A stretch of DNA of 64,000 bases from Candidatus Sulfuritelmatomonas gaucii (GTDB lineage Bacteria; Acidobacteriota; Terriglobia; Terriglobales; Acidobacteriaceae): NCBI GenBank assembly GCA_900290245.1, contig OKRB01000086.1, forward strand, positions 57,868 through 121,867, read 5' to 3'. The notes under the pieces were generated by a model. It searched no databases. It was not told where the DNA came from and saw only the letters and a program-made list of their open reading frames with translations. Made by a program: the position numbers and the translations under genes. This document shows positions 1-64,000 of the stretch, piece after piece. How positions within the stretch are numbered: position 1 is the stretch's first letter; each line of letters starts with the position of its first letter.

Positions 1-653
1 GGCGTCGCTCGCCCCGCCGCAACCGGCTGGGCCACGGCAGCCAGCACACTGGCGCCGCCGCGCACGCGCTGCCCCACGTTGACGCGAAGCTCCGCTGATG
101 CCGGCAGCAGCACATCCACGCGCGAACCGAATTTGATGAGGCCCACGCGCTGGCCGCGCTCCACAGCATCACCCTCCTTCAAGCAAAACACGATGCGCCG
201 CGCCAGCAGGCCGGCGATCTGCTTGAAGGTGACCTCGAATCCCGCATCGGCACCCTGGCCCCGCACCGTTACCGTATTCTGCTCGTTCCGTTCCGCTGAG
301 GTAGGGTTCATAGCGTTGAGGAATTTGCCCTTCTGATACTGAACGTGACTGAGCACTCCGTTGATCGGCGAGCGGTTCACGTGCACGTCAAACACACTCA
401 GGAAGATGCTGATACGCTGGCGGGGGCCGTCCGGAGTGATCACAGAAGCCGTTTCAGTGACATGCCCGTCGCCCGGAGAGACGACAAGACCGCTGCCGGC
501 GGGAATCGCGCGCCGCGGATCGCGGAAGAACCATAGAAAGAACAGGGCCAGAAGGACGGGAATGATGCCCCAGGCCCATCCGCCTGTAAGCCATACCAAC
601 ACAATGGCTACCAGAAGCAGACTGAAGCCGTAAATGTAACCGTCGCGAACCAT
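1..653 (-). CDS. psd: Phosphatidylserine decarboxylase, short form (3' end cut by window edge)
   Basis: Converts phosphatidylserine to phosphatidylethanolamine at the inner membrane. About 217 codons are present and the C-terminus lies beyond position 1. The N-terminus carries two hydrophobic segments ([11 protein letters not shown] and [14 protein letters not shown]) followed by FRDPRRAIP, then [15 protein letters not shown], and near the end LIKFGSRVD. In that motif the Gly-Ser bond is the expected self-cleavage site and the Ser becomes the pyruvoyl group. Length and motif fit the short decarboxylase class rather than the longer E. coli type. The ATG at 653 has GGGGA three bases upstream. 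In related genomes pssA usually follows and would lie outside the window. Confidence 0.93.
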
Positions 654-664
654 CGTCCCCAACG

Positions 665-670
665 ATTATA
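665..670 (-). promoter_or_regulatory. Possible -10 box of psd
   Basis: Read on the minus strand this is TATAAT, a perfect -10 hexamer, 11 bases before the psd ATG. Transcription from it would give a nearly leaderless mRNA. No good -35 hexamer is visible, so the call is weak. Confidence 0.3.
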
Positions 671-786
671 CGGTGATTTAAGGATTGAACAGGCAGGTAG
701 CGGGTTACGGTGGGCACACTCGACTAGCAAACGCCGGCCGGGCGTTCTTTGCGGCAAGCTGCCAAGGAGAAACTGTGGGTTCGGAT

Positions 787-999
787 CTAGGCGACGGCGG
801 GCGCCACGCGGCGCTCCAACGCAAAGATCAGGTCCTTGGCGTGCAGCTTGAGCTTCTTCAAGCGCACCTCTTCGAGTTGTTCATCCTCGGTGAGGTAGGG
901 CTTTTGAAGCAACTCTTCCAAACGCTGAGCGTAGCGGCGATGTTCTGCGTGCAGGCGATCAATTTCTTCGCCCAGCGTCGAGCCCTGTATTTCGTCCAT
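787..999 (-). CDS. YdcH-like small coiled-coil protein (DUF465 type)
   Basis: 70-residue, highly charged helical protein with the heptad-like core EEIDRLHAEHRRYAQRLEEL and a second helix EVRLKKLKLHAKDLIFALERR. This pattern, a short helical hairpin ending in LKxxKLxLKD, is typical of YdcH/DUF465 proteins, whose function is not established. The ATG at 999 was chosen over longer in-frame starts because GGGAGGTG lies five bases upstream and similarity begins there. It appears to be transcribed alone, with a candidate promoter at 1068-1097. Confidence 0.8.
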   Translation of the reverse strand: MDEIQGSTLGEEIDRLHAEHRRYAQRLEELLQKPYLTEDEQLEEVRLKKLKLHAKDLIFALERRVAPAVA

Positions 1000-1067
1000 C
1001 AAGCACCTCCCGGTGCGGCGGTTTCGAGTTAGCCGATATGAAGCCGCCGAATTTCTTAGAACATTTA

Positions 1068-1097
1068 CATATATCGCCAGTGCAGGGCAATCGGCAA
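1068..1097 (-). promoter_or_regulatory. Candidate promoter of the YdcH-like gene
   Basis: Minus-strand TTGCCG (1092-1097) and TATATG (1068-1073) are separated by 18 bases, about 70 bases before the start codon at 999. Each hexamer matches the sigma-70 consensus at 4 of 6 positions. Confidence 0.35.
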
Positions 1098-1198
1098 GTT
1101 GGAATTCTGCCAAAAGTAATCAGAGCCTGTGGATTTTAGTTACCAATGCAGTGGCAGGGATGGCGGTGAACTTCTGCCTGCGGCCCCGTGACGTGAAC

Positions 1199-1217
1199 CG
1201 CGGCAGCCGGTGCCGCG
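1199..1217 (-). terminator. GC-rich hairpin after rimI
   Basis: Perfect 7-bp stem CGCGGCA/TGCCGCG with a 5-base loop, 24 bases downstream of the rimI stop. No U tract follows, so it may only stabilise the 3' end. It is the only strong hairpin after this operon. Confidence 0.35.
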
Positions 1218-1240
1218 CGGAGCATTAAGGCGGCCCCGAA

Positions 1241-1717
1241 TCAGCCGAGCCTGAGCTTCATCAGGACCGCGTCATCCACCGGATCGGTGTAATAGCCCCT
1301 CCTTAGGCCCGTTTTGCCGAAACCCAGCGAGCGGTAAAATCCGAGAGCGGCATGGTTTGAGGCGCGCACCTCCAGAACGACCTCGTGTACGCCTGCTGCC
1401 TGCAACTCGGAGGCAAGCGCGTCAAAGAGCCGGCGGCCGAGGTCTCGCCTCTGGTAAGCGGCATCCACGGCAATCGTCTCCAGTTCGGCCTGTGGCGGCA
1501 AGACATGGGCGATAGTAAACCCTTGCGAATCTTTTGTTTGCGGATTGGCAACGACTAGAGCAATGCGGCGCGGAGTGGAGGCGGGATCAAGCGCAGCCAG
1601 GTAAGCGGATTGCTGCCAATGGGGCGCATCGGGCAGGCTGGCGGCGATTTCCATCACGCGAGCGAGGTCAGCCGCGGTCATGGGCCGAATCTGCACGTCT
1701 TGCTTTGGAAGACTCAC
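1241..1717 (-). CDS. rimI: Ribosomal protein alanine N-acetyltransferase RimI (GNAT)
   Basis: 158-residue single-domain GNAT acetyltransferase, cytoplasmic. It shows an ELETIAVDAAYQRRDLGRRL segment, in which QRRDLGRRL is motif A (acetyl-CoA pyrophosphate loop), then the C-terminal SNHAALGFYRSLGF motif B. Length and the AxxFYxxxGF ending match RimI, which acetylates ribosomal protein S18. The ATG overlaps the tsaB stop by four bases (ATGA), so it is translationally coupled to tsaB. That pairing is common in bacteria and supports the RimI call over a generic GNAT. Confidence 0.85.
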   Translation of the reverse strand: MSLPKQDVQIRPMTAADLARVMEIAASLPDAPHWQQSAYLAALDPASTPRRIALVVANPQTKDSQGFTIAHVLPPQAELETIAVDAAYQRRDLGRRLFDALASELQAAGVHEVVLEVRASNHAALGFYRSLGFGKTGLRRGYYTDPVDDAVLMKLRLG

Positions 1718-2415
1718 GCACCCTTCAATTCCGCCGCGGCCTGCTGCGCAATGACATCCTTGCCAAAGATTTCGGCGTCGGAGCGGCGCAGGTAGTGGCC
1801 GTCGAGCTGGGCCAGGTCAACCCGCTCGCCGGCAAGCAGCCGGGGGCCGGCCAAGGCGAGCGCATCCGATGCGAGGGGGGGGGCTGTGGCAACGAGCCGT
1901 GCCTCCGGCCACGCAGCCGCCAGAACCCCGGCAGCCTCGTCACAGACGGCCACGCGATCCGGCTTCGGGATGACAGCCGCAAGTTCTGGGGCGCCTGCAA
2001 GCAATTCATCTGGTCCCGAGCCCGGACGCTCAAGCCGCAGAAAAACTTCGCCGCGATGCGCATCGAGCGCCGCTGAGGAGACTCCCGACTTTTTCGCCAG
2101 CACTTCAAGCCGCGAAACCGCAATAACAGGGACTGCCGCACCCTCGGCGAGCCCCTTTACGGCGCTGACGCCCACGCGCACGCCGGTGAAGCTTCCGGGT
2201 CCGTTGACCACCACAATGCCGCCGAGGTCGCGGACTTCGATGTCGGCCGCCTGGAGCAGATCGTCAACCGCGGAGACCAGCGTCGCCGAATAGGTTCGGC
2301 CTTTCAGCTCGATTTGCCCGAGGATTTCGAGGTGTGGACCCGCGAGCTGCCCCAGCGCCACCGAGCCCGAGGGCCCGCAGGTATCGATGGCGAGAATCAG
2401 GCTTGGCTCTTGCAC
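1714..2415 (-). CDS. tsaB: tRNA t6A biosynthesis protein TsaB
   Basis: 233-residue ASKHA-fold protein that partners TsaD and TsaE in making N6-threonylcarbamoyladenosine at position 37 of ANN-decoding tRNAs. The N-terminal ILAIDTCGPSGSVAL phosphate-1 segment and VVNGPGSFTGVRVG are hallmarks of TsaB. It starts nine bases after the metB stop and overlaps rimI by four bases, so metB-tsaB-rimI reads as one operon. tsaE lies 11 kb away in another operon and tsaD is not in the window. Confidence 0.93.
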   Translation of the reverse strand: MQEPSLILAIDTCGPSGSVALGQLAGPHLEILGQIELKGRTYSATLVSAVDDLLQAADIEVRDLGGIVVVNGPGSFTGVRVGVSAVKGLAEGAAVPVIAVSRLEVLAKKSGVSSAALDAHRGEVFLRLERPGSGPDELLAGAPELAAVIPKPDRVAVCDEAAGVLAAAWPEARLVATAPPLASDALALAGPRLLAGERVDLAQLDGHYLRRSDAEIFGKDVIAQQAAAELKGA

Positions 2416-2424
2416 GACATCCTC

Positions 2425-3573
2425 TTACACCGCGGCCAGCGCCTGGTCGAGGTCGGCGATCAGGTCTTCCTTGTCCTCGATTCCGATGGACAAGCGGATG
2501 CGACCCTCGTTGATGCCCATCGACCGGCGCACCTCCTCGCTGACCGAGCCGTGCGTCGTCGTGGCCGAGTGGGAAGCGAGCGACTCCACGCCGCCCAGCG
2601 ATTCTGCGTTGGTGAAGATCTTGATGGCCGTAAGGAATCGCGCAGCTTCTTCGCGATTCTTGAGCTCGAAGCTCATCATCGAGCCAAAGCCTTTCTGCTG
2701 CTTCACCGCGAGATCGTATTGCGGATGACTCTTGAGGCCCGGGTAGGCCAGCTTGCGGACCTTGGGGTGCGTGGAAAGAAACTCAGCCACCGCGCGGCCA
2801 TTTTCTTCGTGCTGCTGGATGCGGAGCGGCAGCGTCTTGATGCCGCGCAGAACCAGGAAGCACTCGAAGGGCGACATGACACCGCCAGCCGCTTTCTGCA
2901 CAAAGAGGAAGCGCTCCTTGTGCTCGGGCCTGGAGCCGACGAGCACCCCGCCGAGGCCGTCAGAGTGGCCGTTGAGGTACTTGGTTGTGGAGTGCATCAC
3001 GATATCGGCGCCCAGCTCAAGCGGGCGCTGCAGCGCGGGAGACAAAAACGTGTTGTCGACGCTGACTTCGATGCCGCGCGCATGGGCAATCTTCACCACG
3101 CCTGCAATGTCGGTGAGCACCATCAGCGGATTGCTCGGCGTCTCGATGTGGACAAGCTTTGTATTGGGCTTGATCGCCGCTGCCACGGCGGCCAGGTTGC
3201 TGCTATCCACATATTCGATCTGGATGCCGTAGCCGCTCACGATCTGGTCGAAAAGCCGCACGGTGCCCGCATAGACGTCGCGCGAACAGACGACATGATC
3301 GCCGGCGTGGAGCATCGCCACCAGCGCCGAGATGGCGGCCATCCCGGTGGTGAACGCGTGGCCGCTTGTGCCGCCTTCCAGCGCAGCCACGGCCATCTCA
3401 AGCCGGTCGCGCGTGGGGTTGCCAGCGCGGGAGTAGTCCCATCCGCGGTCGCTGCCGATGCCGGTAAGTTGAAAGGTGGAAGAAAGGTAAACGGGGACAT
3501 TTACCGCGCCTGTGAGCGGGTCACAGTGCTGGCCGGCGTGAACGGCAAGAGTCGAGTATTTGTACTGGGACAT
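2425..3573 (-). CDS. metB: Cys/Met metabolism PLP enzyme, probably cystathionine gamma-synthase
   Basis: 382-residue fold-type I PLP enzyme. The PLP lysine is K198 in HSTTKYLNGHSD, with HIETPSNPL upstream and SLGGVESLASHSATTTH downstream. The family includes cystathionine gamma-synthase, gamma-lyase and O-acylhomoserine sulfhydrylases, and these motifs do not fully separate synthase from lyase. It is first gene of the metB-tsaB-rimI operon. Its start codon is preceded within two bases by a 35-bp array of heptamers (3576-3610), and the only recognisable ribosome-binding element (AGGAGC) lies inside that array. Confidence 0.82.
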   Translation of the reverse strand: MSQYKYSTLAVHAGQHCDPLTGAVNVPVYLSSTFQLTGIGSDRGWDYSRAGNPTRDRLEMAVAALEGGTSGHAFTTGMAAISALVAMLHAGDHVVCSRDVYAGTVRLFDQIVSGYGIQIEYVDSSNLAAVAAAIKPNTKLVHIETPSNPLMVLTDIAGVVKIAHARGIEVSVDNTFLSPALQRPLELGADIVMHSTTKYLNGHSDGLGGVLVGSRPEHKERFLFVQKAAGGVMSPFECFLVLRGIKTLPLRIQQHEENGRAVAEFLSTHPKVRKLAYPGLKSHPQYDLAVKQQKGFGSMMSFELKNREEAARFLTAIKIFTNAESLGGVESLASHSATTTHGSVSEEVRRSMGINEGRIRLSIGIEDKEDLIADLDQALAAV

Positions 3574-3575
3574 GA

Positions 3576-3610
3576 GTTAGCTGCTAGCTCCTGGCTTCTA
3601 GCTACTAGCT
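3576..3610. repeat. Five-unit 7-bp tandem array (NCTAGCT)
   Basis: Five consecutive heptamers read GTTAGCT, GCTAGCT, CCTGGCT, TCTAGCT and ACTAGCT on the plus strand, with exact 7-base register. The array forms the immediate 5' leader of metB. It belongs to a set of 7-bp-period arrays spread through this window that differ in unit sequence. Confidence 0.85.
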
Positions 3611-3701
3611 TATCGTGGCGAGCGGGGAGCGCATCTCAAGATCGGTGCGACGGGCGTTCTTTGGGAATCGCGGCGCGCCGCATACGGCCGATCCGGGCGC
3701 C

Positions 3702-4769
3702 CTACTTCGTCACTTCCGCCGTTTGTTTCGTCTGGCGTACCGTGGGAAAGTAGCCGGTGCGCGTGCGAACGGTCAGCTTGCCCTTACCCTGGGACTCGGC
3801 CGTCACTTCGATCTTTCGAAAGCCGGGCACGGTGGTGGGCTTGGTGGAGTGGTAGCCGATCGTGTACTGGCTGCGAATATCGCGCGCCACCTCGGCGGCA
3901 ATCTGATCCACCTCTTCAATCGACTTGGGGAAGAACGCCATGCCGCCGGTTTCGGTGGAGAGCATCTCCAGAGCGCGCCGCGCGTGACGCGCTTCCGCAC
4001 GGCTCATTTCGTCGCCAAAGAGCAATCCAATGGTGTAGATCTCCGGCCCGGAGAGCTCCTGCACGCGGTGGATGGTCTGCTCCAGGTTGAGGCTGGATGC
4101 ATTGTCTTCGCCGTCGGTGATGAGGATGAGAACCTGCTTCGGCCGCTTGGCATCGGCTGCGAGCTTGTCTGCCGACGCCACCACCGCGTCATACAGCGCG
4201 GTGCCGCCTCTCGAATCAATGTGCGACAAGCCTTCGCGCAGGTTGTTGATATTCGAAGTCAAGTCGGCATCTATAAAAGCTTCATCGGAAAAGTTCACCA
4301 CGAAGGCCTCGTCCTGCGGATTCGACGCCGAAACCAGGTCGAGCGCGCTTTTGTTGACCGAGGGGCGCTTGCGATACATCGAGCCGGAGTTGTCGATCAC
4401 CAGCCCCATGGACACGGGAAGATCGGTGTGTTGAAAGCTGATGATGTTCTGCTTGACGCCGTCTTCGAAGACCTGGAAATCGTTCCTGGTGAGATTCTGC
4501 ACAAGCTGCGATCCGTCGAGCACGGTGGCATTGAGCACCACCTCTTCCACGTCAGTATGGAGAAGATACCCTTCGCCCTGCTTGCGTAATGGGCCGGTAG
4601 AGGGCGCCGGCGTGACCACATCAGGCGAGCGCACCGGGTCAGTGTCGACCGTGAGAGGCGGCGCAGAACCTTGTTGCGCCTGGGTCGGCGCAGGGGCCGG
4701 TTGCGCGCGCAGCAAAAGTCCGGACGTGATCAGCAGAGCGGCGAGAGCCGCGTTATTGCAAAGGCGCAT
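3702..4769 (-). CDS. Secreted VWFA-domain protein (acidobacterial type), copy 2
   Basis: 355-residue exported protein. A signal peptide (ALAALLITSGLLLRAQ) is followed by a Pro/Thr-rich linker, then the N-terminal VLDGSQLVQNLTRNDFQVFEDG segment typical of acidobacterial VWFA proteins. The VWA domain has the MIDAS motif DNSGSM, plus GGTALYDAV and LITDGEDNASS. The C-terminal IRSQYTIGYHSTKP strand is also conserved in that group. Function is unknown; the fold suggests metal-dependent protein binding. It follows the second VWFA gene with a 17-bp overlap, and the ATG at 4769 was preferred because the signal peptide begins there. Confidence 0.88.
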   Translation of the reverse strand: MRLCNNAALAALLITSGLLLRAQPAPAPTQAQQGSAPPLTVDTDPVRSPDVVTPAPSTGPLRKQGEGYLLHTDVEEVVLNATVLDGSQLVQNLTRNDFQVFEDGVKQNIISFQHTDLPVSMGLVIDNSGSMYRKRPSVNKSALDLVSASNPQDEAFVVNFSDEAFIDADLTSNINNLREGLSHIDSRGGTALYDAVVASADKLAADAKRPKQVLILITDGEDNASSLNLEQTIHRVQELSGPEIYTIGLLFGDEMSRAEARHARRALEMLSTETGGMAFFPKSIEEVDQIAAEVARDIRSQYTIGYHSTKPTTVPGFRKIEVTAESQGKGKLTVRTRTGYFPTVRQTKQTAEVTK

Positions 4770-5829
4770 AGTACCCGGTGCGAGCATAAACCGTAAGCGG
4801 AGGCAGTCCTGGAGGAGGATTGACCTTCACCCTCACTTTACGCCACTTGCCGTCTCGGTTCAGATCCTTGGGTTTGTAGCCGATTACATATTGATTGCGC
4901 AGCTCGGTTGAAATTTTTTCGGCGATATCGCTCATCTCGTCAACGTCATCGACGCGGAAGAGCCTCCCGCCGGTGGAGGAGCTGATGTCATCAAGGAGCT
5001 GCGGGCCGGTGCGCTCCTCGGGTGTCGGCGCATAAGGGTCGAAGATGCCGATGGAATAGATCTCCACATCGGCTTCTCGCACGGCCGCCCGCACCTCGCC
5101 TTCGGTGAAGCGCGAGCGGTTGTCGCCTCCGTCTGAGACCACCAGCAAAGCCTTGCGCTCATGGTGGGCACTCTTCATCTTGGCGACGCCGTAGTAGATT
5201 GCGTCAAGCAGCGCGGTGCGATGGCCGGCGTGAACGCTCGCCAGGCGCGCCTCGATATCTTCAACCGAGCCGGTGAAGTCCTCAATCAGCTCAGGGCGGT
5301 CGTTGAATCCGATCACAAAGAACTCGTCCTGCGGATTGGCGGTCTTGATGAACTGAAGAATCGCTTCCTTGGCGCGCACCAGCTTTGAAGTCATGGAGCC
5401 GGAGAGGTCGAAGATAATTCCGATCGAGACCGGGGCGTCTTCAGAGGCGAAGCTCGCGATCAGTTGCTGGTTGTTGTTTTCGAAGATCGAGAAATCCTCT
5501 TTTTCGAGCCCGGTGACGAGACGATTCAGAGGGTCGGTGACCGTGACCGGCACCAGCACCATGTCCACATTCATGCGGATGAAGGAGCCAGGGTGAATTC
5601 TCAGCGATGATGGGCCGGTTTCGGCAGGTGCTTCGGCGCCCGTGGGCTCAGTGGCAGGGGTGGTCGCGCTGCCGGGAGGCTGCACGTGGACCTTGTTAAG
5701 AGGATCCTCCTGGGCATGGGCGCCAGCCATGGAAAAGGCGATCGCCAGTGCGCAAATCCACACCCGGCGGAGCCACGCACTGTTCCCGTCCCTGCTCTTT
5801 TTCTTACGCTCATGGGGAAGCGACGTCAT
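4753..5829 (-). CDS. Secreted VWFA-domain protein (acidobacterial type), copy 1
   Basis: 358-residue exported protein and likely paralogue of the gene downstream. After a basic N-terminus, AWLRRVWICALAIAFSMAGAHA forms a long signal peptide. The VWA domain carries DLSGSM (MIDAS), GHRTALLDAIYYG and VVSDGGDNRSRF, and ends in LRNQYVIGYKPKD. The start at ATG 5829, with AGGGTG just upstream, is preferred over longer in-frame starts because the signal peptide follows it. The two genes share domain order and overlap by 17 bp, suggesting one transcript and possibly a two-subunit product. Confidence 0.88.
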   Translation of the reverse strand: MTSLPHERKKKSRDGNSAWLRRVWICALAIAFSMAGAHAQEDPLNKVHVQPPGSATTPATEPTGAEAPAETGPSSLRIHPGSFIRMNVDMVLVPVTVTDPLNRLVTGLEKEDFSIFENNNQQLIASFASEDAPVSIGIIFDLSGSMTSKLVRAKEAILQFIKTANPQDEFFVIGFNDRPELIEDFTGSVEDIEARLASVHAGHRTALLDAIYYGVAKMKSAHHERKALLVVSDGGDNRSRFTEGEVRAAVREADVEIYSIGIFDPYAPTPEERTGPQLLDDISSSTGGRLFRVDDVDEMSDIAEKISTELRNQYVIGYKPKDLNRDGKWRKVRVKVNPPPGLPPLTVYARTGYYAPLQ

Positions 5830-6035
5830 GCTGCACCCTGGAGTAGAACGCGATAGTAGCACCTTTCGTAAATCTCTGGTGTAAGCAGATTGTAATTCCG
5901 ATTCACGGCCGGCGCACCTTGGTCGCCACCCCATTGCGTGCACTGGGATACAATCGTCCGTGGGATGCGAATTTTCCTGCCAAAATGGCAGGCGCTCCCA
6001 TTCAATCCTCCCCAACGGAGAGCAAGACCTTCCTC

Positions 6036-7361
6036 ATGGCTCGTATCTATCCTTTTCGCGCCTGGCGCTACAATCCTTCTGCCGTGAGCCTGCAAGATGT
6101 GGTCACACAACCTTACGACAAGATCTCCCCATCGATGCAGCAGGCTTATTACCAGCGCAGCCCGTTCAACCTGGTCCGCATCATTCTGGGACTGCCTGAA
6201 CTCTTTGACGCGGAAAAAGGCGAAAACGTCTATACCCGCGCGGCTCGTGATTTCCGCTCCTGGCGCGAACAAGGCGTGTTAATCCAGGAACATGAGCCAT
6301 GCGTGTTTGCTTACGCGCAGCGCTTCAATGTGCCCGGAACCGGCGCCGTGAAAGAGCGGCGGGGATTTATCGCCCTGGGCAAGCTGCACGACTATGCCGA
6401 CCAGGTTGTCTTCCGGCATGAGCAAACGCTTTCAAAACCGAAGAGCGACCGGCTGAACCTGCTTGAAGCCACGCACGCGCATTTTGGTCAGATCTTCATG
6501 CTGTACTCCGACCCGGCAGGCAGCGTGGACAAGATTCTCTACGAAGGAGCAGGCGCGCCCGATGCTGAAGTGACCGACGAATACGGCGTGCTGCACCGGC
6601 TATGGCGCATCAACAGCCCTGCGGCGATTGGCCTGCTGGCGACTGCCATGGACGACAAGAAGCTCATCATTGCCGACGGTCATCACCGCTACGAAACGGC
6701 GCTGACTTACGCGAAGAAGCACGGGGACGGGCATACGGCCAAGGGTGAGTTTCGGAGCCAGCCACTGGCGAATCCCGAGGCGTCTGAAGCCGCTGCGATG
6801 ATGACCTTCGTGAATATGGATTCCGACGGACTGGTGATTCTGCCGACGCATCGCGTGGTGCACAGCCTTGAGGGCTTCGACCCGGCGAAGTTTGCCGCTG
6901 CAGCCGGGGAATACTTCACGGTTGAATCTCTCTCCGATCGCGACGCCGGCCGGCTCATCGACACGCTGGGCCGCCAGAAAGGTACAGCGTTTGTGGCCGT
7001 CACGCGTGGCGACGATTTCCTGCTGCGCGCGAAGCCCGATGCGATAGCGAAGGCTCTATCCAGCCTGCCGGAGCGCCAGCGCCGGCTCGACCTGGCGCAA
7101 TTGCACTCCGTTGTGCTGGAGCGTTTGCTCGGCCTGGATGCCGAGAAGGTCCGCGAGCAAACCAATCTTCGCTATCTGCGCGATGCGCAGGACGCGGTGG
7201 AGCAAGTGCGCAAAGGCCAGGCCGACGTGGCCTTCCTCACCAACCCGGTCACCATGGAGCAGTTGAAGGAGGTGGCCTTCGCCGGCGAGGTCATGCCGCA
7301 GAAGTCCACCGATTTCTATCCCAAGCTGCTGAGCGGCCTGACCATCTATGTGCTGGATTGA
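6036..7361 (+). CDS. DUF1015 family protein
   Basis: 441-residue cytoplasmic protein. It begins MARIYPFRAWRYNP, the usual DUF1015 start, and contains IIADGHHRYETALTYA with GHHRYETA at residues 215-222, the family's most conserved motif. That motif resembles the GxRR box of ParB/sulfiredoxin-fold proteins, some of which are serine kinases; a link here is inference only. The ATG at 6036 was chosen by family similarity; GGAGAG lies 13 bases upstream. It is the first gene of a plus-strand run with an amidase, GerM and murI, and the next gene starts four bases after its stop. Confidence 0.85.
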   Translation: MARIYPFRAWRYNPSAVSLQDVVTQPYDKISPSMQQAYYQRSPFNLVRIILGLPELFDAEKGENVYTRAARDFRSWREQGVLIQEHEPCVFAYAQRFNVPGTGAVKERRGFIALGKLHDYADQVVFRHEQTLSKPKSDRLNLLEATHAHFGQIFMLYSDPAGSVDKILYEGAGAPDAEVTDEYGVLHRLWRINSPAAIGLLATAMDDKKLIIADGHHRYETALTYAKKHGDGHTAKGEFRSQPLANPEASEAAAMMTFVNMDSDGLVILPTHRVVHSLEGFDPAKFAAAAGEYFTVESLSDRDAGRLIDTLGRQKGTAFVAVTRGDDFLLRAKPDAIAKALSSLPERQRRLDLAQLHSVVLERLLGLDAEKVREQTNLRYLRDAQDAVEQVRKGQADVAFLTNPVTMEQLKEVAFAGEVMPQKSTDFYPKLLSGLTIYVLD

Positions 7362-7365
7362 GTAA

Positions 7366-8109
7366 ATGCGTGGACGGAAGCGCATTCCGCGACTTTTCTT
7401 CTCTGCGTTGTCACTCGAGCGGATGAGGAGAACGGGAAATCTGACCTCCGCGATCGCCGCACTGCTCGCACTGAGCGCCCCAATCGTTTTCGCGCAGGCC
7501 CCGCCAGCGGAACGATTCGTAGTGGTATTGGATGCAGCGCACGGCGGCGCCGACTCCGGCGCGAGCATCAATGGTCAATCGGAGAAGGCATACACACTTG
7601 CTCTCGGCGTGAGGTTGCGTTCCCTGCTGATGGCCCGTGGAATCGACGTCGTCACCACACGCGAATCCGACACGACTGTTGATCCAGCCCAGCGCGCGGC
7701 GATCGCCGATCACGCCAATGCCCAGGCCTGCCTGACTTTGCACGCGTCTGAAAGCGGCTCCGGCGCACATGTCTTTGTCTCTTCACTTGCGCCTGCGCAG
7801 CAGGCAGCCATGCTGCCGTGGAAGACCGCGCAGGCCGCGTGGACTCAGCGCAGCGTGGCATTGGCCGGGGTGATTAATTCGGCGCTGACTCACGCCGGCA
7901 TGACGGTGACGCTGGGGCGCATCGCGCTGCCGGCGATTGACAGCATGACTTGTCCGGCTGTCGCAATTGAAGTTGCGCCGGGGCAGTCGTCGGACGGGGC
8001 CGGGACCGGCAGCCTGGACGATCCGGACTACCAGGCTCGCGTGGCCGATGCGCTGGCCGCTGCGCTGGTCGAATGGCGATCAGAAGAACGCGGAGGCAGA
8101 CAGCCGTGA
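7366..8109 (+). CDS. N-acetylmuramoyl-L-alanine amidase (amidase_3 family), exported
   Basis: 247-residue zinc amidase that should cleave the bond between muramic acid and the stem peptide in the periplasm. A hydrophobic export segment (residues ~28-43, AIAALLALSAPIVFAQA) precedes the catalytic domain. Zinc-binding residues are visible as H59 in LDAAHGGADSGA, E73 in GQSEKAY and H126 in LTLHASES; the catalytic Glu is probably in AIEVAPG. The usual DPGHGG reads DAAHGG here, which keeps the His. It is translationally coupled to the GerM gene (GTGA overlap) in a cell-wall operon with murI. Confidence 0.85.
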   Translation: MRGRKRIPRLFFSALSLERMRRTGNLTSAIAALLALSAPIVFAQAPPAERFVVVLDAAHGGADSGASINGQSEKAYTLALGVRLRSLLMARGIDVVTTRESDTTVDPAQRAAIADHANAQACLTLHASESGSGAHVFVSSLAPAQQAAMLPWKTAQAAWTQRSVALAGVINSALTHAGMTVTLGRIALPAIDSMTCPAVAIEVAPGQSSDGAGTGSLDDPDYQARVADALAAALVEWRSEERGGRQP

Positions 8110-8789
8110 TCCCGCGCCACCAGACGATTCTGTTCGTTGTTCTGCTCGTCGCATCCATCACGCTGGGCGCCGTGCTGTGGACCACACTGGATCGCGCCCA
8201 CAAGCGCTTGCTCGCCAGCGAGGAATCAGCGCCAACCCAGGCTCCGCAGGTGGCGCCGTCGGAGCAGGCGACGCTCATGGTGGCCAATGACGCGGATAAC
8301 TCCGTAGCGCCGCGTGTGTTTTCGTTGCCTCTGCCGCAGAACCCGGAAGCCCGCGCGCGCGCCGTGCTGGGCAAGCTGCTCGACCTTTACTGCGCTCCCG
8401 GTTCGGGTCATCCCGTGCCCGACGGGGCAAGTTCGGTCAGCCAGGTGTTTCTTCTTCCCGTTACGGCGGTCAGCGCGAGCTCGACTGCTGGCGCGGGCCG
8501 GGCTGCTACAGGCTCAAGCCGCGCGGCAGGAGGCAACTCGGCCGGCGGTGATGAACTCGCGGTCGTGAACCTAGCCGGCGCTTTTGTCTCCGGCCATCCC
8601 TCCGGCCTTGAAACCGAGACGCTCACGATTCTTTCAATTTGCGCTACGCTTCACGCCAACTTTCCCAATGTCACCGAGGTCAGGTTTCTTGTCGACGGCC
8701 AGCAACGCGCCACGCTTGCCGGGCACGCCGATCTGACCCGCACTTATCTGACCAGCGAAACCGTGCCCACGGAGGGAGCGCACTCGTGA
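8106..8789 (+). CDS. GerM-domain membrane-anchored protein
   Basis: 227-residue protein with one N-terminal transmembrane anchor (ILFVVLLVASITLGAVLW). A low-complexity Ala/Ser/Gly stretch interrupts the GerM domain, whose core is ELAVVNLAGAFVSGHPSG followed by LTILSICATLHANFPNVTEVRFLVDG. GerM domains occur in spore-germination lipoproteins and also in envelope proteins of non-sporulating bacteria next to amidases, as here. The GTG at 8106 was chosen over an upstream ATG (8073): GGAGG lies nine bases before it and it overlaps the amidase stop as GTGA. Confidence 0.85.
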   Translation: MIPRHQTILFVVLLVASITLGAVLWTTLDRAHKRLLASEESAPTQAPQVAPSEQATLMVANDADNSVAPRVFSLPLPQNPEARARAVLGKLLDLYCAPGSGHPVPDGASSVSQVFLLPVTAVSASSTAGAGRAATGSSRAAGGNSAGGDELAVVNLAGAFVSGHPSGLETETLTILSICATLHANFPNVTEVRFLVDGQQRATLAGHADLTRTYLTSETVPTEGAHS

Positions 8790-9634
8790 CGACAGAAACA
8801 CCAACCTCAGCTCCAACCATCGGCGTCTTCGATTCCGGCTTTGGCGGGCTCACTGTCCTGCGCGCGCTCATCGAACGCCTGCCGAGCGCACGGTTCGCTT
8901 TCCTGGGCGATACGGCGCGACTGCCCTACGGCTCCAAGTCGCGCCGCACCATTGCGCGCTACGCCGCGCAAAGCGCCCAGTTCCTGGTCCGCGAGCAGGG
9001 GGCGGAGTTCCTCGTCATCGCTTGCAACACGGCCAGCGCGCTGGCGCTTGACGCGATTCAGGAAGCCGTCACGGTTCCCGTGCTGGGCGTGATTGAGCCC
9101 GGCGCCGCCGCCGCGCGCGCGGCATCGCGCACCGGTGATGTGCTCGTGATCGCAACTGAGGCAACGGTCCAGAGCCATGCTTACGCCGCTGCCTGCCAGG
9201 CCCGCGGCCTGCGCGCCATGGAGAAGGCCTGCCCGCTGCTGGTGCCGCTGGTTGAGGAAGGATGGACCGATCATCCCATCACGGAAGAAGTGATCGAGAT
9301 TTATCTGAACGAGTTGCGCGCCGAGGCTGCTGCGCAGGGCATGAATCCTGATACGTTGGTCCTCGGTTGCACACACTATCCGCTGCTGAGGCCGCTGATT
9401 GAGCGCGCTGTGCGGCCGGGACGAACAGTGATCGACTCGGCCGAATCGACAGCCAAGGCTGCGGCTGAGCTTTTCAACGGGCGCACGCATGGTTCGGCAC
9501 CGGGCGGACCTCCCGGAAGACCGACCGAGATTCGCTGCTTCGCCACGGATTCCGTGGAAAAATTCGAGCGGCTCGGCTCACGATTCCTTGGGCGCCCCGT
9601 TGGGCATGTAGAGTTGGTCGACCTCGGCGGCTGA
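8786..9634 (+). CDS. murI: Glutamate racemase
   Basis: 282-residue cytoplasmic enzyme that makes D-glutamate for peptidoglycan. Both catalytic cysteine motifs are present: VIACNTASA (C80) and LGCTHYPLL. The substrate-binding GVFDSGFGGL (D16, S17) is near the N-terminus. Translation starts at GTG 8786, which overlaps the GerM stop as GTGA, with GGAGGG ten bases upstream; the longer in-frame ATG at 8639 lies inside the GerM gene and lacks family similarity. It ends the DUF1015-amidase-gerM-murI run. Confidence 0.95.
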   Translation: MTTETPTSAPTIGVFDSGFGGLTVLRALIERLPSARFAFLGDTARLPYGSKSRRTIARYAAQSAQFLVREQGAEFLVIACNTASALALDAIQEAVTVPVLGVIEPGAAAARAASRTGDVLVIATEATVQSHAYAAACQARGLRAMEKACPLLVPLVEEGWTDHPITEEVIEIYLNELRAEAAAQGMNPDTLVLGCTHYPLLRPLIERAVRPGRTVIDSAESTAKAAAELFNGRTHGSAPGGPPGRPTEIRCFATDSVEKFERLGSRFLGRPVGHVELVDLGG

Positions 9635-9655
9635 AAAGCGTGCCCCGCCCCAGGA

Positions 9656-9716
9656 TGTCATGCTGAGCGCAGCGGGCCGCGTAATTCGCGACCCCCGAAG
9701 TCGAGGGACCTGCATT
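9656..9716 (+). repeat. Dispersed intergenic element (TGTCATNCTGAGCG type)
   Basis: Starts TGTCATGCTGAGCGCAGCG and ends GAAGTCGAGGGACCTGC. It is a degenerate member of the widespread TGTCATCCTGAGCG...GGATCTGC class. Other members in this window, mostly in reverse orientation, are at 24872-24929, 30084-30114, 45599-45641 and 48539-48581. It lies between murI and fabI. Confidence 0.7.
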
Positions 9717-9722
9717 TGCTTA

Positions 9723-9748
9723 TCGTCCCTCGCTCCCTTGCTTCCTGT
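9723..9748. repeat. Degenerate 7/8-bp tandem array (TNGTCCC/TCGCTCCC)
   Basis: TCGTCCC, TCGCTCCC and TTGCTTCC follow one another in the fabI leader, related in sequence to the TNNTCCC array at 18544-18578. The remaining leader to 9884 holds no gene. Confidence 0.5.
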
Positions 9749-9884
9749 TTCAGAAAGGGTGGGAAGGAGGATACATTCGCTTTACGGCCCTGGGATTCGT
9801 CGAAAATCGCTCTGTTATTCTGAAAAATGGCGCGGCTCCGCCGTCTTCCCTTTTGAACCAGAGCTTCGGAGGAACCAACACAGC

Positions 9885-10652
9885 ATGATCAATTTGGCGG
9901 GCAAAACGGCCGTGGTCTTCGGGCTGGCCAATAAGCGGTCGATCGCCTGGGGCATCGCGCAAAAACTCCACGAAGCCGGCGCCACCCTTGCCATCTGTTA
10001 CCAGAACGAACGCATGAAGGCCGAGGCCGAGGACCTGATCAACGATCTCTCCGGCGCCAGCGGCTTCCAGTGCGACGTCTCCAACGACCAGGAGATTGCA
10101 GCCCTCTTCGCCGCGCTGAAAGAAAAGTACGGCACGATCCACATCCTGGTGCATGCCATCGCCTACGCGCCCCCTGAAGACCTGAAAGGGGAGTTCATCA
10201 ACACCAGCCGCGAGGGATTCCGCATCGCTCACGACGTGAGCGTCTACTCGCTCATTGCAGTTGCGCGCGGCGCCGTCCCGTTGATGACCGAGGGCGGCAG
10301 CATCATCACGCTGACGTACTATGCTGCCGAAAAAGTGGTTCCCCACTACAACGTGATGGCGCTGGCCAAAGCTTCGCTTGAATCGGCCGTGCGCTATCTG
10401 GCATTTGAGCTCGGGCCAAAAAACATTCGCGTCAACGCCATCTCCGCCGGTCCGATCAAAACGCTGGCGGCTCGCGGCGTGGGCGCGCTGGGCGAAATGC
10501 TCAAATCGCACGCCGAACGCTCACCGCTGCACCGTAACGTGGATCAGCTGGAAGTGGGCGGCACTGCGCTTTACCTGGCCAGCGATCTGGCCAGCGCAGT
10601 GACCGGCGAGACGTTGTACGTGGATTGCGGCTACAACATCATGGGGTACTGA
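9885..10652 (+). CDS. fabI: Enoyl-[acyl-carrier-protein] reductase (NADH), FabI type
   Basis: 255-residue SDR-fold enzyme for the last reduction of each fatty-acid elongation cycle. The active-site pair is Y155 and K162 in YNVMALAK, the FabI spacing. NAD binding is suggested by TAVVFGLANKRSIAWGIA, and LVHAIAYAPP and ISAGPIKTLAA are further FabI signatures. The ATG at 9885 has CGGAGGAA about 11 bases upstream; longer in-frame extensions lie in repeat DNA. The gene converges on the diguanylate cyclase with only five bases between stops. Confidence 0.96.
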   Translation: MINLAGKTAVVFGLANKRSIAWGIAQKLHEAGATLAICYQNERMKAEAEDLINDLSGASGFQCDVSNDQEIAALFAALKEKYGTIHILVHAIAYAPPEDLKGEFINTSREGFRIAHDVSVYSLIAVARGAVPLMTEGGSIITLTYYAAEKVVPHYNVMALAKASLESAVRYLAFELGPKNIRVNAISAGPIKTLAARGVGALGEMLKSHAERSPLHRNVDQLEVGGTALYLASDLASAVTGETLYVDCGYNIMGY

Positions 10653-10657
10653 TACGC

Positions 10658-11893
10658 TCAGGCCTCGCCGCAGATGGTCTGCACGTACCGGCAGTCGCTT
10701 TTCCCGTTTGTCCGCCTGAATCCTCTACTGATTTCGGGGAGGGCCAACCGCGACGAGATCAGGTTCCGGCCATGTTTCTTGGCCGCGTACATGGCTGCAT
10801 CTGCCCGCTGCAACATGTTTTCCCAGCCGCAGGCCGTGTCAAGTTGAGCTACGCCCGCGCAGACGGTGATCCGGATCGGCCCGCCCTCAAACGGCACTTC
10901 GAGGTCCTCTACAGCCTGGCGCACCCGGTCGGCGATCATCAGAGCCGGCAGCTCGCTTGTGTCCGGCAACAGTACGCCGAACTGTTCGCCCCCGGTGCGC
11001 GCGAGCGAGTCCTGCTTGCGCAGCAGGGATCTGACCCGGCAAACGAGCGCCTGCAAGGCACGATCACCTGCCGCGTGGCCGCGCGTGTCGTTCAATTTCT
11101 TGAAGTTGTCGATGTCGATCACAATCATGCACAGCGCGTGGCCGTAACGCACGCTGCGCGCGGTTTCGCGCTGAGCCGCTTCTTCCATCGACCTGCGATT
11201 GAGGGCTCCGGTCAACGGGTCGGTGCGCGCCTGCTCGGCAAGCTCACGTTGCAGCTCCGTGACCAGGAACCACAGCTCGCACATCACCATTACGGTGGCG
11301 AAGAACGCCGCAGTAGCAAGGGAATAAACCCATTGCGGATCAGAGTGGGCGTTGACCGTTTCATGCGGGTGCATGTACCGCAGGTTGGTGAGGACTGCGC
11401 GGTACGCCGCCACGGTCATTTGCGATGCGACAACCGCAGCCGAAACGCGCGACACCGCGAGGAATGGCGCCCTGCCATGCTTCCACAGCATCCACGAAGA
11501 GACGCCGCACACGACCACAAACGGGATGTTGGCGATGTTGGCCGAGCATTGGATCTTGAATGGAAACATCACCCCGTAAACCGCCAAAACCACCCCAATC
11601 CCGATCCACGGCCAGCGGTTGCGCATCGATGTGCGCACGAGAAACCAGCGCAGGCCCATCCACTGCAGCATGATCGAGACGAGATAAAGCTCGCTGACGG
11701 TGAAGCTGCCCAACACCGCAGGCACTTTGCCCTCGAGCCCTTGCAGGATGAGCTTGGCTAATCCCACAGCCTGCGCGCCGGCGAACCAGCGCATTCCGGT
11801 CACGCGGCGGTTGTAACAGGCAAGGATGCCGATGCATACCGTGAACACGGTGACCGAGGCGATATTCGTAAAGAAAAAAGTCCCGTAATCCAT
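10658..11893 (-). CDS. Membrane diguanylate cyclase with GGEQF variant active site
   Basis: 411 residues. About six hydrophobic segments (residues ~8-26, 60-80, 95-112, 122-138, 150-168, 190-212) form an unclassified membrane sensor, followed by a GGDEF domain (residues ~222-380). The signature reads GGEQF at 301-305 instead of GG[DE]EF. Metal-binding aspartates in VIDIDNFKKLND (D260, D262) are intact, and an RxxD inhibitory site (RKQD, 292-295) sits five residues before it. Activity is therefore plausible but not assured. About 20 residues extend past the domain. No partner gene is adjacent. Confidence 0.88.
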   Translation of the reverse strand: MDYGTFFFTNIASVTVFTVCIGILACYNRRVTGMRWFAGAQAVGLAKLILQGLEGKVPAVLGSFTVSELYLVSIMLQWMGLRWFLVRTSMRNRWPWIGIGVVLAVYGVMFPFKIQCSANIANIPFVVVCGVSSWMLWKHGRAPFLAVSRVSAAVVASQMTVAAYRAVLTNLRYMHPHETVNAHSDPQWVYSLATAAFFATVMVMCELWFLVTELQRELAEQARTDPLTGALNRRSMEEAAQRETARSVRYGHALCMIVIDIDNFKKLNDTRGHAAGDRALQALVCRVRSLLRKQDSLARTGGEQFGVLLPDTSELPALMIADRVRQAVEDLEVPFEGGPIRITVCAGVAQLDTACGWENMLQRADAAMYAAKKHGRNLISSRLALPEISRGFRRTNGKSDCRYVQTICGEA

Positions 11894-12067
11894 TTCGTGA
11901 CGCGATTCGGCAGGGATTCACCTTCGTCCCCCGATGTATCGGCAGAAAATTCTTTTTGATCACGGGGCCATTTTCGAAACACGCTGTAGCGGGTTTCCAA
12001 TTGGAACGGCAATTGGCGTGCGGAATGCGCCCGTAGAATCGCGGCCGATTCGCCCTGGCCGCTGCGG

Positions 12068-13072
12068 TCACATGGCGTGGATTTCCGCCCACACCGCAGC
12101 CTCTACCGGCAGGCCGAGCTTCACGTTCTCCGCGCGTGTGCGCAGCGTTTGCTCGCCGGGATAGCGCACTTTCACCTGGTGCGCGGCAGCCGGGCAGTTC
12201 TCGAGCGAAGCCACGATCTCATCGGCGATCTGCGCGGCTCGTGGTGCCGGCCCGAATGCCTCGGGGTTCAAGGTCACAAACATCTGTGACACGCTCGTTT
12301 CGAGCAACGGGTCGGCGGGAATCTGGTGCGTGGCCTCGCCCAGCGACATCATGGCGGCGATCATGTCGAGCACGACAGAAAGCCCCGATCCCTTCCAGTA
12401 GCCGATGGGCAGCGGCCGCCACGATTGTTCAATGGCGGCAGGGTCGCGCGTGAGGTTGCCGTCGGCGTCGAATCCTCCATCGACGGGCAGCATCTGGCCG
12501 CGCTTCTTATAGCTTTCGAGCGTGCCGTAGGAGAACTGCGACATGGCCATATCGAGCACGACAGGGCCTGTGGCGCGCGGCACGGCGATCACCAGCGGAT
12601 TGTTGCCGATCACCGGCTCTGCTCCACCCCACGGCGGCAGGTTGGGCATGGTGTTCGTCCAGCAGATGCCGATCACACCGGCCTCGGCGGCCTGCCAGCC
12701 GTAGGTTCCGGCGCGCATCCAGTGGTTGGTGTTGGCCAGCGCGACGCAGCCGATTCCGTGCTCGCGGCTAAGTGCGATCGCCCGCTCCATCGCGGCCAGC
12801 GCGTTCAGATTGCCCGGGCCTCGATGGCCGTCCCAGCGCTCCAGCGCTCCAAAGCGTGCCACAACTTCGGGCTCCGCAGCGGGATCGACGCGCCCATTGC
12901 GAATGGTGGTCACAAACCGAGGGAAACGATTAATGCCGTGCGTGTAGACGCTGTCGCGCGTGGTCTCGGCAAAGAGCCGCGCGCAAGTATCCGCGCGATG
13001 GGCAGCGAAGCCGAGCTTGCGCAGAACGGCGGCGAGCGTTTGCTGCACTTCTTCGAATGGAATGCGATTCAT
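12068..13072 (-). CDS. dlgD: 2,3-diketo-L-gulonate reductase (Ldh_2 family)
   Basis: 334-residue NAD(P)H-dependent oxidoreductase of the malate/L-lactate dehydrogenase (Ldh_2) family. It resembles E. coli YiaK (DlgD) closely by eye: VYTHGINRFPRF (catalytic His), LANTNHWMRAGTYGWQAAE, GICWTNT, PWGGAEPVIGNNPL, LPVDGGFDADGNLTRDP and GYWKGSGLS all have direct YiaK counterparts. In E. coli the enzyme acts in L-ascorbate/2,3-diketogulonate catabolism. No other yia/ula-type genes are nearby, so the physiological substrate is uncertain. It lies 102 bp downstream of tsaE on the same strand; a GCGGCC/GGCCGC hairpin (12041-12062) follows its stop without a U tract. Confidence 0.9.
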   Translation of the reverse strand: MNRIPFEEVQQTLAAVLRKLGFAAHRADTCARLFAETTRDSVYTHGINRFPRFVTTIRNGRVDPAAEPEVVARFGALERWDGHRGPGNLNALAAMERAIALSREHGIGCVALANTNHWMRAGTYGWQAAEAGVIGICWTNTMPNLPPWGGAEPVIGNNPLVIAVPRATGPVVLDMAMSQFSYGTLESYKKRGQMLPVDGGFDADGNLTRDPAAIEQSWRPLPIGYWKGSGLSVVLDMIAAMMSLGEATHQIPADPLLETSVSQMFVTLNPEAFGPAPRAAQIADEIVASLENCPAAAHQVKVRYPGEQTLRTRAENVKLGLPVEAAVWAEIHAM

Positions 13073-13174
13073 TGGCTCTGCAATGAGATTAAAGCAGCGT
13101 GCCTGGTGAGTCTTGATGGTGATCGACCTGCAGAATCTCTAGCTCCGCTAACTCCGCCAGCCCCGCGAACGCCG

Positions 13175-13648
13175 CTATTCTTTCAGCGTCACCGTGATCT
13201 TGCGCGCATCGCCGCCCTCTGAGGCGATCACAATTTCGCCTGTCGCCCGCTTGCGGATGCTCTTGAACTTCTCGCCCCACTCCACAATGACCAGCGCGTC
13301 GGGTGTGAGCAGATCGTCGAGGCCCAGCGTTTCCAGCTGGCGCTCGCTTTCCAGGCGATAGACATCCAGGTGATAGAGCTTGACAGGCTTGCCGTTGCGC
13401 GAGCCCAAATACTCGTGCATCAGCGTGAACGTGGGGCTGGTGACCTCGTCGGGCTCGGCCGCGTCAAGCGCCTGCGCGATGCCTTTCACCAGTGTCGTCT
13501 TGCCGGTGCCGAGCTCGCCGCTCAACAGTAAAAACTGCGGCGGCTCAAGCAATTTGACGAGCTTGCGGCCGACGGCAACGGTGTCGGCGCCACTTTGCGT
13601 CGTGAACTCGCGGATCCTGCCTTCCGCAGTCGCCGTGGAACTGGTCAT
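13175..13648 (-). CDS. tsaE: tRNA t6A biosynthesis ATPase TsaE
   Basis: 157-residue P-loop ATPase needed for t6A synthesis with TsaB and TsaD. The Walker A motif GELGTGKTT is at residues 44-52, followed by SPTFTLMHEY and the KLYHLDVYRLE segment containing conserved acidic residues. EWGEKF near the C-terminus is a TsaE hallmark. The ATG at 13648 has GAGG upstream and overlaps the nnr stop by four bases (ATGA). The nnr-tsaE order is common in bacteria. Confidence 0.95.
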   Translation of the reverse strand: MTSSTATAEGRIREFTTQSGADTVAVGRKLVKLLEPPQFLLLSGELGTGKTTLVKGIAQALDAAEPDEVTSPTFTLMHEYLGSRNGKPVKLYHLDVYRLESERQLETLGLDDLLTPDALVIVEWGEKFKSIRKRATGEIVIASEGGDARKITVTLKE

Positions 13649-15362
13649 TGCTCGGCCCTCATCGAGGATTGTCGCACGCAGTTCGAGCCCGCTGAACGCG
13701 GAAACTCGCCTGCCGCGTGCAATGCCCCCTGCAACCAAACATAACCCTTTTGGGCACCGCTCGAAAAGCGGTGGGCATGCGAAGAAAACGCCTGCGCGAG
13801 CTTTGCCAGGCAATCCGTAGCCAGAAGCGTGTGTTCATCGCCATCGCGTACCGCCAGATCCGCGGCCAGCCCGTGCAGATAAACGGCCGCCTCTACAGCG
13901 CGCGGCACGTCGTCTGGATACTGCGCCAGCAGCCCTGCGATGAGCCCGGTAAGCAAATCGCCGCTGCCGCCCTTGGCCATGCCGGGGTTGCCGGTTGTAT
14001 TGACGGCGACCCGGCCATCGGGATGCGCTATCAGCGTGAGTGCGCCCTTCAGCACGAGCGTCACGCCGAAGCGCTGGGCGAAAATGCGTGCCGTTTCGAG
14101 GCGATTGGCCTGGACTTCGGCAACGGTGGCTCCAACCAGCCGCGCCATTTCGCCCGGGTGGGGCGTGAGCACGACGGTACGCCCGCCTTTGCGCGACAAC
14201 TTGGCCAGCAACGCCTGCTTGCGGGCAAGAATGTTCAAGGCATCGGCGTCAATCACAGCCGGAATCTGGGTGCAAGACAAAAATTCAGTAGTGAATTGGA
14301 CTGTGCCACGGCTTTGCCCGATGCCGGGGCCGATGGCGAGCACAGTTATTCCCGCGGTCAGCGCAGCAATCTTTTTGGGAGCAAAATTGTTCGCAGAGAT
14401 CTCGCCGGCCGCCGAAGCGGCGAGCGGCCATGTCATCAGCTCAGGCGCAAATTGCGCGACGATGGGCAGCGCAGGCGCGGGAACCGCAGCGGTCACCAGA
14501 CCTGCTCCCGAACGCAAGGCTGCCAGAGACGTCATGGCGGGCGCGCCGGCTTTGCCACCGGCAGTGCCGAAGGTTCCGCCCACTACCAGCACGTGCCCGA
14601 AGTTCCCCTTGTTCGCGGCAGCCGCGCGCGGAGCTTGCGCAAGCTCGAGCGAGGAGCCGGCCCAATCAATTCCGAGAGTCGACACGATCGCCGCATCCGG
14701 CGAGCCGATGCCGGCGAGCCGATGGGGGCGACGACGATGGGCTGATCCCAGCGGCGGGTCAGTTGCCCGAAGACATGCGCCGGCTTGGGCGCAGTGAAAG
14801 TGACGACAGCATCGGCAGGAAAGACCGGCCCGTCCACTGTGGCGCTGGTTTCGTCGGCCGGCCAACCGGAAGGCAGATCGACCGCCAGAACGGGCGCACG
14901 GCTCGGACGCAACCACTCGAGCGCCGCTACCGCCAGCCCTTTCATCGGCGGTTTGAATCCTGTGCCCAGCACCGCATCCACAATCAGATCGGTATCGAGC
15001 GCGTCGTTGTGCCGAACGAGATCCGCAGGCGCAGCGATGACGTGAGCGCGGCCCTGCATGGGGCTCGTCAGCTCGCGCCAGGCGTGCGCCGCGTCGCCCT
15101 TCAGTTCTTCAGGCGCGCCCAGAAGCAGGGTGGTCACATCGAGGCCGGCTTCGACGAGCAGGCGCGCGGTCATCATGCCGTCGCCGCCGTTGTTGCCGCG
15201 GCCGCACAGCACTGTGACGCGCCGCTCATGCGGGAAGTATTGCTGAGCGAAGGTTGCCACGGCAGAAGAGGCCGCGCGCATCAACAGAATCGACGGAACG
15301 CCAAACCGCTCCGTGGTGGCGCGGTCGCAGGCCTGCATCTCGGCTGCGGAGAGGACGTGCAT
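13645..15362 (-). pseudogene. nnr: Bifunctional NAD(P)HX epimerase/dehydratase Nnr, frameshifted between domains
   Basis: Repairs hydrated NAD(P)H. The N-terminal epimerase (YjeF_N, starting MHVLSAAEMQACDRATTERFG, with GRGNNGGDGMMTARLL) reads from 15362 to about 14724. The C-terminal ADP-dependent dehydratase (KGNFGHVLVVGGT, LTPHPGEMARLVG, GMAKGGSGDLLTGLIAGLLAQ) reads from about 14700 to 13645 in another frame. The break is an exact 14-bp tandem duplication at 14697-14724; deleting one copy restores ...VVAPIGSPDAAIVSTLGID... with no other change. Both halves otherwise look intact. A GTG at about 14684 could restart the dehydratase but lacks a clear ribosome site. Sequencing or assembly error is possible. 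Confidence 0.85.
14697..14724. repeat. 14-bp tandem duplication inside nnr
   Basis: Two perfect head-to-tail copies of CCGGCGAGCCGATG (14697-14710 and 14711-14724). The extra 14 bases shift the reading frame and separate the two Nnr domains. Confidence 0.95.
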
Positions 15363-15383
15363 CGCCTACATGGTACAAGACGG

Positions 15384-15411
15384 GCGAGGGGTCAGGGATC
15401 AGGTTTCAGTC
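15384..15411. repeat. Four-unit 7-bp array (NTCAGGG)
   Basis: GCGAGGG, GTCAGGG, ATCAGGT and TTCAGTC follow in 7-base register in the nnr 5' leader, 22 bases upstream of its ATG. Confidence 0.6.
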
Positions 15412-15470
15412 AACAATGGACAGAGAGAGAGGCATCGCGCGCGCGCCGGAAAGCGTGAGCCAATTCCGGC

Positions 15471-16571
15471 TTACCGCACCAACCGCGCCTGCAGAATGGA
15501 GTGGGAGCTGTAACGGGTGAGGGTGCAGATGCCGGTCTTTTCGCAGCGGAAATGAATGGCGGAAGGAAAGATCTGCCACTCCGATGACAGTGCTCCGCCG
15601 GCTCCCATCTGAAACTCGTGGCCACTGTTAGTGTCTACGGTTCCGCGCCCGGGATTATCGCCAACGATCACGTCGTCTCCCTCAATGGCTGCAGACAAAT
15701 GCTGGAAATGGACGGCTGACAAGCGCCAGCCGGAGGCGAAACGGGAACTCCGGGAGCCGGTTGCGGAACCTCTTGCAATTCCTTCTCTCGCCTCCTTTTC
15801 CTGTTCGGCCGAGGTGGGGAAGTTGGTGGCGAAATCCCAAGCGGCAATGCGCTGGTACGCCTTGAGCGGACAGGGCAACGGGCCCGACGTGTTGATCTCA
15901 GCAATCTGGCCATCTGAGCCTGCCATGTCGCGGATCGTGTCTCCCGCTGCCGTGGTCTTTGGCATCAGTACCTGCGTTGCATCGGGGCGAGAGCCAGGCT
16001 GCGTGGGACCAGGGAAGTCGATCTCCTTGTCGCAGGCGACCACACCTGAGGCGTCGAGCAGGCGGATCACAACAGAAAGAGGATGTGACGGGTTTTCGGC
16101 GAGGGCCTGAAAGCCGCCGGCATCTTGCTGGTCGACCGGATCGAGATAAAGATCGTACGCGGCCTTGTCTTGCCAGCGAACGATAAGGCGGCCGCTCAGA
16201 CCAGCCTGATCAAATCGGCGATTTCCCAGATCGATGTAGAGAGCCGTGGGCTTCTGTTTGCCGAGCGTGGGGAGGCTGGGAAGAGCGAAAAAAGCGAGCA
16301 CCAAAAGCGCTATGGCCGCCAGGGCGATGGCGCCGATCGTCACAATGCGCAGCAAGGGGGGCGGAGCTGGCTTTGCGGACTGCTGGCCTGGCTGGGCCTC
16401 GGCTGCCGCCACCGCACTGCGGAAAGCGTAAAGCTCGTCGTTTCGGGCCTTGTCCGCCTGGGCATTGGAGACGATCCTGTAGCTGCTGACAGGCGCACCT
16501 GCTTGCGAGCCGCCGGATGCGCCGATATTGGGATCGAGTTGAACTGCTCCGCTCGCCAAGCAAGTCCCCAA
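15471..16571 (-). CDS. Uncharacterised single-pass membrane protein
   Basis: About 366 residues, family not recognised. A hydrophilic N-terminus (~70 residues) is followed by one transmembrane segment (RIVTIGAIALAAIALLVLAFFAL) and a long, presumably periplasmic region. That region has two apparent beta-rich modules: one beginning ALYIDLGNRRFDQAGLSG and a C-terminal one with ASGWRLSAVHFQHLSAAIEGDD and SEWQIFPSAIHFRCEKTGI. Cysteines in VVACDKEI, LPCPLKA and FRCEKTGIC could form disulfides. The start is uncertain: an in-frame stop lies three codons upstream of TTG 16571, no good ATG or GTG is close, and the ribosome site is poor. Confidence 0.6.
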   Translation of the reverse strand: MGTCLASGAVQLDPNIGASGGSQAGAPVSSYRIVSNAQADKARNDELYAFRSAVAAAEAQPGQQSAKPAPPPLLRIVTIGAIALAAIALLVLAFFALPSLPTLGKQKPTALYIDLGNRRFDQAGLSGRLIVRWQDKAAYDLYLDPVDQQDAGGFQALAENPSHPLSVVIRLLDASGVVACDKEIDFPGPTQPGSRPDATQVLMPKTTAAGDTIRDMAGSDGQIAEINTSGPLPCPLKAYQRIAAWDFATNFPTSAEQEKEAREGIARGSATGSRSSRFASGWRLSAVHFQHLSAAIEGDDVIVGDNPGRGTVDTNSGHEFQMGAGGALSSEWQIFPSAIHFRCEKTGICTLTRYSSHSILQARLVR

Positions 16572-17067
16572 TTCCGCGGTTTATATCAAGGTCAGTGTGC
16601 TTCTGCCAATACGCATCTTTCAGGGCCGCCGTACCTGACAGTTGATTCCCCCGAAGCTCCGCTCCGGCTCTGCAGCTGGAGAGCAAGCCCGGGCAATCTT
16701 AGCCATTGAATCATGCGTCGCACGGTACTGCAATAACCACTCTGTGTCATTTGGTAACCAGGTTACTCGCGCGGGATGGAGCCCCATCGCCCTGAGCCAG
16801 ACACGCATCGAGTCGGCAAAGTTTTTATAAGCTAATTATTTTCATACGCTTAGCTTCAGAATCAGCCTTAAAGGAAATACCAACCTGCGCGGCGCCGAGT
16901 CAACAACAGCCAAGCGCTCAGGCAAAAAAGCTCCGGCAGAAAGCAAGGCCGGGCGATCGAGCCGTCTGCCCATCTCGCAACACCGGTACAGAGGAAGCGC
17001 CGAGGGGCGCGGAAAAACAACCTCCGGGGAAACTGGAGAAGCCTCCGAGAAATCAATGGCCGAAAAA
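16572..17067. other. 496-bp intergenic region, no gene found
   Basis: No reading frame here shows coding character. It should hold the promoter of the minus-strand membrane protein. The only structure seen is an inverted repeat AAGCTAA (16829-16835) and TTAGCTT (16850-16856) with a 14-base spacer in an AT-rich patch, which could be an operator. A run of purine-rich DNA (16860-17060) leads up to the mntH stop. Confidence 0.5.
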
Positions 17068-18399
17068 TCAGCGGCCCATAAAGGTTTCAACGAGCAGCCA
17101 GCCGTTCAGGCCGGCGATCAGCACGGCGGTGGACCATGCCAGCGCCTGCAGGCCGCGGCCGTTCACAAATTCGCCCATCTTCTTGCGGTCGCCCGTAAAC
17201 ATCACCAGCGGAACTACGGCAAAGGCCAACTGGAACGACAGGATCACCTGGCTCAGAATGAGCAGCTTCTCCGTTCCCTGCTCACCCATCAAGGCGACCA
17301 CGATAACGGTCGGAATGATGGCCAGCGAGCGGGTGATGAGCCGGCGCAGCCACGGCGACACGCGAATGTGTACGAATCCCTCCATCACAACCTGCCCGGC
17401 CAGTGTGCCGGTGATGGAAGAGTTCTGGCCGCTGGCCAGCAGCGCAATTGCGAACAGCGTGCTCGCGCCGGCCGCGCCCACCATCGGGCTGAGCAGTTTG
17501 TACGCGTCCTGGATGGCGGCCACGTCATAGTGCCCGCTGCGATGGAAGACCGCCGCAGCCACAATCAGAATTGCCGCGTTCACAAACAGCGCAATCATCA
17601 GCGCAACGCCGGAATCCATGTTGGCCATGTGAATGGCTTCGCGCTTGCCCTCGGAGGTGCGCTGGTAGTTGCGGCTCTGCACGATCGAAGAGTGCAGGTA
17701 AAGATTGTGCGGCATCACCGTCGCGCCCAGGATCCCGATGGCAATGTACAGCATGGCGCCGTTGGTCACGATGGAGGGCGAAGGCACGACGAGATTGCGC
17801 AATATCGGCAGATAATCCGGCCGCGAAAGAAACATCTGCATGCCGAAGAGCACGATGATGGTGCCGATGAGCGTGATGACCAGCGCTTCAACGTAGCGGA
17901 ATCCCCATCGCTGCAGGAAGAGGATCACGAGGACGTCGGCGCCCGTAATGAGCACGCCATAAAACAGCGGAATGTGGAAGAGCAGTTGCAGCGCGATCGC
18001 CGAGCCGATCACCTCGGCCAGGTCGCATGCCGCAATGCTCACTTCGGCCAGGACCCAAAGCGCAAAGCTCGTCCTGCGGCCGTAGCTCTCATTGCAAAGC
18101 TGCGCCAGGTCGCGCTCTGTGGCCACGCCGAGCTTGAGCGACAGGCTCTGCAGCAGAATCGCCATCAGGTTCGAGAGCATGATGACGAACAGCAGCGTGT
18201 AACCGAAACGCGAGCCGCCGGCGATGTCGGTGGCCCAGTTGCCAGGATCCATGTAGCCGACCGAGATCAGAAATCCCGGACCCGCAAACGCCAGCAGCCG
18301 CCGCCAGTAAAGCGGCGAGCGCGACACGCGCACGCTCGAATGCACCTCGGGTAGCGAGGGCTCGGTGAGCACGGTTCGAGTTACGACGTTTGTGGACAT
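17068..18399 (-). CDS. mntH: Nramp-type divalent metal (Mn2+) transporter
   Basis: 443-residue inner-membrane, proton-coupled transporter with about 11 transmembrane helices. TM1 carries the metal-binding DPGNW motif in GYMDPGNWATD. TM6 carries the family MPHN box in ATVMPHNLYLHSS. ALLASGQNSSITGTLAGQVVMEGF is the consensus transport motif between TM8 and TM9. Preference for manganese is inferred from the neighbouring mntR. It lies 157 bp downstream of mntR on the same strand, with its own candidate promoter in the spacer. Confidence 0.94.
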   Translation of the reverse strand: MSTNVVTRTVLTEPSLPEVHSSVRVSRSPLYWRRLLAFAGPGFLISVGYMDPGNWATDIAGGSRFGYTLLFVIMLSNLMAILLQSLSLKLGVATERDLAQLCNESYGRRTSFALWVLAEVSIAACDLAEVIGSAIALQLLFHIPLFYGVLITGADVLVILFLQRWGFRYVEALVITLIGTIIVLFGMQMFLSRPDYLPILRNLVVPSPSIVTNGAMLYIAIGILGATVMPHNLYLHSSIVQSRNYQRTSEGKREAIHMANMDSGVALMIALFVNAAILIVAAAVFHRSGHYDVAAIQDAYKLLSPMVGAAGASTLFAIALLASGQNSSITGTLAGQVVMEGFVHIRVSPWLRRLITRSLAIIPTVIVVALMGEQGTEKLLILSQVILSFQLAFAVVPLVMFTGDRKKMGEFVNGRGLQALAWSTAVLIAGLNGWLLVETFMGR

Positions 18400-18440
18400 G
18401 AATCGGTGGAATTGAGAGACCGCAAGTTTCCCTCAACTCC

Positions 18441-18500
18441 AGTATGCCACAGGTTGTTAATTATGGTTAATAAAGAATTTTATGTTACATTACAGTAAAC
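18441..18500 (-). promoter_or_regulatory. Candidate mntH promoter and MntR-type operators
   Basis: In the AT-rich mntR-mntH spacer, minus-strand TTAACC (18465-18470) and CATACT (18441-18446) are 18 bases apart. An imperfect palindrome TTAATTATGGTTAA (18457-18470, 10 of 14 symmetric) covers the -35 box. A second one, GTTACATTACAGTAAAC (18484-18500), lies just upstream. DtxR/MntR proteins bind palindromes in such positions; assignment to MntR is inference from location. Confidence 0.4.
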
Positions 18501-18543
18501 ATTTGGCATGGGTTTACAGGGTTCGGCGGGCAAGATCAGGCGT

Positions 18544-18578
18544 TTTTCCCTGGTCCCTATTCCCTGCTCCCTGTTCCC
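18544..18578. repeat. Five-unit 7-bp array (TNNTCCC) overlapping the mntR 3' end
   Basis: TTTTCCC, TGGTCCC, TATTCCC, TGCTCCC and TGTTCCC are in exact 7-base register. The array runs into mntR: its stop and last residues (about QGTGSRE) are encoded by these units. Confidence 0.85.
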
Positions 18579-19243
18579 TGCTTTTCCGGCCTCAGCCATA
18601 CTGCCTCGGCAGCCGGCCGTCCCAGGATCGAGTTCCCCGTAGGTAGCTCAATCAAAACGGTTTGATCGTAGTTCTGGCTCATCACGCGCAGGCTCTTGCC
18701 TGGTCCCACACCGGCGCCGTGCAGGAACCCCAGCAGCTTCGGGTCGCGCTCCTGCAGGCTGCTGACGACGTAGCGTTTGCCTTCTGCCGCCTCACTCAGT
18801 CGGGTTTCTCCCCGCTTCTTCCGCTCGGAGGGATTCACGGGCAGCACGGAATTGCCATGCGGGCATGCGCCGCCTTCGCCCAGTTTCTCGCGCAGCTTGG
18901 CTTCGAACGCCGGTGAAACCGCATGCTCCAGCCGCTCCGCCTCTTCATGGATCTCGTGCCACTCCATGCCGAAGACCTCGCTCAGCATGCGCTCGATGAG
19001 GTGGTGGCGCAGAGCTGTGTGGTATGCCGTCTCGCGCCCGGCGGCCGTCAGGCGCACGATGCCGTCCTCGCCCACTTTCACTAGCCGGTCGCGCTTCAGC
19101 CGCTTCAGCGCCATGGTCACCGCCGGCGCCGACACCTCAAGCCAGTGCGCCAGCATGGCGGGAATCACCTGACGTCCTTCGGCTTCCGCCTCAAGAACGG
19201 CCTTGAGGTAATTTTCTTTCGAGACGTTGATCGAGTCTTTCAT
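18557..19243 (-). CDS. mntR: DtxR/MntR-family metal-dependent repressor
   Basis: 228 residues. An N-terminal winged helix (residues ~5-65; KENYLKAVLEAEAEGRQVIPAMLAHWLEVSAPAVTMALKRL) is followed by a dimerisation and metal-binding helical domain (HHLIERMLSEVFGMEWHEIHEEAERLEHAVSP) with the Glu/His/Cys-type ligands of this family. The C-terminal FeoA/SH3-like domain contains LQERDPKLLGFLHGAGVGPG. It probably represses the downstream mntH when Mn2+ is abundant. The last seven or so residues are encoded by a 7-bp repeat array and are unlikely to be functional. Confidence 0.9.
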   Translation of the reverse strand: MKDSINVSKENYLKAVLEAEAEGRQVIPAMLAHWLEVSAPAVTMALKRLKRDRLVKVGEDGIVRLTAAGRETAYHTALRHHLIERMLSEVFGMEWHEIHEEAERLEHAVSPAFEAKLREKLGEGGACPHGNSVLPVNPSERKKRGETRLSEAAEGKRYVVSSLQERDPKLLGFLHGAGVGPGKSLRVMSQNYDQTVLIELPTGNSILGRPAAEAVWLRPEKQGTGSRE

Positions 19244-19408
19244 TCTTGTGCTCAGATCAGTCTAATTCTTGTCAGGGCGGAAGGATCGGAGGAATCACTG
19301 ACGCTGAAGGCGGGACCGAGTAGCCAGGATTAACGATCAGAGATTTGCGCGGGAATGCATGTGGGTTCACTGCACAGGAGTTTTCAGGGGCCGGCTAATC
19401 TGCCGGCG

Positions 19409-20293
19409 TCAATCGCGCGCTGCGCCCGGAATCTGGAACTCCACGCCTGCGGCGGTGTTGAAGCGCTCGGTCGCGGCTACATCAACCTCGTCCAGCGGAA
19501 TCTGTTCGTAGTGGCGAGGGTCAAGATCGGTGAGGACCTTTCCGGACATGATGTAGTTCTGCATTTTCAGCGGAGCGCGGTCGCTTTTAAAAATCACGGT
19601 GAGAGCGGGCTCGTCTGCGGGCGCGGCAGCGACGGATTGTCCTGCGTACTCGGGTCGCTTACCTGGCGCGCTCCGGGGCGGAATTTCATCGGCGACGCTT
19701 TGCTGTAGGGGCATATCCGGCGCGCCATAACCCTGCTCGGGGCACCGTGCTACGTAGTCGGGATACGGAGCGGCGTAATCGGGGTATGGCGCCTCGTCAT
19801 TCGGAGCGACGCCGCCCTGGTCATTCGCAGAGTCGTCGGAATCCCCCCAAGCGTAGAACCCGGGATCGATGACAAATGGGTATCCGTATCCGGGCCATGC
19901 CGGATAGTTGTAGATATACCAATTTGCGAACGAACGTCTTCGCGCGTCGAAACGATCGCGATCCGGTCTGCGGTCCCAGGCGCGCGATGGGCCGGCCGCA
20001 CCGGAACGATACGGAGCGCGACGCGCCGAGAATCCATTTCCGTTGGCGGCGAATCGACGGCTTGCGTAGTTTGCGGTGCCAATGCCGCGAAATCCGGCGC
20101 TGCTCGGAGCGCCATTCCGAATCGGCGGCGCAGATCGGACAAAGCCGCCAGGCTGCGAGAAACCGGCATGGCTTGAAGACGCGGCGTGCCCTGAGAATCC
20201 TCGACCGCCGGAGGATCCAGCGTGAGCGCCGCCATGTTGTGCAAAGGCAGGCACGACAAGCGCGAGCAGGGCGATCGCGGCCCGGAGCATCAT
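19409..20293 (-). CDS. Secreted low-complexity protein, acidobacterial type
   Basis: 294 residues with a signal peptide (MMLRAAIALLALVVPAFAQ). A Gly/Ser/Arg-rich segment (residues 20-120) is followed by an aromatic Tyr/Pro/Gly-rich stretch (YIYNYPAWPGYGYPF) and PYPDYAAPYPDYVA repeats. A conserved C-terminal module, ALTVIFKSDRAPLKMQNYIM to ATERFNTAAGVEFQIPG, recurs in secreted acidobacterial proteins. Function is unknown. Composition suggests a disordered envelope or matrix protein with a small folded tail. No operon partner; the divergent repeat-rich spacer 20294-20588 holds no gene. Confidence 0.75.
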   Translation of the reverse strand: MMLRAAIALLALVVPAFAQHGGAHAGSSGGRGFSGHAASSSHAGFSQPGGFVRSAPPIRNGAPSSAGFRGIGTANYASRRFAANGNGFSARRAPYRSGAAGPSRAWDRRPDRDRFDARRRSFANWYIYNYPAWPGYGYPFVIDPGFYAWGDSDDSANDQGGVAPNDEAPYPDYAAPYPDYVARCPEQGYGAPDMPLQQSVADEIPPRSAPGKRPEYAGQSVAAAPADEPALTVIFKSDRAPLKMQNYIMSGKVLTDLDPRHYEQIPLDEVDVAATERFNTAAGVEFQIPGAARD

Positions 20294-20588
20294 GCGATCA
20301 TTCTACGCGCCACGTTCAAGCAGTGGATGGACGCGAACAACTATGACCCGGAGCACGGCAAGGATCTTCCCGCCAAACCTGAACCGGCAGCATACAGAAG
20401 CACCGCGAATTCAGAGCCACAAAGATCCCTGAGAGGAGGATGCGCCCACCAGCGTTGCATTCTCCACTCTTCTACCCACCGAATTCTTGATCAGGCTTTC
20501 CCACCCTTGCGCTGGAAAGAAGCGCTGGGGTGATTCGCCCCGTTTCGTGGCGGCGATTGGATGTCAGAGCGAAGGATGGGACCGCTGC

Positions 20589-21692
20589 CTACTGTGAATT
20601 GCCCAATGTGTTCTGCATGGGCGTGATCGTGCCGAACATGCCGTGTTGCTCACCATCGGAGCCGGCGGAGAAGTAAAGCGAGGTGGCCGGGCCGGAGCCG
20701 GTTGTGCTGTCGCTGCCAAAGGAGATGTCCCAAAGGCCGTCGATGCTAATGGGATTATTACTTGCGTCGCGGAGCAGATCGATGAAAATGCCGGTTACCG
20801 GGTCATAGACGGCGATGTTACCGGAGCCGAACTGGCCTACGAGCAGATCGTGGCTGTAGATGCCGAAGTCTCCCGGAGCCATCGCCATTCCCCAGGGACC
20901 GTTGAGCCACGAGCCGTGTTGGAGCCGGCGCAGAAGGAAGCCGAAGGGCGAGAAGACATCGACGTAACCTTTGCCGGCGCCGTCAACTTCGTCGTGCTTC
21001 TGATCATCCTGCTTGGCGAAGGCGACATAAAGCTCGCCACCGATGTTCTGGATGTTGAACGGAGCGTAGCCTCGCGGAAGGAACTCATCGCGAAAGAACC
21101 TATCGAAGAAGGGGACCTGGTTGAACGAGGAATCGTAGACCTGGATGCGGCCTTTGCGAAAGTCGGCGACATAGAGGAAGGTCAAGCTGCTGCCGAAGGG
21201 GTTGGGGAGGGTTGCGAGCGCCGCTCCTTTAAACACCGATGCGCTCTTGGTGTTGACCTTGATGACGGCGCTGGCGCCGGAGTTCCAGGCTGAGACGGTA
21301 CCGTCTTCTGTAACAAACAGGAAGGGGGCCGGCTTTCCGTTGGCGAGAACAAATCCCGGCCCGCCGTTATAGACGGTGCCGGTGGGCGTGCCGGTGCTGC
21401 TGGTGTTGGGATCGCCGGTGGGGATGGTGACGACGAGACTCTTGGCGGCGCCGGTGCCATCATAAAGCGTCGCAAGGCCGGTGCCGTTGTCAGAGACCCA
21501 CCACGGGCTGGTAGAGCTGCGGGAGAGTCCCCAGGGATTGACCAGGTTGGGATCGGTTGCGGTGTCGACTCCGGATTGGTCGGCAACCAGACCTGTGACT
21601 TTGTATTGTTGCGCGGCGGTGAACAGAGGGAACGCGCCAAGGCTGAGTGCGATGGCGGTGAGGCGGCAAATACGGGGCAGAGTTGTTTGCAT
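20589..21692 (-). CDS. Secreted TIGR03118-like beta-propeller protein
   Basis: 367 residues with a signal peptide (LTAIALSLGAFPLFTAAQ). The mature start LVADQSGVDTATDPNLVNPWGLSRSSTSPWWVSDNGTGL, the VTEDGTVSAWN repeat and NGPWGMAMAP later are characteristic of the TIGR03118 family. These are predicted beta-propellers of unknown function found in Acidobacteria, Planctomycetes and others. The C-terminus GLWDISFGSD, LYFSAGSDGEQHGMFGTI closes the propeller. It appears monocistronic. Confidence 0.85.
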   Translation of the reverse strand: MQTTLPRICRLTAIALSLGAFPLFTAAQQYKVTGLVADQSGVDTATDPNLVNPWGLSRSSTSPWWVSDNGTGLATLYDGTGAAKSLVVTIPTGDPNTSSTGTPTGTVYNGGPGFVLANGKPAPFLFVTEDGTVSAWNSGASAVIKVNTKSASVFKGAALATLPNPFGSSLTFLYVADFRKGRIQVYDSSFNQVPFFDRFFRDEFLPRGYAPFNIQNIGGELYVAFAKQDDQKHDEVDGAGKGYVDVFSPFGFLLRRLQHGSWLNGPWGMAMAPGDFGIYSHDLLVGQFGSGNIAVYDPVTGIFIDLLRDASNNPISIDGLWDISFGSDSTTGSGPATSLYFSAGSDGEQHGMFGTITPMQNTLGNSQ

Positions 21693-21907
21693 GATGACCT
21701 CCTGGCGATTGCCTGTGAGTGGCTGCTCGTCGCCTCGGATGGTACCGAGCTACGCAGCTGGAGATGTCATGCGGCTGTCATTTGATTGTCAGCGATGCAC
21801 AGGCAATTTCGGCTCGCTCCGTTTGCCCAGGGACGAAGAGCTGTCGCCGAGGAAAGCCTGGCGGCGAGCTCGCTCAGGATGACGGTTGGAAGAGTGCGCA
21901 ACCCTTT

Positions 21908-21944
21908 CCACCCTTCCGGCAGGAAGCGCCGAAAGGATGGGGCA
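21908..21944. repeat. GGATGGGGCA-tail intergenic hairpin
   Basis: CCACCCTTCCGGC, then a short loop, then GCGCCGAAAGGATGGGGCA. It is one of at least five hairpins in this window that share the tail but differ in stem sequence. An incomplete CTCAGGATGAC element lies just upstream (21871-21883). Confidence 0.7.
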
Positions 21945-21959
21945 ACGGCAGTGGCGTCG

Positions 21960-23042
21960 TCAGAGCGAGAGGCCGGCGGCTCGATAGATTTCGGCGATGT
22001 AGCGCATATCGCGCAGGCCCTCTTCGCCGGGCGTTTTAGGTTCAAGGCCGTTCTGCACGCAGTGCGAGAAGTGCTCGGCCTGGGCCTGGAACTGGTAAGG
22101 ATCGCGGGCGGGGTTGGGCTCGTCGAGCCGCGTGCCGGAGTACTCGGCGCGGAGATGCAGGCCGTCGTAGTTGAACGCGGGTTCGGCCTCGATCCATCCC
22201 TTGGACCCGTGCACCTTGAAGGAGCCGTTCATCTGCGCTCCGTAGGTAGTGTTGCACGCGGCCACAATGCCGGAGGGGAAGCGCATGGTCCAGGAAATAT
22301 TTTCTTCGACCGTGTTGAAACGGCCGTCGTGGTCAATGACGGAGGTGAACGCAGCGAAGTGCTCGGGCTCCTCGCCGGTGAGATACCGGGTGGCGTTGAG
22401 CGAGTAGATGCCGACGTCCACGAGCGGGCCGCCGCCTGACATCTTCTTGTCGAGGCGCCACTCGCCGGGATCGCTGTTGAAGCCGAAGGCACTTTCGATG
22501 GCCTGCACTTGGCCGAGGGCGCCGGAGCGAATGAGGCTGACCGCCTTTAGATTAGTGGGCTCGTAGTGGCAGCGGTAGGCAATCATGAGCTTGACGCCGG
22601 CGGATTTGCAGGCGGCGATCATCGATTCGCAGTCGGCGACGCTGGTGGCCATGGGCTTTTCGCAGAGAACATGCTTGCCCCCCTTGGCCGCGCGAATGGT
22701 GTACTCGGCGTGCATGGAGTTGGGCAGCGCCACGTAGACCGCGTCGACTTGCTTGTTCGACGCGATGGAGTCGAAGTTCTCGTAGCTGTAAACGGAGCTC
22801 TCGGGCACACCGTAGTCTGCGGCGATGCGCAGGGCCTTGTCGCGATGGCCGCTGACCAGCGCCGTCACTTTGGAGTTGGTGGTGGCGCGGATGCCGGGCA
22901 TGAAGTGCGAGGCGATGCGCCCCAGGCCGATGATGGCGTAGCCGGTCTGGTGCTCGGCAGGCTGAGCAAAGAGGGGCGGGGCGAAGCGCGCGGCGAGTCC
23001 CAGCGCGCCCAGTTTGGCGAATTCTCTGCGGGTTATCGACAT
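21960..23042 (-). CDS. Tat-exported Gfo/Idh/MocA-family oxidoreductase
   Basis: 360 residues. The N-terminal SITRREFAKLG is a twin-arginine signal, ending near PLFAQ, so the enzyme is probably periplasmic with its cofactor bound before export. The Rossmann motif GLGRIA is at residues 39-44, followed by VALPNSMHAEYTIRAAKGGKHVLCEKPMA (EKP motif) and the C-terminal GGGPLVDVGIYSLNATRYLTG. The family oxidises or reduces sugars and glycosides; the substrate is unknown. The ATG at 23042 was chosen because the Tat motif follows. It is divergent from the TPR gene, and the spacer between them carries a nine-unit heptamer array. Confidence 0.88.
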   Translation of the reverse strand: MSITRREFAKLGALGLAARFAPPLFAQPAEHQTGYAIIGLGRIASHFMPGIRATTNSKVTALVSGHRDKALRIAADYGVPESSVYSYENFDSIASNKQVDAVYVALPNSMHAEYTIRAAKGGKHVLCEKPMATSVADCESMIAACKSAGVKLMIAYRCHYEPTNLKAVSLIRSGALGQVQAIESAFGFNSDPGEWRLDKKMSGGGPLVDVGIYSLNATRYLTGEEPEHFAAFTSVIDHDGRFNTVEENISWTMRFPSGIVAACNTTYGAQMNGSFKVHGSKGWIEAEPAFNYDGLHLRAEYSGTRLDEPNPARDPYQFQAQAEHFSHCVQNGLEPKTPGEEGLRDMRYIAEIYRAAGLSL

Positions 23043-23057
23043 GGGGTCCACTATAAA

Positions 23058-23120
23058 GCAGAAGGCAGAGAGCAGAGAACAGAGATTAGAGAACAGAGAT
23101 CTGGGGTCAGGGGTCAGGCC
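23058..23120. repeat. Nine-unit 7-bp array with a unit switch
   Basis: Units GCAGAAG, GCAGAGA, GCAGAGA, ACAGAGA, TTAGAGA and ACAGAGA pass directly into TCTGGGG, TCAGGGG and TCAGGCC without loss of 7-base register. It lies in the divergent spacer between the Gfo/Idh and TPR genes, 16 bases from the Gfo/Idh ATG. Confidence 0.9.
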
Positions 23121-23308
23121 CACGCTCGCGGCAAGAACAGAAGCCTCGAGTGTCCACCTCACGGACGGAGACCTGTCCCTGGGGACCCCGGGGTGTGGCA
23201 GCCGGCTCAGAACGGGATTTAGAAAGAGACGGCAACGAAGCCAGTTGGGTGTACACTCTTGGCGGCCCCCAATCCAAAATCAAAATCCCCCGTTTCAGGA
23301 GAGAAAAA

Positions 23309-24760
23309 ATGAGACACGCTGCTGCACTTTTGATCGCTGCGTTGCTCGGGGGAATGGCCTTTGGCCAGACCTCTGAGTCTGCCAGGAAAATCCCCATCAC
23401 CACGTCTTCCATGGAAGCCCGAAACGCCTACCTCAAGGGTCAGGACCTCCTCGACAAACTTCGTACGAATGAGGCTCGGTCGCTGTTGGACCAGGCAATC
23501 AGTAAAGATCCCAACTTCGCCGCGGCCTACTTGCTGCGAGCGCAGACAGCGACCACGGCCAAGGAGTTCTTCTCCGATCTGAAATCTGCCGGGGCAGCAT
23601 CCGGCAAGGTCTCGGAGGGTGAACGGTTGATGATCCGGGCATCCGAGGCCTTCGCCAGCAGTAAGTCGTTGGAGGGCGGTGAGGACCTGCAGAAACTAGT
23701 GGCCGCCTACCCCGGAGACGAACGCGCCCACGAGACGCTCGGCGGTTATTACCAAAACATGCAGCAATACGATAAAGCCATCGCGGAGCAGCAGAAGGCT
23801 GTTGAACTGAACCCGGATTTTGCACCGGCCTACAACCTGCTTGGCTACACCTTCCGGGATGCTCAGAAGAACAAGGAGGCAGAGGCCGCTTTCCGCAAAT
23901 ACATTCAGCTCATCTCAGATGAGCCCAATCCATATGATTCGCTGGCCGAGCTGTTGATGAAGATGGGCCGGTTCGACGAATCCATCGAGAATTACGGCAA
24001 GGCGCTCTCGCTCGATCCTCACTTTTCCAGCTCTTACCGCGGCATTGCGGCGGACCTTATGTACCAGGACAAGCATAAGGAGGCGCTGGAGGAGCTGCAG
24101 AAGGAATATGATCATGCGCTCGGCGACGGCGATCGCCAGGATGCGCTGTTGAACATGGCGTACTGCTACGTGGACGAGGGTAAGGTCCCCGAAGCGCTGG
24201 AGCAGATTTCCAAATTGTCGGCGATGTCCGAACGGCAAGGCGATAAGGCTGCGATGGCTGTGGATGAGGACACCCGTGGCTATCTGCTGTTCAATACGGG
24301 AAAAATTGATGAGGCCAGGGGGGCCTTTGCAAAATCTCTCGAACTGGCGAATCAATCGGCTGTTCCCGAAGCGACAAAGAAGTCCTTTGCATTGGGAATC
24401 GACGGGCGCATGGCATTAGTGGCCAGCGCCAAGGGGGACTTTGAGAATGCAAAAAAGCAAGCCGAGGCGGTGAGAACCGGGTTCAAGGCGATGGGTAATC
24501 CGACCCAGGTGCAGGCGGCTCATCAGATCATGGGGATCATTGCCCTCGATCAAAAACACTACGATGAGGCAATCTCACATCTGACCCACGCGAATCTGCA
24601 GTCGCCCTACGTCATGTTTCAGTTTGCCAAAGCGTATACCGGCAAGAAGGATGCGGAAAAAGCCGCCGACTACTATCACAAGGCGGCTGACGCCAACATT
24701 CTGCCAACGCTGGAATACGCGATGGTGAGAAAGCAGGCGAAAGAGGCTCTGGCAAAGTAA
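23309..24760 (+). CDS. Secreted tetratricopeptide-repeat protein
   Basis: 483 residues with a signal peptide (HAAALLIAALLGGMAFGQ). At least eight TPR units are visible, for example DERAHETLGGYYQNMQQYDKAIAEQQKAVELNP, FAPAYNLLGYTFRDAQKNKEAEAAFRKYI and YDEAISHLTHANLQ. It presumably acts as a protein-interaction scaffold in the periplasm or outer envelope. The ATG at 23309 has AGGAGAG eight bases upstream. No operon partner; the following gene is convergent. Confidence 0.88.
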   Translation: MRHAAALLIAALLGGMAFGQTSESARKIPITTSSMEARNAYLKGQDLLDKLRTNEARSLLDQAISKDPNFAAAYLLRAQTATTAKEFFSDLKSAGAASGKVSEGERLMIRASEAFASSKSLEGGEDLQKLVAAYPGDERAHETLGGYYQNMQQYDKAIAEQQKAVELNPDFAPAYNLLGYTFRDAQKNKEAEAAFRKYIQLISDEPNPYDSLAELLMKMGRFDESIENYGKALSLDPHFSSSYRGIAADLMYQDKHKEALEELQKEYDHALGDGDRQDALLNMAYCYVDEGKVPEALEQISKLSAMSERQGDKAAMAVDEDTRGYLLFNTGKIDEARGAFAKSLELANQSAVPEATKKSFALGIDGRMALVASAKGDFENAKKQAEAVRTGFKAMGNPTQVQAAHQIMGIIALDQKHYDEAISHLTHANLQSPYVMFQFAKAYTGKKDAEKAADYYHKAADANILPTLEYAMVRKQAKEALAK

Positions 24761-24871
24761 GCGGCAGACAATCGGGTCAACGAGGCATGACGAATCAACT
24801 CGGCTGAGAGCGATCCTACGTTTCGTTCGCCGCCGCGAACGAGACGTGGGGGCAACACGGGAAAATGAAAA

Positions 24872-24929
24872 TGCAGATCCTTCGACTCCCGTGGTTCGCC
24901 GCGGCGGACGACCTTCGCTCAGGATGACA
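24872..24929 (-). repeat. Dispersed element (GCAGATCCTTCG...CTCAGGATGACA)
   Basis: Reverse-orientation copy beginning TGCAGATCCTTCG and ending CGCTCAGGATGACA, with a longer divergent middle than other copies. It lies between the convergent TPR and efflux genes. Confidence 0.75.
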
Positions 24930-24960
24930 GCACTTCGATTTCAGCGAGTTCGAAGTGTTG
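24928..24960 (-). terminator. Hairpin after the efflux operon
   Basis: CAGCACTTCGA and TCGAAGTGTTG form an 11-bp stem with one mismatch or wobble around an 11-base loop, directly abutting the stop of the EmrA-like gene. No clear U tract follows, so the terminator role is tentative. Confidence 0.4.
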
Positions 24961-26196
24961 TCACTTCACGCGGACTTTGGGCTCGACAGAGAGGCCGGGG
25001 CGAAGCTGGTGGTTCGGGTCCTCTTTGGCGAGGTTGGTGAAATCGACGCGCACGGGAACGCGCTGCACCACCTTGACGTAGTTGCCGGTGGCGTTTTCGG
25101 GTGGGAAGAGCGACAGGACGGAGCCCGTGGCGCCGCCGATCTGGGTGATGCGGCCGCTGTAGTCCTTGCCCGTGGAATCGATGTGAACCACGACCGCCTG
25201 GCCGGCCTGCATGCGGCGCAGTTGCGTCTCTTTGAAGTTTGCGGTGATCCACAGGTCCTGAAGAGAAACCAGCGTCATCAGGTTCTGGCCGGAGGAGACG
25301 TTCTGATCGATCTCCACGCTCTTCCGAGTGACAATGCCGTCGGCGGGCGCGACGATCTTTGTGTAGCCGAGGTTGAGCTTCGCCTGATCGAGCTGCGCCT
25401 GGGCCTGTTCGACCTGGGCCTCGGCCTGCTTGGCTTTGGCGTCCTGCGCGGCGATCTGCTGCGGAGCGGTCTGGGCATACTTCTGCATGGCTTGCGCCTG
25501 CGTTTCGCGCTCGCGGGCCACGCGGATGGCGTCTTCTGCGGCCTGCTCGCTGGCGCGCGAATCGGCGAGCGCGGCCTTTGAAGAGGCTGCAGCAGCCACG
25601 GCTGCGTCAAACTGCTGTTTGCTGATCACGTCCTTTTCGACCAGCGGCTTGTAGCGCTCGAGATCCGATTGCGCCTTGACGTTGTTGGCCTCGGCCTGCT
25701 CCACGCGCGCTTTGGCCGCATCCAGTTGCTCCTCGGCCTGCGCCACGGTAGCGCGCGCGCCCGTGACATCGGCATCGGCCGAGCGCAGGTTGCTGCCGGT
25801 GTTGATGGTGATGATGGGCACGTTCACCCTGGCAGCCGCCGCGTTGGCTTTGGCGCTGGCCAGCGCAGCCTCAGCATTCTCGACCGCGACCTGGTAGTCG
25901 CTGGGATCGAGATCGACAATCGGATCGCCGGCTTTGACCAGCTGGTTTTCGTCCACGTACACCTTGGCGACGTGACCGGCTATACGCGAGCTGACCTGGA
26001 TGAGGTGGCCGTTCACCTGCGCGTCGTCAGTGTCTTCGCTGTAGGTGGAGTGCCACCAGACGCCGAGGCCGATGAGCACCACTGCGACGACAGCGGCAAC
26101 AAGAATGCCCCTGCGGCGGGACCGCGGCGCTTCAATTTCGGTTTCGGAAACCGACTCGTTGGGTTCAGGTGGTGTGGTTGGATCTGCCACGTTCAC
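24961..26196 (-). CDS. emrA: EmrA/HlyD-family membrane fusion protein
   Basis: 411-residue periplasmic adaptor of a tripartite pump. One transmembrane anchor (residues ~30-48, GILVAAVVAVVLIGLGVWW) is followed by the lipoyl half-motif TDDAQVNGHLIQVSSRIAGHV. A long Ala/Gln/Glu-rich coiled coil (~100-265) leads to the second lipoyl half KIVAPADGIVTRKSVEIDQNV and the beta-barrel (TANFKETQLRRMQAGQAVVVHID). TDDAYV-like and NFKETQL motifs point to the EmrA branch that pairs with DHA2 MFS pumps. It overlaps the TolC-like gene by four bases. No pump gene is adjacent; an EmrB-type pump lies at 58702-60282. Confidence 0.87.
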   Translation of the reverse strand: MNVADPTTPPEPNESVSETEIEAPRSRRRGILVAAVVAVVLIGLGVWWHSTYSEDTDDAQVNGHLIQVSSRIAGHVAKVYVDENQLVKAGDPIVDLDPSDYQVAVENAEAALASAKANAAAARVNVPIITINTGSNLRSADADVTGARATVAQAEEQLDAAKARVEQAEANNVKAQSDLERYKPLVEKDVISKQQFDAAVAAAASSKAALADSRASEQAAEDAIRVARERETQAQAMQKYAQTAPQQIAAQDAKAKQAEAQVEQAQAQLDQAKLNLGYTKIVAPADGIVTRKSVEIDQNVSSGQNLMTLVSLQDLWITANFKETQLRRMQAGQAVVVHIDSTGKDYSGRITQIGGATGSVLSLFPPENATGNYVKVVQRVPVRVDFTNLAKEDPNHQLRPGLSVEPKVRVK

Positions 26197-27674
26197 TTCC
26201 CTCCTAGGTATTTCCTGTAGTTCAGCCCGTCTCCGAGCGCGCGGGCCAGGCTTAGTTTGGCAATGTTGTCGCGATAGAGGCTGGCCACGTATTGACTGTC
26301 GGCCTGGGCCACGGATTGCTGCGCCTGGCTCACCGCCAGGTTGTCGCTCACTCCGTTGGCGTAGCGCTCCTGCGCCTCTTTGAGCGCTTCGTTGGCAAGG
26401 TCACTGCTCGAGCGCGCCACTTCCACCTGCTTTTGCGCGGCGGCGATGTCGAGCAGAGCGTCGCGCACATCGGCTTCAATCTGCGCCTGCTTGTCGCTGA
26501 GCTGCGCCTGCGTTGTATCGAGCTGTGCCTGCGCCTGCTGGGCCAATCCGCGCAAAGCGAACTCGGCAAAAACGGGAACCGTCAACGATGCTGTCGCATC
26601 CACGGTGCCGTGCGAATGCGCCAGCGTGGGGCCGATGTCGCCGTAGTCAGCATTAGCTGCGACGGCAGGCAGGCGCGCGGCGGTGGCCGCCTTGCGCTGC
26701 TCGGCCGCGGCCGCGTTGACTTCAACGAGTGCCGCAAGATCCTTGCGATTCGCCTGGGCCTGTTTGATCAGCGCATCCGCGTCCAACTGGTCGAAGGGCG
26801 CGTAGGGAACGTCTTCGGTCAGGTTGTAGCTCTGCGCCAGCGGCAACCCGATGGTACGCGCTAGCGACAGCTTGTCTTTCTCGAGCGCGTTTTGCGCGAC
26901 GATCAACTGCTGCTCCAGTGATTGGTAATCCACGCGCGCGCGAAGTTCGTCGAGCAGCGGGGCGGTGCCCGCCTGATGATTGTCGACGGCCTGGTCGAGC
27001 GAAATCTTCGACGTGGCCACCTGCGCCTGAACGCTGCTGAGCTCGGTTTGATCGGCCAGCACAAGCAGATAGGCGTTGCCCACGGTGAGCACGACGAGGT
27101 CACGCGCATCCTGCGCGGAGAGTTGCGAGGCAGCAAAGTTGTGGCGCGCCGCCAGGTAGTTGCGCAGCGAAGCCACATCGACCAGCGACCAGCTCAGCGA
27201 AGCGCGAAGGTCGGTGAATCCGAAGGGTCCGATAATGACCGGAAAACCGGAGATGCGCAGGCCCTCGGCGGGCAGATCGGTTTGCATCACCGTTTCTTTG
27301 GCGGCGAAGTCGACCGAAGGCAGCAGCGATTGCAGCTGGCTCAATCGCTGGGCGCGGGCTCCGGCAGTTTGCGTGTTGCTGAGAATGATGCCCAGGTTAG
27401 CCTGCAAACCGCGCTGGATTGCGTCGTCGAGCGAGAGATCGATTGCCTGCGCCGACGCAGTGCCCTGGGTGACGCTGCCTTGAAAGTTGCCGGCCGAGGG
27501 AGCGGTTGGCGCAGGCGGAGGTGGAATGACGGCCGTTTGCGCGGCGACGACGGCGGAAACCGAAAGCGCAAAGCCCAATAGAAAACCGGAAGCACAGAAT
27601 CGATCTGTGCTTTTGCTGGAATGATTTGGCAATTTGAACCTAAAACTCAAGAACGGCGAACGCAGTCGCACCAA
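26193..27674 (-). CDS. TolC-family outer-membrane efflux protein
   Basis: 493 residues with a signal peptide (FLLGFALSVSAVVAAQ). Two OEP repeats of alternating long Ala/Gln-rich helices are present; one starts LDDAIQRGLQANLGIILSNTQTAGARAQRLSQLQSLLPSVD and ends near GLPLAQ, the second runs from LIKQAQANRKDL to LARALGDGL. This is the outer-membrane channel of a tripartite export system and is translated just ahead of the EmrA-like adaptor (4-bp overlap). No regulator gene is next to it. Confidence 0.87.
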   Translation of the reverse strand: MVRLRSPFLSFRFKLPNHSSKSTDRFCASGFLLGFALSVSAVVAAQTAVIPPPPAPTAPSAGNFQGSVTQGTASAQAIDLSLDDAIQRGLQANLGIILSNTQTAGARAQRLSQLQSLLPSVDFAAKETVMQTDLPAEGLRISGFPVIIGPFGFTDLRASLSWSLVDVASLRNYLAARHNFAASQLSAQDARDLVVLTVGNAYLLVLADQTELSSVQAQVATSKISLDQAVDNHQAGTAPLLDELRARVDYQSLEQQLIVAQNALEKDKLSLARTIGLPLAQSYNLTEDVPYAPFDQLDADALIKQAQANRKDLAALVEVNAAAAEQRKAATAARLPAVAANADYGDIGPTLAHSHGTVDATASLTVPVFAEFALRGLAQQAQAQLDTTQAQLSDKQAQIEADVRDALLDIAAAQKQVEVARSSSDLANEALKEAQERYANGVSDNLAVSQAQQSVAQADSQYVASLYRDNIAKLSLARALGDGLNYRKYLGGK

Positions 27675-27796
27675 AATGGCTGTACGACAAATGGATGCAC
27701 AGCAGGCGCCGCGCGGTTCTTTAATGTAGTGTATCGAACTGCCGCCGCTTGGGGCATCTCCTTCGTGCGCCTCGAATTAGATGAGCGACCAGGAAG

Positions 27797-29479
27797 CTAG
27801 TAGGTCCCGGGCTGGCGGTAGGGCGAACCCGCCGCGTAACGTCGCTCCTCGCCGCGAGGATCCTTCTCAATGTGCGGCGGATTGTCCCAGATCATCGTGT
27901 TGCGTCCATTCAGGTCGTAGGCCGGCCAGACGGGCAGACCGGGATGATTGGGATTCCCCGTGGCAGCGTAATGGATGAGCATGCCTGACATGGCGTCGGC
28001 CAGAGGCTGCGCGGCGGCAAGATCTTCAGGCGCGGTGCCGATCTGACCAGGCGCGGCGTCAAGGTTATCGAACATGAAAGGAATGTCGATGGTGTGCATG
28101 GCGCGAGCGCCGGGAGCGTTGCGGTGCCAATTCATTTGATAGACCCAGGTGAGCGGCTGGCTCTGCGGATTGCTCGCGCGGCGCTCAGCTTCCATCACCT
28201 GTCCGGGCCACGCGCGGAAGGCGGTGGCGGCTGCGACGACAATGTCGATGGGAGATTTGTCGGGATAGATCGTGCGGTATTTGGCGATGACCTCTTCCGC
28301 GGTGTACGGGCCGAGGTAGATGGCGACGGCGTTGTGCAGGGCAGTTGGTGCGTCTTCCCACGTGAGCGTGCCGCGCGAGGGAACGGCGGTTTCGTCGTGG
28401 GTGTTGCCGAGGATCATGGGCACATGCGCAGAGAGCGGCGGCGCATCGGGAGTGAACGGATCGCGCGGGAGCACGACATGGTCCACGACGGGCAGCCAGT
28501 CGGAACTTGTTGCGGCGGCGGCTGCCTGAATTTTTTCCCACGGCATGGTTTTCAGGTCGGCGAGATTCGCCTTCGTGATGCCGAGCTTGTCGAGCATCAC
28601 TTCGGTGCGCTTGGAGGCGATCTCAATGGATGCGCCCATGACCTGCTGGCCGCTCATGGTCATGACGCGATGAAAGAGGCCGTGGCCTGCGGGCATGGCC
28701 ATCAGCGTGGCGCATTTGGCGCCGCCGCCGGATTGGCCGAAGATCAGAACGCGAGAAGGGTCGCCGCCGAATTCGGCGATGTTGTTCCGCACCCATTTGA
28801 GCGCCAGAACCAGGTCGAGCATGCTCACGTTGCCGGAATCGGGATACTGTTTGGGATCGATTGCGGCGAGATAGAGAAAGCCAAAAGCATTGAGCCGGTG
28901 GTTGACGGTGACCACCACAACGTCGCCGCGGTGGCATAGCCGTTTGCCGTCATAGAGCGGGCTGTTCACCGATCCGTTGTTGTAGGCGCCGCCGTGGAAG
29001 TAGACGAGCACCGGGCGTTTGCGGCGGTCGCGTAGCCCGGGAGTGAAGACATTCAGGTGGAGGCAATCTTCGCTTTGGATGCCGGCTTCAGGCGCAACGC
29101 GCGGACGCGATCCGACCGGCGTCATTCCGGCCGCGCCGAGGCTCGGAGCGGAGGTAACGCCCTCGAGGCCGCGAAGCACGGTTAACTGCGGGGCGCGGGT
29201 GGTGAAGGTGTCGCACGCTTTCACATCGGTCCACGGGGTGGGTGGCAATGGGGCCTGGAAGCGCACCGGAGCAATGTCGGCGCCGTAGGGGACTGAACGA
29301 AAGACGTTGATGCCGTCCTCGACGGTGCCGCTGATCTTTCCGTATTCGGTTCTTGCGATCGAGGTTTCAGTCGGAGAAGACTGCGCGTCGGCGAACGCTA
29401 AGAAGCTTTTGTGCAGGGTGAGCGAGGCAGCGGCGATTCCGGAATAACGAAGAACAGTGCGGCGATTGATGGGTTGCAA
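27797..29479 (-). CDS. Exported type-B carboxylesterase/para-nitrobenzyl esterase
   Basis: 560-residue alpha/beta hydrolase. The N-terminus NRRTVLRYSGIAAASLTL is Tat-like. Type-B landmarks are SEDCLHLNVFTP, the oxyanion hole VYFHGGAYNNGS, LDLVLALKWVRNNIAEFGGDPSRV, and the nucleophile S250 in GQSGGG. The usual elbow is GESAGG, so both Glu and Ala are changed while Ser is kept. The acid residue is probably in GNTHDETA. The substrate is unknown. It appears monocistronic and convergent with nothing close on its 3' side. Confidence 0.88.
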   Translation of the reverse strand: MQPINRRTVLRYSGIAAASLTLHKSFLAFADAQSSPTETSIARTEYGKISGTVEDGINVFRSVPYGADIAPVRFQAPLPPTPWTDVKACDTFTTRAPQLTVLRGLEGVTSAPSLGAAGMTPVGSRPRVAPEAGIQSEDCLHLNVFTPGLRDRRKRPVLVYFHGGAYNNGSVNSPLYDGKRLCHRGDVVVVTVNHRLNAFGFLYLAAIDPKQYPDSGNVSMLDLVLALKWVRNNIAEFGGDPSRVLIFGQSGGGAKCATLMAMPAGHGLFHRVMTMSGQQVMGASIEIASKRTEVMLDKLGITKANLADLKTMPWEKIQAAAAATSSDWLPVVDHVVLPRDPFTPDAPPLSAHVPMILGNTHDETAVPSRGTLTWEDAPTALHNAVAIYLGPYTAEEVIAKYRTIYPDKSPIDIVVAAATAFRAWPGQVMEAERRASNPQSQPLTWVYQMNWHRNAPGARAMHTIDIPFMFDNLDAAPGQIGTAPEDLAAAQPLADAMSGMLIHYAATGNPNHPGLPVWPAYDLNGRNTMIWDNPPHIEKDPRGEERRYAAGSPYRQPGTY

Positions 29480-29771
29480 CGTGCGGCCTCCTGAGGTGCG
29501 AGGGGTGGGAAGCGTGGTCAGACCATTCTACTCTGGGTCGGGTTGGGGATTCGATGCTGGCGCAGTTGAAGCGAGGAGCCCGCCGGAAAAGACCGAATGC
29601 TCGGAGGCGCTGAGGAAAAAGGCCCTCAGCGGCTAAAGCCGGGTGCCTGTGATCCCCTGTTTGCGGCCCGAGTAAACTCGTGCCCTGATACAAGGGCAGG
29701 ACAGGAGCGGCTTAAGGATCAGAAGGTTAGAGAATCTGGCAAAAGTTTTGTGCTAATTCTGTGCTACGTAC

Positions 29772-30074
29772 ATGATGGACAGCCGCAGCCACACTCTCTA
29801 CACCGGCGTCACAGGCGACCTTCACAGACGTGTGTTCCAGCACAAATGGAAAGAGCATGAAGGCTTCACGGCAAAGTACAACTGCGATCGACTCGTGTGG
29901 TTCGAAGGACACCAGGATATTGCGCGAGCGATCGCCCGCGAGAAGGAACTGAAGGGCTGGAGACGAGCAAAGAAGGTTGCGCTGATTGAGTCGATCAACC
30001 CGGTCTGGACGGACTTGAGTCGCGATTGGTACGACTACGAGCCTGCCGATTATCGCCGTGCGTTGGATCGATGA
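29772..30074 (+). CDS. GIY-YIG endonuclease-domain protein, possibly 5'-frameshifted
   Basis: 100 residues of the small stand-alone GIY-YIG type. MDSRSHTLYTGVTGDLHRRVFQHK supplies the YIG half and the catalytic Arg helix; FTAKYNCDRLVWFEGHQDIARAIAREKELKGWRRAKKVALIE contains the conserved Glu. Homologues begin with a strand like YVYIM that carries the first GIY Tyr. Here the sequence before MDS reads CYV in the -1 frame (TGCTACGTA at 29763-29771) and then slips, as if about two bases were lost at 29771-29774. The protein as annotated lacks the first catalytic Tyr. Flanked by short direct repeats. Confidence 0.65.
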   Translation: MMDSRSHTLYTGVTGDLHRRVFQHKWKEHEGFTAKYNCDRLVWFEGHQDIARAIAREKELKGWRRAKKVALIESINPVWTDLSRDWYDYEPADYRRALDR

Positions 30075-30623
30075 GAAGCAACCGCAGATCCTTCCGCTTC
30101 GCGTCAGGATGACAGTGCGACGTGAAGCCGAATTGCGCACCGGATGGTGATTGGGAGTGGATGGTCGCTAATCCGGAAGTATCGACCGAGGCAGGCAGCC
30201 GTTCTGTGCGTGAATTTGTGCTATTTTGTGCCAGCGATTTGGACATTCTGGACATCTGCGACATCCGGAGCATTGCTGAATCAGCAAGTTATTTGTTTTC
30301 AATGGGCCTTTGAATCGTGCCCCGATACAAAGCACTGCGCGCCCTAAAATCCCTGGAGTTATGCGCCAAGCGACAAATTTGTAACTCTCTCCGAGGGCAC
30401 GGGGTCGCTGGGCCGCCGTGTGAAGCCATGCGCTTTTCTTCGCTGTTTAACGATTCTGAAAGGCCGATTCCTGTATGGATGACTCTGTTGGATCGGGCAT
30501 GCAACGAGACCGCTGGATGCCCGGCCCATAGCCGGAACGTTGTAGGCTGGGAAGGCGAAGCTGGGGTATCGCCGGCGAGCCAAAACGGCGTAGACTTCCA
30601 AACGCAGCGCCTGAGAAGAAGAA
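30075..30623. other. 549-bp intergenic region upstream of ppk, repeat-rich
   Basis: Holds a short GCAGATCCTTCCG...GTCAGGATGACA element (30084-30114, reverse orientation), a TTTGTGCTATTTTGTGC copy (30215-30231) matching one at 29747-29764, and TCGTGCCCCGATACAA (30315-30330) matching 29678-29693 with one difference. No convincing gene; the ppk promoter should lie in its last 200 bases. Confidence 0.6.
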
Positions 30624-32771
30624 ATGGCCAGAAGTCCAAAGAAAATCACGCTTTTCAACGGGCGGGACTACTCCTGGATGCAGTTCAATCGCCGTGTCCT
30701 GGAAGAGGCTGAAGACCCGGCGAACCCGCTGTTGGAGCGCGTGAAATTTCTGGCCATCACGGGCTCGAATCTTGACGAATACGTCGAAATCCGGCAGGCC
30801 GGCCTGATGCAGCGGATTGAGGACGGCTACCGCGAGCCGGGCTACGACGGCCAGCGCCCCGGCGAATCGCTTGGCACCCTCACCCACGAGATTCACAGCT
30901 TTGTGGCTGCGCAGTATCAATGCTGGAACATGCTGCTGCTGCCCGAGCTGTGCAAGCAGGGCATTCGGCTGCTGGAGTGGGATGAACTGGACGAAGACGC
31001 GCGCGATTTCGCCCGCGGTTACTTTCAGCGCGAGGTCGATCCGCTGCTGACTCCGATCTCGATCGATCCGGCCCATCCCTTTCCGCGCGTGCTCAACAAG
31101 GCGCTGTGCCTGGCGTTGTTGCTCCGCGCCAAGCGGCGCAGCTCTGGCCCGCACGTGCTCGGCGTGGTCACGGTGCCGCGCGCGCTGCCGCGATTTGTCC
31201 GCCTGCCCTCGAACCACGGCCGCCACGATTACCTGCTGCTGCAGGACCTGATCGCGCAGCAACTGGCCGGCATGTACCGGGGATACGAGGTGCTCGCCTC
31301 TGCGGCGTTCCGCGTGACGCGCAACTCAAACCTCTACTTCGAGGAGGAAGAGGCGCGGTCGCTGCTGGAGACGATCCGCGTGGAGCTGCACAACCGGCGC
31401 AAGGGCGATGCGGTGCGACTGGAGATTGAAACCGGCGCGGATCCCGAGATTGTGGAGCGCCTGCGCGTGAACTTCGAGCTTGAAGAGGACCAGGTGTTCC
31501 TTTGCGAAGGGCCGGTGAATCTCTCGCGCCTGATGTTCTTCTACAGCGATGTGCAGCGGCCCGATCTGAAATTCCTGCCGTTCACGCCGAAACCGCTGAT
31601 CCTGAGCCGCAAGTCAACGGGAATCTTCGATGAGCTTCGCCACCGCGATATTCTGCTGCACCACCCTTACGATGCTTACGACCCGGTGGTCGATTTCATC
31701 CAGCAGGGCGCGCAGGATCCGGCAGTGGTGACCATGAAGCAGACGCTCTACCGCACCAGCCACGACTCGCCGATGTTCCAGGCGCTGACCGAGGCGGGAG
31801 CAACCAAGGAAGCCACGGTGGTGGTGGAGTTGATGGCACGCTTCGACGAGGCTTCGAATATCCGCTGGGCGCGCAGCATGGAAGACGCGGGCGTGCAGGT
31901 GTTTCACGGCGTGGTGGGGCTGAAAACGCATTGCAAACTGGCCATGCTGGTGCGCCACGACGAGGACGGCGTCACTCGCCGCTACTGCCACCTGGGCACT
32001 GGCAATTACAACCCGGAGACTGCGCGCTTCTACACGGATTTGAGCCTGCTGACCAGCGACCCGCAGATTGGCGAACGCGTGCACATGGTGTTCAATTACC
32101 TGACCGCGCACGCGGAGCTTGATGACTACAGCCCGCTGCTGGTGGCGCCGCTGACGATGGCGGAGAGTTTTTTGCGGCTGATCCGGCGCGAGCAGGAGCA
32201 CGCGCAGGCCGGACGCCCGGCGCACATCGTGGCCAAGATGAATGCGCTGCTCGAGCCTTCGATTATCCAGGCGCTTTACCAGGCCTCGCAAGCCGGAGTT
32301 GAGATCGACCTGATCATCCGCGGCTTGTGCACGTTGCGGCCAGGCGTCAAAGGACTGTCGGACCGGATCCGCGTGCGCTCGATTGTGGGACGCTTTCTGG
32401 AGCACTCGCGCATCTTCCACTTTGCCAACGGGGGCAACGACGAAATCTACCTGGGCTCGGCCGACTGGATGCCGCGCAACCTCTTCGAACGGTGCGAAGT
32501 CGTCTTCCCCGTCCGCGACCCGGCGGTGATGGCCCGCATTCACGGCGAGATTCTGCCAGCTTATATGGCCGACAGCGTGAAAGCGCGCATCCAGCAGCCA
32601 GACGGCAGCTATGTTCGCGCGAACAAGCTGATGAAGGACACGCTGCTTTTTTCGAGCCAGGATTTCCTGATGTGCCTGGCCGAAGGGAAGGCGGATCTGG
32701 ATGCGATTCCCGCGCTGGATTCCAAGCGCGGACCAAAGGCTGCGCAACCGGCGGCGACGGCGGCGGACTAG
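30624..32771 (+). CDS. ppk: Polyphosphate kinase
   Basis: 715-residue PPK1, which reversibly polymerises the ATP gamma-phosphate into polyphosphate. It has the N-terminal helical domain (FNGRDYSWMQFNRRVLEEAEDP, ITGSNLDEYVEIR), the HPYDAYDPVVDFIQQ segment, and the phospho-histidine H436 in GLKTHCKLAML. The second PLD-like half has LEHSRIFHFANGG and SADWMPRNLFERCEVVFP. Length is typical of the family. The ATG at 30624 follows GAGAAGAAGA. ppx and sixA, also linked to phosphate metabolism, are 6-7 kb downstream. Confidence 0.96.
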   Translation: MARSPKKITLFNGRDYSWMQFNRRVLEEAEDPANPLLERVKFLAITGSNLDEYVEIRQAGLMQRIEDGYREPGYDGQRPGESLGTLTHEIHSFVAAQYQCWNMLLLPELCKQGIRLLEWDELDEDARDFARGYFQREVDPLLTPISIDPAHPFPRVLNKALCLALLLRAKRRSSGPHVLGVVTVPRALPRFVRLPSNHGRHDYLLLQDLIAQQLAGMYRGYEVLASAAFRVTRNSNLYFEEEEARSLLETIRVELHNRRKGDAVRLEIETGADPEIVERLRVNFELEEDQVFLCEGPVNLSRLMFFYSDVQRPDLKFLPFTPKPLILSRKSTGIFDELRHRDILLHHPYDAYDPVVDFIQQGAQDPAVVTMKQTLYRTSHDSPMFQALTEAGATKEATVVVELMARFDEASNIRWARSMEDAGVQVFHGVVGLKTHCKLAMLVRHDEDGVTRRYCHLGTGNYNPETARFYTDLSLLTSDPQIGERVHMVFNYLTAHAELDDYSPLLVAPLTMAESFLRLIRREQEHAQAGRPAHIVAKMNALLEPSIIQALYQASQAGVEIDLIIRGLCTLRPGVKGLSDRIRVRSIVGRFLEHSRIFHFANGGNDEIYLGSADWMPRNLFERCEVVFPVRDPAVMARIHGEILPAYMADSVKARIQQPDGSYVRANKLMKDTLLFSSQDFLMCLAEGKADLDAIPALDSKRGPKAAQPAATAAD

Positions 32772-32780
32772 CTGGGTGCC

Positions 32781-32798
32781 CGCCCTCGCGGCGTTTTT
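32781..32798 (+). terminator. Weak rho-independent terminator of ppk
   Basis: CGCC-CTCGC-GGCG hairpin followed by five T residues, ten bases after the ppk stop. The stem is only 4 bp. Confidence 0.4.
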
Positions 32799-33030
32799 CC
32801 CTTTGTCGCTAGGATGGGGATGTGAAAGCTCGCGTTACATGCGCAAAATCGCGCAAAAACGCGCCAAAATGAGGCTCAAATCAGTGTTTTAGAGGCCAAA
32901 AAATTGCATTTAATTGCTCTTTCGCGAAATTGTTGGGTGCGCTTTGCTCTGATTCGTAACCTCAGGTGGTTATAAATCGCTTAAAACGGAACCTGGAGAG
33001 GTCATTGCGTCGTAAAAATGCAACCTATGG

Positions 33031-33059
33031 TGGTTACATTTTGGCCCAAAATGTAACCA
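33031..33059. repeat. Perfect 29-bp palindrome
   Basis: Arms TGGTTACATTTTGG and CCAAAATGTAACCA, 14 bp each with one central base, between convergent genes. It can act on both strands and lacks a U tract, so a binding site or a cruciform/hairpin is as likely as a terminator. Confidence 0.9.
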
Positions 33060-33182
33060 TTTCATTGAACATTTGAGGGGGTAACGCACCACTTGAGCGA
33101 ACATTTGCGATGATTCGAGGCGCTTTATCGCCTCCAGGCTGAAAAGCTGCACAAAAAGTAGTGCGCTGCACTCCCCTCCGGC

Positions 33183-34781
33183 TCAGGGAGCCGTTTCCAC
33201 CGGGCTCACGGTCACTCCGCTTTGCTTGAAGTCAAAGTGCAGGATCCAGACGCTGGCGACGGCCTGGCCCTCGACCTGGGCGGGTTTGAAGGTCCAATGC
33301 CGTGCGGCGTCGATGGCCTTGCCGCCGAAGTATTTGCTGGGTCCTGCGGATTCAAACCCGGCGTCAGTCACTCTGCCCGTGGCATCGACTGAAACGCGCA
33401 CTGCCACTTTCACGGTGCCCGAGATGGTTCGCAGGGCGCCGGCCAACACGTCCGGCTCAACCTGCTGCGCCACGGCACCTTTCGAAGCTCCGCTGCCTGA
33501 CGGCTGCGATGCTGCTGGCTGAGGTTGAGAGGGCGGCACAGTCGGCGTTGACGCTGCGGGTGCGGCAGTAGCTGACGATTGCGACGGCGGTGCTATCGAC
33601 GCGGCGGCTGAATCCTGCGATGCCGGGACGGGCGCAGGTACCGCAGCCGAAGCAGCGGACTGATCCCGCTTTGATGTCTCGGCGGAAGATTGCGGGGGAG
33701 CCGCTTGTGGAGCGGGAGCCGCGGCCTGCGATGTGGGCAAAGCATTCTGAGCTTGCGGCGCAGGCTGCGACGGTGGCTTGTGGTTCGAGCGGATTGCCCA
33801 CACGACCAATGTCAGAATCAGGAGGGTCACAACGGCCGTCGAAACCACCACGCGACGCCTGGGAGCAGCCAGTGCAGCGGCGATGGCGGGCTTCAGTGCG
33901 GCGGCGATAGCGGGCTTCACCGACGCGAGGGGAGGGCTGGCGGGCTCGGCGGGTTCTTCGGGCCTGGTTTTGAATTCGAGGACCGCTTTCTTCTTCACGG
34001 GCGGAAGAACTGCGCCGGGGTCCAGCCGCATTCTGATCTGGTCAAGAGTGCAGCGCCGCGCGGGATCTTTGCGGAGACATTCTTGCGCGACGGTCGCAAA
34101 GGGTTCGGGGACAGAATCAGACACGGCAGGTTCAGCCGCTGCCGCTCCGTACCATGCGGGCGGGCGCTGCGTGAGAATCTCAACCAACGTGGCGCCGAGC
34201 GCCCACACGTCGGCCGATGTGCCGATGCGTCCCTGGATCGTCTCCGGCGCATCGTAGATGGTTCGCTCGATGGAGGGCTTGCCGATTGCGCCCGCGAGAA
34301 TCAGACCGTCTGCGGAGAGCTTTAACCGGTCGCCGACAGCCATGATGTTTGAAGGTTTGAGGCGGCCGTGGACAAAGCCCTTGGCGTGGAGATATGCGAG
34401 GGCATCCACCGCAGGGCCGAGCATTTCTCTCGCCTCCTCGGGAGTCAAAGCGCGTTCCGGAATAATCTCGGCGAGGACTTCGTCGGCGTACTCGGTGACA
34501 ACGTAGAGCATGGGCGAGGAGTCGATCTCGCAACGCCCGCTGGCAAATACCTTGATGAGATGGGGATGGGAGAGGTTCGCGGCAGCCAGCCAGCCTGACA
34601 TGCGTGTTTCCGCGTCGCCCGAGCTGGCGGGAACGAGCTTGACGGTGGCTTTTTGCGATGGATCGCCGAATTCGGTCAGGTAGGTTTCCACCCCGCGGGA
34701 GCTGCTCAGCCATCGGAGAAGGGTGAATCGGCCGCTGACGACACGTCCGACAAAATCACCGTGAATTGCTGTTGCGCTCAT
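33183..34781 (-). CDS. Pseudokinase-TM-TonB C-terminal fusion protein
   Basis: 532 residues. Residues ~10-255 have a protein-kinase fold (VSGRFTLLRWL, ATVKLV with Lys48, HPHLIKVFASG, TIYDAPE, SADVWALGATLVEILTQRPP). The Gly-rich loop is lost, HRDLKPSN reads HGRLKPSN (138-145) and DFG reads ADG (157-159), so both catalytic Asp residues are missing. A transmembrane helix (~311-330) follows, then a ~100-residue Pro/Ala/Ser linker and a TonB_C domain (VRVSVDATGRVTDAGFESAG, AIDAARHWTFKPAQVEGQAV). A cytoplasmic pseudokinase is thus joined to a periplasmic TonB-like domain. The ATG at 34781 was chosen over an upstream TTG. Confidence 0.87.
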   Translation of the reverse strand: MSATAIHGDFVGRVVSGRFTLLRWLSSSRGVETYLTEFGDPSQKATVKLVPASSGDAETRMSGWLAAANLSHPHLIKVFASGRCEIDSSPMLYVVTEYADEVLAEIIPERALTPEEAREMLGPAVDALAYLHAKGFVHGRLKPSNIMAVGDRLKLSADGLILAGAIGKPSIERTIYDAPETIQGRIGTSADVWALGATLVEILTQRPPAWYGAAAAEPAVSDSVPEPFATVAQECLRKDPARRCTLDQIRMRLDPGAVLPPVKKKAVLEFKTRPEEPAEPASPPLASVKPAIAAALKPAIAAALAAPRRRVVVSTAVVTLLILTLVVWAIRSNHKPPSQPAPQAQNALPTSQAAAPAPQAAPPQSSAETSKRDQSAASAAVPAPVPASQDSAAASIAPPSQSSATAAPAASTPTVPPSQPQPAASQPSGSGASKGAVAQQVEPDVLAGALRTISGTVKVAVRVSVDATGRVTDAGFESAGPSKYFGGKAIDAARHWTFKPAQVEGQAVASVWILHFDFKQSGVTVSPVETAP

Positions 34782-35000
34782 GGCAATCGCCAATCCAATC
34801 CAAATATAAGAAACATCTTAGCCCCGAAAGCGTAAAAGTAACCAGCCTATTTGAACTTTGGTAAGATAGGCGGCAAGTTATTGCTGTCGTTGCCGTTCCC
34901 CGACTTCGATTGGACATGGATCGGTGCGGATCCGGCGGACACCTGGAGCCGCAACCGGGGGCACAGTGCCAACTTGTCAGGACAGGCGCGTGTCAGGTTT

Positions 35001-35966
35001 TTAGCGCCAGTCACCCAGCACATAGTTGCCGGGCCGGTTGAAGCCCTCGCCGCGCGGACGCTGCATGGCGATACCCAGAGCGGTCATGCGATAGCCGCGT
35101 GAGCGCATGCGGTGGAACGGATCGTCGCAGGCGAGACTCACACCGGCTTCCAGTTCGGCTCCCCGCGCCAAGGCAAGCGCTTCAATGGCGTCGAGGAGGC
35201 GATCAAATCTCTCTCCGCTGCCCGGGCCGCCGCGCGCCGCAGCGAATTTGACGTAGCAGGTGTTTGCGCCACCCTCAGATCCGGGGCCGTTCATGCAGAC
35301 GGCGAAGGCGTCGAGCGATCGTTGACCATAAACCAGCGGCACCTCGCCGATGCGCTGCTTGAGGACGGCGCGGATCTCCTCGCCTAGATCGAGGCCTTTC
35401 TCCATGCTGCTTGTGAGCTTCGCGCAGGCGCCAATCGCCTGCGATTTTTCGCGGTCACTGAGCGCCGAGAGCAACACCGGCACCTTGACACCGCTTTTCA
35501 ATGTCCACGCAGGAGGCTGCGGCGTGCGTTTCATGAGCGCGGTAAGAGAGCCGGGCCAATAGCCAAATTTCTGATACAGGCCGACGTGCTTGGGACTGCT
35601 CGCAAATGTGAATAGCCCGCTGTGCCGCACGCGCCATCGGCTGAAAACCTTCATGGTGGCTGAGAGCAACTGCTGGGCGACGCCGCGGCTCCAGCAATCG
35701 GGCGAAACGGTGAGCGGACCGAAGAAACCAAAGGATCCCCACCGCGTGATGGCGTTCGATCCGAGGAGCCTGCCGTCTTCGCGCGCCGCCAGCACGACGG
35801 TGTTGCGCGAGCGCCAGCGTGGCGTGAGGAAGTCGCGGTCGCCCATGAATTCCAGCGGATTGGGGAGACCCAGGAACGTACCGAATGCCATCCGGACAAT
35901 GCGGCCTGCTTCTTCAAGCTCGTTCTCACGAAGCGGACCGATCTGAATCGACGGATTTCTAGCCAT
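35001..35966 (-). CDS. GNAT-family acetyltransferase, large form
   Basis: 321 residues. An N-terminal GNAT domain (residues ~8-150) has GSNAITRWGSFGFFGPLTVSP and SRGVAQQLLSATMKVF (acetyl-CoA loop), then FTFASSPKHVGLYQKFGYWPG. The C-terminal half contains a second GNAT-like unit (DAFAVCMNGPGSEGG, CYVKFAAARGG, LACDDPFHRMRSRGYRMTALGIAMQRP). The substrate is unknown. The ATG at 35966 has AAGAAG upstream. The 207-bp spacer 34794-35000 downstream of it shows nothing notable. Confidence 0.75.
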   Translation of the reverse strand: MARNPSIQIGPLRENELEEAGRIVRMAFGTFLGLPNPLEFMGDRDFLTPRWRSRNTVVLAAREDGRLLGSNAITRWGSFGFFGPLTVSPDCWSRGVAQQLLSATMKVFSRWRVRHSGLFTFASSPKHVGLYQKFGYWPGSLTALMKRTPQPPAWTLKSGVKVPVLLSALSDREKSQAIGACAKLTSSMEKGLDLGEEIRAVLKQRIGEVPLVYGQRSLDAFAVCMNGPGSEGGANTCYVKFAAARGGPGSGERFDRLLDAIEALALARGAELEAGVSLACDDPFHRMRSRGYRMTALGIAMQRPRGEGFNRPGNYVLGDWR

Positions 35967-36138
35967 GGTCTTCTTGCACCTTTGGTTGAGATCGTGCGGC
36001 GCTGGGGCGGGGCTCCGGGATGCGGCCGCGGGCGCGCCCAGTGTAACGCATCGCAAAGTGAACCACCATCTGTTCAAGCAAGGCGGTTACTGAGAGCGAT
36101 AAAATTTCTGCGGATCACTGCTCGCGAGGGAGAGTCTT

Positions 36139-37776
36139 ATGCGGAAGCACTGGGTAAAGATCGTGATTGCCGTCGTGGCACTGCTCGTCATCGTGTTCGG
36201 GCTGGTCCCTTTCTTCATCAACGCCGACACCTTCCGGCCGGCCATCGAGAGCCAATTGTCCAGCGCACTCAACAGGAAAGTCACGCTCGGGCATCTGAGT
36301 CTTTCCCTCATCAGCGGCAGCCTGGTGGCGGAAAACATCTCGATTGCGGATGATCCGTCGCTTTCTTCAACTCCATTTCTTGAGGCGAAAAAGCTCGACC
36401 TCGGCATTGAATTGGGACAATTCCTCTTTCATCACTCGGTGCAGATCACGAAGCTCACCATCGATACGCCGGCAATTGATTTGATCCACCTCGAAAATGG
36501 CACCTGGAACTTCTCCAGCATGGGGAATTCAGGCGGTCAGCCGTCGTCCGCAACCAGCAGCATGCCTGCCCTTTCGGTGGATGAACTGAAGATCAAGGAT
36601 GGAAGCGCAACGGTCGCTTCGGTCCCTGCGGCCGGCAATCCATTCACATGCAGCGCAATCAACCTCGACGTGAAGCATTTCTCGTTTACGAACGCATTTC
36701 CTTTCGATCTTTCGGTCAAGCTGCCTGGAGATGGAACCGTGAAACTGAGCGGGACGGCAGGGCCCATTGCGCAGCAAGACGCTTCGAAAACGCCCTTTCA
36801 GGCGACGCTCGAGATCAAGCATTTTGATCCGGTCGCAGCCAATGCGGTTCAGGCCAGCGATGGAATTGCCATGGTCGCGGACCTGGACGCGAAGATCGCG
36901 TCAGACGGCGGAAACCTGTCGAGCACGGGAAAGATCACGGCATCGCAATTGAAGCTGGCGCGTAACGGATCCCCCGCTCCGCAGCCGGTGGACATCGACT
37001 TCGCAATCTCCGACAACCTCGACACGCGCGCGGGAAAGGTATCGGACCTGGCAATTCACTCGGGCACGGCCGCCGTCCAGATCAACGGAAGCTACCAGGC
37101 GGCCATGGGGGGCGTCACGCTGAACCTGCGACTGTCGGCGCCCAATCTAGCGATTGATCAAATAGAGCAGTTGCTGCCGGCCGCGGGCATCAATCTGCCA
37201 AGCGGCTCCAAACTGAAAGGCGGCTCGCTCACGGCAAACCTCACCATCACGGGTCCGGCAAGCGCAATGACGATTGCCGGACCGGTCGAGGTCGACAACA
37301 CGCAACTTGCGGGCTTCGACCTCGGATCGAAAATCCAAGGCTTGAATCCGCTGGGAGGAACAGGCGGCGGCACGCAAATCGAGAAGGTGAGCACGGACGT
37401 GAACTCTTCGCCGCAGATGACCAGCTTTAACAACATCGTTGCGTCTGTTCCGGCCATCGGGACTGCAACCGGAAGCGGCACCATTTCTCCCTCAGAGGCG
37501 CTGAACTTTCAACTGGTCGCCAAGTTCAACAATGCATCCGCGTTGGGGTCGGCTGCCAACGCGGGGTTGAACACCGTTGCCAGCCTGCTCGGCAATCGCT
37601 CCAATACCGCGGCAAACAGCGGCATTCCGCTGACGGTCACAGGGAAAGCGTCGAGTCCGTCAATCCGCGCGAACATCGGAGCCATGGTGAAGCAACAGGC
37701 GGGCGGATTGTTTGGAAGCTCCGACGGAAAGCAAAACAACACGGTCAACAAGCTGAAGGGGCTGTTGGGGAAGTGA
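36139..37776 (+). CDS. AsmA-family inner-membrane-anchored protein
   Basis: 545 residues. One N-terminal transmembrane helix (VKIVIAVVALLVIVFGLVPFFI) is followed directly by the AsmA_N signature NADTFRPAIESQLSSALNRKVTLGHLSLSLISGSLVAENISIADDP. Long beta-rich periplasmic regions follow, then a C-terminal AsmA_2-like part (GGVTLNLRLSAPNLAIDQIEQLLPAAGI, GSLTANLTITGPASAMTIAGPVEV). AsmA proteins are thought to move phospholipids between membranes as bridge-like tubes. It is divergent from the GNAT gene and appears to be a single-gene transcript. Confidence 0.87.
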   Translation: MRKHWVKIVIAVVALLVIVFGLVPFFINADTFRPAIESQLSSALNRKVTLGHLSLSLISGSLVAENISIADDPSLSSTPFLEAKKLDLGIELGQFLFHHSVQITKLTIDTPAIDLIHLENGTWNFSSMGNSGGQPSSATSSMPALSVDELKIKDGSATVASVPAAGNPFTCSAINLDVKHFSFTNAFPFDLSVKLPGDGTVKLSGTAGPIAQQDASKTPFQATLEIKHFDPVAANAVQASDGIAMVADLDAKIASDGGNLSSTGKITASQLKLARNGSPAPQPVDIDFAISDNLDTRAGKVSDLAIHSGTAAVQINGSYQAAMGGVTLNLRLSAPNLAIDQIEQLLPAAGINLPSGSKLKGGSLTANLTITGPASAMTIAGPVEVDNTQLAGFDLGSKIQGLNPLGGTGGGTQIEKVSTDVNSSPQMTSFNNIVASVPAIGTATGSGTISPSEALNFQLVAKFNNASALGSAANAGLNTVASLLGNRSNTAANSGIPLTVTGKASSPSIRANIGAMVKQQAGGLFGSSDGKQNNTVNKLKGLLGK

Positions 37777-37920
37777 CGGGGCTGAAGCCGCGCCGTGCTG
37801 CGGTTGAGCATCGTTCCTGCGGGACCGCGATCGGTTTTGCGTTGGCTTTCCCTGCTGTGAAGGGCGGGGCTAATGAATGTTGCGGCTGCGGCGCGTAATA
37901 AGGCTCAGGGGGCCGCGTAT

Positions 37921-37956
37921 CCCACCCATTCGCGAAAAGCGCGAATGGATGGGGCA
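37921..37956. repeat. GGATGGGGCA-tail hairpin, tandem copy 1
   Basis: CCCACCCATTCGCG, AAAAG loop, CGCGAATGGATGGGGCA. The CATTCGCG/CGCGAATG stem is perfect. Confidence 0.85.
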
Positions 37957-37973
37957 ACTGGAGCGCTGCGTAA

Positions 37974-38009
37974 CCCACGCTTTCGCAAAAGGCGCGAAAG
38001 GATGGGGCA
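37974..38009. repeat. GGATGGGGCA-tail hairpin, tandem copy 2
   Basis: CCCACGCTTTCGC, AAAAGGC loop, GCGAAAGGATGGGGCA. The CTTTCGC/GCGAAAG stem differs from copy 1 on both arms, preserving pairing. Confidence 0.85.
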
Positions 38010-38120
38010 ACCGGGGCGACAACAAGGACGGGGCGTCGAAATTCTGGATGTTACAAATCTGTTAAAATTGAAATGCAAGGATTTCGGTCCAGTTGCTTAA
38101 GTCCCGCCGAAACGATCCCC

Positions 38121-38648
38121 ATGATGCTCTTCCTGATGCGCCACGCCAACGCCGGAACCGTCCGCGAAAACCTCGAATTGGATACCAAACGGGGTCTCGT
38201 AAAGGAGGGGAAGGAACAGTGCATGCTGATGGCGCGGCTGCTGGGGGCCCTCAAGGTCCCCATTGACGTGATTGTCTCGAGCCCGTTGAAGCGCGCCCGG
38301 CAGACGGCGCAACTGGTGGGAACTGAGTTGGGGTACGAGGCCCAGGTGGAAGTGAGTCCGGCGCTGGGATTGAATGCGAGCTATGCGGACTTCCAGCGGC
38401 TGCTGGAGAAATATGCCGACCGCGAGGGGGTGCTGGTGGTCGGACACAATCCCAACATTTTTCAGTTTCTCGGCCGCCTGATTACCGGCAACGGCGGCGC
38501 GGCGATCCGCATGAGGAAAGGTTCGATCGCATGCGTTCGCGCAGATCGTCATCCGCCGCGGTTGCAGTGGCTTCTGGATCCGCGCACGGCGCGAGCGGTT
38601 TACGCCACCGTGACAAAGAGCTCGCGTCCGAAGACTTCGCGAAAGTAG
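38121..38648 (+). CDS. sixA: SixA-type phosphohistidine phosphatase
   Basis: 175-residue histidine-phosphatase (RHG) protein. The catalytic RHA is at residues 7-9 (LFLMRHANAG), followed by SSPLKRARQTAQLV and the second His in VLVVGHNPN. In E. coli SixA removes phosphate from the ArcB HPt domain and nitrogen-PTS proteins; the target here is unknown. The ATG at 38121 was set by family similarity, since no strong ribosome site is present. Its last 49 bases overlap the convergent ppx gene, and both C-termini look normal, so the overlap seems genuine. Confidence 0.87.
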   Translation: MMLFLMRHANAGTVRENLELDTKRGLVKEGKEQCMLMARLLGALKVPIDVIVSSPLKRARQTAQLVGTELGYEAQVEVSPALGLNASYADFQRLLEKYADREGVLVVGHNPNIFQFLGRLITGNGGAAIRMRKGSIACVRADRHPPRLQWLLDPRTARAVYATVTKSSRPKTSRK

Positions 38649-40189
38649 CCTGACTCTTTGCGCAGCGACCACAACTCCAGTTCCGCGCCGGTGCGCCCCG
38701 GATACAACTCCAGGTAGACGCGCTTCGGGTAGAGCCTTGTGCCGACGCGGAGAACGTCGGAGGCGCGGTCCTGATTTAATGCTACGGCCATGCGCAACAA
38801 CACCACGGCGCGTTGCACGTTCTTGTGCTCTTCAGAAGGAATGTTGCGCAGGGCGCGATCGCCGGGCTGGGGGCGGCTTTTGCCAAGATAGCGGGCGATG
38901 GCTGAGACCAGCGTTCGCTGCAGCTGGGTATAGCCGTAGATCTCGGAGCTGGAAATAATGTACTGCGTATGCCGGTGATGGCCCTGGTGATTGATGAACT
39001 TGCCGGTGTCGCGGAGCATGGCCGCGGTGGCAAGCCAGCTTTCGTATTCGGCGGGCAGCCCGTGGAGGGACTTGAGCTCGCGAAAGAGCTGCACGGCGTG
39101 GTCGCGCACCGGTTCGGTGTGGCGGGGATCGACGCCGTAACGACGCGCCGTTGCCAGCACGCTCTCCCAGCGCTCATGCTCAAACTCGCGATGCGCTTTG
39201 GCGCGTGCATCCTGCTCGGCGAGCATCTGCGCTAGAATGCCGTCGCGCAAACCAAGCGGAGAATAGCGAAAGCCCTGCAGGCCGAAGGTCTCAAGAACCT
39301 CGGCATAGACCTGTGCACCGGCGACGATAATCTCCGCTCGGCGCGGGCCGATGCCGGGAACGGCTTCGCGCTGGGGCAGAGACATTTTGGCCAGCTTGCC
39401 GGCCAGCTTGCGCACCGCGCGCGTAGTCACCATGCCGGCGAGAATGGCGGAGCGATGCGCAGCATGATCACGGCCGGAGCGGCTCTTGCCGGCTTTTTTG
39501 CTGCTGCCCTTGCCATTTTTCGCGCTGGCCAGGTAAGCCGCGGAGAGAGCGGCGGCAGTGCCAGAGGTAGCGATGACCAGGGGAGCGCGGCCAGTCTGAA
39601 GGCGGCGATGGGCGCGGCGCAGTTCGCGCGCGATCAACTGACCCATGCGCGCCAGGCCATCGGCAGGCGGCGGATCCGTCGAGAGGAATTGCTCAGTGAG
39701 CCTGACGGCGCCGAGCGGCAGGCTCATCGTCTCCTTGATGTGCTTATGCTCGGAGAGCGTGAGCTCGCAGCTTCCGCCACCCAGATCGAGAAGCAGCACG
39801 CGGCCACCGGCTCCCGGCTCCGCACCGGTGACTCCGAGGTGAATCAGGCGGCCTTCTTCCAGGCCGGAGATAATCTCCATATTCCAGCCGGTTTCCGCTT
39901 TGACCCACGCTTGAAAGGCCGCAGAATTACGGGCATCGCGCATGGCCGAGGTAGCAACAACGCGAATGCGGTCCACTCCGTGAGGCTGCACCGTGCGCTG
40001 AAAACGCTTGAGCGTACGGAGCGTTGCGGCCATGGCCTCAGGAGAGATCAGCCCGGTATCGAAGACGCTGCCGCCGAGGCGCGTCACCTCGCGGTCTTCG
40101 GCCAAGGTCTTGAGCTGGTGTGCCTGCACCCTGGCGATCTTCAACCTGCACGAGTTGGACCCGATGTCGATGGCGGCGAAGGTAGGCAT
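38600..40189 (-). CDS. ppx: Exopolyphosphatase/pppGpp phosphohydrolase, Ppx/GppA family
   Basis: 529 residues. An ASKHA-type Ppx domain (FAAIDIGSNSCRLKIA, ISGLEEGRLIHLGV with catalytic Glu, LLLDLGGGSCEL, MSLPLGAVRLTEQF) has a Lys/Ser-rich insertion at about 228-245. A C-terminal HD-like helical domain (residues ~345-500; SWLATAAMLRDTGKFINHQGHHRHTQYIISSSEIYGY) follows. It degrades polyphosphate or pppGpp. The ATG at 40189 was chosen because MPTFAAIDIGSN is the canonical start; a longer in-frame extension (to 40975) lies over the divergent gene and is not coding. With ppk and sixA it forms a loose phosphate-metabolism group. Confidence 0.92.
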   Translation of the reverse strand: MPTFAAIDIGSNSCRLKIARVQAHQLKTLAEDREVTRLGGSVFDTGLISPEAMAATLRTLKRFQRTVQPHGVDRIRVVATSAMRDARNSAAFQAWVKAETGWNMEIISGLEEGRLIHLGVTGAEPGAGGRVLLLDLGGGSCELTLSEHKHIKETMSLPLGAVRLTEQFLSTDPPPADGLARMGQLIARELRRAHRRLQTGRAPLVIATSGTAAALSAAYLASAKNGKGSSKKAGKSRSGRDHAAHRSAILAGMVTTRAVRKLAGKLAKMSLPQREAVPGIGPRRAEIIVAGAQVYAEVLETFGLQGFRYSPLGLRDGILAQMLAEQDARAKAHREFEHERWESVLATARRYGVDPRHTEPVRDHAVQLFRELKSLHGLPAEYESWLATAAMLRDTGKFINHQGHHRHTQYIISSSEIYGYTQLQRTLVSAIARYLGKSRPQPGDRALRNIPSEEHKNVQRAVVLLRMAVALNQDRASDVLRVGTRLYPKRVYLELYPGRTGAELELWSLRKESGYFREVFGRELFVTVA

Positions 40190-40315
40190 CGTGGATTGCG
40201 GGGCGCTCCGTGGGAGAGAATCGACCTCGTAGCCAAGATACACGAAGGCGACGCGAGCGGGTCTACGCAGCGCGCGAATCCGGCTGGTATTCTGGATTGG
40301 ATCGCCAAAGTCATC

Positions 40316-42340
40316 ATGAGTCCAGACAGGAACATGGCCGTGAATATCGATTCGCGGAGAGGCATCGTTCTCGATGGCACCCGGCGTGCGCTGTCGACAG
40401 GAAGGGTATGGCTGCTCTTTGCAGCCGTCTTCCTGGCGGTGTATTTTGCATCGCTGTTTTCTCCGCCGCTGCTGGACGACGTGGATGCAGCGCACGCGCA
40501 GGCGGCGCAGAGCATGGCCGAGACGGGCGACTTGATCACGTCGAAGATCGACGGCATCCGCTATATTGAAAAGCCTCCGCTGCCCTATTGGGTTGTTGCG
40601 GGGATGTACAAGATTTTCGGCCAGAATACTTTTGCGACGCATTTGCCGAATGCGCTGGCGATTCTTGGGCTGGCGTGGCTCTCGTGGCTGTGGGCGCGGC
40701 GGGCGTGGGGCGATCGCGCAGGGCTCTACGCCGGGCTGGGCGTTCTGACTTCGGTTGGGTGTTTTCTTTTCACGCGCTTTATCATTCCCGAGTCGATTCT
40801 CGCCTTTTTTCTTTTGGCTGCGCTCTACGCGATGATTTCGAGCCTGGAAGACGGCCGGCCGCTGCGCATCTACTGGGCATGGGCCTGCGTGGCGCTCGCG
40901 CTGTTGACCAAAGGGCTGATTGCGCCTGTGTTTTTTGGCGGAGCGGCGATTCCCTACCTGCTGCTGACCGGGCAATGGCGGCGCTGGCGCGCGTTGAAGC
41001 CGGTGAGTGGGCTGCTCGTGTTCCTTGCGATCGGCGCGCCATGGGAAATCCTATGCGGGTTGGCGAATCCGGACCAGGGACATCCCGTGGGCAACCACCC
41101 CACTCTCGGAAATGTGCACGGCTTCTTTTACTTCTATTTCATCAACGAGCACGTACTGCGGTTCTTCCACCTGCGCTACCCAGATGATTACAACAAGATG
41201 CCGGGGTGGTTGTACTGGCTGGCTCACCTGGCGTGGATCTTTCCCTGGAGCCTGTTCCTGCCGGCTGCGGCCGCCGTAGCCTGGAAGACTCGCCACACGT
41301 GGCTGAAGCACTTGCGCCAGGAGGCCGGGCAGACCGTGGACTTTTACCTGGACCACGCGATGCGCGAAGACGTGGCGACGTATGTGCTGCGCGTGAAGTT
41401 CCGCGCGCGCACTATCTGGCTGCTGAGCCTGTTCTCGGCGTGGACGATGCTGTTCTTCTCGATCTCGACGAACCAGGAGTACTACACGTTTCCGGTGTGG
41501 CCGCCGCTCGTGATTCTGATTTCAGGAGTCATGGCGGAGATTGAAGAGCGAAGAAGCGCGAGCAATGGAGCGCCGGTGCTCTCGACCGCATGGCTGACGG
41601 GCGCGCAGGGAGGTTTTGCGGCGATCGGCGTATTCGCGGCCGCGGCGCTGGCATGGGGACTTTGGACGTCGCGGAATCTGCCTTTTGTTTCCGACGTGGG
41701 GACATTGCTGGCGCGTCGCGGCGTGGGCGATTACACGCTGTCGATGTCGCACCTGTTTGATTTGACGGGACCGTCGTTCGCAGCGTTGCGGCTGCCGGCG
41801 GTGATCGCGGCGATCGTCCTGTTGATCGGGCCCGCGGCGGGATGGCTGCTGCGGCTGAAGAGGAAGCATCTGGCGTCTACGATCAGCGTGGCGTTAACCA
41901 TGGCTGTGTTTTTTGTCGCAGCGCACATTGCGTTCGCGCGTTATGAGCCGATGCTGAGCAGCAAGCAACTGGCCGACACGATTATGAAAGACGGCACGCC
42001 GAACGATACGTTCATCATCTACGGAGAGCAGTCGTCGGGGTCGTCGGTCATCTTCTATACACACACGTACTTTCACTGGAGACCAGCGCTGCTGGTTCTG
42101 CCGCGATGCGGGCAGCACGGTGAAGGAACGACGCTGCTGTGGGGCTCCTGTTATCCTGACGCGCCCGATATCTTCCTGAGCAACGAGAAGCTCGAGGCGA
42201 TATGGGGTAGGGGCGAACGCAAGTGGATTTTTGCGGAAGATCCGGATCGCGACAAAGTGGAACAGGTGCTGGCGGGGCGGCTATACCCGGCGCAGACCAT
42301 CGCGGACAAAACGCTATGGACGGACCGGCCGGTGGAGTAA
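40316..42340 (+). CDS. ArnT/PMT-like GT-C glycosyltransferase
   Basis: 674 residues with about 12 transmembrane helices. The first extracytoplasmic loop PPLLDDVDAAHAQAAQSMAETGDLITSKIDGIRYIEKPPLPYWV carries the acidic pair and the E-K-P-P-L motif of the ArnT/PMT (GT39/GT83) class, which transfers sugars from polyprenyl phosphates to lipids or proteins at the periplasmic face. ALLTKGLIAPVF and NEHVLRFF are further family features. A soluble C-terminal domain (~560-674) follows the last helix. The ATG at 40316 is the best of several nearby starts (40334 is the alternative). Divergent from ppx; the hpnI-like gene is convergent. Confidence 0.82.
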   Translation: MSPDRNMAVNIDSRRGIVLDGTRRALSTGRVWLLFAAVFLAVYFASLFSPPLLDDVDAAHAQAAQSMAETGDLITSKIDGIRYIEKPPLPYWVVAGMYKIFGQNTFATHLPNALAILGLAWLSWLWARRAWGDRAGLYAGLGVLTSVGCFLFTRFIIPESILAFFLLAALYAMISSLEDGRPLRIYWAWACVALALLTKGLIAPVFFGGAAIPYLLLTGQWRRWRALKPVSGLLVFLAIGAPWEILCGLANPDQGHPVGNHPTLGNVHGFFYFYFINEHVLRFFHLRYPDDYNKMPGWLYWLAHLAWIFPWSLFLPAAAAVAWKTRHTWLKHLRQEAGQTVDFYLDHAMREDVATYVLRVKFRARTIWLLSLFSAWTMLFFSISTNQEYYTFPVWPPLVILISGVMAEIEERRSASNGAPVLSTAWLTGAQGGFAAIGVFAAAALAWGLWTSRNLPFVSDVGTLLARRGVGDYTLSMSHLFDLTGPSFAALRLPAVIAAIVLLIGPAAGWLLRLKRKHLASTISVALTMAVFFVAAHIAFARYEPMLSSKQLADTIMKDGTPNDTFIIYGEQSSGSSVIFYTHTYFHWRPALLVLPRCGQHGEGTTLLWGSCYPDAPDIFLSNEKLEAIWGRGERKWIFAEDPDRDKVEQVLAGRLYPAQTIADKTLWTDRPVE

Positions 42341-42342
42341 GA

Positions 42343-42377
42343 CAGCTTCCAGCTTTCTATTTGCAGTTTGAAGCTCG
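42343..42377. repeat. Degenerate 7-bp array after the ArnT-like gene
   Basis: CAGCTTC, CAGCTTT, CTATTTG, CAGTTTG and AAGCTCG keep 7-base register, beginning two bases after the stop codon. Confidence 0.55.
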
Positions 42378-42408
42378 CGGGTTGAGGCATGCGCTACGCT
42401 TGGGGGTT

Positions 42409-43587
42409 TCACTGCTCGGCACGCATTTTGCCACCGGGCAGCAGCGAATAGACTCGCCCGCGCCATAGAATGCGGCGGCCGGCATAGCTGGCTGCCCAGA
42501 TACAGAAGCCCATCAGGTCGCGGATGGGATAGAGAATGAGCAGGCCGAACCAACTCGTGTCGCGCACGACGAGGCGGCCGACGGCAACTGAAAGCGCGAG
42601 CCGGGCGGCAACTGCCAAAGCAAACAACGCCAAGCCGCACCAGGGATGGCCGAGCCATGCCGCAGCCGCCCAGCCGAGCAGCCCGAACGGCATGCTGAAG
42701 GTGAGGGCGGTGCCAAAGTGCCCCTTGGGCCGCGAAAAGCGCGTGGACTTCATCCAGCGAACCTGGTGCTTGAGCGAGGAGATGAAACTGGAGTTGAGCA
42801 CCATGTGATCGATGGCATGATGGCTCAGCGCCACGGCCTGGCCCAGCTTGAAGGTTTCGTTGCCGAGAACAAAATCGTCGGCGCAGTAATCGGCAGTGAC
42901 GCGGAAGCCGCCCATACGCCGGATGGTTTCGCGACGGAAAGCCATAGTGGGGCCAAGCGTAAACTGCATGCCTTCCATGGCGCGGGCGGCGAGGACCCCT
43001 GCTGACATCTCGACGGACATGCCGACCGCTTCAAGGCGCGCCCAGAGGCCACCTTCTGCGGCGACGCCGCGATAGAGACAGCACATGGCGCCAACGCGAG
43101 CGTCAGCGAAGGGGAGGGCCACGGCGCGAAGATAATCCGGCGAGACGCGAACATCGCTGTCGCTGATGACAATGATGCCGTGCGCCGCTTCGGCCTCCAT
43201 TTTCTCCATAGAGATGACTTTGTCGTTGATGTAGTCGGGCTGCCCGCCGGTGGAAAGAAACTTAACGGATATGCGCGGATGACGAGCGGCGACGCGGTGG
43301 GCGGTGGCGAGGCCGGGATCGTTTTCGTCGCGGGCGCAGAAGAGGATTTCGTATTCAGGGTAGTCCTGGGTGAAGAAGGTTTCGAGGTAGGATTCGAGGC
43401 CGGGGTCGGTTCCGCGCAGGGGCTTGAAGAGCGAAAGCGGCGGCGTGAAGCTGGGACGAGCCGCCAGCTGGACGAGGGCATTGCGACGCTCGCGCAGGTA
43501 GCCCGGAACCGCCCACAGCACAATGCCGGCAAAGACCGTGGAGGTGATGAGGCCGAAGACGGCCAGGCCTAGGAGGACGTAGGGCAT
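42409..43587 (-). CDS. hpnI: HpnI/ceramide glucosyltransferase-like GT2 enzyme
   Basis: 392 residues. An N-terminal membrane helix precedes a GT2 domain with SLFKPLRGTDPGLE, CARDENDPG, the metal-binding ISDSDVRV (DSD, 143-145), CADDFVLG and QVRWMKSTR (Q/RxxRW). Two or three C-terminal helices follow. This arrangement is shared by ceramide glucosyltransferase and the hopanoid enzyme HpnI, which adds N-acetylglucosamine to bacteriohopanetetrol; the latter is the usual assignment in hopanoid-making acidobacteria. No other hpn gene is nearby, so the lipid acceptor is inferred. Two repeat families crowd its upstream region. Confidence 0.78.
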   Translation of the reverse strand: MPYVLLGLAVFGLITSTVFAGIVLWAVPGYLRERRNALVQLAARPSFTPPLSLFKPLRGTDPGLESYLETFFTQDYPEYEILFCARDENDPGLATAHRVAARHPRISVKFLSTGGQPDYINDKVISMEKMEAEAAHGIIVISDSDVRVSPDYLRAVALPFADARVGAMCCLYRGVAAEGGLWARLEAVGMSVEMSAGVLAARAMEGMQFTLGPTMAFRRETIRRMGGFRVTADYCADDFVLGNETFKLGQAVALSHHAIDHMVLNSSFISSLKHQVRWMKSTRFSRPKGHFGTALTFSMPFGLLGWAAAAWLGHPWCGLALFALAVAARLALSVAVGRLVVRDTSWFGLLILYPIRDLMGFCIWAASYAGRRILWRGRVYSLLPGGKMRAEQ

Positions 43588-43620
43588 GCTGGTAACAGGA
43601 TAACGAGGGAGCGGAGGAAT

Positions 43621-43661
43621 GAGGGAGCAAGGGAGCGGGGAGCAAGGGAGCAGGGAGCAAG
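43621..43661. repeat. 7-bp array (GGGAGCA) upstream of hpnI
   Basis: GGGAGCA, GGGAGCG, GGGAGCA, GGGAGCA and GGGAGCA, with a single extra A after the first and third units. Confidence 0.8.
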
Positions 43662-43669
43662 TTTGCTTA

Positions 43670-43698
43670 CCCCACTCAAGCGGAGCTCGGATGGGGCA
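43670..43698. repeat. GGATGGGGCA-tail hairpin, short variant
   Basis: CCCCACTCAAGCGGAGC then TCGGATGGGGCA. The outer stem CCCCA/TGGGG is kept and the inner stem is much reduced. It lies downstream of hspR. Confidence 0.55.
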
Positions 43699-43733
43699 CC
43701 TCGAAAGTCGGCGAGTTGGCGGATGCAGTTAAG

Positions 43734-44138
43734 CTACGGTTTGCGCGGCGACGCGTTGCGGGGCGGAGTGACGGGCTTGCGGATGGGGACGATGGCGGCG
43801 GAGGCATTGGGCGCGGCCTGCTGGAAGCGGGAAAGCATTTCGCTGCGCACGTGCTCCACGAAACTCTGCATCTGGCGGTTCATCTCTTCCATGCGCTCGC
43901 GCATTTGCAGGATGATGGCGATACCGGCGATGTTGACGCCGAGGTCGCGGGCAAGGTTGAGAATGAATTCCAGGCGCTCGAGGTCTTCATCGGTGTAGAG
44001 GCGCGTGTTGCCCTCGGTACGCGAGGGCTTGAGCAGCCCCTCACGCTCGTAGAGGCGCAGGGTTTGCGGGTGGATTTCGTACATCTCGGCTACGGCCGAG
44101 ATCATGTAGGCGCCTTTGGATTTGCGTTTTGTCGCCAT
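43734..44138 (-). CDS. hspR: HspR-type MerR-family heat-shock repressor
   Basis: 134 residues. An N-terminal MerR winged helix (AYMISAVAEMYEIHPQTLRLYEREGLLKPSRTEGNTRLYTDEDLERLEFI) is followed by LARDLGVNIAGIAIILQMRERMEEM, a pattern typical of HspR. The position as last gene of dnaK-dnaJ-hspR matches actinobacterial and acidobacterial operons, where HspR binds inverted repeats upstream of dnaK with DnaK as co-repressor. The ATG at 44138 was preferred to a start six codons upstream. The C-terminal tail is Pro/Arg-rich. Confidence 0.88.
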   Translation of the reverse strand: MATKRKSKGAYMISAVAEMYEIHPQTLRLYEREGLLKPSRTEGNTRLYTDEDLERLEFILNLARDLGVNIAGIAIILQMRERMEEMNRQMQSFVEHVRSEMLSRFQQAAPNASAAIVPIRKPVTPPRNASPRKP

Positions 44139-44210
44139 CGTCGTGTTCCAAAGCAATCATGCGCGGTTCGAACCAACTGAAAGCTCGCGCCAGTCCATTT
44201 GGTCTTCTTG

Positions 44211-44245
44211 ATCCCTTTTTCCCCTGGCCCCTTGGTCCCTGCTCT
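44211..44245. repeat. Degenerate 7-9-bp array after dnaJ
   Basis: TGATCCC, TTTTTCCCC, TGGCCCC and TTGGTCCC end one base before the dnaJ stop codon. Related to the TNNTCCC array at 18544. Confidence 0.5.
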
Positions 44246-45439
44246 TCACATCTTGTCGAACAGAGCCTTGCGCGGGTCGTCGGGGTTGAGGCGGCCGAGT
44301 TCGCGCATGATCTCGCGGCTGCGCTCGTCATTCAAATGCGGCACCGCAACCGAAACTGTGACAATCTCGTCGCCACGCTGGCCGGGATGCTGCGCGTTCT
44401 CAACGCCGCGTTCGCGCATACGCAGCTTTTGGCCGTTTTGCGTTCCCGGCGGAATCTTCAACTGCGCACGGCCGTCAATAGTGGGCACCTCAACCTTGGC
44501 GCCCAGCGAAGCTTCAGCCACAGTGACCGGCACGGTGAGGAGAATATCGTCGCCCTGGCGCGTGAAGACCGGGTGCGTGCCGGTGCGCACGATGAGAAAC
44601 AGGTCGCCCGGCGAGCCGCCATTGACGCCGGCGTTACCTTTCCCCTGCAGGCGGATGCGCTGGCCGTCGCGCGTGCCGGGTTTGATGCGAAATTCCACGG
44701 TCTCCGTGCGCGTGACGGTACCTTCACCGTGGCAGCTGGGGCAATCGTTCTCGATCTTCCCTGTTCCGTTGCAGCGTGGGCAGGTGATGTTAAATTTCAT
44801 GCGACCGCCCATTTGCGTCACCTTGCCGGTGCCGTTGCATTCCGGGCAGGTGATGGTGCCGCCGACGTGAGCCTGTCCGTGGCAGGCGGGGCAAGTCTCC
44901 TGGCGGTTGATCTGGATGCGCGCCTGGCCGCCGCGGATGGCCGACCAGAAATCGACCGTGGCCTGATACTCGAGATCGCTCCCGGACTGCGGACCGCGCG
45001 GCGCCTGGGGATGCTGCGCACCGGTAAAGATGCCGGAGAAGATGTCTTTGAAGCTGCCCCAGCCGGAGCCGCCCGCGCTCTCCTGCTGGCCGGGATAGCC
45101 GCCACCGGAGAAACCATTGAAGTCGAAACCGCCAAAGTCGATGGGGGGCTGCTGGCCACCCGAGCGCTGCTGGCGCGCGTAGGCTTCGGCCTGCGCGGGG
45201 TCAATCTGGTCAGAGTAAAAGCCGACCTGGTCGTAGACCTTGCGTTTCTTTTCGTCACTCAGGACGTCATTGGCCTCGGAGATCTCTTTAAACTTCTCCT
45301 CGGCTTTTTTGTCGCCCGGATTCACGTCGGGGTGGTATTTGCGCGCAGCTTTCCTGAAGGCCTTGCGGATTTCCTCCGGCGTGGCTGTTCTCTTGACGCC
45401 GAGCGTGGCGTAATAGTCTTTGTTGGTGGTGGTCGGCAT
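44246..45439 (-). CDS. dnaJ: Chaperone DnaJ
   Basis: 397-residue type I J-protein. The J domain ([39 protein letters not shown] intact) is followed by a Gly-rich linker ([17 protein letters not shown]). Four zinc-binding repeats follow ([32 protein letters not shown]), then the substrate-binding C-terminal domains. It stimulates DnaK ATPase and delivers clients. It lies 339 bp downstream of dnaK across a repeat-filled spacer, and hspR follows it. Confidence 0.96.
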
Positions 45440-45598
45440 TTCTTCCTTCTATATTCCCACTCCTCTACTGCCTAAAGACAGACTCACCGCATTTTCAATT
45501 CCAATTTCTCGTCAATTTTCTGAAGGCACTCGTAGAATCACATCCGTTGCCTGTCAGACCCATTCGACTACCTTCTGATCGTCGAGAACCACAACCTC

Positions 45599-45641
45599 GG
45601 ATTTCTTCGACTCCTCGCTTCGCTCGTCGCTCAGGATGACA
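45599..45641 (-). repeat. Dispersed element (TTCTTCG...CTCAGGATGACA)
   Basis: Starts GGATTTCTTCGACTCCTCG and ends GTCGCTCAGGATGACA; reverse orientation relative to the copy at 9656. Confidence 0.75.
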
Positions 45642-45664
45642 GCGACTGTGGAGAGCTACGAGTT

Positions 45665-45693
45665 GGGGTGGGCGACTTGAAGTCGCCCACCCC
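45665..45693. repeat. Perfect 14-bp hairpin (GGGGTGGGCGACTT)
   Basis: Arms GGGGTGGGCGACTT and AAGTCGCCCACCCC around a single G. Very stable in either RNA orientation. No U tract follows, so on the minus strand it more likely stabilises or separates dnaK and dnaJ mRNA than terminates it. Confidence 0.85.
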
Positions 45694-45717
45694 GAAGGTT
45701 TCCGCCTTCTTGCTCTC

Positions 45718-45754
45718 CCACACTAAACGCAAAGAGCGCGTTCAGGATGGGGCA
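45718..45754. repeat. GGATGGGGCA-tail hairpin
   Basis: CCCACACTAAACGC, AAAGA loop, GCGCGTTCAGGATGGGGCA. The stem sequence differs from all other copies yet still pairs (CTAAACGC with GCGCGTTCAG, one mismatch). Confidence 0.7.
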
Positions 45755-45778
45755 CCCCATTTCTTGATAATGCCGTCC

Positions 45779-47701
<1,923 letters not shown>

Positions 47702-47730
47702 AGTGGTTTCCTACCTGGTTAAAGAAATGG

Positions 47731-47772
47731 ACTCAACGAGGCAGAATGCCAGATTGAGTGAGATACTGTCAA
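47731..47772 (-). promoter_or_regulatory. dnaK promoter with candidate HspR half-sites
   Basis: On the minus strand TTGACA (47767-47772) and CATTCT (47743-47748) are 18 bases apart. The inverted half-sites TTGAGT (plus strand 47754-47759) and ACTCAA (47731-47736), 17 bases apart, bracket the -10 box. The HspR HAIR consensus uses the same half-sites (CTTGAGT-N7-ACTCAAG) but in the opposite arrangement, so the assignment is tentative. Confidence 0.5.
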
Positions 47773-47852
47773 CTTGTTTGATGCAAATGCCCTAAATGGG
47801 ATGCAATTTTGGGCCTATTCGGGCGTTTTTTGCGGGAGACCAGGTCCGGCAG

Positions 47853-48509
47853 CTAATGCTTGACAGCTGCCAGGGCTGCTTCGAGGACCTCTTCAGGCTC
47901 GGGGCGGACGCGGAAGTCGGCGAAGGCCTGGGCGTAGAGGACCCGGCGGTCGCGGGCAAGGACGTAGGTGGCAGGCAGGATCAGGCGCCAGGAGTCGTCG
48001 CCGTTGAGGAACGGAATGTTGACGAGGATGGAGCGGTAGTAGGCGCGGTGGTAGTCGGGTACGGTGTAGGCGAGGCCAAACTTTTCGGCAAGGGCGCAGC
48101 CGGGGTCGCTGAGGACGGGGAACGGGAGCGAGTGCTGCCCGACCATGAAGTCGCTCTGGCGGCTGGTTTGCGGGCTGATGGCGGCGAGAAGCACGCCGGC
48201 TTCGCGAAGGCGTGAATGCAGGGCGCGCCAGGCCTCGAGCTCTGTGACGCAGTAGGGGCACCAGCGGCCGCGGAAGAAGTCGAGGACGAGGGGCCCGAAG
48301 GACAGCAGGTCGGCAGAATTGATCGGGCGGCCGGAGGCGTCAGCGAGAGTAAATTCGGGTGCGGTGGCGCCGACGGGGAGGATTTTCTGCTCGATTCCGG
48401 AGGCGAAGAGTTCGGCGACGGCGCGGTCGCTCAGGGCCATGCGTTCCGGCTGGACGAGGTGGCGCGTGTTAGCGGTGATCTCGTCGAGCTGGTCCTGGAG
48501 GGGGGTCAT
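47853..48509 (-). CDS. Peroxiredoxin-like (AhpC/TSA) protein
   Basis: 218 residues with a thioredoxin fold. LPVGATAPEFTLADASGRPI is the usual peroxiredoxin start, and FFRGRWCPYCVTELEAW holds the peroxidatic Cys in a CxxC, as in the peroxiredoxin-like (thioredoxin-related) subgroup. A ~40-residue N-terminal helical extension (DQLDEITANTRHLVQPERMALSDRAVAELFASGI) is typical of these larger members. Probably a cytoplasmic thiol peroxidase or reductase. The ATG at 48509 follows GGGGG-rich coding-strand complement; longer in-frame starts lie in repeat DNA. Monocistronic. Confidence 0.82.
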   Translation of the reverse strand: MTPLQDQLDEITANTRHLVQPERMALSDRAVAELFASGIEQKILPVGATAPEFTLADASGRPINSADLLSFGPLVLDFFRGRWCPYCVTELEAWRALHSRLREAGVLLAAISPQTSRQSDFMVGQHSLPFPVLSDPGCALAEKFGLAYTVPDYHRAYYRSILVNIPFLNGDDSWRLILPATYVLARDRRVLYAQAFADFRVRPEPEEVLEAALAAVKH

Positions 48510-48538
48510 GGAATCGTTTCTTAGTTTGGAAAGACAAC

Positions 48539-48581
48539 CGCATATCCTTCGCGTCGCCACTGCGACTCGCTCAGGATGACG
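48539..48581 (-). repeat. Dispersed element (GATATCCTTCG-like...CTCAGGATGACG)
   Basis: Starts CGCATATCCTTCGCGTCG and ends GACTCGCTCAGGATGACG; lies between the peroxiredoxin-like gene and ffh. Confidence 0.7.
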
Positions 48582-48605
48582 ATTCAGAATTGATTGTCTC
48601 AGAGT

Positions 48606-48625
48606 GTCGGGGTTGAAACCCCGAC
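48606..48625. repeat. Perfect 9-bp hairpin (GTCGGGGTT/AACCCCGAC)
   Basis: Two-base GA centre. It lies 27 bases after the ffh stop on the minus strand and could mark the ffh 3' end; no U tract follows. Confidence 0.6.
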
Positions 48626-48652
48626 CTACCACTCGTCCCCTGACACCTGCCG

Positions 48653-50044
48653 CTATCGTCCGAAGCGCTGGCGCCCCATGCCCATGCCGGTCAAGCCACC
48701 GCGCATCATGCTTTTCGCGAGGCCGCCTTTGCCCACCTGCTTGAACATCCTGGCCATTTGCGCGTACTGGCGGAGCAGCTGGTTCACGTCCTGCACGCTG
48801 GTGCCCGAGCCGGTGGCGATGCGCTTGCGGCGCGAGCCAGAGATGATTTCATGATTGCGGCGCTCCCGGGGCGTCATGGAGTTGATGATGGCCTCGAGAC
48901 GGACGAACTGCTTCTCGTCGACCTGGCTTGCGGCCTGCTGCATGTTGGCGAAGGGACCAACGTTGGGCAGCATCTTCAAAATACTTTCCATCGAGCCGAG
49001 CTTTTTGATCTGCCCGATCTGTTCTCGGAAGTCTTCAAGCGTGAACGTATCGCCGAGGAGAGCTTTCTTTGCGAGATCTTCGGATTTCCTGTGGTCGAGC
49101 TTTTCCTGGGCCTTTTCAATGAGCGAGAGCATGTCGCCCATGCCCAGGATGCGACCGACGATGCGGTCAGGATGAAAGGGCTCGAAGGCGTCGGGTTTTT
49201 CGCCCACGCCGATGAACTTGATGGGCTGGCCGGTCACGTGCCGGATAGACAGGGCCGCGCCGCCGCGGGCGTCGCCATCCATCTTCGTTAAGACCACCCC
49301 GGTCAGTCCGAGACGAGCATGAAAATCCTGCGCGGAGTTCACAGCGTCCTGGCCGGTCATGGAGTCGGCCACGAAGAGAATCTCCTGCGGGGTGAGGAGC
49401 TTTTTGAGCTGCTCCATTTCGGCCATCAGTTCTTCATCGATGTGCAGGCGGCCTGCGGTGTCGACGATGAGCGTATCGCAGCCCATGATGACGGCTTCGC
49501 GGCGAGCTTCTTTCGCAAGGCGCTCGACAAGAGCGGGGCCGGCGGACTCGCCCTTCTGGTCGCCTTCATAGAGGCGGGTTTCCACCTGTTTGGCCACGAC
49601 CTTGAGCTGCTCGCGGGCGGCGGGGCGGTACACGTCGACCGAAACGAGCATGGGACGGTGACCACCCTTCTTGAGCCACGCGGCGAGCTTGCCGCTGGTG
49701 GTCGTTTTACCGGAGCCTTGCAAGCCGGCCATCAGAATCACGGTCGGCGGCTTGGATGCGAAGTTGAATCGCGCGGTGTCTTTGCCGAGGAGGGCGACGA
49801 GTTCGTCGTGGACAATTTTGACGACCTGCTCGGAGGGCGAGAGCGCGGTGAGTACTTCAGTTCCAACGGCCTTCTCGCGGATGTGCTCGATGAGCTCGTT
49901 GACGACCTTGAGGTTGACGTCGGCCTCGAGCAGGGCGACGCGGATCTCCTTCAGGGCTTCGGCGATGTTCTCTTCAGTAAGCGTGCCCTGGCCGCGGAGG
50001 TTCTTGAAGACTCGCTGTAATTTGTCGGTGAGGTTCTCAAACAT
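48653..50044 (-). CDS. ffh: Signal recognition particle protein Ffh
   Basis: 463-residue SRP54 GTPase that binds signal sequences and 4.5S RNA for co-translational membrane targeting. N domain residues 1-85; G domain with GLQGSGKTTTSGKLA, VSVDVYRPAAREQL, DTAGRLHIDEELM and TKMDGDARGGAALS; Met-rich M domain (SRRKRIATGSGTSVQDVNQLLRQYAQMARMFK) carrying the RNA-binding segment. The C-terminal GGLTGMGMGRQRFGR tail is usual. No rpsP, rimM or trmD follow, unlike in many bacteria, and no SRP RNA gene was recognised in the window. Confidence 0.97.
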   Translation of the reverse strand: MFENLTDKLQRVFKNLRGQGTLTEENIAEALKEIRVALLEADVNLKVVNELIEHIREKAVGTEVLTALSPSEQVVKIVHDELVALLGKDTARFNFASKPPTVILMAGLQGSGKTTTSGKLAAWLKKGGHRPMLVSVDVYRPAAREQLKVVAKQVETRLYEGDQKGESAGPALVERLAKEARREAVIMGCDTLIVDTAGRLHIDEELMAEMEQLKKLLTPQEILFVADSMTGQDAVNSAQDFHARLGLTGVVLTKMDGDARGGAALSIRHVTGQPIKFIGVGEKPDAFEPFHPDRIVGRILGMGDMLSLIEKAQEKLDHRKSEDLAKKALLGDTFTLEDFREQIGQIKKLGSMESILKMLPNVGPFANMQQAASQVDEKQFVRLEAIINSMTPRERRNHEIISGSRRKRIATGSGTSVQDVNQLLRQYAQMARMFKQVGKGGLAKSMMRGGLTGMGMGRQRFGR

Positions 50045-50308
50045 GGGTACAGTTCCAGTTTACCGGAGGTGCGCCTTTGTCGCAGGGCCGCAGACTCGCT
50101 CCTCGATTCGCAGTCCTTTGTTTTCCTCGCCGGGCATGATTGTGGCCAACAACTTAGCAACCGTCTCTCGACAACTCTCGAAAAACCGATTTAGCATGGG
50201 CGCGCCGGGAAAATGCGCAAATTTGCAGCCGGGAAATTCATCACCGCGTAGTCGACTGTGCTCCGCCCGGCCGATCTTGTTCAACTCATTGGGTGGCGGG
50301 AGGCTGTT

Positions 50309-52264
50309 TTGAAACGGGTTCTGATTTGCCTGACCTTCTTTTGCTTTTTCACTGCTGCAGGATGGGGTTCGAATTCCACGCTGCCTGACGGCACGGAGTT
50401 TCCCATGTGGGAAAAGCCGTTGCATTTCAGCAAGACGTACTACGTTGATTGCAACGCGAAGAACGCCGACGATAACGGGCCGGGAACGCAGGATCATCCC
50501 TTCAAGACCATCAACCATGCTGCGCAGGTGCTCCAGCCGGGCGAGCGCGTAGTGATTGCCGAAGGCGTCTATCGCGAGTTCATCCAGCCGGCGCGCGGCG
50601 GCACCGGCCCCGACGCAATGATCAGCTACGAGGCCGCGCCGGGAGCAAAGGTCGTGGTGAAAGGCTCGCGTGTTGTGACCGACTGGAAGCCCAGCGAGGG
50701 CTGGAACTTCGGCTTCGATCCCGCGACGCACCAGCCGGTGAAGGCGTGGGAGCTCAAACTCGATCCGTCGTGGTTCCCTACCGGCTACAACCCGTTCGAG
50801 GTGGACAACGTTCTCGGGAACAAGACCTGGCTGCGCTACGCCCAGGACAACATGAGCACCTACTTCCGGCGTCGCGGCCTTGTCTTCGTCGATGGCCATC
50901 CGCTGGAGCCGGTAGAGACGCCGCAGGAATTGGCCGGCCCCTCGCCACGCTCGATGAACTACTTCACCGAAGTCCACTGGACGCCGCTCTTCAAAGAGTT
51001 CCAGCCCGAAGCAGGCAAGGTATGGATCGAGATGAACGGAATGACGCTGCACATCCGCCTGGCCAACGACGACGACCCGTCGAAGCACACTATCGAGATC
51101 ACCACCGAGGAGCAGGTTTATTCCCCGGCCGAGCGCTATCAGTCGTACATTCGCGTCAAGGGCATCGCGTTTGAGCACGCGGGCAACGGCTTCCCGGTTC
51201 CGCAGCGGGGAATGGTCTCAGTCAACCGCGGCAATCACTTCATTTTTGAAGACGACACTTTCGATTGGGCCAACAGCGTGGGCCTCGATGTCGGCAACGA
51301 AGACTGGGGCGCTTCACGGCCGCCGCAGCCGGTCGGTTTCGACATCGTGCGTGGAAACACCTTCCGCTATTGTGGCATCGAGGGCCTCGGGGGTACCGGT
51401 GGTCCGCAGAATATGCTCGTCGAGAAAAATCTGTTCGAGTGGGTCGGCTGGCAGAGCGCGGCCATGATGTCCGAATCGGGCGGCACCAAGATGCATACCG
51501 CGCACAATCTGCTCTTCCGCAACAACGTCGTACGGCATATTCGGCACGCCAACGGCATCTGGCTCGATATCGGCAACGCCAATGACCGGCTCACTGGCAA
51601 TGTCTTCGCCGACATTCCCGGGGACGTGAATCCGCATGCGATTCACATCGAAGGCAGCGAGGTGCCTAACGAGATTGACAACAACATTTTCTCTGACCTC
51701 ACCGGTGGCATCCTCATCCGCGACACCAACAACGTGATCATCGCCTACAACCTCTTTCTCAATTGTCACGAGGTGTGCGTCGACACGGTTTCCGGCATCA
51801 ACGGCCCGCGGCCCGTCGGCGGCCACACCAACGATGTGCACAACCTCCAGGTACACGAAAACGTGTTCTTCGGCATTGGCCGCTCGGCGATCGAGTTCAA
51901 TAACGGCAAGAATGACGCCGATGGCAACATCTATCCCAGTCCCGCAGGCTTCGGCGGGATGCGTGGCTTCGGCCAGCCGATTCTGCGCGTGAAGTTTCCC
52001 GAGCCTCCCGAGTGGGACGATCTGCAATCGTGGCGCGAGCAGCGCGGCTGGGATATGAACGGAACTATGGCTCAGATTGCGGCATCGCTCGATCCCGACA
52101 CGCTGCAGCTTACGTTCACAGTAAAAGGCGATGTGAAACCGCTGCCCCAGTTCAAGGGAATCGACTCGGATTTCTTCGGAAAACCGGTCAGCGGCGATCG
52201 CGTGGCTGGACCGTTTGCCGACATGATGACGCTCACCGGCCCCTTGCACGTCGATCCGCGATAG
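50309..52264 (+). CDS. Secreted right-handed beta-helix protein
   Basis: 651 residues. The start is TTG at 50309: a perfect GGGAGG (50298-50303) lies five bases upstream and the protein then begins with a clean signal peptide (KRVLICLTFFCFFTAAGWG). YYVDCNAKNADDNGPGTQDHPFKTINHAAQVLQPGERVVIAEGVY is the DUF1565/beta-helix entry segment. Coils rich in Asn follow (FRYCGIEGLGGTGGPQNMLVEKNLFEWVG, NNVVRHIRHANGIWLDIGNANDRLTGNVF, RDTNNVIIAYNLFLNCHE). The fold is that of polysaccharide lyases and glycosidases; catalytic residues and substrate cannot be assigned. A strong bidirectional terminator follows. Confidence 0.85.
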   Translation: MKRVLICLTFFCFFTAAGWGSNSTLPDGTEFPMWEKPLHFSKTYYVDCNAKNADDNGPGTQDHPFKTINHAAQVLQPGERVVIAEGVYREFIQPARGGTGPDAMISYEAAPGAKVVVKGSRVVTDWKPSEGWNFGFDPATHQPVKAWELKLDPSWFPTGYNPFEVDNVLGNKTWLRYAQDNMSTYFRRRGLVFVDGHPLEPVETPQELAGPSPRSMNYFTEVHWTPLFKEFQPEAGKVWIEMNGMTLHIRLANDDDPSKHTIEITTEEQVYSPAERYQSYIRVKGIAFEHAGNGFPVPQRGMVSVNRGNHFIFEDDTFDWANSVGLDVGNEDWGASRPPQPVGFDIVRGNTFRYCGIEGLGGTGGPQNMLVEKNLFEWVGWQSAAMMSESGGTKMHTAHNLLFRNNVVRHIRHANGIWLDIGNANDRLTGNVFADIPGDVNPHAIHIEGSEVPNEIDNNIFSDLTGGILIRDTNNVIIAYNLFLNCHEVCVDTVSGINGPRPVGGHTNDVHNLQVHENVFFGIGRSAIEFNNGKNDADGNIYPSPAGFGGMRGFGQPILRVKFPEPPEWDDLQSWREQRGWDMNGTMAQIAASLDPDTLQLTFTVKGDVKPLPQFKGIDSDFFGKPVSGDRVAGPFADMMTLTGPLHVDPR

Positions 52265-52289
52265 AGCGCAAATTACGCGCAGAAAAAGA

Positions 52290-52329
52290 GGGCAAGGCCA
52301 GGAGGCAATCCGCGGCCTTACCCTTTTTT
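52290..52329. terminator. Bidirectional rho-independent terminator
   Basis: GGGCAAGGCC (52290-52299) pairs with GGCCTTACCC (52314-52323) with one mismatch, followed by TTTTTT; on the other strand the preceding A-rich run gives U residues. It sits between two convergent genes and should stop both. Confidence 0.85.
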
Positions 52330-52339
52330 CTAAGTCAGC

Positions 52340-52771
52340 TCAGCTCTTTAGGATGCCACGCTCCTTCATCAGCGCCATGACGTCATCGCCGGCAATATAG
52401 AGGATGATTTTGAATTCTCCGGCGCCGGTGTCGACTATGAATGCCGAGTCGACAAGAATGTCCTGCGGATTGTCTTGAGTTTGAGCGAAACTGAAGCGCC
52501 ATTTTGTAAGCGCCAGCGTGTATCGCGCACCCAGAGGAATCGTATGAATATCCGCGAGGGTCGAGGAGTTCCGGCCCACGCGATCGAAGAGCTGCTTGCG
52601 CGCGGGCAGACCCTGAGCGAAATCAGCGGCGCTTACGGTTTTCGTCCCTTGAGGAGTAGCCGCCAGAAATGGATCGGCAAACTGGGCGAGCAGGGCCGGC
52701 ATATTCCCGGCAATGACGTTGCGTTCGTAATCTCGAAGAAAAGTCTCGACAGAGCGGAGCTGGTTTTCCAT
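52340..52771 (-). CDS. NTF2/SnoaL-like protein
   Basis: 143 residues with an NTF2-like alpha-plus-beta pattern: an N-terminal helix (QLRSVETFLRDYERNVIAGNMPALLAQFADPFLAAT), FAQGLPARKQLFDRVG, then strands RYTLALTKWRFSF, ILVDSAFIVDT and FKIILYIAGDDV. Members are often small cytoplasmic enzymes or binding proteins; no catalytic residues are evident. It has a strong own promoter overlapped by a 19-bp palindrome (52827-52857), so it is probably regulated by a dimeric repressor. Confidence 0.75.
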   Translation of the reverse strand: MENQLRSVETFLRDYERNVIAGNMPALLAQFADPFLAATPQGTKTVSAADFAQGLPARKQLFDRVGRNSSTLADIHTIPLGARYTLALTKWRFSFAQTQDNPQDILVDSAFIVDTGAGEFKIILYIAGDDVMALMKERGILKS

Positions 52772-52826
52772 GAGTTCTCCAGTGAGAGAGGCGCACAGGC
52801 GCCTCCGGAAGTGAATGGTACTTTAG

Positions 52827-52857
52827 TATTATATCAGATAATACACAGAAAGTCACT
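52827..52857 (-). promoter_or_regulatory. Promoter with palindromic operator for the NTF2-like gene
   Basis: On the minus strand GTGACT (52852-52857) and a perfect TATAAT (52829-52834) are 17 bases apart. A perfect palindrome GTATTAT-N5-ATAATAC (52827-52845) covers the -10 box, an arrangement expected for repression by a dimeric HTH protein. The regulator is unknown. Confidence 0.6.
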
Positions 52858-52900
52858 AGGGATCACACGCTTGTCAGATCCCTCCGATCGTGCGACCCGC

Positions 52901-54319
52901 CTACTCTTCCGGCGCAATCAGATACTGTTCGAGCTTGCCGTCGGGATATGTATACGTCGTGAGCCGCAGCCGCTTCCCTGGATAGACGATGTCAAAGCTG
53001 CGAAAGGTCATGCCGCCGCGGAGCACTTCCTGGGTCTGGTGCAGGCTGAGCGGCTCGCCCAGCGGCGCGAGGCTCGACTGAAAGTCGGCGATGGCCTGGG
53101 GCGTGAAGTAATCGCTGAGGTTGGGCGCGAGCAGGGAGCGGTCGATGCGGCCCTGTCGGAGTCCACGGAAGATATCCAGGGCCTGTTGTTCGGGTGCGCT
53201 GAGCGGGTAGCCGGCGACGAGCGGCGCAGCGAGATGAGCGATGGTGCTGGCTGCGCTGACAGCGTCTTGGTTGGTGAGGACGGCCACGGCGGCGCCTGAG
53301 TCAATGAGAACTTCATTTTCGGAGACGAAGCCGGAGACTTCGCCGCCGTGCTCGATGGAGCGGTGGCCATCGCGATCGCGCACCTCAACGCCGAGGCCGT
53401 AGTGTGTGCCCTTTCCGTTTTTCAGCTTTACTTCGGTGAACATTTCTTTGTAGCTCTCAGGCTTGAGGATCGATTGCGCAATCAGGCTTTCATCCCAGAG
53501 GGCCAGGTCGTGCGGTGTCATTGCCAATTCGCCTGCGGCAAACATCCAGCCGATGCCCTCGTTGGGCGCGACGCGCAAGGGGCCAAGGGCATGACGGTAA
53601 TATGGCGTCGCGTCGGGTGGAGTGAGCTTGATCTGGTCGGAGTTCCATGCGGACTTCATGCCGAGCGGTCGGAAGATGTGCTCGGTGAGGAAATTCCAAT
53701 AGGGCTCGCCTGAGACAACCTCGACGATGCGTCCGGCGATGACGAAGTTGGTGTTGGAGTATTGCCACTGCGTGCCCGGATCGAAGTCGAGCGGCTTTTT
53801 GGCCCATGTGTCGATGATCTGCTCCGCAGTCTCAGGATGATTCATCGTGGTCATGACGTAGTCTTCGGGCCAGTAGTCCTGGTAACCGGAAGTGTGGGAG
53901 AGAATCTCGCGAATCGTCACCTCGTCGCCGCGCGTGAGGCCGGGAACATATTTGCCGACGGGATCGTCGAGGGAGAGCCTGCCTTGCTCCTGAAGAAGCA
54001 GAATCGCCGTGGCTGTGAATTGCTTGGAGATGGACCCGATGGAGTAGCGCATGTCGGGCGTGGCTGGAACGGCTGGTGAGGAATCGGTGGCCAGGCGCGC
54101 AAGCCCGTAGGCATGGGTGTAAACGAGCTTGCCATGCTGGACGACGGCGACGGAGGCCGAGGGGACGCCGGTTTCTTGAAGGACTTGCGAGGCGATGCGA
54201 TCCACCTGGCCGCGCAGATCGGGCGAGATCGAATCCACAGTTTGCGCGGATGCGGCCGAAGCGGCCAGCAGCAGAAGCAACAGAATGGCGGGACGCAAGA
54301 GACTTTCTGAACGAAGCAT
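52901..54319 (-). CDS. Exported class C beta-lactamase-fold serine hydrolase
   Basis: 472 residues with a signal peptide (PAILLLLLLAASAASAQ). Catalytic motifs of the serine beta-lactamase-like superfamily are complete: S96-I-S-K99 in GSISKQFT, Y187-S-N189 in WQYSNTN, and HGG in IEHGGEVSGF. LSHTSGYQDY is also typical. A ~110-residue C-terminal extension (residues ~360-472) ends in a beta-rich segment. These proteins are mostly esterases or D-amino-acid peptidases rather than true beta-lactamases. The ATG at 54319 has AGAGGAA 11 bases upstream. A weak GGGATC/GATCCC hairpin follows the stop. Confidence 0.88.
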   Translation of the reverse strand: MLRSESLLRPAILLLLLLAASAASAQTVDSISPDLRGQVDRIASQVLQETGVPSASVAVVQHGKLVYTHAYGLARLATDSSPAVPATPDMRYSIGSISKQFTATAILLLQEQGRLSLDDPVGKYVPGLTRGDEVTIREILSHTSGYQDYWPEDYVMTTMNHPETAEQIIDTWAKKPLDFDPGTQWQYSNTNFVIAGRIVEVVSGEPYWNFLTEHIFRPLGMKSAWNSDQIKLTPPDATPYYRHALGPLRVAPNEGIGWMFAAGELAMTPHDLALWDESLIAQSILKPESYKEMFTEVKLKNGKGTHYGLGVEVRDRDGHRSIEHGGEVSGFVSENEVLIDSGAAVAVLTNQDAVSAASTIAHLAAPLVAGYPLSAPEQQALDIFRGLRQGRIDRSLLAPNLSDYFTPQAIADFQSSLAPLGEPLSLHQTQEVLRGGMTFRSFDIVYPGKRLRLTTYTYPDGKLEQYLIAPEE

Positions 54320-54468
54320 TGTGGCTGATTCCTCTTGACAAGGATTGTCGCACCTGGACCAGTGACGCGATGAGCCCGCCCGGTGCGTTAGGCTGTCGAA
54401 GGACGCGCTGCGCATGAGCAAGATGGGCATGCGGGTTGCCGGAAGCGCATGGGAGACGTTGGGCGAAA

Positions 54469-55086
54469 ATGAAAAGACTGATTGAGGGGCACAAGCGCTT
54501 TTTGGCCGATGTATTTCCGGCAAAGAAGAGTCACTTTCATCTTTTGGCGGAAGGACAGTCGCCCCAGTGGCTGTTCATTACCTGTGCGGACTCTCGCGTT
54601 TTGCCGGACCTGATTCTGGGAACCGAGCCGGGCGATCTCTTCATTTCGCGCAGCATTGGAAACGTGGTGCCCGTCAGCAACCAGGATGTGGACGGAGTAA
54701 CGGCGACCATCGAGTACGCAGTGGATGTGCTGAAAGTGAGGCACGCGATCGTGTGTGGACACTCGGACTGCGGTGCCATGAAAGCAGCGCTCGACACGAA
54801 GAGCCTGGAGAATCTGCCCAAAGCGCGGCGGTGGCTGGAGCACGTGGAGTCGGCATTTGCGCACAAGCAGCCGCTGAATGCGGCCGATGGCGACGGCGCT
54901 GAGCTGGCAGCGCTGATCCGCGGCAACGTGGTAGCGCAACGCAAAAACCTGCTCGCGCAACCTGCCGTGGTGCGGGCCATAGCGGAGGGACGGCTTACGG
55001 TTCACGGCTGGTACTACGACATTCTCACGGGGCGGGTTGAGGAATACGACGAAGAGCAGAAGAGGTTTGCGCCCCTGGTTTGGTGA
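54469..55086 (+). CDS. Beta-class carbonic anhydrase
   Basis: 205-residue zinc enzyme interconverting CO2 and bicarbonate. The zinc ligands C39, H98 and C101 and the D41/R43 dyad are visible in FITCADSRV and VCGHSDCGAM. GDLFISRSIGNVVP is a further family motif. The length is standard for bacterial beta-CA of the Can/CynT type. The ATG at 54469 was chosen; an upstream TTG (54436) is possible. Divergent from the beta-lactamase-fold gene; no partner such as a SulP transporter is adjacent. Confidence 0.94.
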   Translation: MKRLIEGHKRFLADVFPAKKSHFHLLAEGQSPQWLFITCADSRVLPDLILGTEPGDLFISRSIGNVVPVSNQDVDGVTATIEYAVDVLKVRHAIVCGHSDCGAMKAALDTKSLENLPKARRWLEHVESAFAHKQPLNAADGDGAELAALIRGNVVAQRKNLLAQPAVVRAIAEGRLTVHGWYYDILTGRVEEYDEEQKRFAPLVW

Positions 55087-55165
55087 TGGGACCTGCCGTG
55101 TTCAGAATTCAGCGCGGGATGCACGCGAGTTGGCTGGAACGCGCGACGGCCCGGCTGTTGCCGCG

Positions 55166-55624
55166 CTATTGGATGCGGTCGAGTGCGGCCTTCATGAAGT
55201 TGTGCGTTTCCTGGATGTGCGCGGCTTGCGAGGTAAGCACCTGACGCAATGGGAGCGGAAGCGTTGCCTGGATGGCGTTATCGTAGACCTCTCTGGCCGC
55301 ATCTTCGCCCTGCTCGGCGGTGACAAGCAAAGTGTGATCGCCCCCGCCTAACTTGAATTTCAGCCTGGCCCAGACGCGGTGCAAAGCTCCCGCAGTTGTG
55401 CCGCTTTCGCGCAGGTTGCTGATGCCCTCCTGGTTGAGGACCGATTCCAGTTCGCCGCGAAACTGAGCGCGGGTGAGCGATTCTGTGAGGAAAAAGCACT
55501 TCAGATTTCGGTCTTCAAGCTTTTCACCGATGGCGACGAGAGCCTCCTGGCTGTCGATCAGGCTTTCAAGCACAGTATGGATGGCGGATTCGGTTTGCTG
55601 TAGATCACGAGACGGCTGTGGCAT
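55166..55624 (-). CDS. DUF2383-type four-helix (ferritin-like) protein
   Basis: 152 residues, almost all helical. LQQTESAIHTVLESLIDSQEALVAIGEKLEDRNLKCFFLTESLTRAQFRGELESVL and VYDNAIQATLPLPLRQVLTSQAAHIQETHNFMKAALDRI follow the pattern of DUF2383 (PA2169-like) proteins, which have a ferritin-like bundle and often appear with stress genes. The usual ExxH metal residues may be E in IQETHNF with the following His. Function unknown. Its upstream spacer carries an unexplained RNA-like fold. Confidence 0.75.
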   Translation of the reverse strand: MPQPSRDLQQTESAIHTVLESLIDSQEALVAIGEKLEDRNLKCFFLTESLTRAQFRGELESVLNQEGISNLRESGTTAGALHRVWARLKFKLGGGDHTLLVTAEQGEDAAREVYDNAIQATLPLPLRQVLTSQAAHIQETHNFMKAALDRIQ

Positions 55625-56125
55625 GACTCTTTACCAGAAATAGATATTTTGGAAATATCGTGTGGCCGGGGTCGGCACACGCGTGCCCTTGCAAGATTTG
55701 AGGCAAGATGCAGGCGGCTGGTTGCTTTGAAAAAGGGCGCTGCGACAACAGTGGGTTTACGGCCTGTTACGGATTCGGTACTGCGAGTTCCGCATGTGCG
55801 CGCGTGGACGCGAAGACGATGGGAAAGCCGCGTAAGCTCAGGGTTACAGGCAGGGTCCGACGGCTGCCAGTGCGATTCTCCTTCGCCGCCGGCAAGGGAG
55901 GGAAATCGCGAAAACCTCCCGCCCCTGCCTGATTTTTAAACGCGGGAACCTGCAACAGCAGATAAGCGCTCGCAGGGTTGGAGGCAAGGGGATTGTGGTC
56001 AGTTGTCTCGCGGAGAATCTTCGTGGGCCCAGGCTGAGAGGTGGGAGCGAGTCCCAACCGCTGTGAACTGACACAGCGAGTCTCAGTGTGCGTCCAGTAA
56101 CGGTAGTCTCCCCGGCAGGGTGGAT
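55625..56125. other. 501-bp intergenic region with a predicted three-way-junction RNA
   Basis: No convincing gene. The half nearer 55625 is AT-richer and should contain the DUF2383 promoter. The half nearer 56125 is GC-rich and carries several nested hairpins, the best being 56034-56086. Confidence 0.55.
56034..56086. ncRNA. Candidate structured RNA (three-way junction)
   Basis: CTGAGA (56034-56039) pairs with TCTCAG (56081-56086) and encloses two hairpins: GGTGGGA/TCCCAACC (56040-56059, one bulge) and GCTGTG-AACTGA-CACAGC (56060-56077). The elements are contiguous, which is unusual for chance. The transcribed strand is unknown; on the minus strand it would be in the 3' region of the FtsX gene or the far leader of the DUF2383 gene. 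Confidence 0.4.
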
Positions 56126-58552
56126 CTATTCTTCGCGGAGGGCACGGAGGGGATCGATGCCTGCGGCCCGGCGCGCGGGAACGTAGCAGGCAAGCAGGAC
56201 GACGAGCATCATGACAATGGGAACCGCGGCAAGAACCAGCGGGTTATTTTCGCCGATGCCGTAAAGCAGGCTCGCCATCAGGCGGCGCAGCAGAATGGCA
56301 GCAGGAACGCCGATGAGGACACCGGCGAGAGCGAGACGCGCGGATTGGCCAAGAATGAGGCGGAGGACGTCGCGGCGGAGCGCGCCAAGCGCCATGCGAA
56401 CGCCGATCTCTCGCGTGCGTTGCGATACCGAGTACGCGGTAACACCGTAAACGCCCACCGCGGCGAGCAGGACCGCAAGCACGGAGAAGATGTCGAGTAG
56501 AGAAAGATCGAAGCGCCGCAGTGCACCGGCGTCGGCGACCAACCCGGACATCGATTCGACGCTGTAGATGGGCGTGGTGCTGCTGACCTGGGAGACGGCG
56601 GCGCGGATCGATGGCAGCACGGAGCGCTCCGGAAGGCTGCTGCGGACGGCGAGACTCATGTTGGCCTCGAGCAGCGAGCGAATGCTGTCGGGAATCTGCG
56701 TGTAGGGGTAGTAGGCCGTGGGTTCAATGGCAACATCAGCGCCCCAGTGGCGGACGTCGGCCACAACGCCAACGACGGTGCACCAGGAACTGCCCTTGAA
56801 GTTGGGTTTGAGACGTTTGCCGATGGGGCTTTCGCCGGGCCAGTATTTTTGGGCAAGCGACTGGCTGACGATGGCCACGAAGGGGGAAGAAGCGCTGTCG
56901 CCATTGTCGAAGTCGCGTCCCTGGATGAGGGGAATCTGGAGGGTATGGAAGTAGCCCTCACCGACGGCGCGATAACGAGTGACGAGTTCGCCCTGGACGG
57001 GCGCAGGATTCCTGCCATCGACGGTGATGGGCATGGATGGATCTCCGCCGCTGAAGGGCAGATTGCGCGCGATGACCGTCGAGTCGACGCCAGGAATGGT
57101 ACGAACGCGGTCGGCGATTTGACGATAGAACTCGGTGATTTGCGGACCGGTGAGAGTGCCGGGCACAGCGATGCGGAAGGTGAGGACGCTGGCGGGATTG
57201 AAGCCGAGATCGACGTTGCGGATAGACCAGAGGCTGGATAGGGCGAGGCCGGTACCGGTGAGAAGGATGCAGGCTAGCGCGGTTTCGACGATGACGAGCA
57301 GAGCGCGCTGAATCGCAAATCCGCGTGAAAAAGATCCGGCGCGCTCGCGAAGGCCATCATTCACGTTGCCACGCACGGCGCTGATGGCCGGCGCAAGACC
57401 GAAGAGAACCCCGACGAACAGCGAGGCAAGCAGCGCGCAGCCGAGGACGGTGAGGTCGATATAGACGGCGTCCATGCGGGGGACGGCAGGCGGATGAAGT
57501 GCGAGAACCAGGCGCAGCGCCGCGAAGCCAACGCCGATGCCGGCCAGGCCGCCGATAAGCCCGAGCAAAATACTCTCGGTAAGGAGTTGGCGCATGATGC
57601 GAACAGTGGATGCGCCGAGTGAGGTACGGACCGCGATCTCGCGCCGGCGAGCCGCGCCGCGAGCGAGGAGGAGGTTGGCCACGTTGGCGCAGGCGATGAG
57701 CAGGACCAAGCCAACGCAGCTCATGAGCATGACCAGGGCGGGCTGAACATTGCCGGAAAACGCGCTGGTGATGGTTTCAAGGTCGACACCAAAGCCGAGG
57801 CCGGCGGTCGGGTTGTCGTGGTGCAGACGATCGGCGATGGCGTTGAGTTCGACCTGCGCCTGCTTTTGGCTCAGGCCAGCGGGCAGGCGTATGAATCCGA
57901 GAAGCCAGTGAATGTTCGATGAGGAGCCGATGCCGCCATCGCGGCTCAATTGCAGAGGTGTCCACAACAGATCCTGGCCGGCGTAACCATTGAAGCCTTG
58001 CGGCATGACTCCGACAACCGTATAGGGAGTACTGTCGAGCGAGATGGCCGTGCCAACAATGGCAGGATTGGATTTGTAGCGATTCTTCCAAAGCGTGTAA
58101 CTGATGATGACGGCGTGAGGACCGCCGGCTGTGTCCTCTTCCGGAGAAAAAAAGCGTCCCCTGAAGGGACGGACGCCGAGTACGGGGAGAAAATCCTGCG
58201 AAACTTTGACACCGTTGATGCGCTCAGGCTGCTGGCCGGCTGCGCTCAGGTTGAATTGCCACGCAACGTGCGCGGCCATTTGTGCAAGCAGACCGCCCTG
58301 CTGTTTCCAGTCGAGAAAATCCTGCGTGGAAAAGTTGTTGATGTTGCCGTTTGCCTGGCGCTCAAAAACGATGAGGACGCGCGAGGGATCCTTGATTTGC
58401 CACGGCTCGAGAAGCACGGAGTGGATGACGCTGAACATGGCGGTGTTGGCGCCGATGCCGAGGGCGAGGGTGAGGATGGCGGCGATGGTGAACCGGCGAG
58501 AGTGAGCCAGCGACCGGATGCCGTAGCGGATGTCCTGAAGCAGGGATTGCAT
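56126..58552 (-). CDS. FtsX/MacB-like permease, acidobacterial duplicated orphan type
   Basis: 808 residues. The N-terminus SLLQDIRYGIRSLAHSRRFTIAAILTLALGIGANTAMFSVIHSVLL is the standard start of this class. Two MacB_PCD periplasmic regions alternate with two FtsX domains (LLIACANVANLLLARGAARRREIAVRTSLGAS; AVGVYGVTAYSVSQRTREIGVRMALGA), giving about eight transmembrane helices. No ABC ATPase gene is adjacent, as the class name implies. A role in lipid, peptide or drug export, or in mechanotransmission, is inferred from MacB homology. Acidobacteria often carry dozens of copies. Confidence 0.92.
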   Translation of the reverse strand: MQSLLQDIRYGIRSLAHSRRFTIAAILTLALGIGANTAMFSVIHSVLLEPWQIKDPSRVLIVFERQANGNINNFSTQDFLDWKQQGGLLAQMAAHVAWQFNLSAAGQQPERINGVKVSQDFLPVLGVRPFRGRFFSPEEDTAGGPHAVIISYTLWKNRYKSNPAIVGTAISLDSTPYTVVGVMPQGFNGYAGQDLLWTPLQLSRDGGIGSSSNIHWLLGFIRLPAGLSQKQAQVELNAIADRLHHDNPTAGLGFGVDLETITSAFSGNVQPALVMLMSCVGLVLLIACANVANLLLARGAARRREIAVRTSLGASTVRIMRQLLTESILLGLIGGLAGIGVGFAALRLVLALHPPAVPRMDAVYIDLTVLGCALLASLFVGVLFGLAPAISAVRGNVNDGLRERAGSFSRGFAIQRALLVIVETALACILLTGTGLALSSLWSIRNVDLGFNPASVLTFRIAVPGTLTGPQITEFYRQIADRVRTIPGVDSTVIARNLPFSGGDPSMPITVDGRNPAPVQGELVTRYRAVGEGYFHTLQIPLIQGRDFDNGDSASSPFVAIVSQSLAQKYWPGESPIGKRLKPNFKGSSWCTVVGVVADVRHWGADVAIEPTAYYPYTQIPDSIRSLLEANMSLAVRSSLPERSVLPSIRAAVSQVSSTTPIYSVESMSGLVADAGALRRFDLSLLDIFSVLAVLLAAVGVYGVTAYSVSQRTREIGVRMALGALRRDVLRLILGQSARLALAGVLIGVPAAILLRRLMASLLYGIGENNPLVLAAVPIVMMLVVLLACYVPARRAAGIDPLRALREE

Positions 58553-58701
58553 GGCGACCTCTGTGGGGAATGATACGGCGGCTCGAAGTTGTTGTTAGCA
58601 AATTGGACGGGGGATAGTGACAAAAGGTGCTTGAGCGGGGATGAAGTGCACGAGGGGGCACCGATATACGCAGGTCACACGCATCCTTATACCGACTGAA
58701 A

Positions 58702-60282
58702 TTAGTGCGCGCCGGGCGGCGGGCTGGAGTGCTTCTGTGGCTTTTTGAACATCCAGGTACAGGCGGCGCAAACGAGGGCGAGAACGGCAGTCCAGCGGAA
58801 GACGTCGACATAGGCGAGCATGGCGGCTTGCTGCTGCATGAGCCCATAGAGCAAGCCGAAGGATCCGGGACGCGCGCCGGGCGGCCCGATTTGGTGACTG
58901 AGGTAGGCGGCAATCATCGAGGATTTCTGCTGCAGGACGGCGCCGGAAGGGACGAGATTGGCGGCGAGGTAGCTCTGGTGGAAGGCGGCGCGGCGAATGA
59001 GCGCAGTGGTCGCCATGGCGATGCCGACAGATCCACCGATGTTGCGCAGCATGTTGAAGATGCCTGTCGCGTTTCCCATTTCCCGGTTGGGGATGGTCGC
59101 TGTGGTCATGGTGGCGAGCGGAACAAAGACGAAGCTGAGCGCGAAACCAGTGAGGGTGATGGGAAACAAGAGCGTGTAGGGGCCGATGTCGAGGTCGACC
59201 GTACTGAAGATATAGGCACAGACAGCGAAGCCAATAAAACCGGCGCAGAGGAGCTTGCGGTTGTCAATGCGCGAGCCGAGGATGCCGATGACCGGCGAGC
59301 CAATGAATGACCCGACGCCGCGAGGAAAGACAACCAGGCCCGCGGTGAACGCGGTGTAGCCGAGAATCTCCTGGTAGTAGAGGGGCAGGATGGCGATGGT
59401 GATGTAGAGACACATGCCCAGGAGGGCGATCATGATGCAGCCGGTACGGAGGTTGTGATCTTTGAGTGCGTGCAAGTTGACGAGGCCTTTGGGGTTCGCC
59501 CACGACCGCCAGACCCAAAGGAGGAAGGCGATGATGAGCGCGGCGACCGCCCAGCGGACCCAGATGGCGCCGAACCAGTCATCCTCCTGGCCTTTGTCGA
59601 GGACGACCTGGAGGCAGCCGGTCCAGACAATGAGGAGACCGAATCCGATGTTGTCGAACGCGCTGACCTTGGCGTGCTTGATGTAGGGCGGATCGTGAAC
59701 GAAGCGGGTGATCATGATGACGGCGAGGATGCCGACGGGAATATTGATGTAAAAGGCGTAGCGCCAACTGAAGGTATCGGTGAGCCAGCCGCCGAGCGTG
59801 GGGCCAAGCACGGGAGCCATGACGATGCCCAGGCCGTATGCGGCCATGGACATTGACCGCTTTTGGATGGGGAAGCTTTCAAGCAGGATGGATTGAGACA
59901 GCGGCTGCAACGCACCGCCGCCCGCGCCCTGCATCACGCGGGCCAGCAGAATGACAGCAAGAGACGGGGCCGCACCGCAGAAGAACGAAGCGACCGTGAA
60001 GATGATGACGCAGGTGAGCAAGAAGCGCTTGCGGCCAAAGCGCCGGGCAAACCAATTCGAGGCGGGCAGAATGACGGCGTTGGCGACGAGATAGCTGGTG
60101 AGGACCCACGTTGCCTCGGAGTTGGAGGCCGAAAGCGAGCCGGCGATGTAGGGCAAGGCCACCGACGCAATCGCTGTATCGAGTACTTCCATGAATGTCG
60201 GAAGCATGACTGATAGCGTGACTAGCCACGGGTTGACGCCCTGGGTCAGCGGGTAACGAGCATGAGCATCGGCCGTGGTCAT
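58702..60282 (-). CDS. emrB: EmrB/DHA2-family MFS drug efflux pump
   Basis: 526 residues with 14 predicted transmembrane helices. NPWLVTLSVMLPTFMEVLDTAIASVALPYIAGSL (motif D), WFARRFGRKRFLL (motif A) and GLGIVMAPVLGPTLGGWLTD (motif C) identify DHA2 drug:H+ antiporters. EmrB-type pumps work with EmrA and TolC; the only such pair in the window is 33 kb away. The start at ATG 60282 was chosen because homologues begin near TQGVNPWLV. Divergent from the DHH gene, so its promoter is within 60283-60479. Confidence 0.9.
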   Translation of the reverse strand: MTTADAHARYPLTQGVNPWLVTLSVMLPTFMEVLDTAIASVALPYIAGSLSASNSEATWVLTSYLVANAVILPASNWFARRFGRKRFLLTCVIIFTVASFFCGAAPSLAVILLARVMQGAGGGALQPLSQSILLESFPIQKRSMSMAAYGLGIVMAPVLGPTLGGWLTDTFSWRYAFYINIPVGILAVIMITRFVHDPPYIKHAKVSAFDNIGFGLLIVWTGCLQVVLDKGQEDDWFGAIWVRWAVAALIIAFLLWVWRSWANPKGLVNLHALKDHNLRTGCIMIALLGMCLYITIAILPLYYQEILGYTAFTAGLVVFPRGVGSFIGSPVIGILGSRIDNRKLLCAGFIGFAVCAYIFSTVDLDIGPYTLLFPITLTGFALSFVFVPLATMTTATIPNREMGNATGIFNMLRNIGGSVGIAMATTALIRRAAFHQSYLAANLVPSGAVLQQKSSMIAAYLSHQIGPPGARPGSFGLLYGLMQQQAAMLAYVDVFRWTAVLALVCAACTWMFKKPQKHSSPPPGAH

Positions 60283-60479
60283 TCGGGGTGGCTTTTTTGA
60301 GGGTACACGATGGGCCGCACGCAGACCTGTGGTCGGGAGCACCGCGTTTGATTTGCAAAGCCTGCACTGTTCAATAGATGAGAGGCATGGACGTCCCGCA
60401 TGGGACGCGCGCCTTGACACAATGGGCCGGGGCCTTGATGCTGTACAGTTCCACTTTTTCAAGTCTTGGCGGCAGGAGG

Positions 60480-61511
60480 ATGCCGATTTTGCGGGTTCGC
60501 GTCTTCTATCACGACAAATGTTTTGACGGCGCTTGCTCGGCATCGCTGTTTACGCGATTTCATCGGGAGTGCATTGCGCCGGAGGCAAGCTACGACAACC
60601 ACGGGCTCGTGCATCGTGCGGGCGCACTCTTTGACGAGGCGCAGTTTACCGGTGACGAGAATGCGATTGTGGATTTCAAATACTCGGCCTCGCCGCGGAT
60701 TACGTGGTGGTTCGATCACCACCAATCAGCGTTCCTGACGCCGCAGGATCACGAGAATTTCCTTGCGTGCCAGCGCGATCCGAAGTGCGCTGCGCGTAAA
60801 TTCTTTGACCCAACTTACACTTCGTGCACAAGCTTTCTGGCGCACATTGCCTCGACGCGCTACGGCTTCGACACCGCACCCGTCGCGGAGCTGATTCACT
60901 GGGCCGATATTGTGGACGGAGCGCAGTACGAAAGCCCTGAAGCTGCGGTGGAGATGGCTGCGCCGGCGATGAAGCTCACGCTGATCATCGAGGCCACGCA
61001 GGATCCGGCATTCATCCCGCGACTGATTCCGCTGCTGACGGAGATGCCGCTCGCGGAGATTTTGAATCAGCCCTTTGTGGCGCCCTTGCTGCCGCCGCTG
61101 CTCGAGCGCCACGGGCAGGCGATCGAACTCATCCGCAGCCGTGCGCAAGAGCGCGACGGGACGATCTTCTTCGATATCACGGACCACCCGCTGGAAGGGT
61201 TCAACAAGTTTATCCCGTACTACCTGTATCCCAATGCAACCTATTCGATCGGGTTGTCGAAGTCGAGTTTTCGGACGAAGGTCGCGGTGGGATCGAATCC
61301 GTGGACGAAAGCCGACCCGGTGAAGATGGTGAACCTGGCGCAGGTCTGCGAGCGCTATGGTGGAGGCGGGCACGCGCGGGTAGGCGCAATCAGCTTTCCG
61401 CCGGACAAAGAAGCGGACGCGCGAGCGGCGGCGAGGGAAATCGTTGCCGAATTGCGAAAGACGGGGATCGAGGGAACACGCGAACACGGGAACGAAAAGG
61501 CAGGGACCTAG
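60480..61511 (+). CDS. DHH-family phosphoesterase
   Basis: 343 residues. HDKCFDGACSA (11-21), D65 in IVDFKYS and DHH (79-81) in WWFDHHQSAF are the metal-binding motifs of the DHH domain; GGGGHARVGAI near residue 303 is the DHHA1 motif. The family includes NrnA (nanoRNA/pAp phosphatase), RecJ and c-di-AMP phosphodiesterases; no sensor domain is fused, so an NrnA-like role is the closest guess. The ATG at 60480 directly follows GGAGG with no spacer, so the true start may be the in-frame ATG 14 codons upstream (60438). Confidence 0.82.
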   Translation: MPILRVRVFYHDKCFDGACSASLFTRFHRECIAPEASYDNHGLVHRAGALFDEAQFTGDENAIVDFKYSASPRITWWFDHHQSAFLTPQDHENFLACQRDPKCAARKFFDPTYTSCTSFLAHIASTRYGFDTAPVAELIHWADIVDGAQYESPEAAVEMAAPAMKLTLIIEATQDPAFIPRLIPLLTEMPLAEILNQPFVAPLLPPLLERHGQAIELIRSRAQERDGTIFFDITDHPLEGFNKFIPYYLYPNATYSIGLSKSSFRTKVAVGSNPWTKADPVKMVNLAQVCERYGGGGHARVGAISFPPDKEADARAAAREIVAELRKTGIEGTREHGNEKAGT

Positions 61512-61543
61512 GGCTGGAGGACCGCGGAAATCCGCTCGGCGGA

Positions 61544-62350
61544 CTAAAACGGAGCACAGCCGTGGGCGAGAAGGTAGGGCCGCGCCGTTCCTCCTGACAC
61601 GGCGTCGAACATGCGATTGAAGCGCGCCTGGCGGCCGGCCGTGTCTTTGGTGCCACCACGCTCAAGCTTGCGGTAGAACAGCTCCACGTTGTGGATGTCT
61701 TTCACATACAGGCTGTCTTCGATATAAAACTCGGCCTTGACGCAGCTTGCATCCGGCGAAAGTCCTGCGTACTGTGCGTCAGTCGTGCGGGCAACTTGAA
61801 CCTTCATGCGCCCCATCGTGTTCCAGTAGCTCTTGCTGTCGCCGATCAGGCGCTGCGCTTCGGCCATCGCGGGACCAAAGAGAATATGCCCGTCGGGCAG
61901 CGCGCCGAGCACATTATCCTGATACACGTGCAGGATCTCGTGCACGTCGTAAGGACCGATGCTGGATTGGATGATGCCATCCGTCATGAGATCGGCGCCA
62001 CACCGCCGTGAAAAACCACCTGCGTCGCCGAGCTCCTTCGGCCACTGATTCTTGTCGTAAAGCGTGTAGGTAAAAGTGGGGCAGTAATCTTCGAGGTTGA
62101 TCCCTGTAATTTTGCGGTAGGCGAAGAAGACCTTGCAGGCCTGGTTCTCGGCAAAGGGGCGGCAGAGTGCTTTAGCTGAAGGATCGGTGACGTGGGTGCA
62201 GTCGATCTGGAGCGTGACCGGAGGCGGTGGCGAATTCGGGCATTGATTGACTGTGATGACATCCTGCGCGTGAGCTGGCTGAAACGAGAGTAGCGCGGAC
62301 AGAATAGCGACGACGCAAAGAACGCCTGCGAGCGAAACGGGGGATCTCAT
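61544..62350 (-). CDS. Secreted HExxH protein of unknown family
   Basis: 268 residues with a signal peptide (VLCVVAILSALLSFQPAHA). The mature protein has at least eight Cys (e.g. NQCPNS, QIDCTHV, ALCRPF, QACKVFF), suggesting disulfides. VHEILHVYQ (H137-E138-x-x-H141) is an HExxH zinc motif; E164 in GPAMAEAQRLIGD, 22 residues after H141, could be the third ligand, as in gluzincin peptidases. No known family was recognised. Convergent with the DHH gene and divergent from the GGCT-like gene. Confidence 0.7.
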   Translation of the reverse strand: MRSPVSLAGVLCVVAILSALLSFQPAHAQDVITVNQCPNSPPPPVTLQIDCTHVTDPSAKALCRPFAENQACKVFFAYRKITGINLEDYCPTFTYTLYDKNQWPKELGDAGGFSRRCGADLMTDGIIQSSIGPYDVHEILHVYQDNVLGALPDGHILFGPAMAEAQRLIGDSKSYWNTMGRMKVQVARTTDAQYAGLSPDASCVKAEFYIEDSLYVKDIHNVELFYRKLERGGTKDTAGRQARFNRMFDAVSGGTARPYLLAHGCAPF

Positions 62351-62421
62351 ACGCAGGGACCTCCATGGATTTGGACGATATTGGGGGCCGGGAAGCGACC
62401 CTTGTCAAGCATACCGCTAAA

Positions 62422-62814
62422 ATGAGCGAATATCTCTTTGCGTACGGCACATTGCAGCCGGGGCGCGCACCGGCGGGAGTCGCGGCACTAGCCGCAAAGC
62501 TGCGGCCGGTGGGGGAGGGTTTCGTGCGCGGCGCGCTGTACGATCTGGGCCGCTATCCCGGCGCGGTGCCTGATTCTCGCGCGAAGAGCCGAATTGCCGG
62601 CACGGTGATGGAGTTGCCGGAGGATAAGAACTTCCTGGGGCTGCTTGATGGCTATGAGGGTTTTGATCCAAAAGCGCATGGTTCGAGCGAGTTTGTCCGC
62701 GAGCGGCAAATGGTGGAGTTGAGCGACGGGCGCAGGTTGGAGTGCTGGCTTTACCGGTACAACGGAAGAATTGGGGCCAAAAAGATCATCGGGGATGGCC
62801 ACTGGCGGAGGTAG
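62422..62814 (+). CDS. Gamma-glutamylcyclotransferase (GGCT/AIG2)-like protein
   Basis: 130 residues. EYLFAYGTLQPGRAP carries the YGTL substrate-binding motif, and LLDGYEGFDPKAHGSSEFVRE includes the DxYEG box with the catalytic Glu; LECWLYRYNG closes the barrel. These enzymes form 5-oxoproline from gamma-glutamyl amines or related substrates in the cytoplasm. The ATG at 62422 was chosen from the family start. The divergent spacer with the HExxH gene is 71 bp. Confidence 0.83.
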   Translation: MSEYLFAYGTLQPGRAPAGVAALAAKLRPVGEGFVRGALYDLGRYPGAVPDSRAKSRIAGTVMELPEDKNFLGLLDGYEGFDPKAHGSSEFVRERQMVELSDGRRLECWLYRYNGRIGAKKIIGDGHWRR

Positions 62815-62848
62815 TTTGCATGCCAGATGATTAGAACCAGCCCGAGGG

Positions 62849-63349
62849 CTATCGCCAGCCACACCTCCACAAATAGAGACATTTCGCAGCGCGAACCCGC
62901 GTCGCAACTGGGTCGCAAGTTCCGGAAGGTTGGCCGGTGAACGTAACAATTCCACTTGCCTCGGAGACTCTTGGGTAGGACTTGTCAGGCGCGTCGCAAA
63001 AATACCCGCCGATGAGTTCATAGCTGAAAGAGAGTTTGAATTGTCTGGCACCAGGCGTGCAGCCGTTGCACTCGAATTGCATCTGACGAGCACTCTCGAT
63101 TGCAGCCGATCTGAGCATTGCTGGGCCGCCGACGACTTCCACAGATTCAACGGTGCCGTCCGACCCTAGCTTAATACTCAATTCAACACGCCCGGAGACG
63201 CGCGCCGCCAAAGCGATCGGGGGGTAAGAGGCCGATGGCAACTTGATGATCTTTGGAGTGCTTTCAGGCACGGCTGCTGGCGGAGGACCTTTAGCAAGTG
63301 CCGGAGACAAAAGCTCGACCGATAACAGACAGGTCACAAGCTTTTTCAT
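62849..63349 (-). CDS. Small exported TonB C-terminal domain protein
   Basis: 166 residues with a signal peptide (KKLVTCLLSVELLSPALA). A Pro-rich stretch (GPPPAAVPESTPK) and a TonB_C domain follow: KLPSASYPPIALAARVSGRVELSIKLGSDGTVESVEVVGG, then AIESARQMQFECNGCTPG. There is no transmembrane anchor besides the signal peptide and no ExbB/ExbD nearby, so it is unlikely to be a classical energy transducer. The C-terminal ~45 residues (YFCDAPDKSYPR onward) are Cys-containing and unlike other TonB_C ends. A second TonB_C domain in this window is fused to the pseudokinase. Confidence 0.75.
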   Translation of the reverse strand: MKKLVTCLLSVELLSPALAKGPPPAAVPESTPKIIKLPSASYPPIALAARVSGRVELSIKLGSDGTVESVEVVGGPAMLRSAAIESARQMQFECNGCTPGARQFKLSFSYELIGGYFCDAPDKSYPRVSEASGIVTFTGQPSGTCDPVATRVRAAKCLYLWRCGWR

Positions 63350-63394
63350 GTGCAGCAGTATAGGTGAGGCAGCGCGCTATCATCGTGCTTCTGG

Positions 63395-64000
63395 TCACAA
63401 TCCCAGTTTCCCTGCCTTCTTCTTCATTGCTTCAATGCAGAACGCAATATGAGCGTCGAGGTCGACGCCAAGTTCGGCAGCGCCCTGCACGATGTCTTCG
63501 CGGTGCACGCCACGGGCGAAGGCTTTGTCCTTCATCTTTTTCTTCACGCTTGGAACCTCGACATCCACGATCGACTTTGACGGTTTGACGAGCGCGCAGG
63601 CGGTGAGGAAGCCGGCCAGCTCATCGCACGCGAAGAGGGCCCTGGCCAGGTGTGATGCGCGTGGAACGCCGGAGTATTGCGCGTGGCCGAGAATGGCGGT
63701 GCGCAGCTCCTCGGGCCACGCAAGTCGCTCCAGCTCGCGGACGCCGACGAATGGGTGTTCCTCGGCCGTGGGGTGGCGCTCGTAGTCGAAGTCGTGGAGC
63801 AGCGCCGTGGTGGAATACAACTCCAGAAGCGAGGCGCGGGCCTGGCCGTCAAGCGCAAGCCTCTCAGCCTCCCGCTCGCCGCATGCCACTACGCAGGCCT
63901 CCACGGCGAGAGCGTGCTTGCGCAGGCTCTCGCTTTGGGTCCACTCGGTGAGCAGTTGCCAGGCCTGTTCGCGCCTGAATTGCGGTTGAGATCCATTCAT
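63395..64000 (-). CDS. HD-domain phosphohydrolase-like protein (start at window edge)
   Basis: 201 residues; the first ATG coincides with the window edge, so the true start may lie outside. The HD motif is LLHDFDYERHP, with upstream SLRKHALAVEACV and HPFVGVRELERL, and downstream ILGHAQYSGVP and DELAGFLTACALV. This matches the small cytoplasmic HDIG-type hydrolases that act on nucleotides or metabolites. The substrate is unknown. It is followed after 45 bp by the TonB_C gene on the same strand. Confidence 0.82.
   Translation of the reverse strand: MNGSQPQFRREQAWQLLTEWTQSESLRKHALAVEACVVACGEREAERLALDGQARASLLELYSTTALLHDFDYERHPTAEEHPFVGVRELERLAWPEELRTAILGHAQYSGVPRASHLARALFACDELAGFLTACALVKPSKSIVDVEVPSVKKKMKDKAFARGVHREDIVQGAAELGVDLDAHIAFCIEAMKKKAGKLGL

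Follow-up and report, generated by a model that had tools for sequence, protein, structure and literature searches.

The gene described here belongs to a conserved family of Terriglobia proteins, which we regard on balance as single-pass receptor pseudokinases with wall or envelope contact outside, a scaffold in the cytoplasm and a lock between residues D158 and Lys48. Sequence comparison and structure models together show a kinase fold without catalytic aspartates, one transmembrane helix with the kinase part predicted inside, then a linker of low complexity and, at the C-terminus, either a dedicated subtype of TonB_C or, in sister proteins, a SPOR domain.

The whole gene lies on the minus strand at 33183..34781 of the window, by which we mean the complete 64-kb stretch of DNA that was analyzed, and it codes for 532 amino acids. 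The start codon is the ATG at 34781; a TTG is found four codons upstream. All parts named in the following are on the same strand. The kinase-fold domain comprises residues 12–256 (34014..34748), as delimited by the AF2 model and the range of the VIA-align superposition. It is followed by a transmembrane helix (residues 311–330, 33792..33851; mean hydropathy of 2.59 for the best 19 residues), by a linker of 101 residues which was recognized by its length and its richness in Ala, Pro, Ser and Gln (residues 331–431, 33489..33791) and finally by the TonB_C-fold periplasmic domain (residues 432–532, 33186..33488). Pfam detects Pkinase (PF00069) with 77.5 bits at a cut-off of 31.7 and TonB_C (PF03544) with 28.3 bits at a cut-off of 24.6. 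Since the motif RRR precedes the transmembrane stretch, the kinase part is predicted to be cytoplasmic. A first-pass annotation of this DNA had proposed a pseudokinase joined via a transmembrane helix to a periplasmic TonB_C domain, and this layout is borne out by Pfam, by AF2 and by the relatives. We collected 85 open reading frames from fetched loci, which together with the window protein gave 74 nonredundant members, and in 71 of these both the transmembrane helix and TonB_C are present; the architecture is therefore not a product of chance. The exceptions are a copy broken by a stop codon (L053), a protein which ends past the kinase part (L063) and a protein with a SPOR domain (L206).

Structure prediction supports the fold assignment of both domains. 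For residues 1–265 the AF2 model, which was built from alignments of the window protein and related loci, is a kinase fold with a mean pLDDT of 92.0. The neighbors found by Foldseek in the PDB are kinases with PknB at rank 1, and VIA-align superimposes the kinase part on PknB (1mru_B) with a Z score of 25.0 and an rmsd of 2.5 over 243 residues. Among the 50 matches listed, the Z scores range from 24.8 to 26.3, as befits a bilobal kinase fold. The last 105 residues are modeled with a mean pLDDT of 94.3, and the ten best Foldseek matches of the TonB_C part are all TonB-type C-terminal domains, the best with E = 0.0014 and none under 0.001. Pfam, AF2 and Foldseek thus agree on a TonB_C fold.

The catalytic residues are lost as the first-pass annotation had read them. 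Where the kinases of the same genome have their Gly-rich loop, residues 26–34 of the window copy (34680..34706) are degenerate (LSSSRGVETY). HGR replaces HRD at residues 138–140 (34362..34370) and ADG replaces DFG at residues 157–159 (34305..34313), so that both aspartates of a canonical Ser/Thr protein kinase are missing, and Lys48 of strand beta3 is retained (34638..34640), as is Asn145 of the catalytic loop (34347..34349). The column of the HRD Asp contains Arg in 35, His in 31 and Asp in only two of the 74 members (missing in 72/74), and no member has Asp in the column of the DFG Asp. When sister groups are added to give 100 rows, the HRD Asp is found twice, the DFG Asp (residue 157) not at all and the alphaC Glu twice; the 16 aligned canonical kinases have each of the three in 16 of 16 cases. 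The HRD Asp is hence replaced in 98 rows, in 88 of them by His or Arg, and the only two rows which have it (L176 and L177) are sisters in the tree. Judged by these residues, the window protein is a bacterial pseudokinase of the Ser/Thr kinase type, and the classification holds for the family. The remaining residues of the site are kept to a different degree: position 48 is Lys in 70 of the 74 members (K 86 and R 9 among the 100 rows), and position 145 is Asn in 67 of the 74 (88/100). The first glycine of the Gly-rich loop, G26, is present in 69 of 74 members, with mostly Ser or Thr in place of the second, and it is gone from the window copy and from every one of the 12 SPOR-group rows.

An alternative Asp at a catalytic position, named in the first-pass annotation as an observation that would speak against a pseudokinase, exists only in a displaced form. 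One column past the DFG Asp, 71 of the 74 members have Asp and 95 of the 100 rows retain D158, but the residue appears to sit at the Phe column of DFG, and the HRD Asp is replaced as described. This placement derives from the alignment and the model, in which strand beta8 comprises residues 152–155 (DSSP limits) and the beta8 Lys aligns with a canonical Lys in three of six kinases of the genome, set against the usual beta8 limits of reference kinases. The distance from Asn145 to D158 is 13 residues, which is also the distance from Asn to the DFG Asp in four of the six aligned kinases of the genome (the remaining two have 16 and 18). According to the alignment, the spacing of 13 comes about because the beta7–beta8 turn is shorter by one residue and an extra residue precedes the Asp.

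With the alphaC Glu lost, a bond between D158 and Lys48 is the simplest reading, and we infer that D158 may pair with Lys48 in lieu of this Glu. In favor of the pairing, five rows have no basic residue at position 48, and three of them have no acidic residue at position 158 either, compared with one of the 95 others (Fisher p = 0.00024, kinship ignored). On independent pairs, one to two agree and none disagrees, which with so few pairs is not significant. In the SPOR group Lys48 has changed to Arg in seven of 12 rows, D158 is kept in ten and none of the 12 retains Lys142.

Kinase folds such as SelO and SidJ carry out other chemistry, and the window protein could be a nucleotide sensor or an atypical enzyme which binds ATP via Lys48, Asn145 and D158 and either switches its shape or catalyzes a different reaction. 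The conservation of Lys48, Asn145 and G26 in most members would suit this explanation, and so would the distance of D158 from Asn145. Moreover, the DYD pseudokinases lack the alphaC Glu, their Asp is described to pair with the basic residue of beta3, and they have been modeled with ATP (PMC12599244). Against it stand the His or Arg at the place of the catalytic base in 88 of 100 rows, the complete loss of the Gly-rich loop in the window copy and the SPOR group, whose substitutions indicate that the ATP contacts were not kept and the charged pair mostly was. We therefore consider nucleotide sensing or atypical catalysis unlikely. A binding role of the kinase fold is likely.

The family is widespread in the class. 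Among 299 Terriglobia genomes drawn, 67 match the family profile (built on 23 rows; E = 1e-40 or better), and they come from the four families f1, f5, f6 and f7. In a set of 60 relatives, the own genome counted, 22 have a match to the kinase part of at least 229 bits. A draw from the whole phylum gave three matches in 247 genomes, the own genome among them and all in the window's own family, yet this is weak evidence of absence since no match from f7 was recovered, a family in which the class draw had found many members. Among the taxa represented are Acidobacteriaceae, Candidatus Sulfotelmatobacter, Silvibacterium and metagenome-assembled genomes of Candidatus Acidiferrales. Close relatives were not detected by a pattern search of the genome contigs with the single protein. 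Among the best 80 of 493 candidates from the alignment query, 12 belong to the pseudokinase family; the other 68 are, with the exception of L159, loci with a canonical HRD...DFG frame (67 loci). In a tree of 116 rows, calculated by a quick method, a branch with an SH-aLRT support of 100 separates all 100 pseudokinases from the 16 canonical kinases. Because the canonical set comprises these 16 kinases only, a nearer canonical relative may exist.

In ten pairs (nine of the TonB_C and one of the SPOR type) dN/dS according to Nei–Gojobori is 0.031–0.287 for the kinase part and 0.056–0.290 for the last 100 residues. The pseudokinase gene is no relic. This also bears on the idea that two genes were fused by decay or misassembly, for which the single relative broken by a stop codon could be quoted. 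Since 71 of the 74 members share one architecture, four families of the class are represented and all ratios are below 0.3, we regard this idea as refuted and leave it next to no probability. In the broken copy (L053, G016:C10) the stop is located between the transmembrane helix and TonB_C, and the same genome has an intact copy (L037).

The periplasmic domain is not an ordinary TonB_C domain. A profile made from the family's own TonB_C domains scores 83.2–151.5 bits at 23 places in 41 genomes, all of them family loci (one, G012:C216, is a fragment at a contig end), and at most 36.5 bits outside of the family loci. The profile gives at least 78.9 bits in all 76 members, including those in which Pfam TonB_C stays below its cut-off (L064, L203, L205, L212 and L213). 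Judging by these scores, the subtype is confined to the pseudokinase family in the 41 genomes. Near-invariant in the 76 members are Y484 (70), F485 (73) and W512 (74), and different residues occupy these columns in the six TonB_C proteins which the genome encodes besides. Aromatic residues often mark sugar binding, so that the three positions can serve as a lead to a sugar ligand, and as a lead only. At L203 (6649–8844, minus strand), the same frame has an N-terminal stretch which by its sequence resembles a receiver domain; Pfam at E = 0.05 names no domain there.

The first-pass annotation had further suggested a TonB-like periplasmic contact which is controlled by the pseudokinase. In its full form this would be a transducer whose TonB_C domain touches TonB-dependent receptors or ExbBD and is gated from the cytoplasm. 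The fold argues for such a transducer, the linker of 101 residues in the window protein could by our estimate span the periplasm, and the genome has ExbD and further TonB_C genes. A small TonB_C protein of 166 amino acids without kinase part (62849–63349, minus strand; 40.9 bits) is encoded within the window. The YP motif is a feature of the TonB C-terminal domain, and it is absent from all 76 members, though of the genome's six remaining TonB_C proteins three lack it as well and three have it. In TonB the N-terminal signal anchor carries a His which contacts ExbB. No His occurs in the predicted transmembrane stretch of any of the 74 rows (L063 has no such stretch), and in the window protein the helix begins only after 310 residues, unlike the N-terminal anchor of TonB. 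The linkers of the family measure 30–121 residues with a median of 71 (n = 71), and a quarter of these 71 members have at most 46 residues, which is too short to reach the outer membrane if we estimate about 3.3 Å per residue. Finally, a SPOR domain can substitute for TonB_C in relatives. There are four ExbD matches in the genome and none within the window, so that the statement of the first-pass annotation that ExbB and ExbD are not nearby stands for ExbD. The similarity to TonB is supported for the fold and weakly supported for the contact; we hold a TonB-like transducer to be quite unlikely, though less so for the window copy with its long linker, and prefer a receptor for the wall or the envelope. 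For such a receptor it is at least as likely that the periplasmic domain steers the cytoplasmic domain as the reverse.

The exchange of the outer domain is seen in 11 readable sister proteins (L067–L070, L206–L211 and L214) which have SPOR in the place of TonB_C. Nine of them score at or over the 21-bit cut-off of Pfam SPOR, and L070 and L214 score below. Together with L066, whose C-terminus is unreadable and which was counted by kinship, they make up 12 rows. Ten of these form one group with a support of 87, and L206 and L211 are placed elsewhere with weak support. As the SPOR rows are mostly on a single branch, the exchange may have been one event; the root inside the pseudokinase clade is not known and hence neither SPOR nor TonB_C can be named ancestral. 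Two genomes (G016 and G020) have both types. By these comparisons the periplasmic domain of the family seems to be exchangeable. SPOR domains are reported to recognize peptidoglycan stripped of its stem peptides (PMC6895207). A third group of the pseudokinase clade (L215, L217 and L219–L222) has instead, after the kinase part, a cysteine-containing stretch which by its sequence looks like a ribbon of the type CxxCG...Y. In L219–L222 a helix of hydrophobic residues comes further on, with a small region behind it at the C-terminus, and L222 is a tandem pair of kinase copies.

The gene neighborhood was compared all-against-all with open reading frames of at least 90 amino acids around the 74 loci. 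A conserved operon partner can be rejected, as no neighbor is shared family-wide. The largest cluster (18 loci) consists of response regulator and histidine kinase frames, identified by eye and found at scattered distances. The set most consistent in position comprises eight loci (L089, L092, L093, L095, L097, L170, L180 and L182) with a convergent frame which is presumably a TrmH-like methyltransferase; in five of the eight a response regulator frame is located about 2 kb further. A polyphosphate kinase is near the pseudokinase gene in five loci including the window, where it is found at 30624–32771 (plus strand). The TrmH-like and polyphosphate kinase neighbors look like local synteny among near relatives. 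Further neighbors in the window are a GNAT acetyltransferase (35001–36077, minus strand) and an AsmA-like protein (36139–37776, plus strand). Elsewhere, at G000:C158:256188-258430, the frame of a Ser/Thr kinase (863 amino acids) is near a TonB_C frame of 524 amino acids with a transmembrane helix assigned by eye.

The lack of a conserved partner gene nearby would fit a passive anchor, i.e. a protein which tethers the inner membrane to the wall without signaling and whose kinase fold serves as no more than a stable plug on the cytoplasmic side, and the envelope-binding nature of SPOR would fit it as well. The invariant and near-invariant residues, however, are spread through the whole kinase fold in 23 aligned members and speak for a specific cytoplasmic surface. 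The kinase part and the last 100 residues resemble each other in dN/dS, which also argues against a mere plug, although upkeep of the fold alone would likewise cause selection. In our opinion a purely passive anchor is very unlikely.

We suggest that the wall- or envelope-contact receptor works as follows. The periplasmic domain would bind the cell wall or another fixed ligand of the envelope; for TonB_C, wall binding is a suggestion against which it can be held that according to PMC10771500 the contact to peptidoglycan is made by ExbD. This binding could place or cluster the receptor in the inner membrane. Such a protein would sense or mark the envelope, and would be neither an enzyme nor a motor of iron uptake. 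The pseudokinase domain would act as a docking or allosteric scaffold in the cytoplasm, most likely for one of the active Ser/Thr kinases or their substrates, and the pairing of D158 and Lys48 could lock the N-lobe as has been proposed for the DYD pseudokinases (PMC12599244). Wall binding, if true, would mean that this subtype of TonB_C has turned into a domain for binding glycan or wall, and that TonB_C folds have uses other than force transduction. A single kinase chassis with two kinds of envelope domains further offers a direct route to the role of the dead kinase and to the ligand outside.

Among known systems, the PASTA kinases PknB and PrkC are close in plan. In these a kinase is joined via a transmembrane helix to extracytoplasmic repeats which bind the wall (PMC3989709), and the window protein has the same order of kinase fold, membrane helix and outer domain. 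PknB is also among its best matches in sequence and fold. The window protein differs in that the catalytic Asp are missing and TonB_C or SPOR stands outside; a Pfam scan with E up to 1 finds no PASTA domain in it. Six PASTA matches exist in the own genome, in frames of 271, 2822 and 777 amino acids, and none coincides in position with any of the seven kinase hits. A protein built on the plan of a PASTA kinase, but with a dead kinase inside and either SPOR or a special TonB_C in the periplasm, is best read as a receptor for wall or envelope contact with a scaffold as its cytoplasmic part. More tentatively, and with less confidence than we place in the receptor itself, the TonB_C subtype and SPOR could be exchangeable wall-reading modules on one pseudokinase chassis throughout Terriglobia, a non-catalytic counterpart of the PASTA kinases which would report the state of the wall to the cytoplasm.

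TonB and HasB share with the window protein the TonB_C fold and a low-complexity linker, but the window protein has neither YP nor the transmembrane His and carries a kinase-fold part of 310 residues before the membrane helix. In mycobacteria the pseudokinase MviN is tied to wall synthesis according to PMC3989709; by its description it resembles our protein as a bacterial pseudokinase with a link to the wall. EssB/YukC, likewise compared by description, is a transmembrane pseudokinase with degraded motifs (PMC12599244); unlike the window protein it is a secretion component of Firmicutes.

Bacterial pseudokinases are described as largely unexplored by experiment in PMC12599244, which presents the seven families ActPs1-3, GLW, CP1, DYD and DLHK. 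These and the window family are all bacterial pseudokinases with a Ser/Thr kinase fold, and GLW and DYD are membrane-associated. As far as the motif descriptions of GLW and DYD allow the distinction, the window protein belongs to neither: DYD has DYD for DFG and an Arg in beta3 and GLW has GLW for HRD and a bulky residue for the beta3 Lys, whereas the window protein has ADG, HGR and Lys48. Members of DLHK are stated to be without transmembrane regions, and the window protein has one. The main text of PMC12599244 names neither TonB nor Acidobacter, and passages of PMC12204202 on the evolution of TonB and TolA do not mention the word kinase. Among titles and beginnings of abstracts of the open-licence literature we found no pseudokinase with TonB_C or SPOR. 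We file the proteins as a new family of bacterial membrane pseudokinases, which are a known kind of protein, with an unusual outer part.
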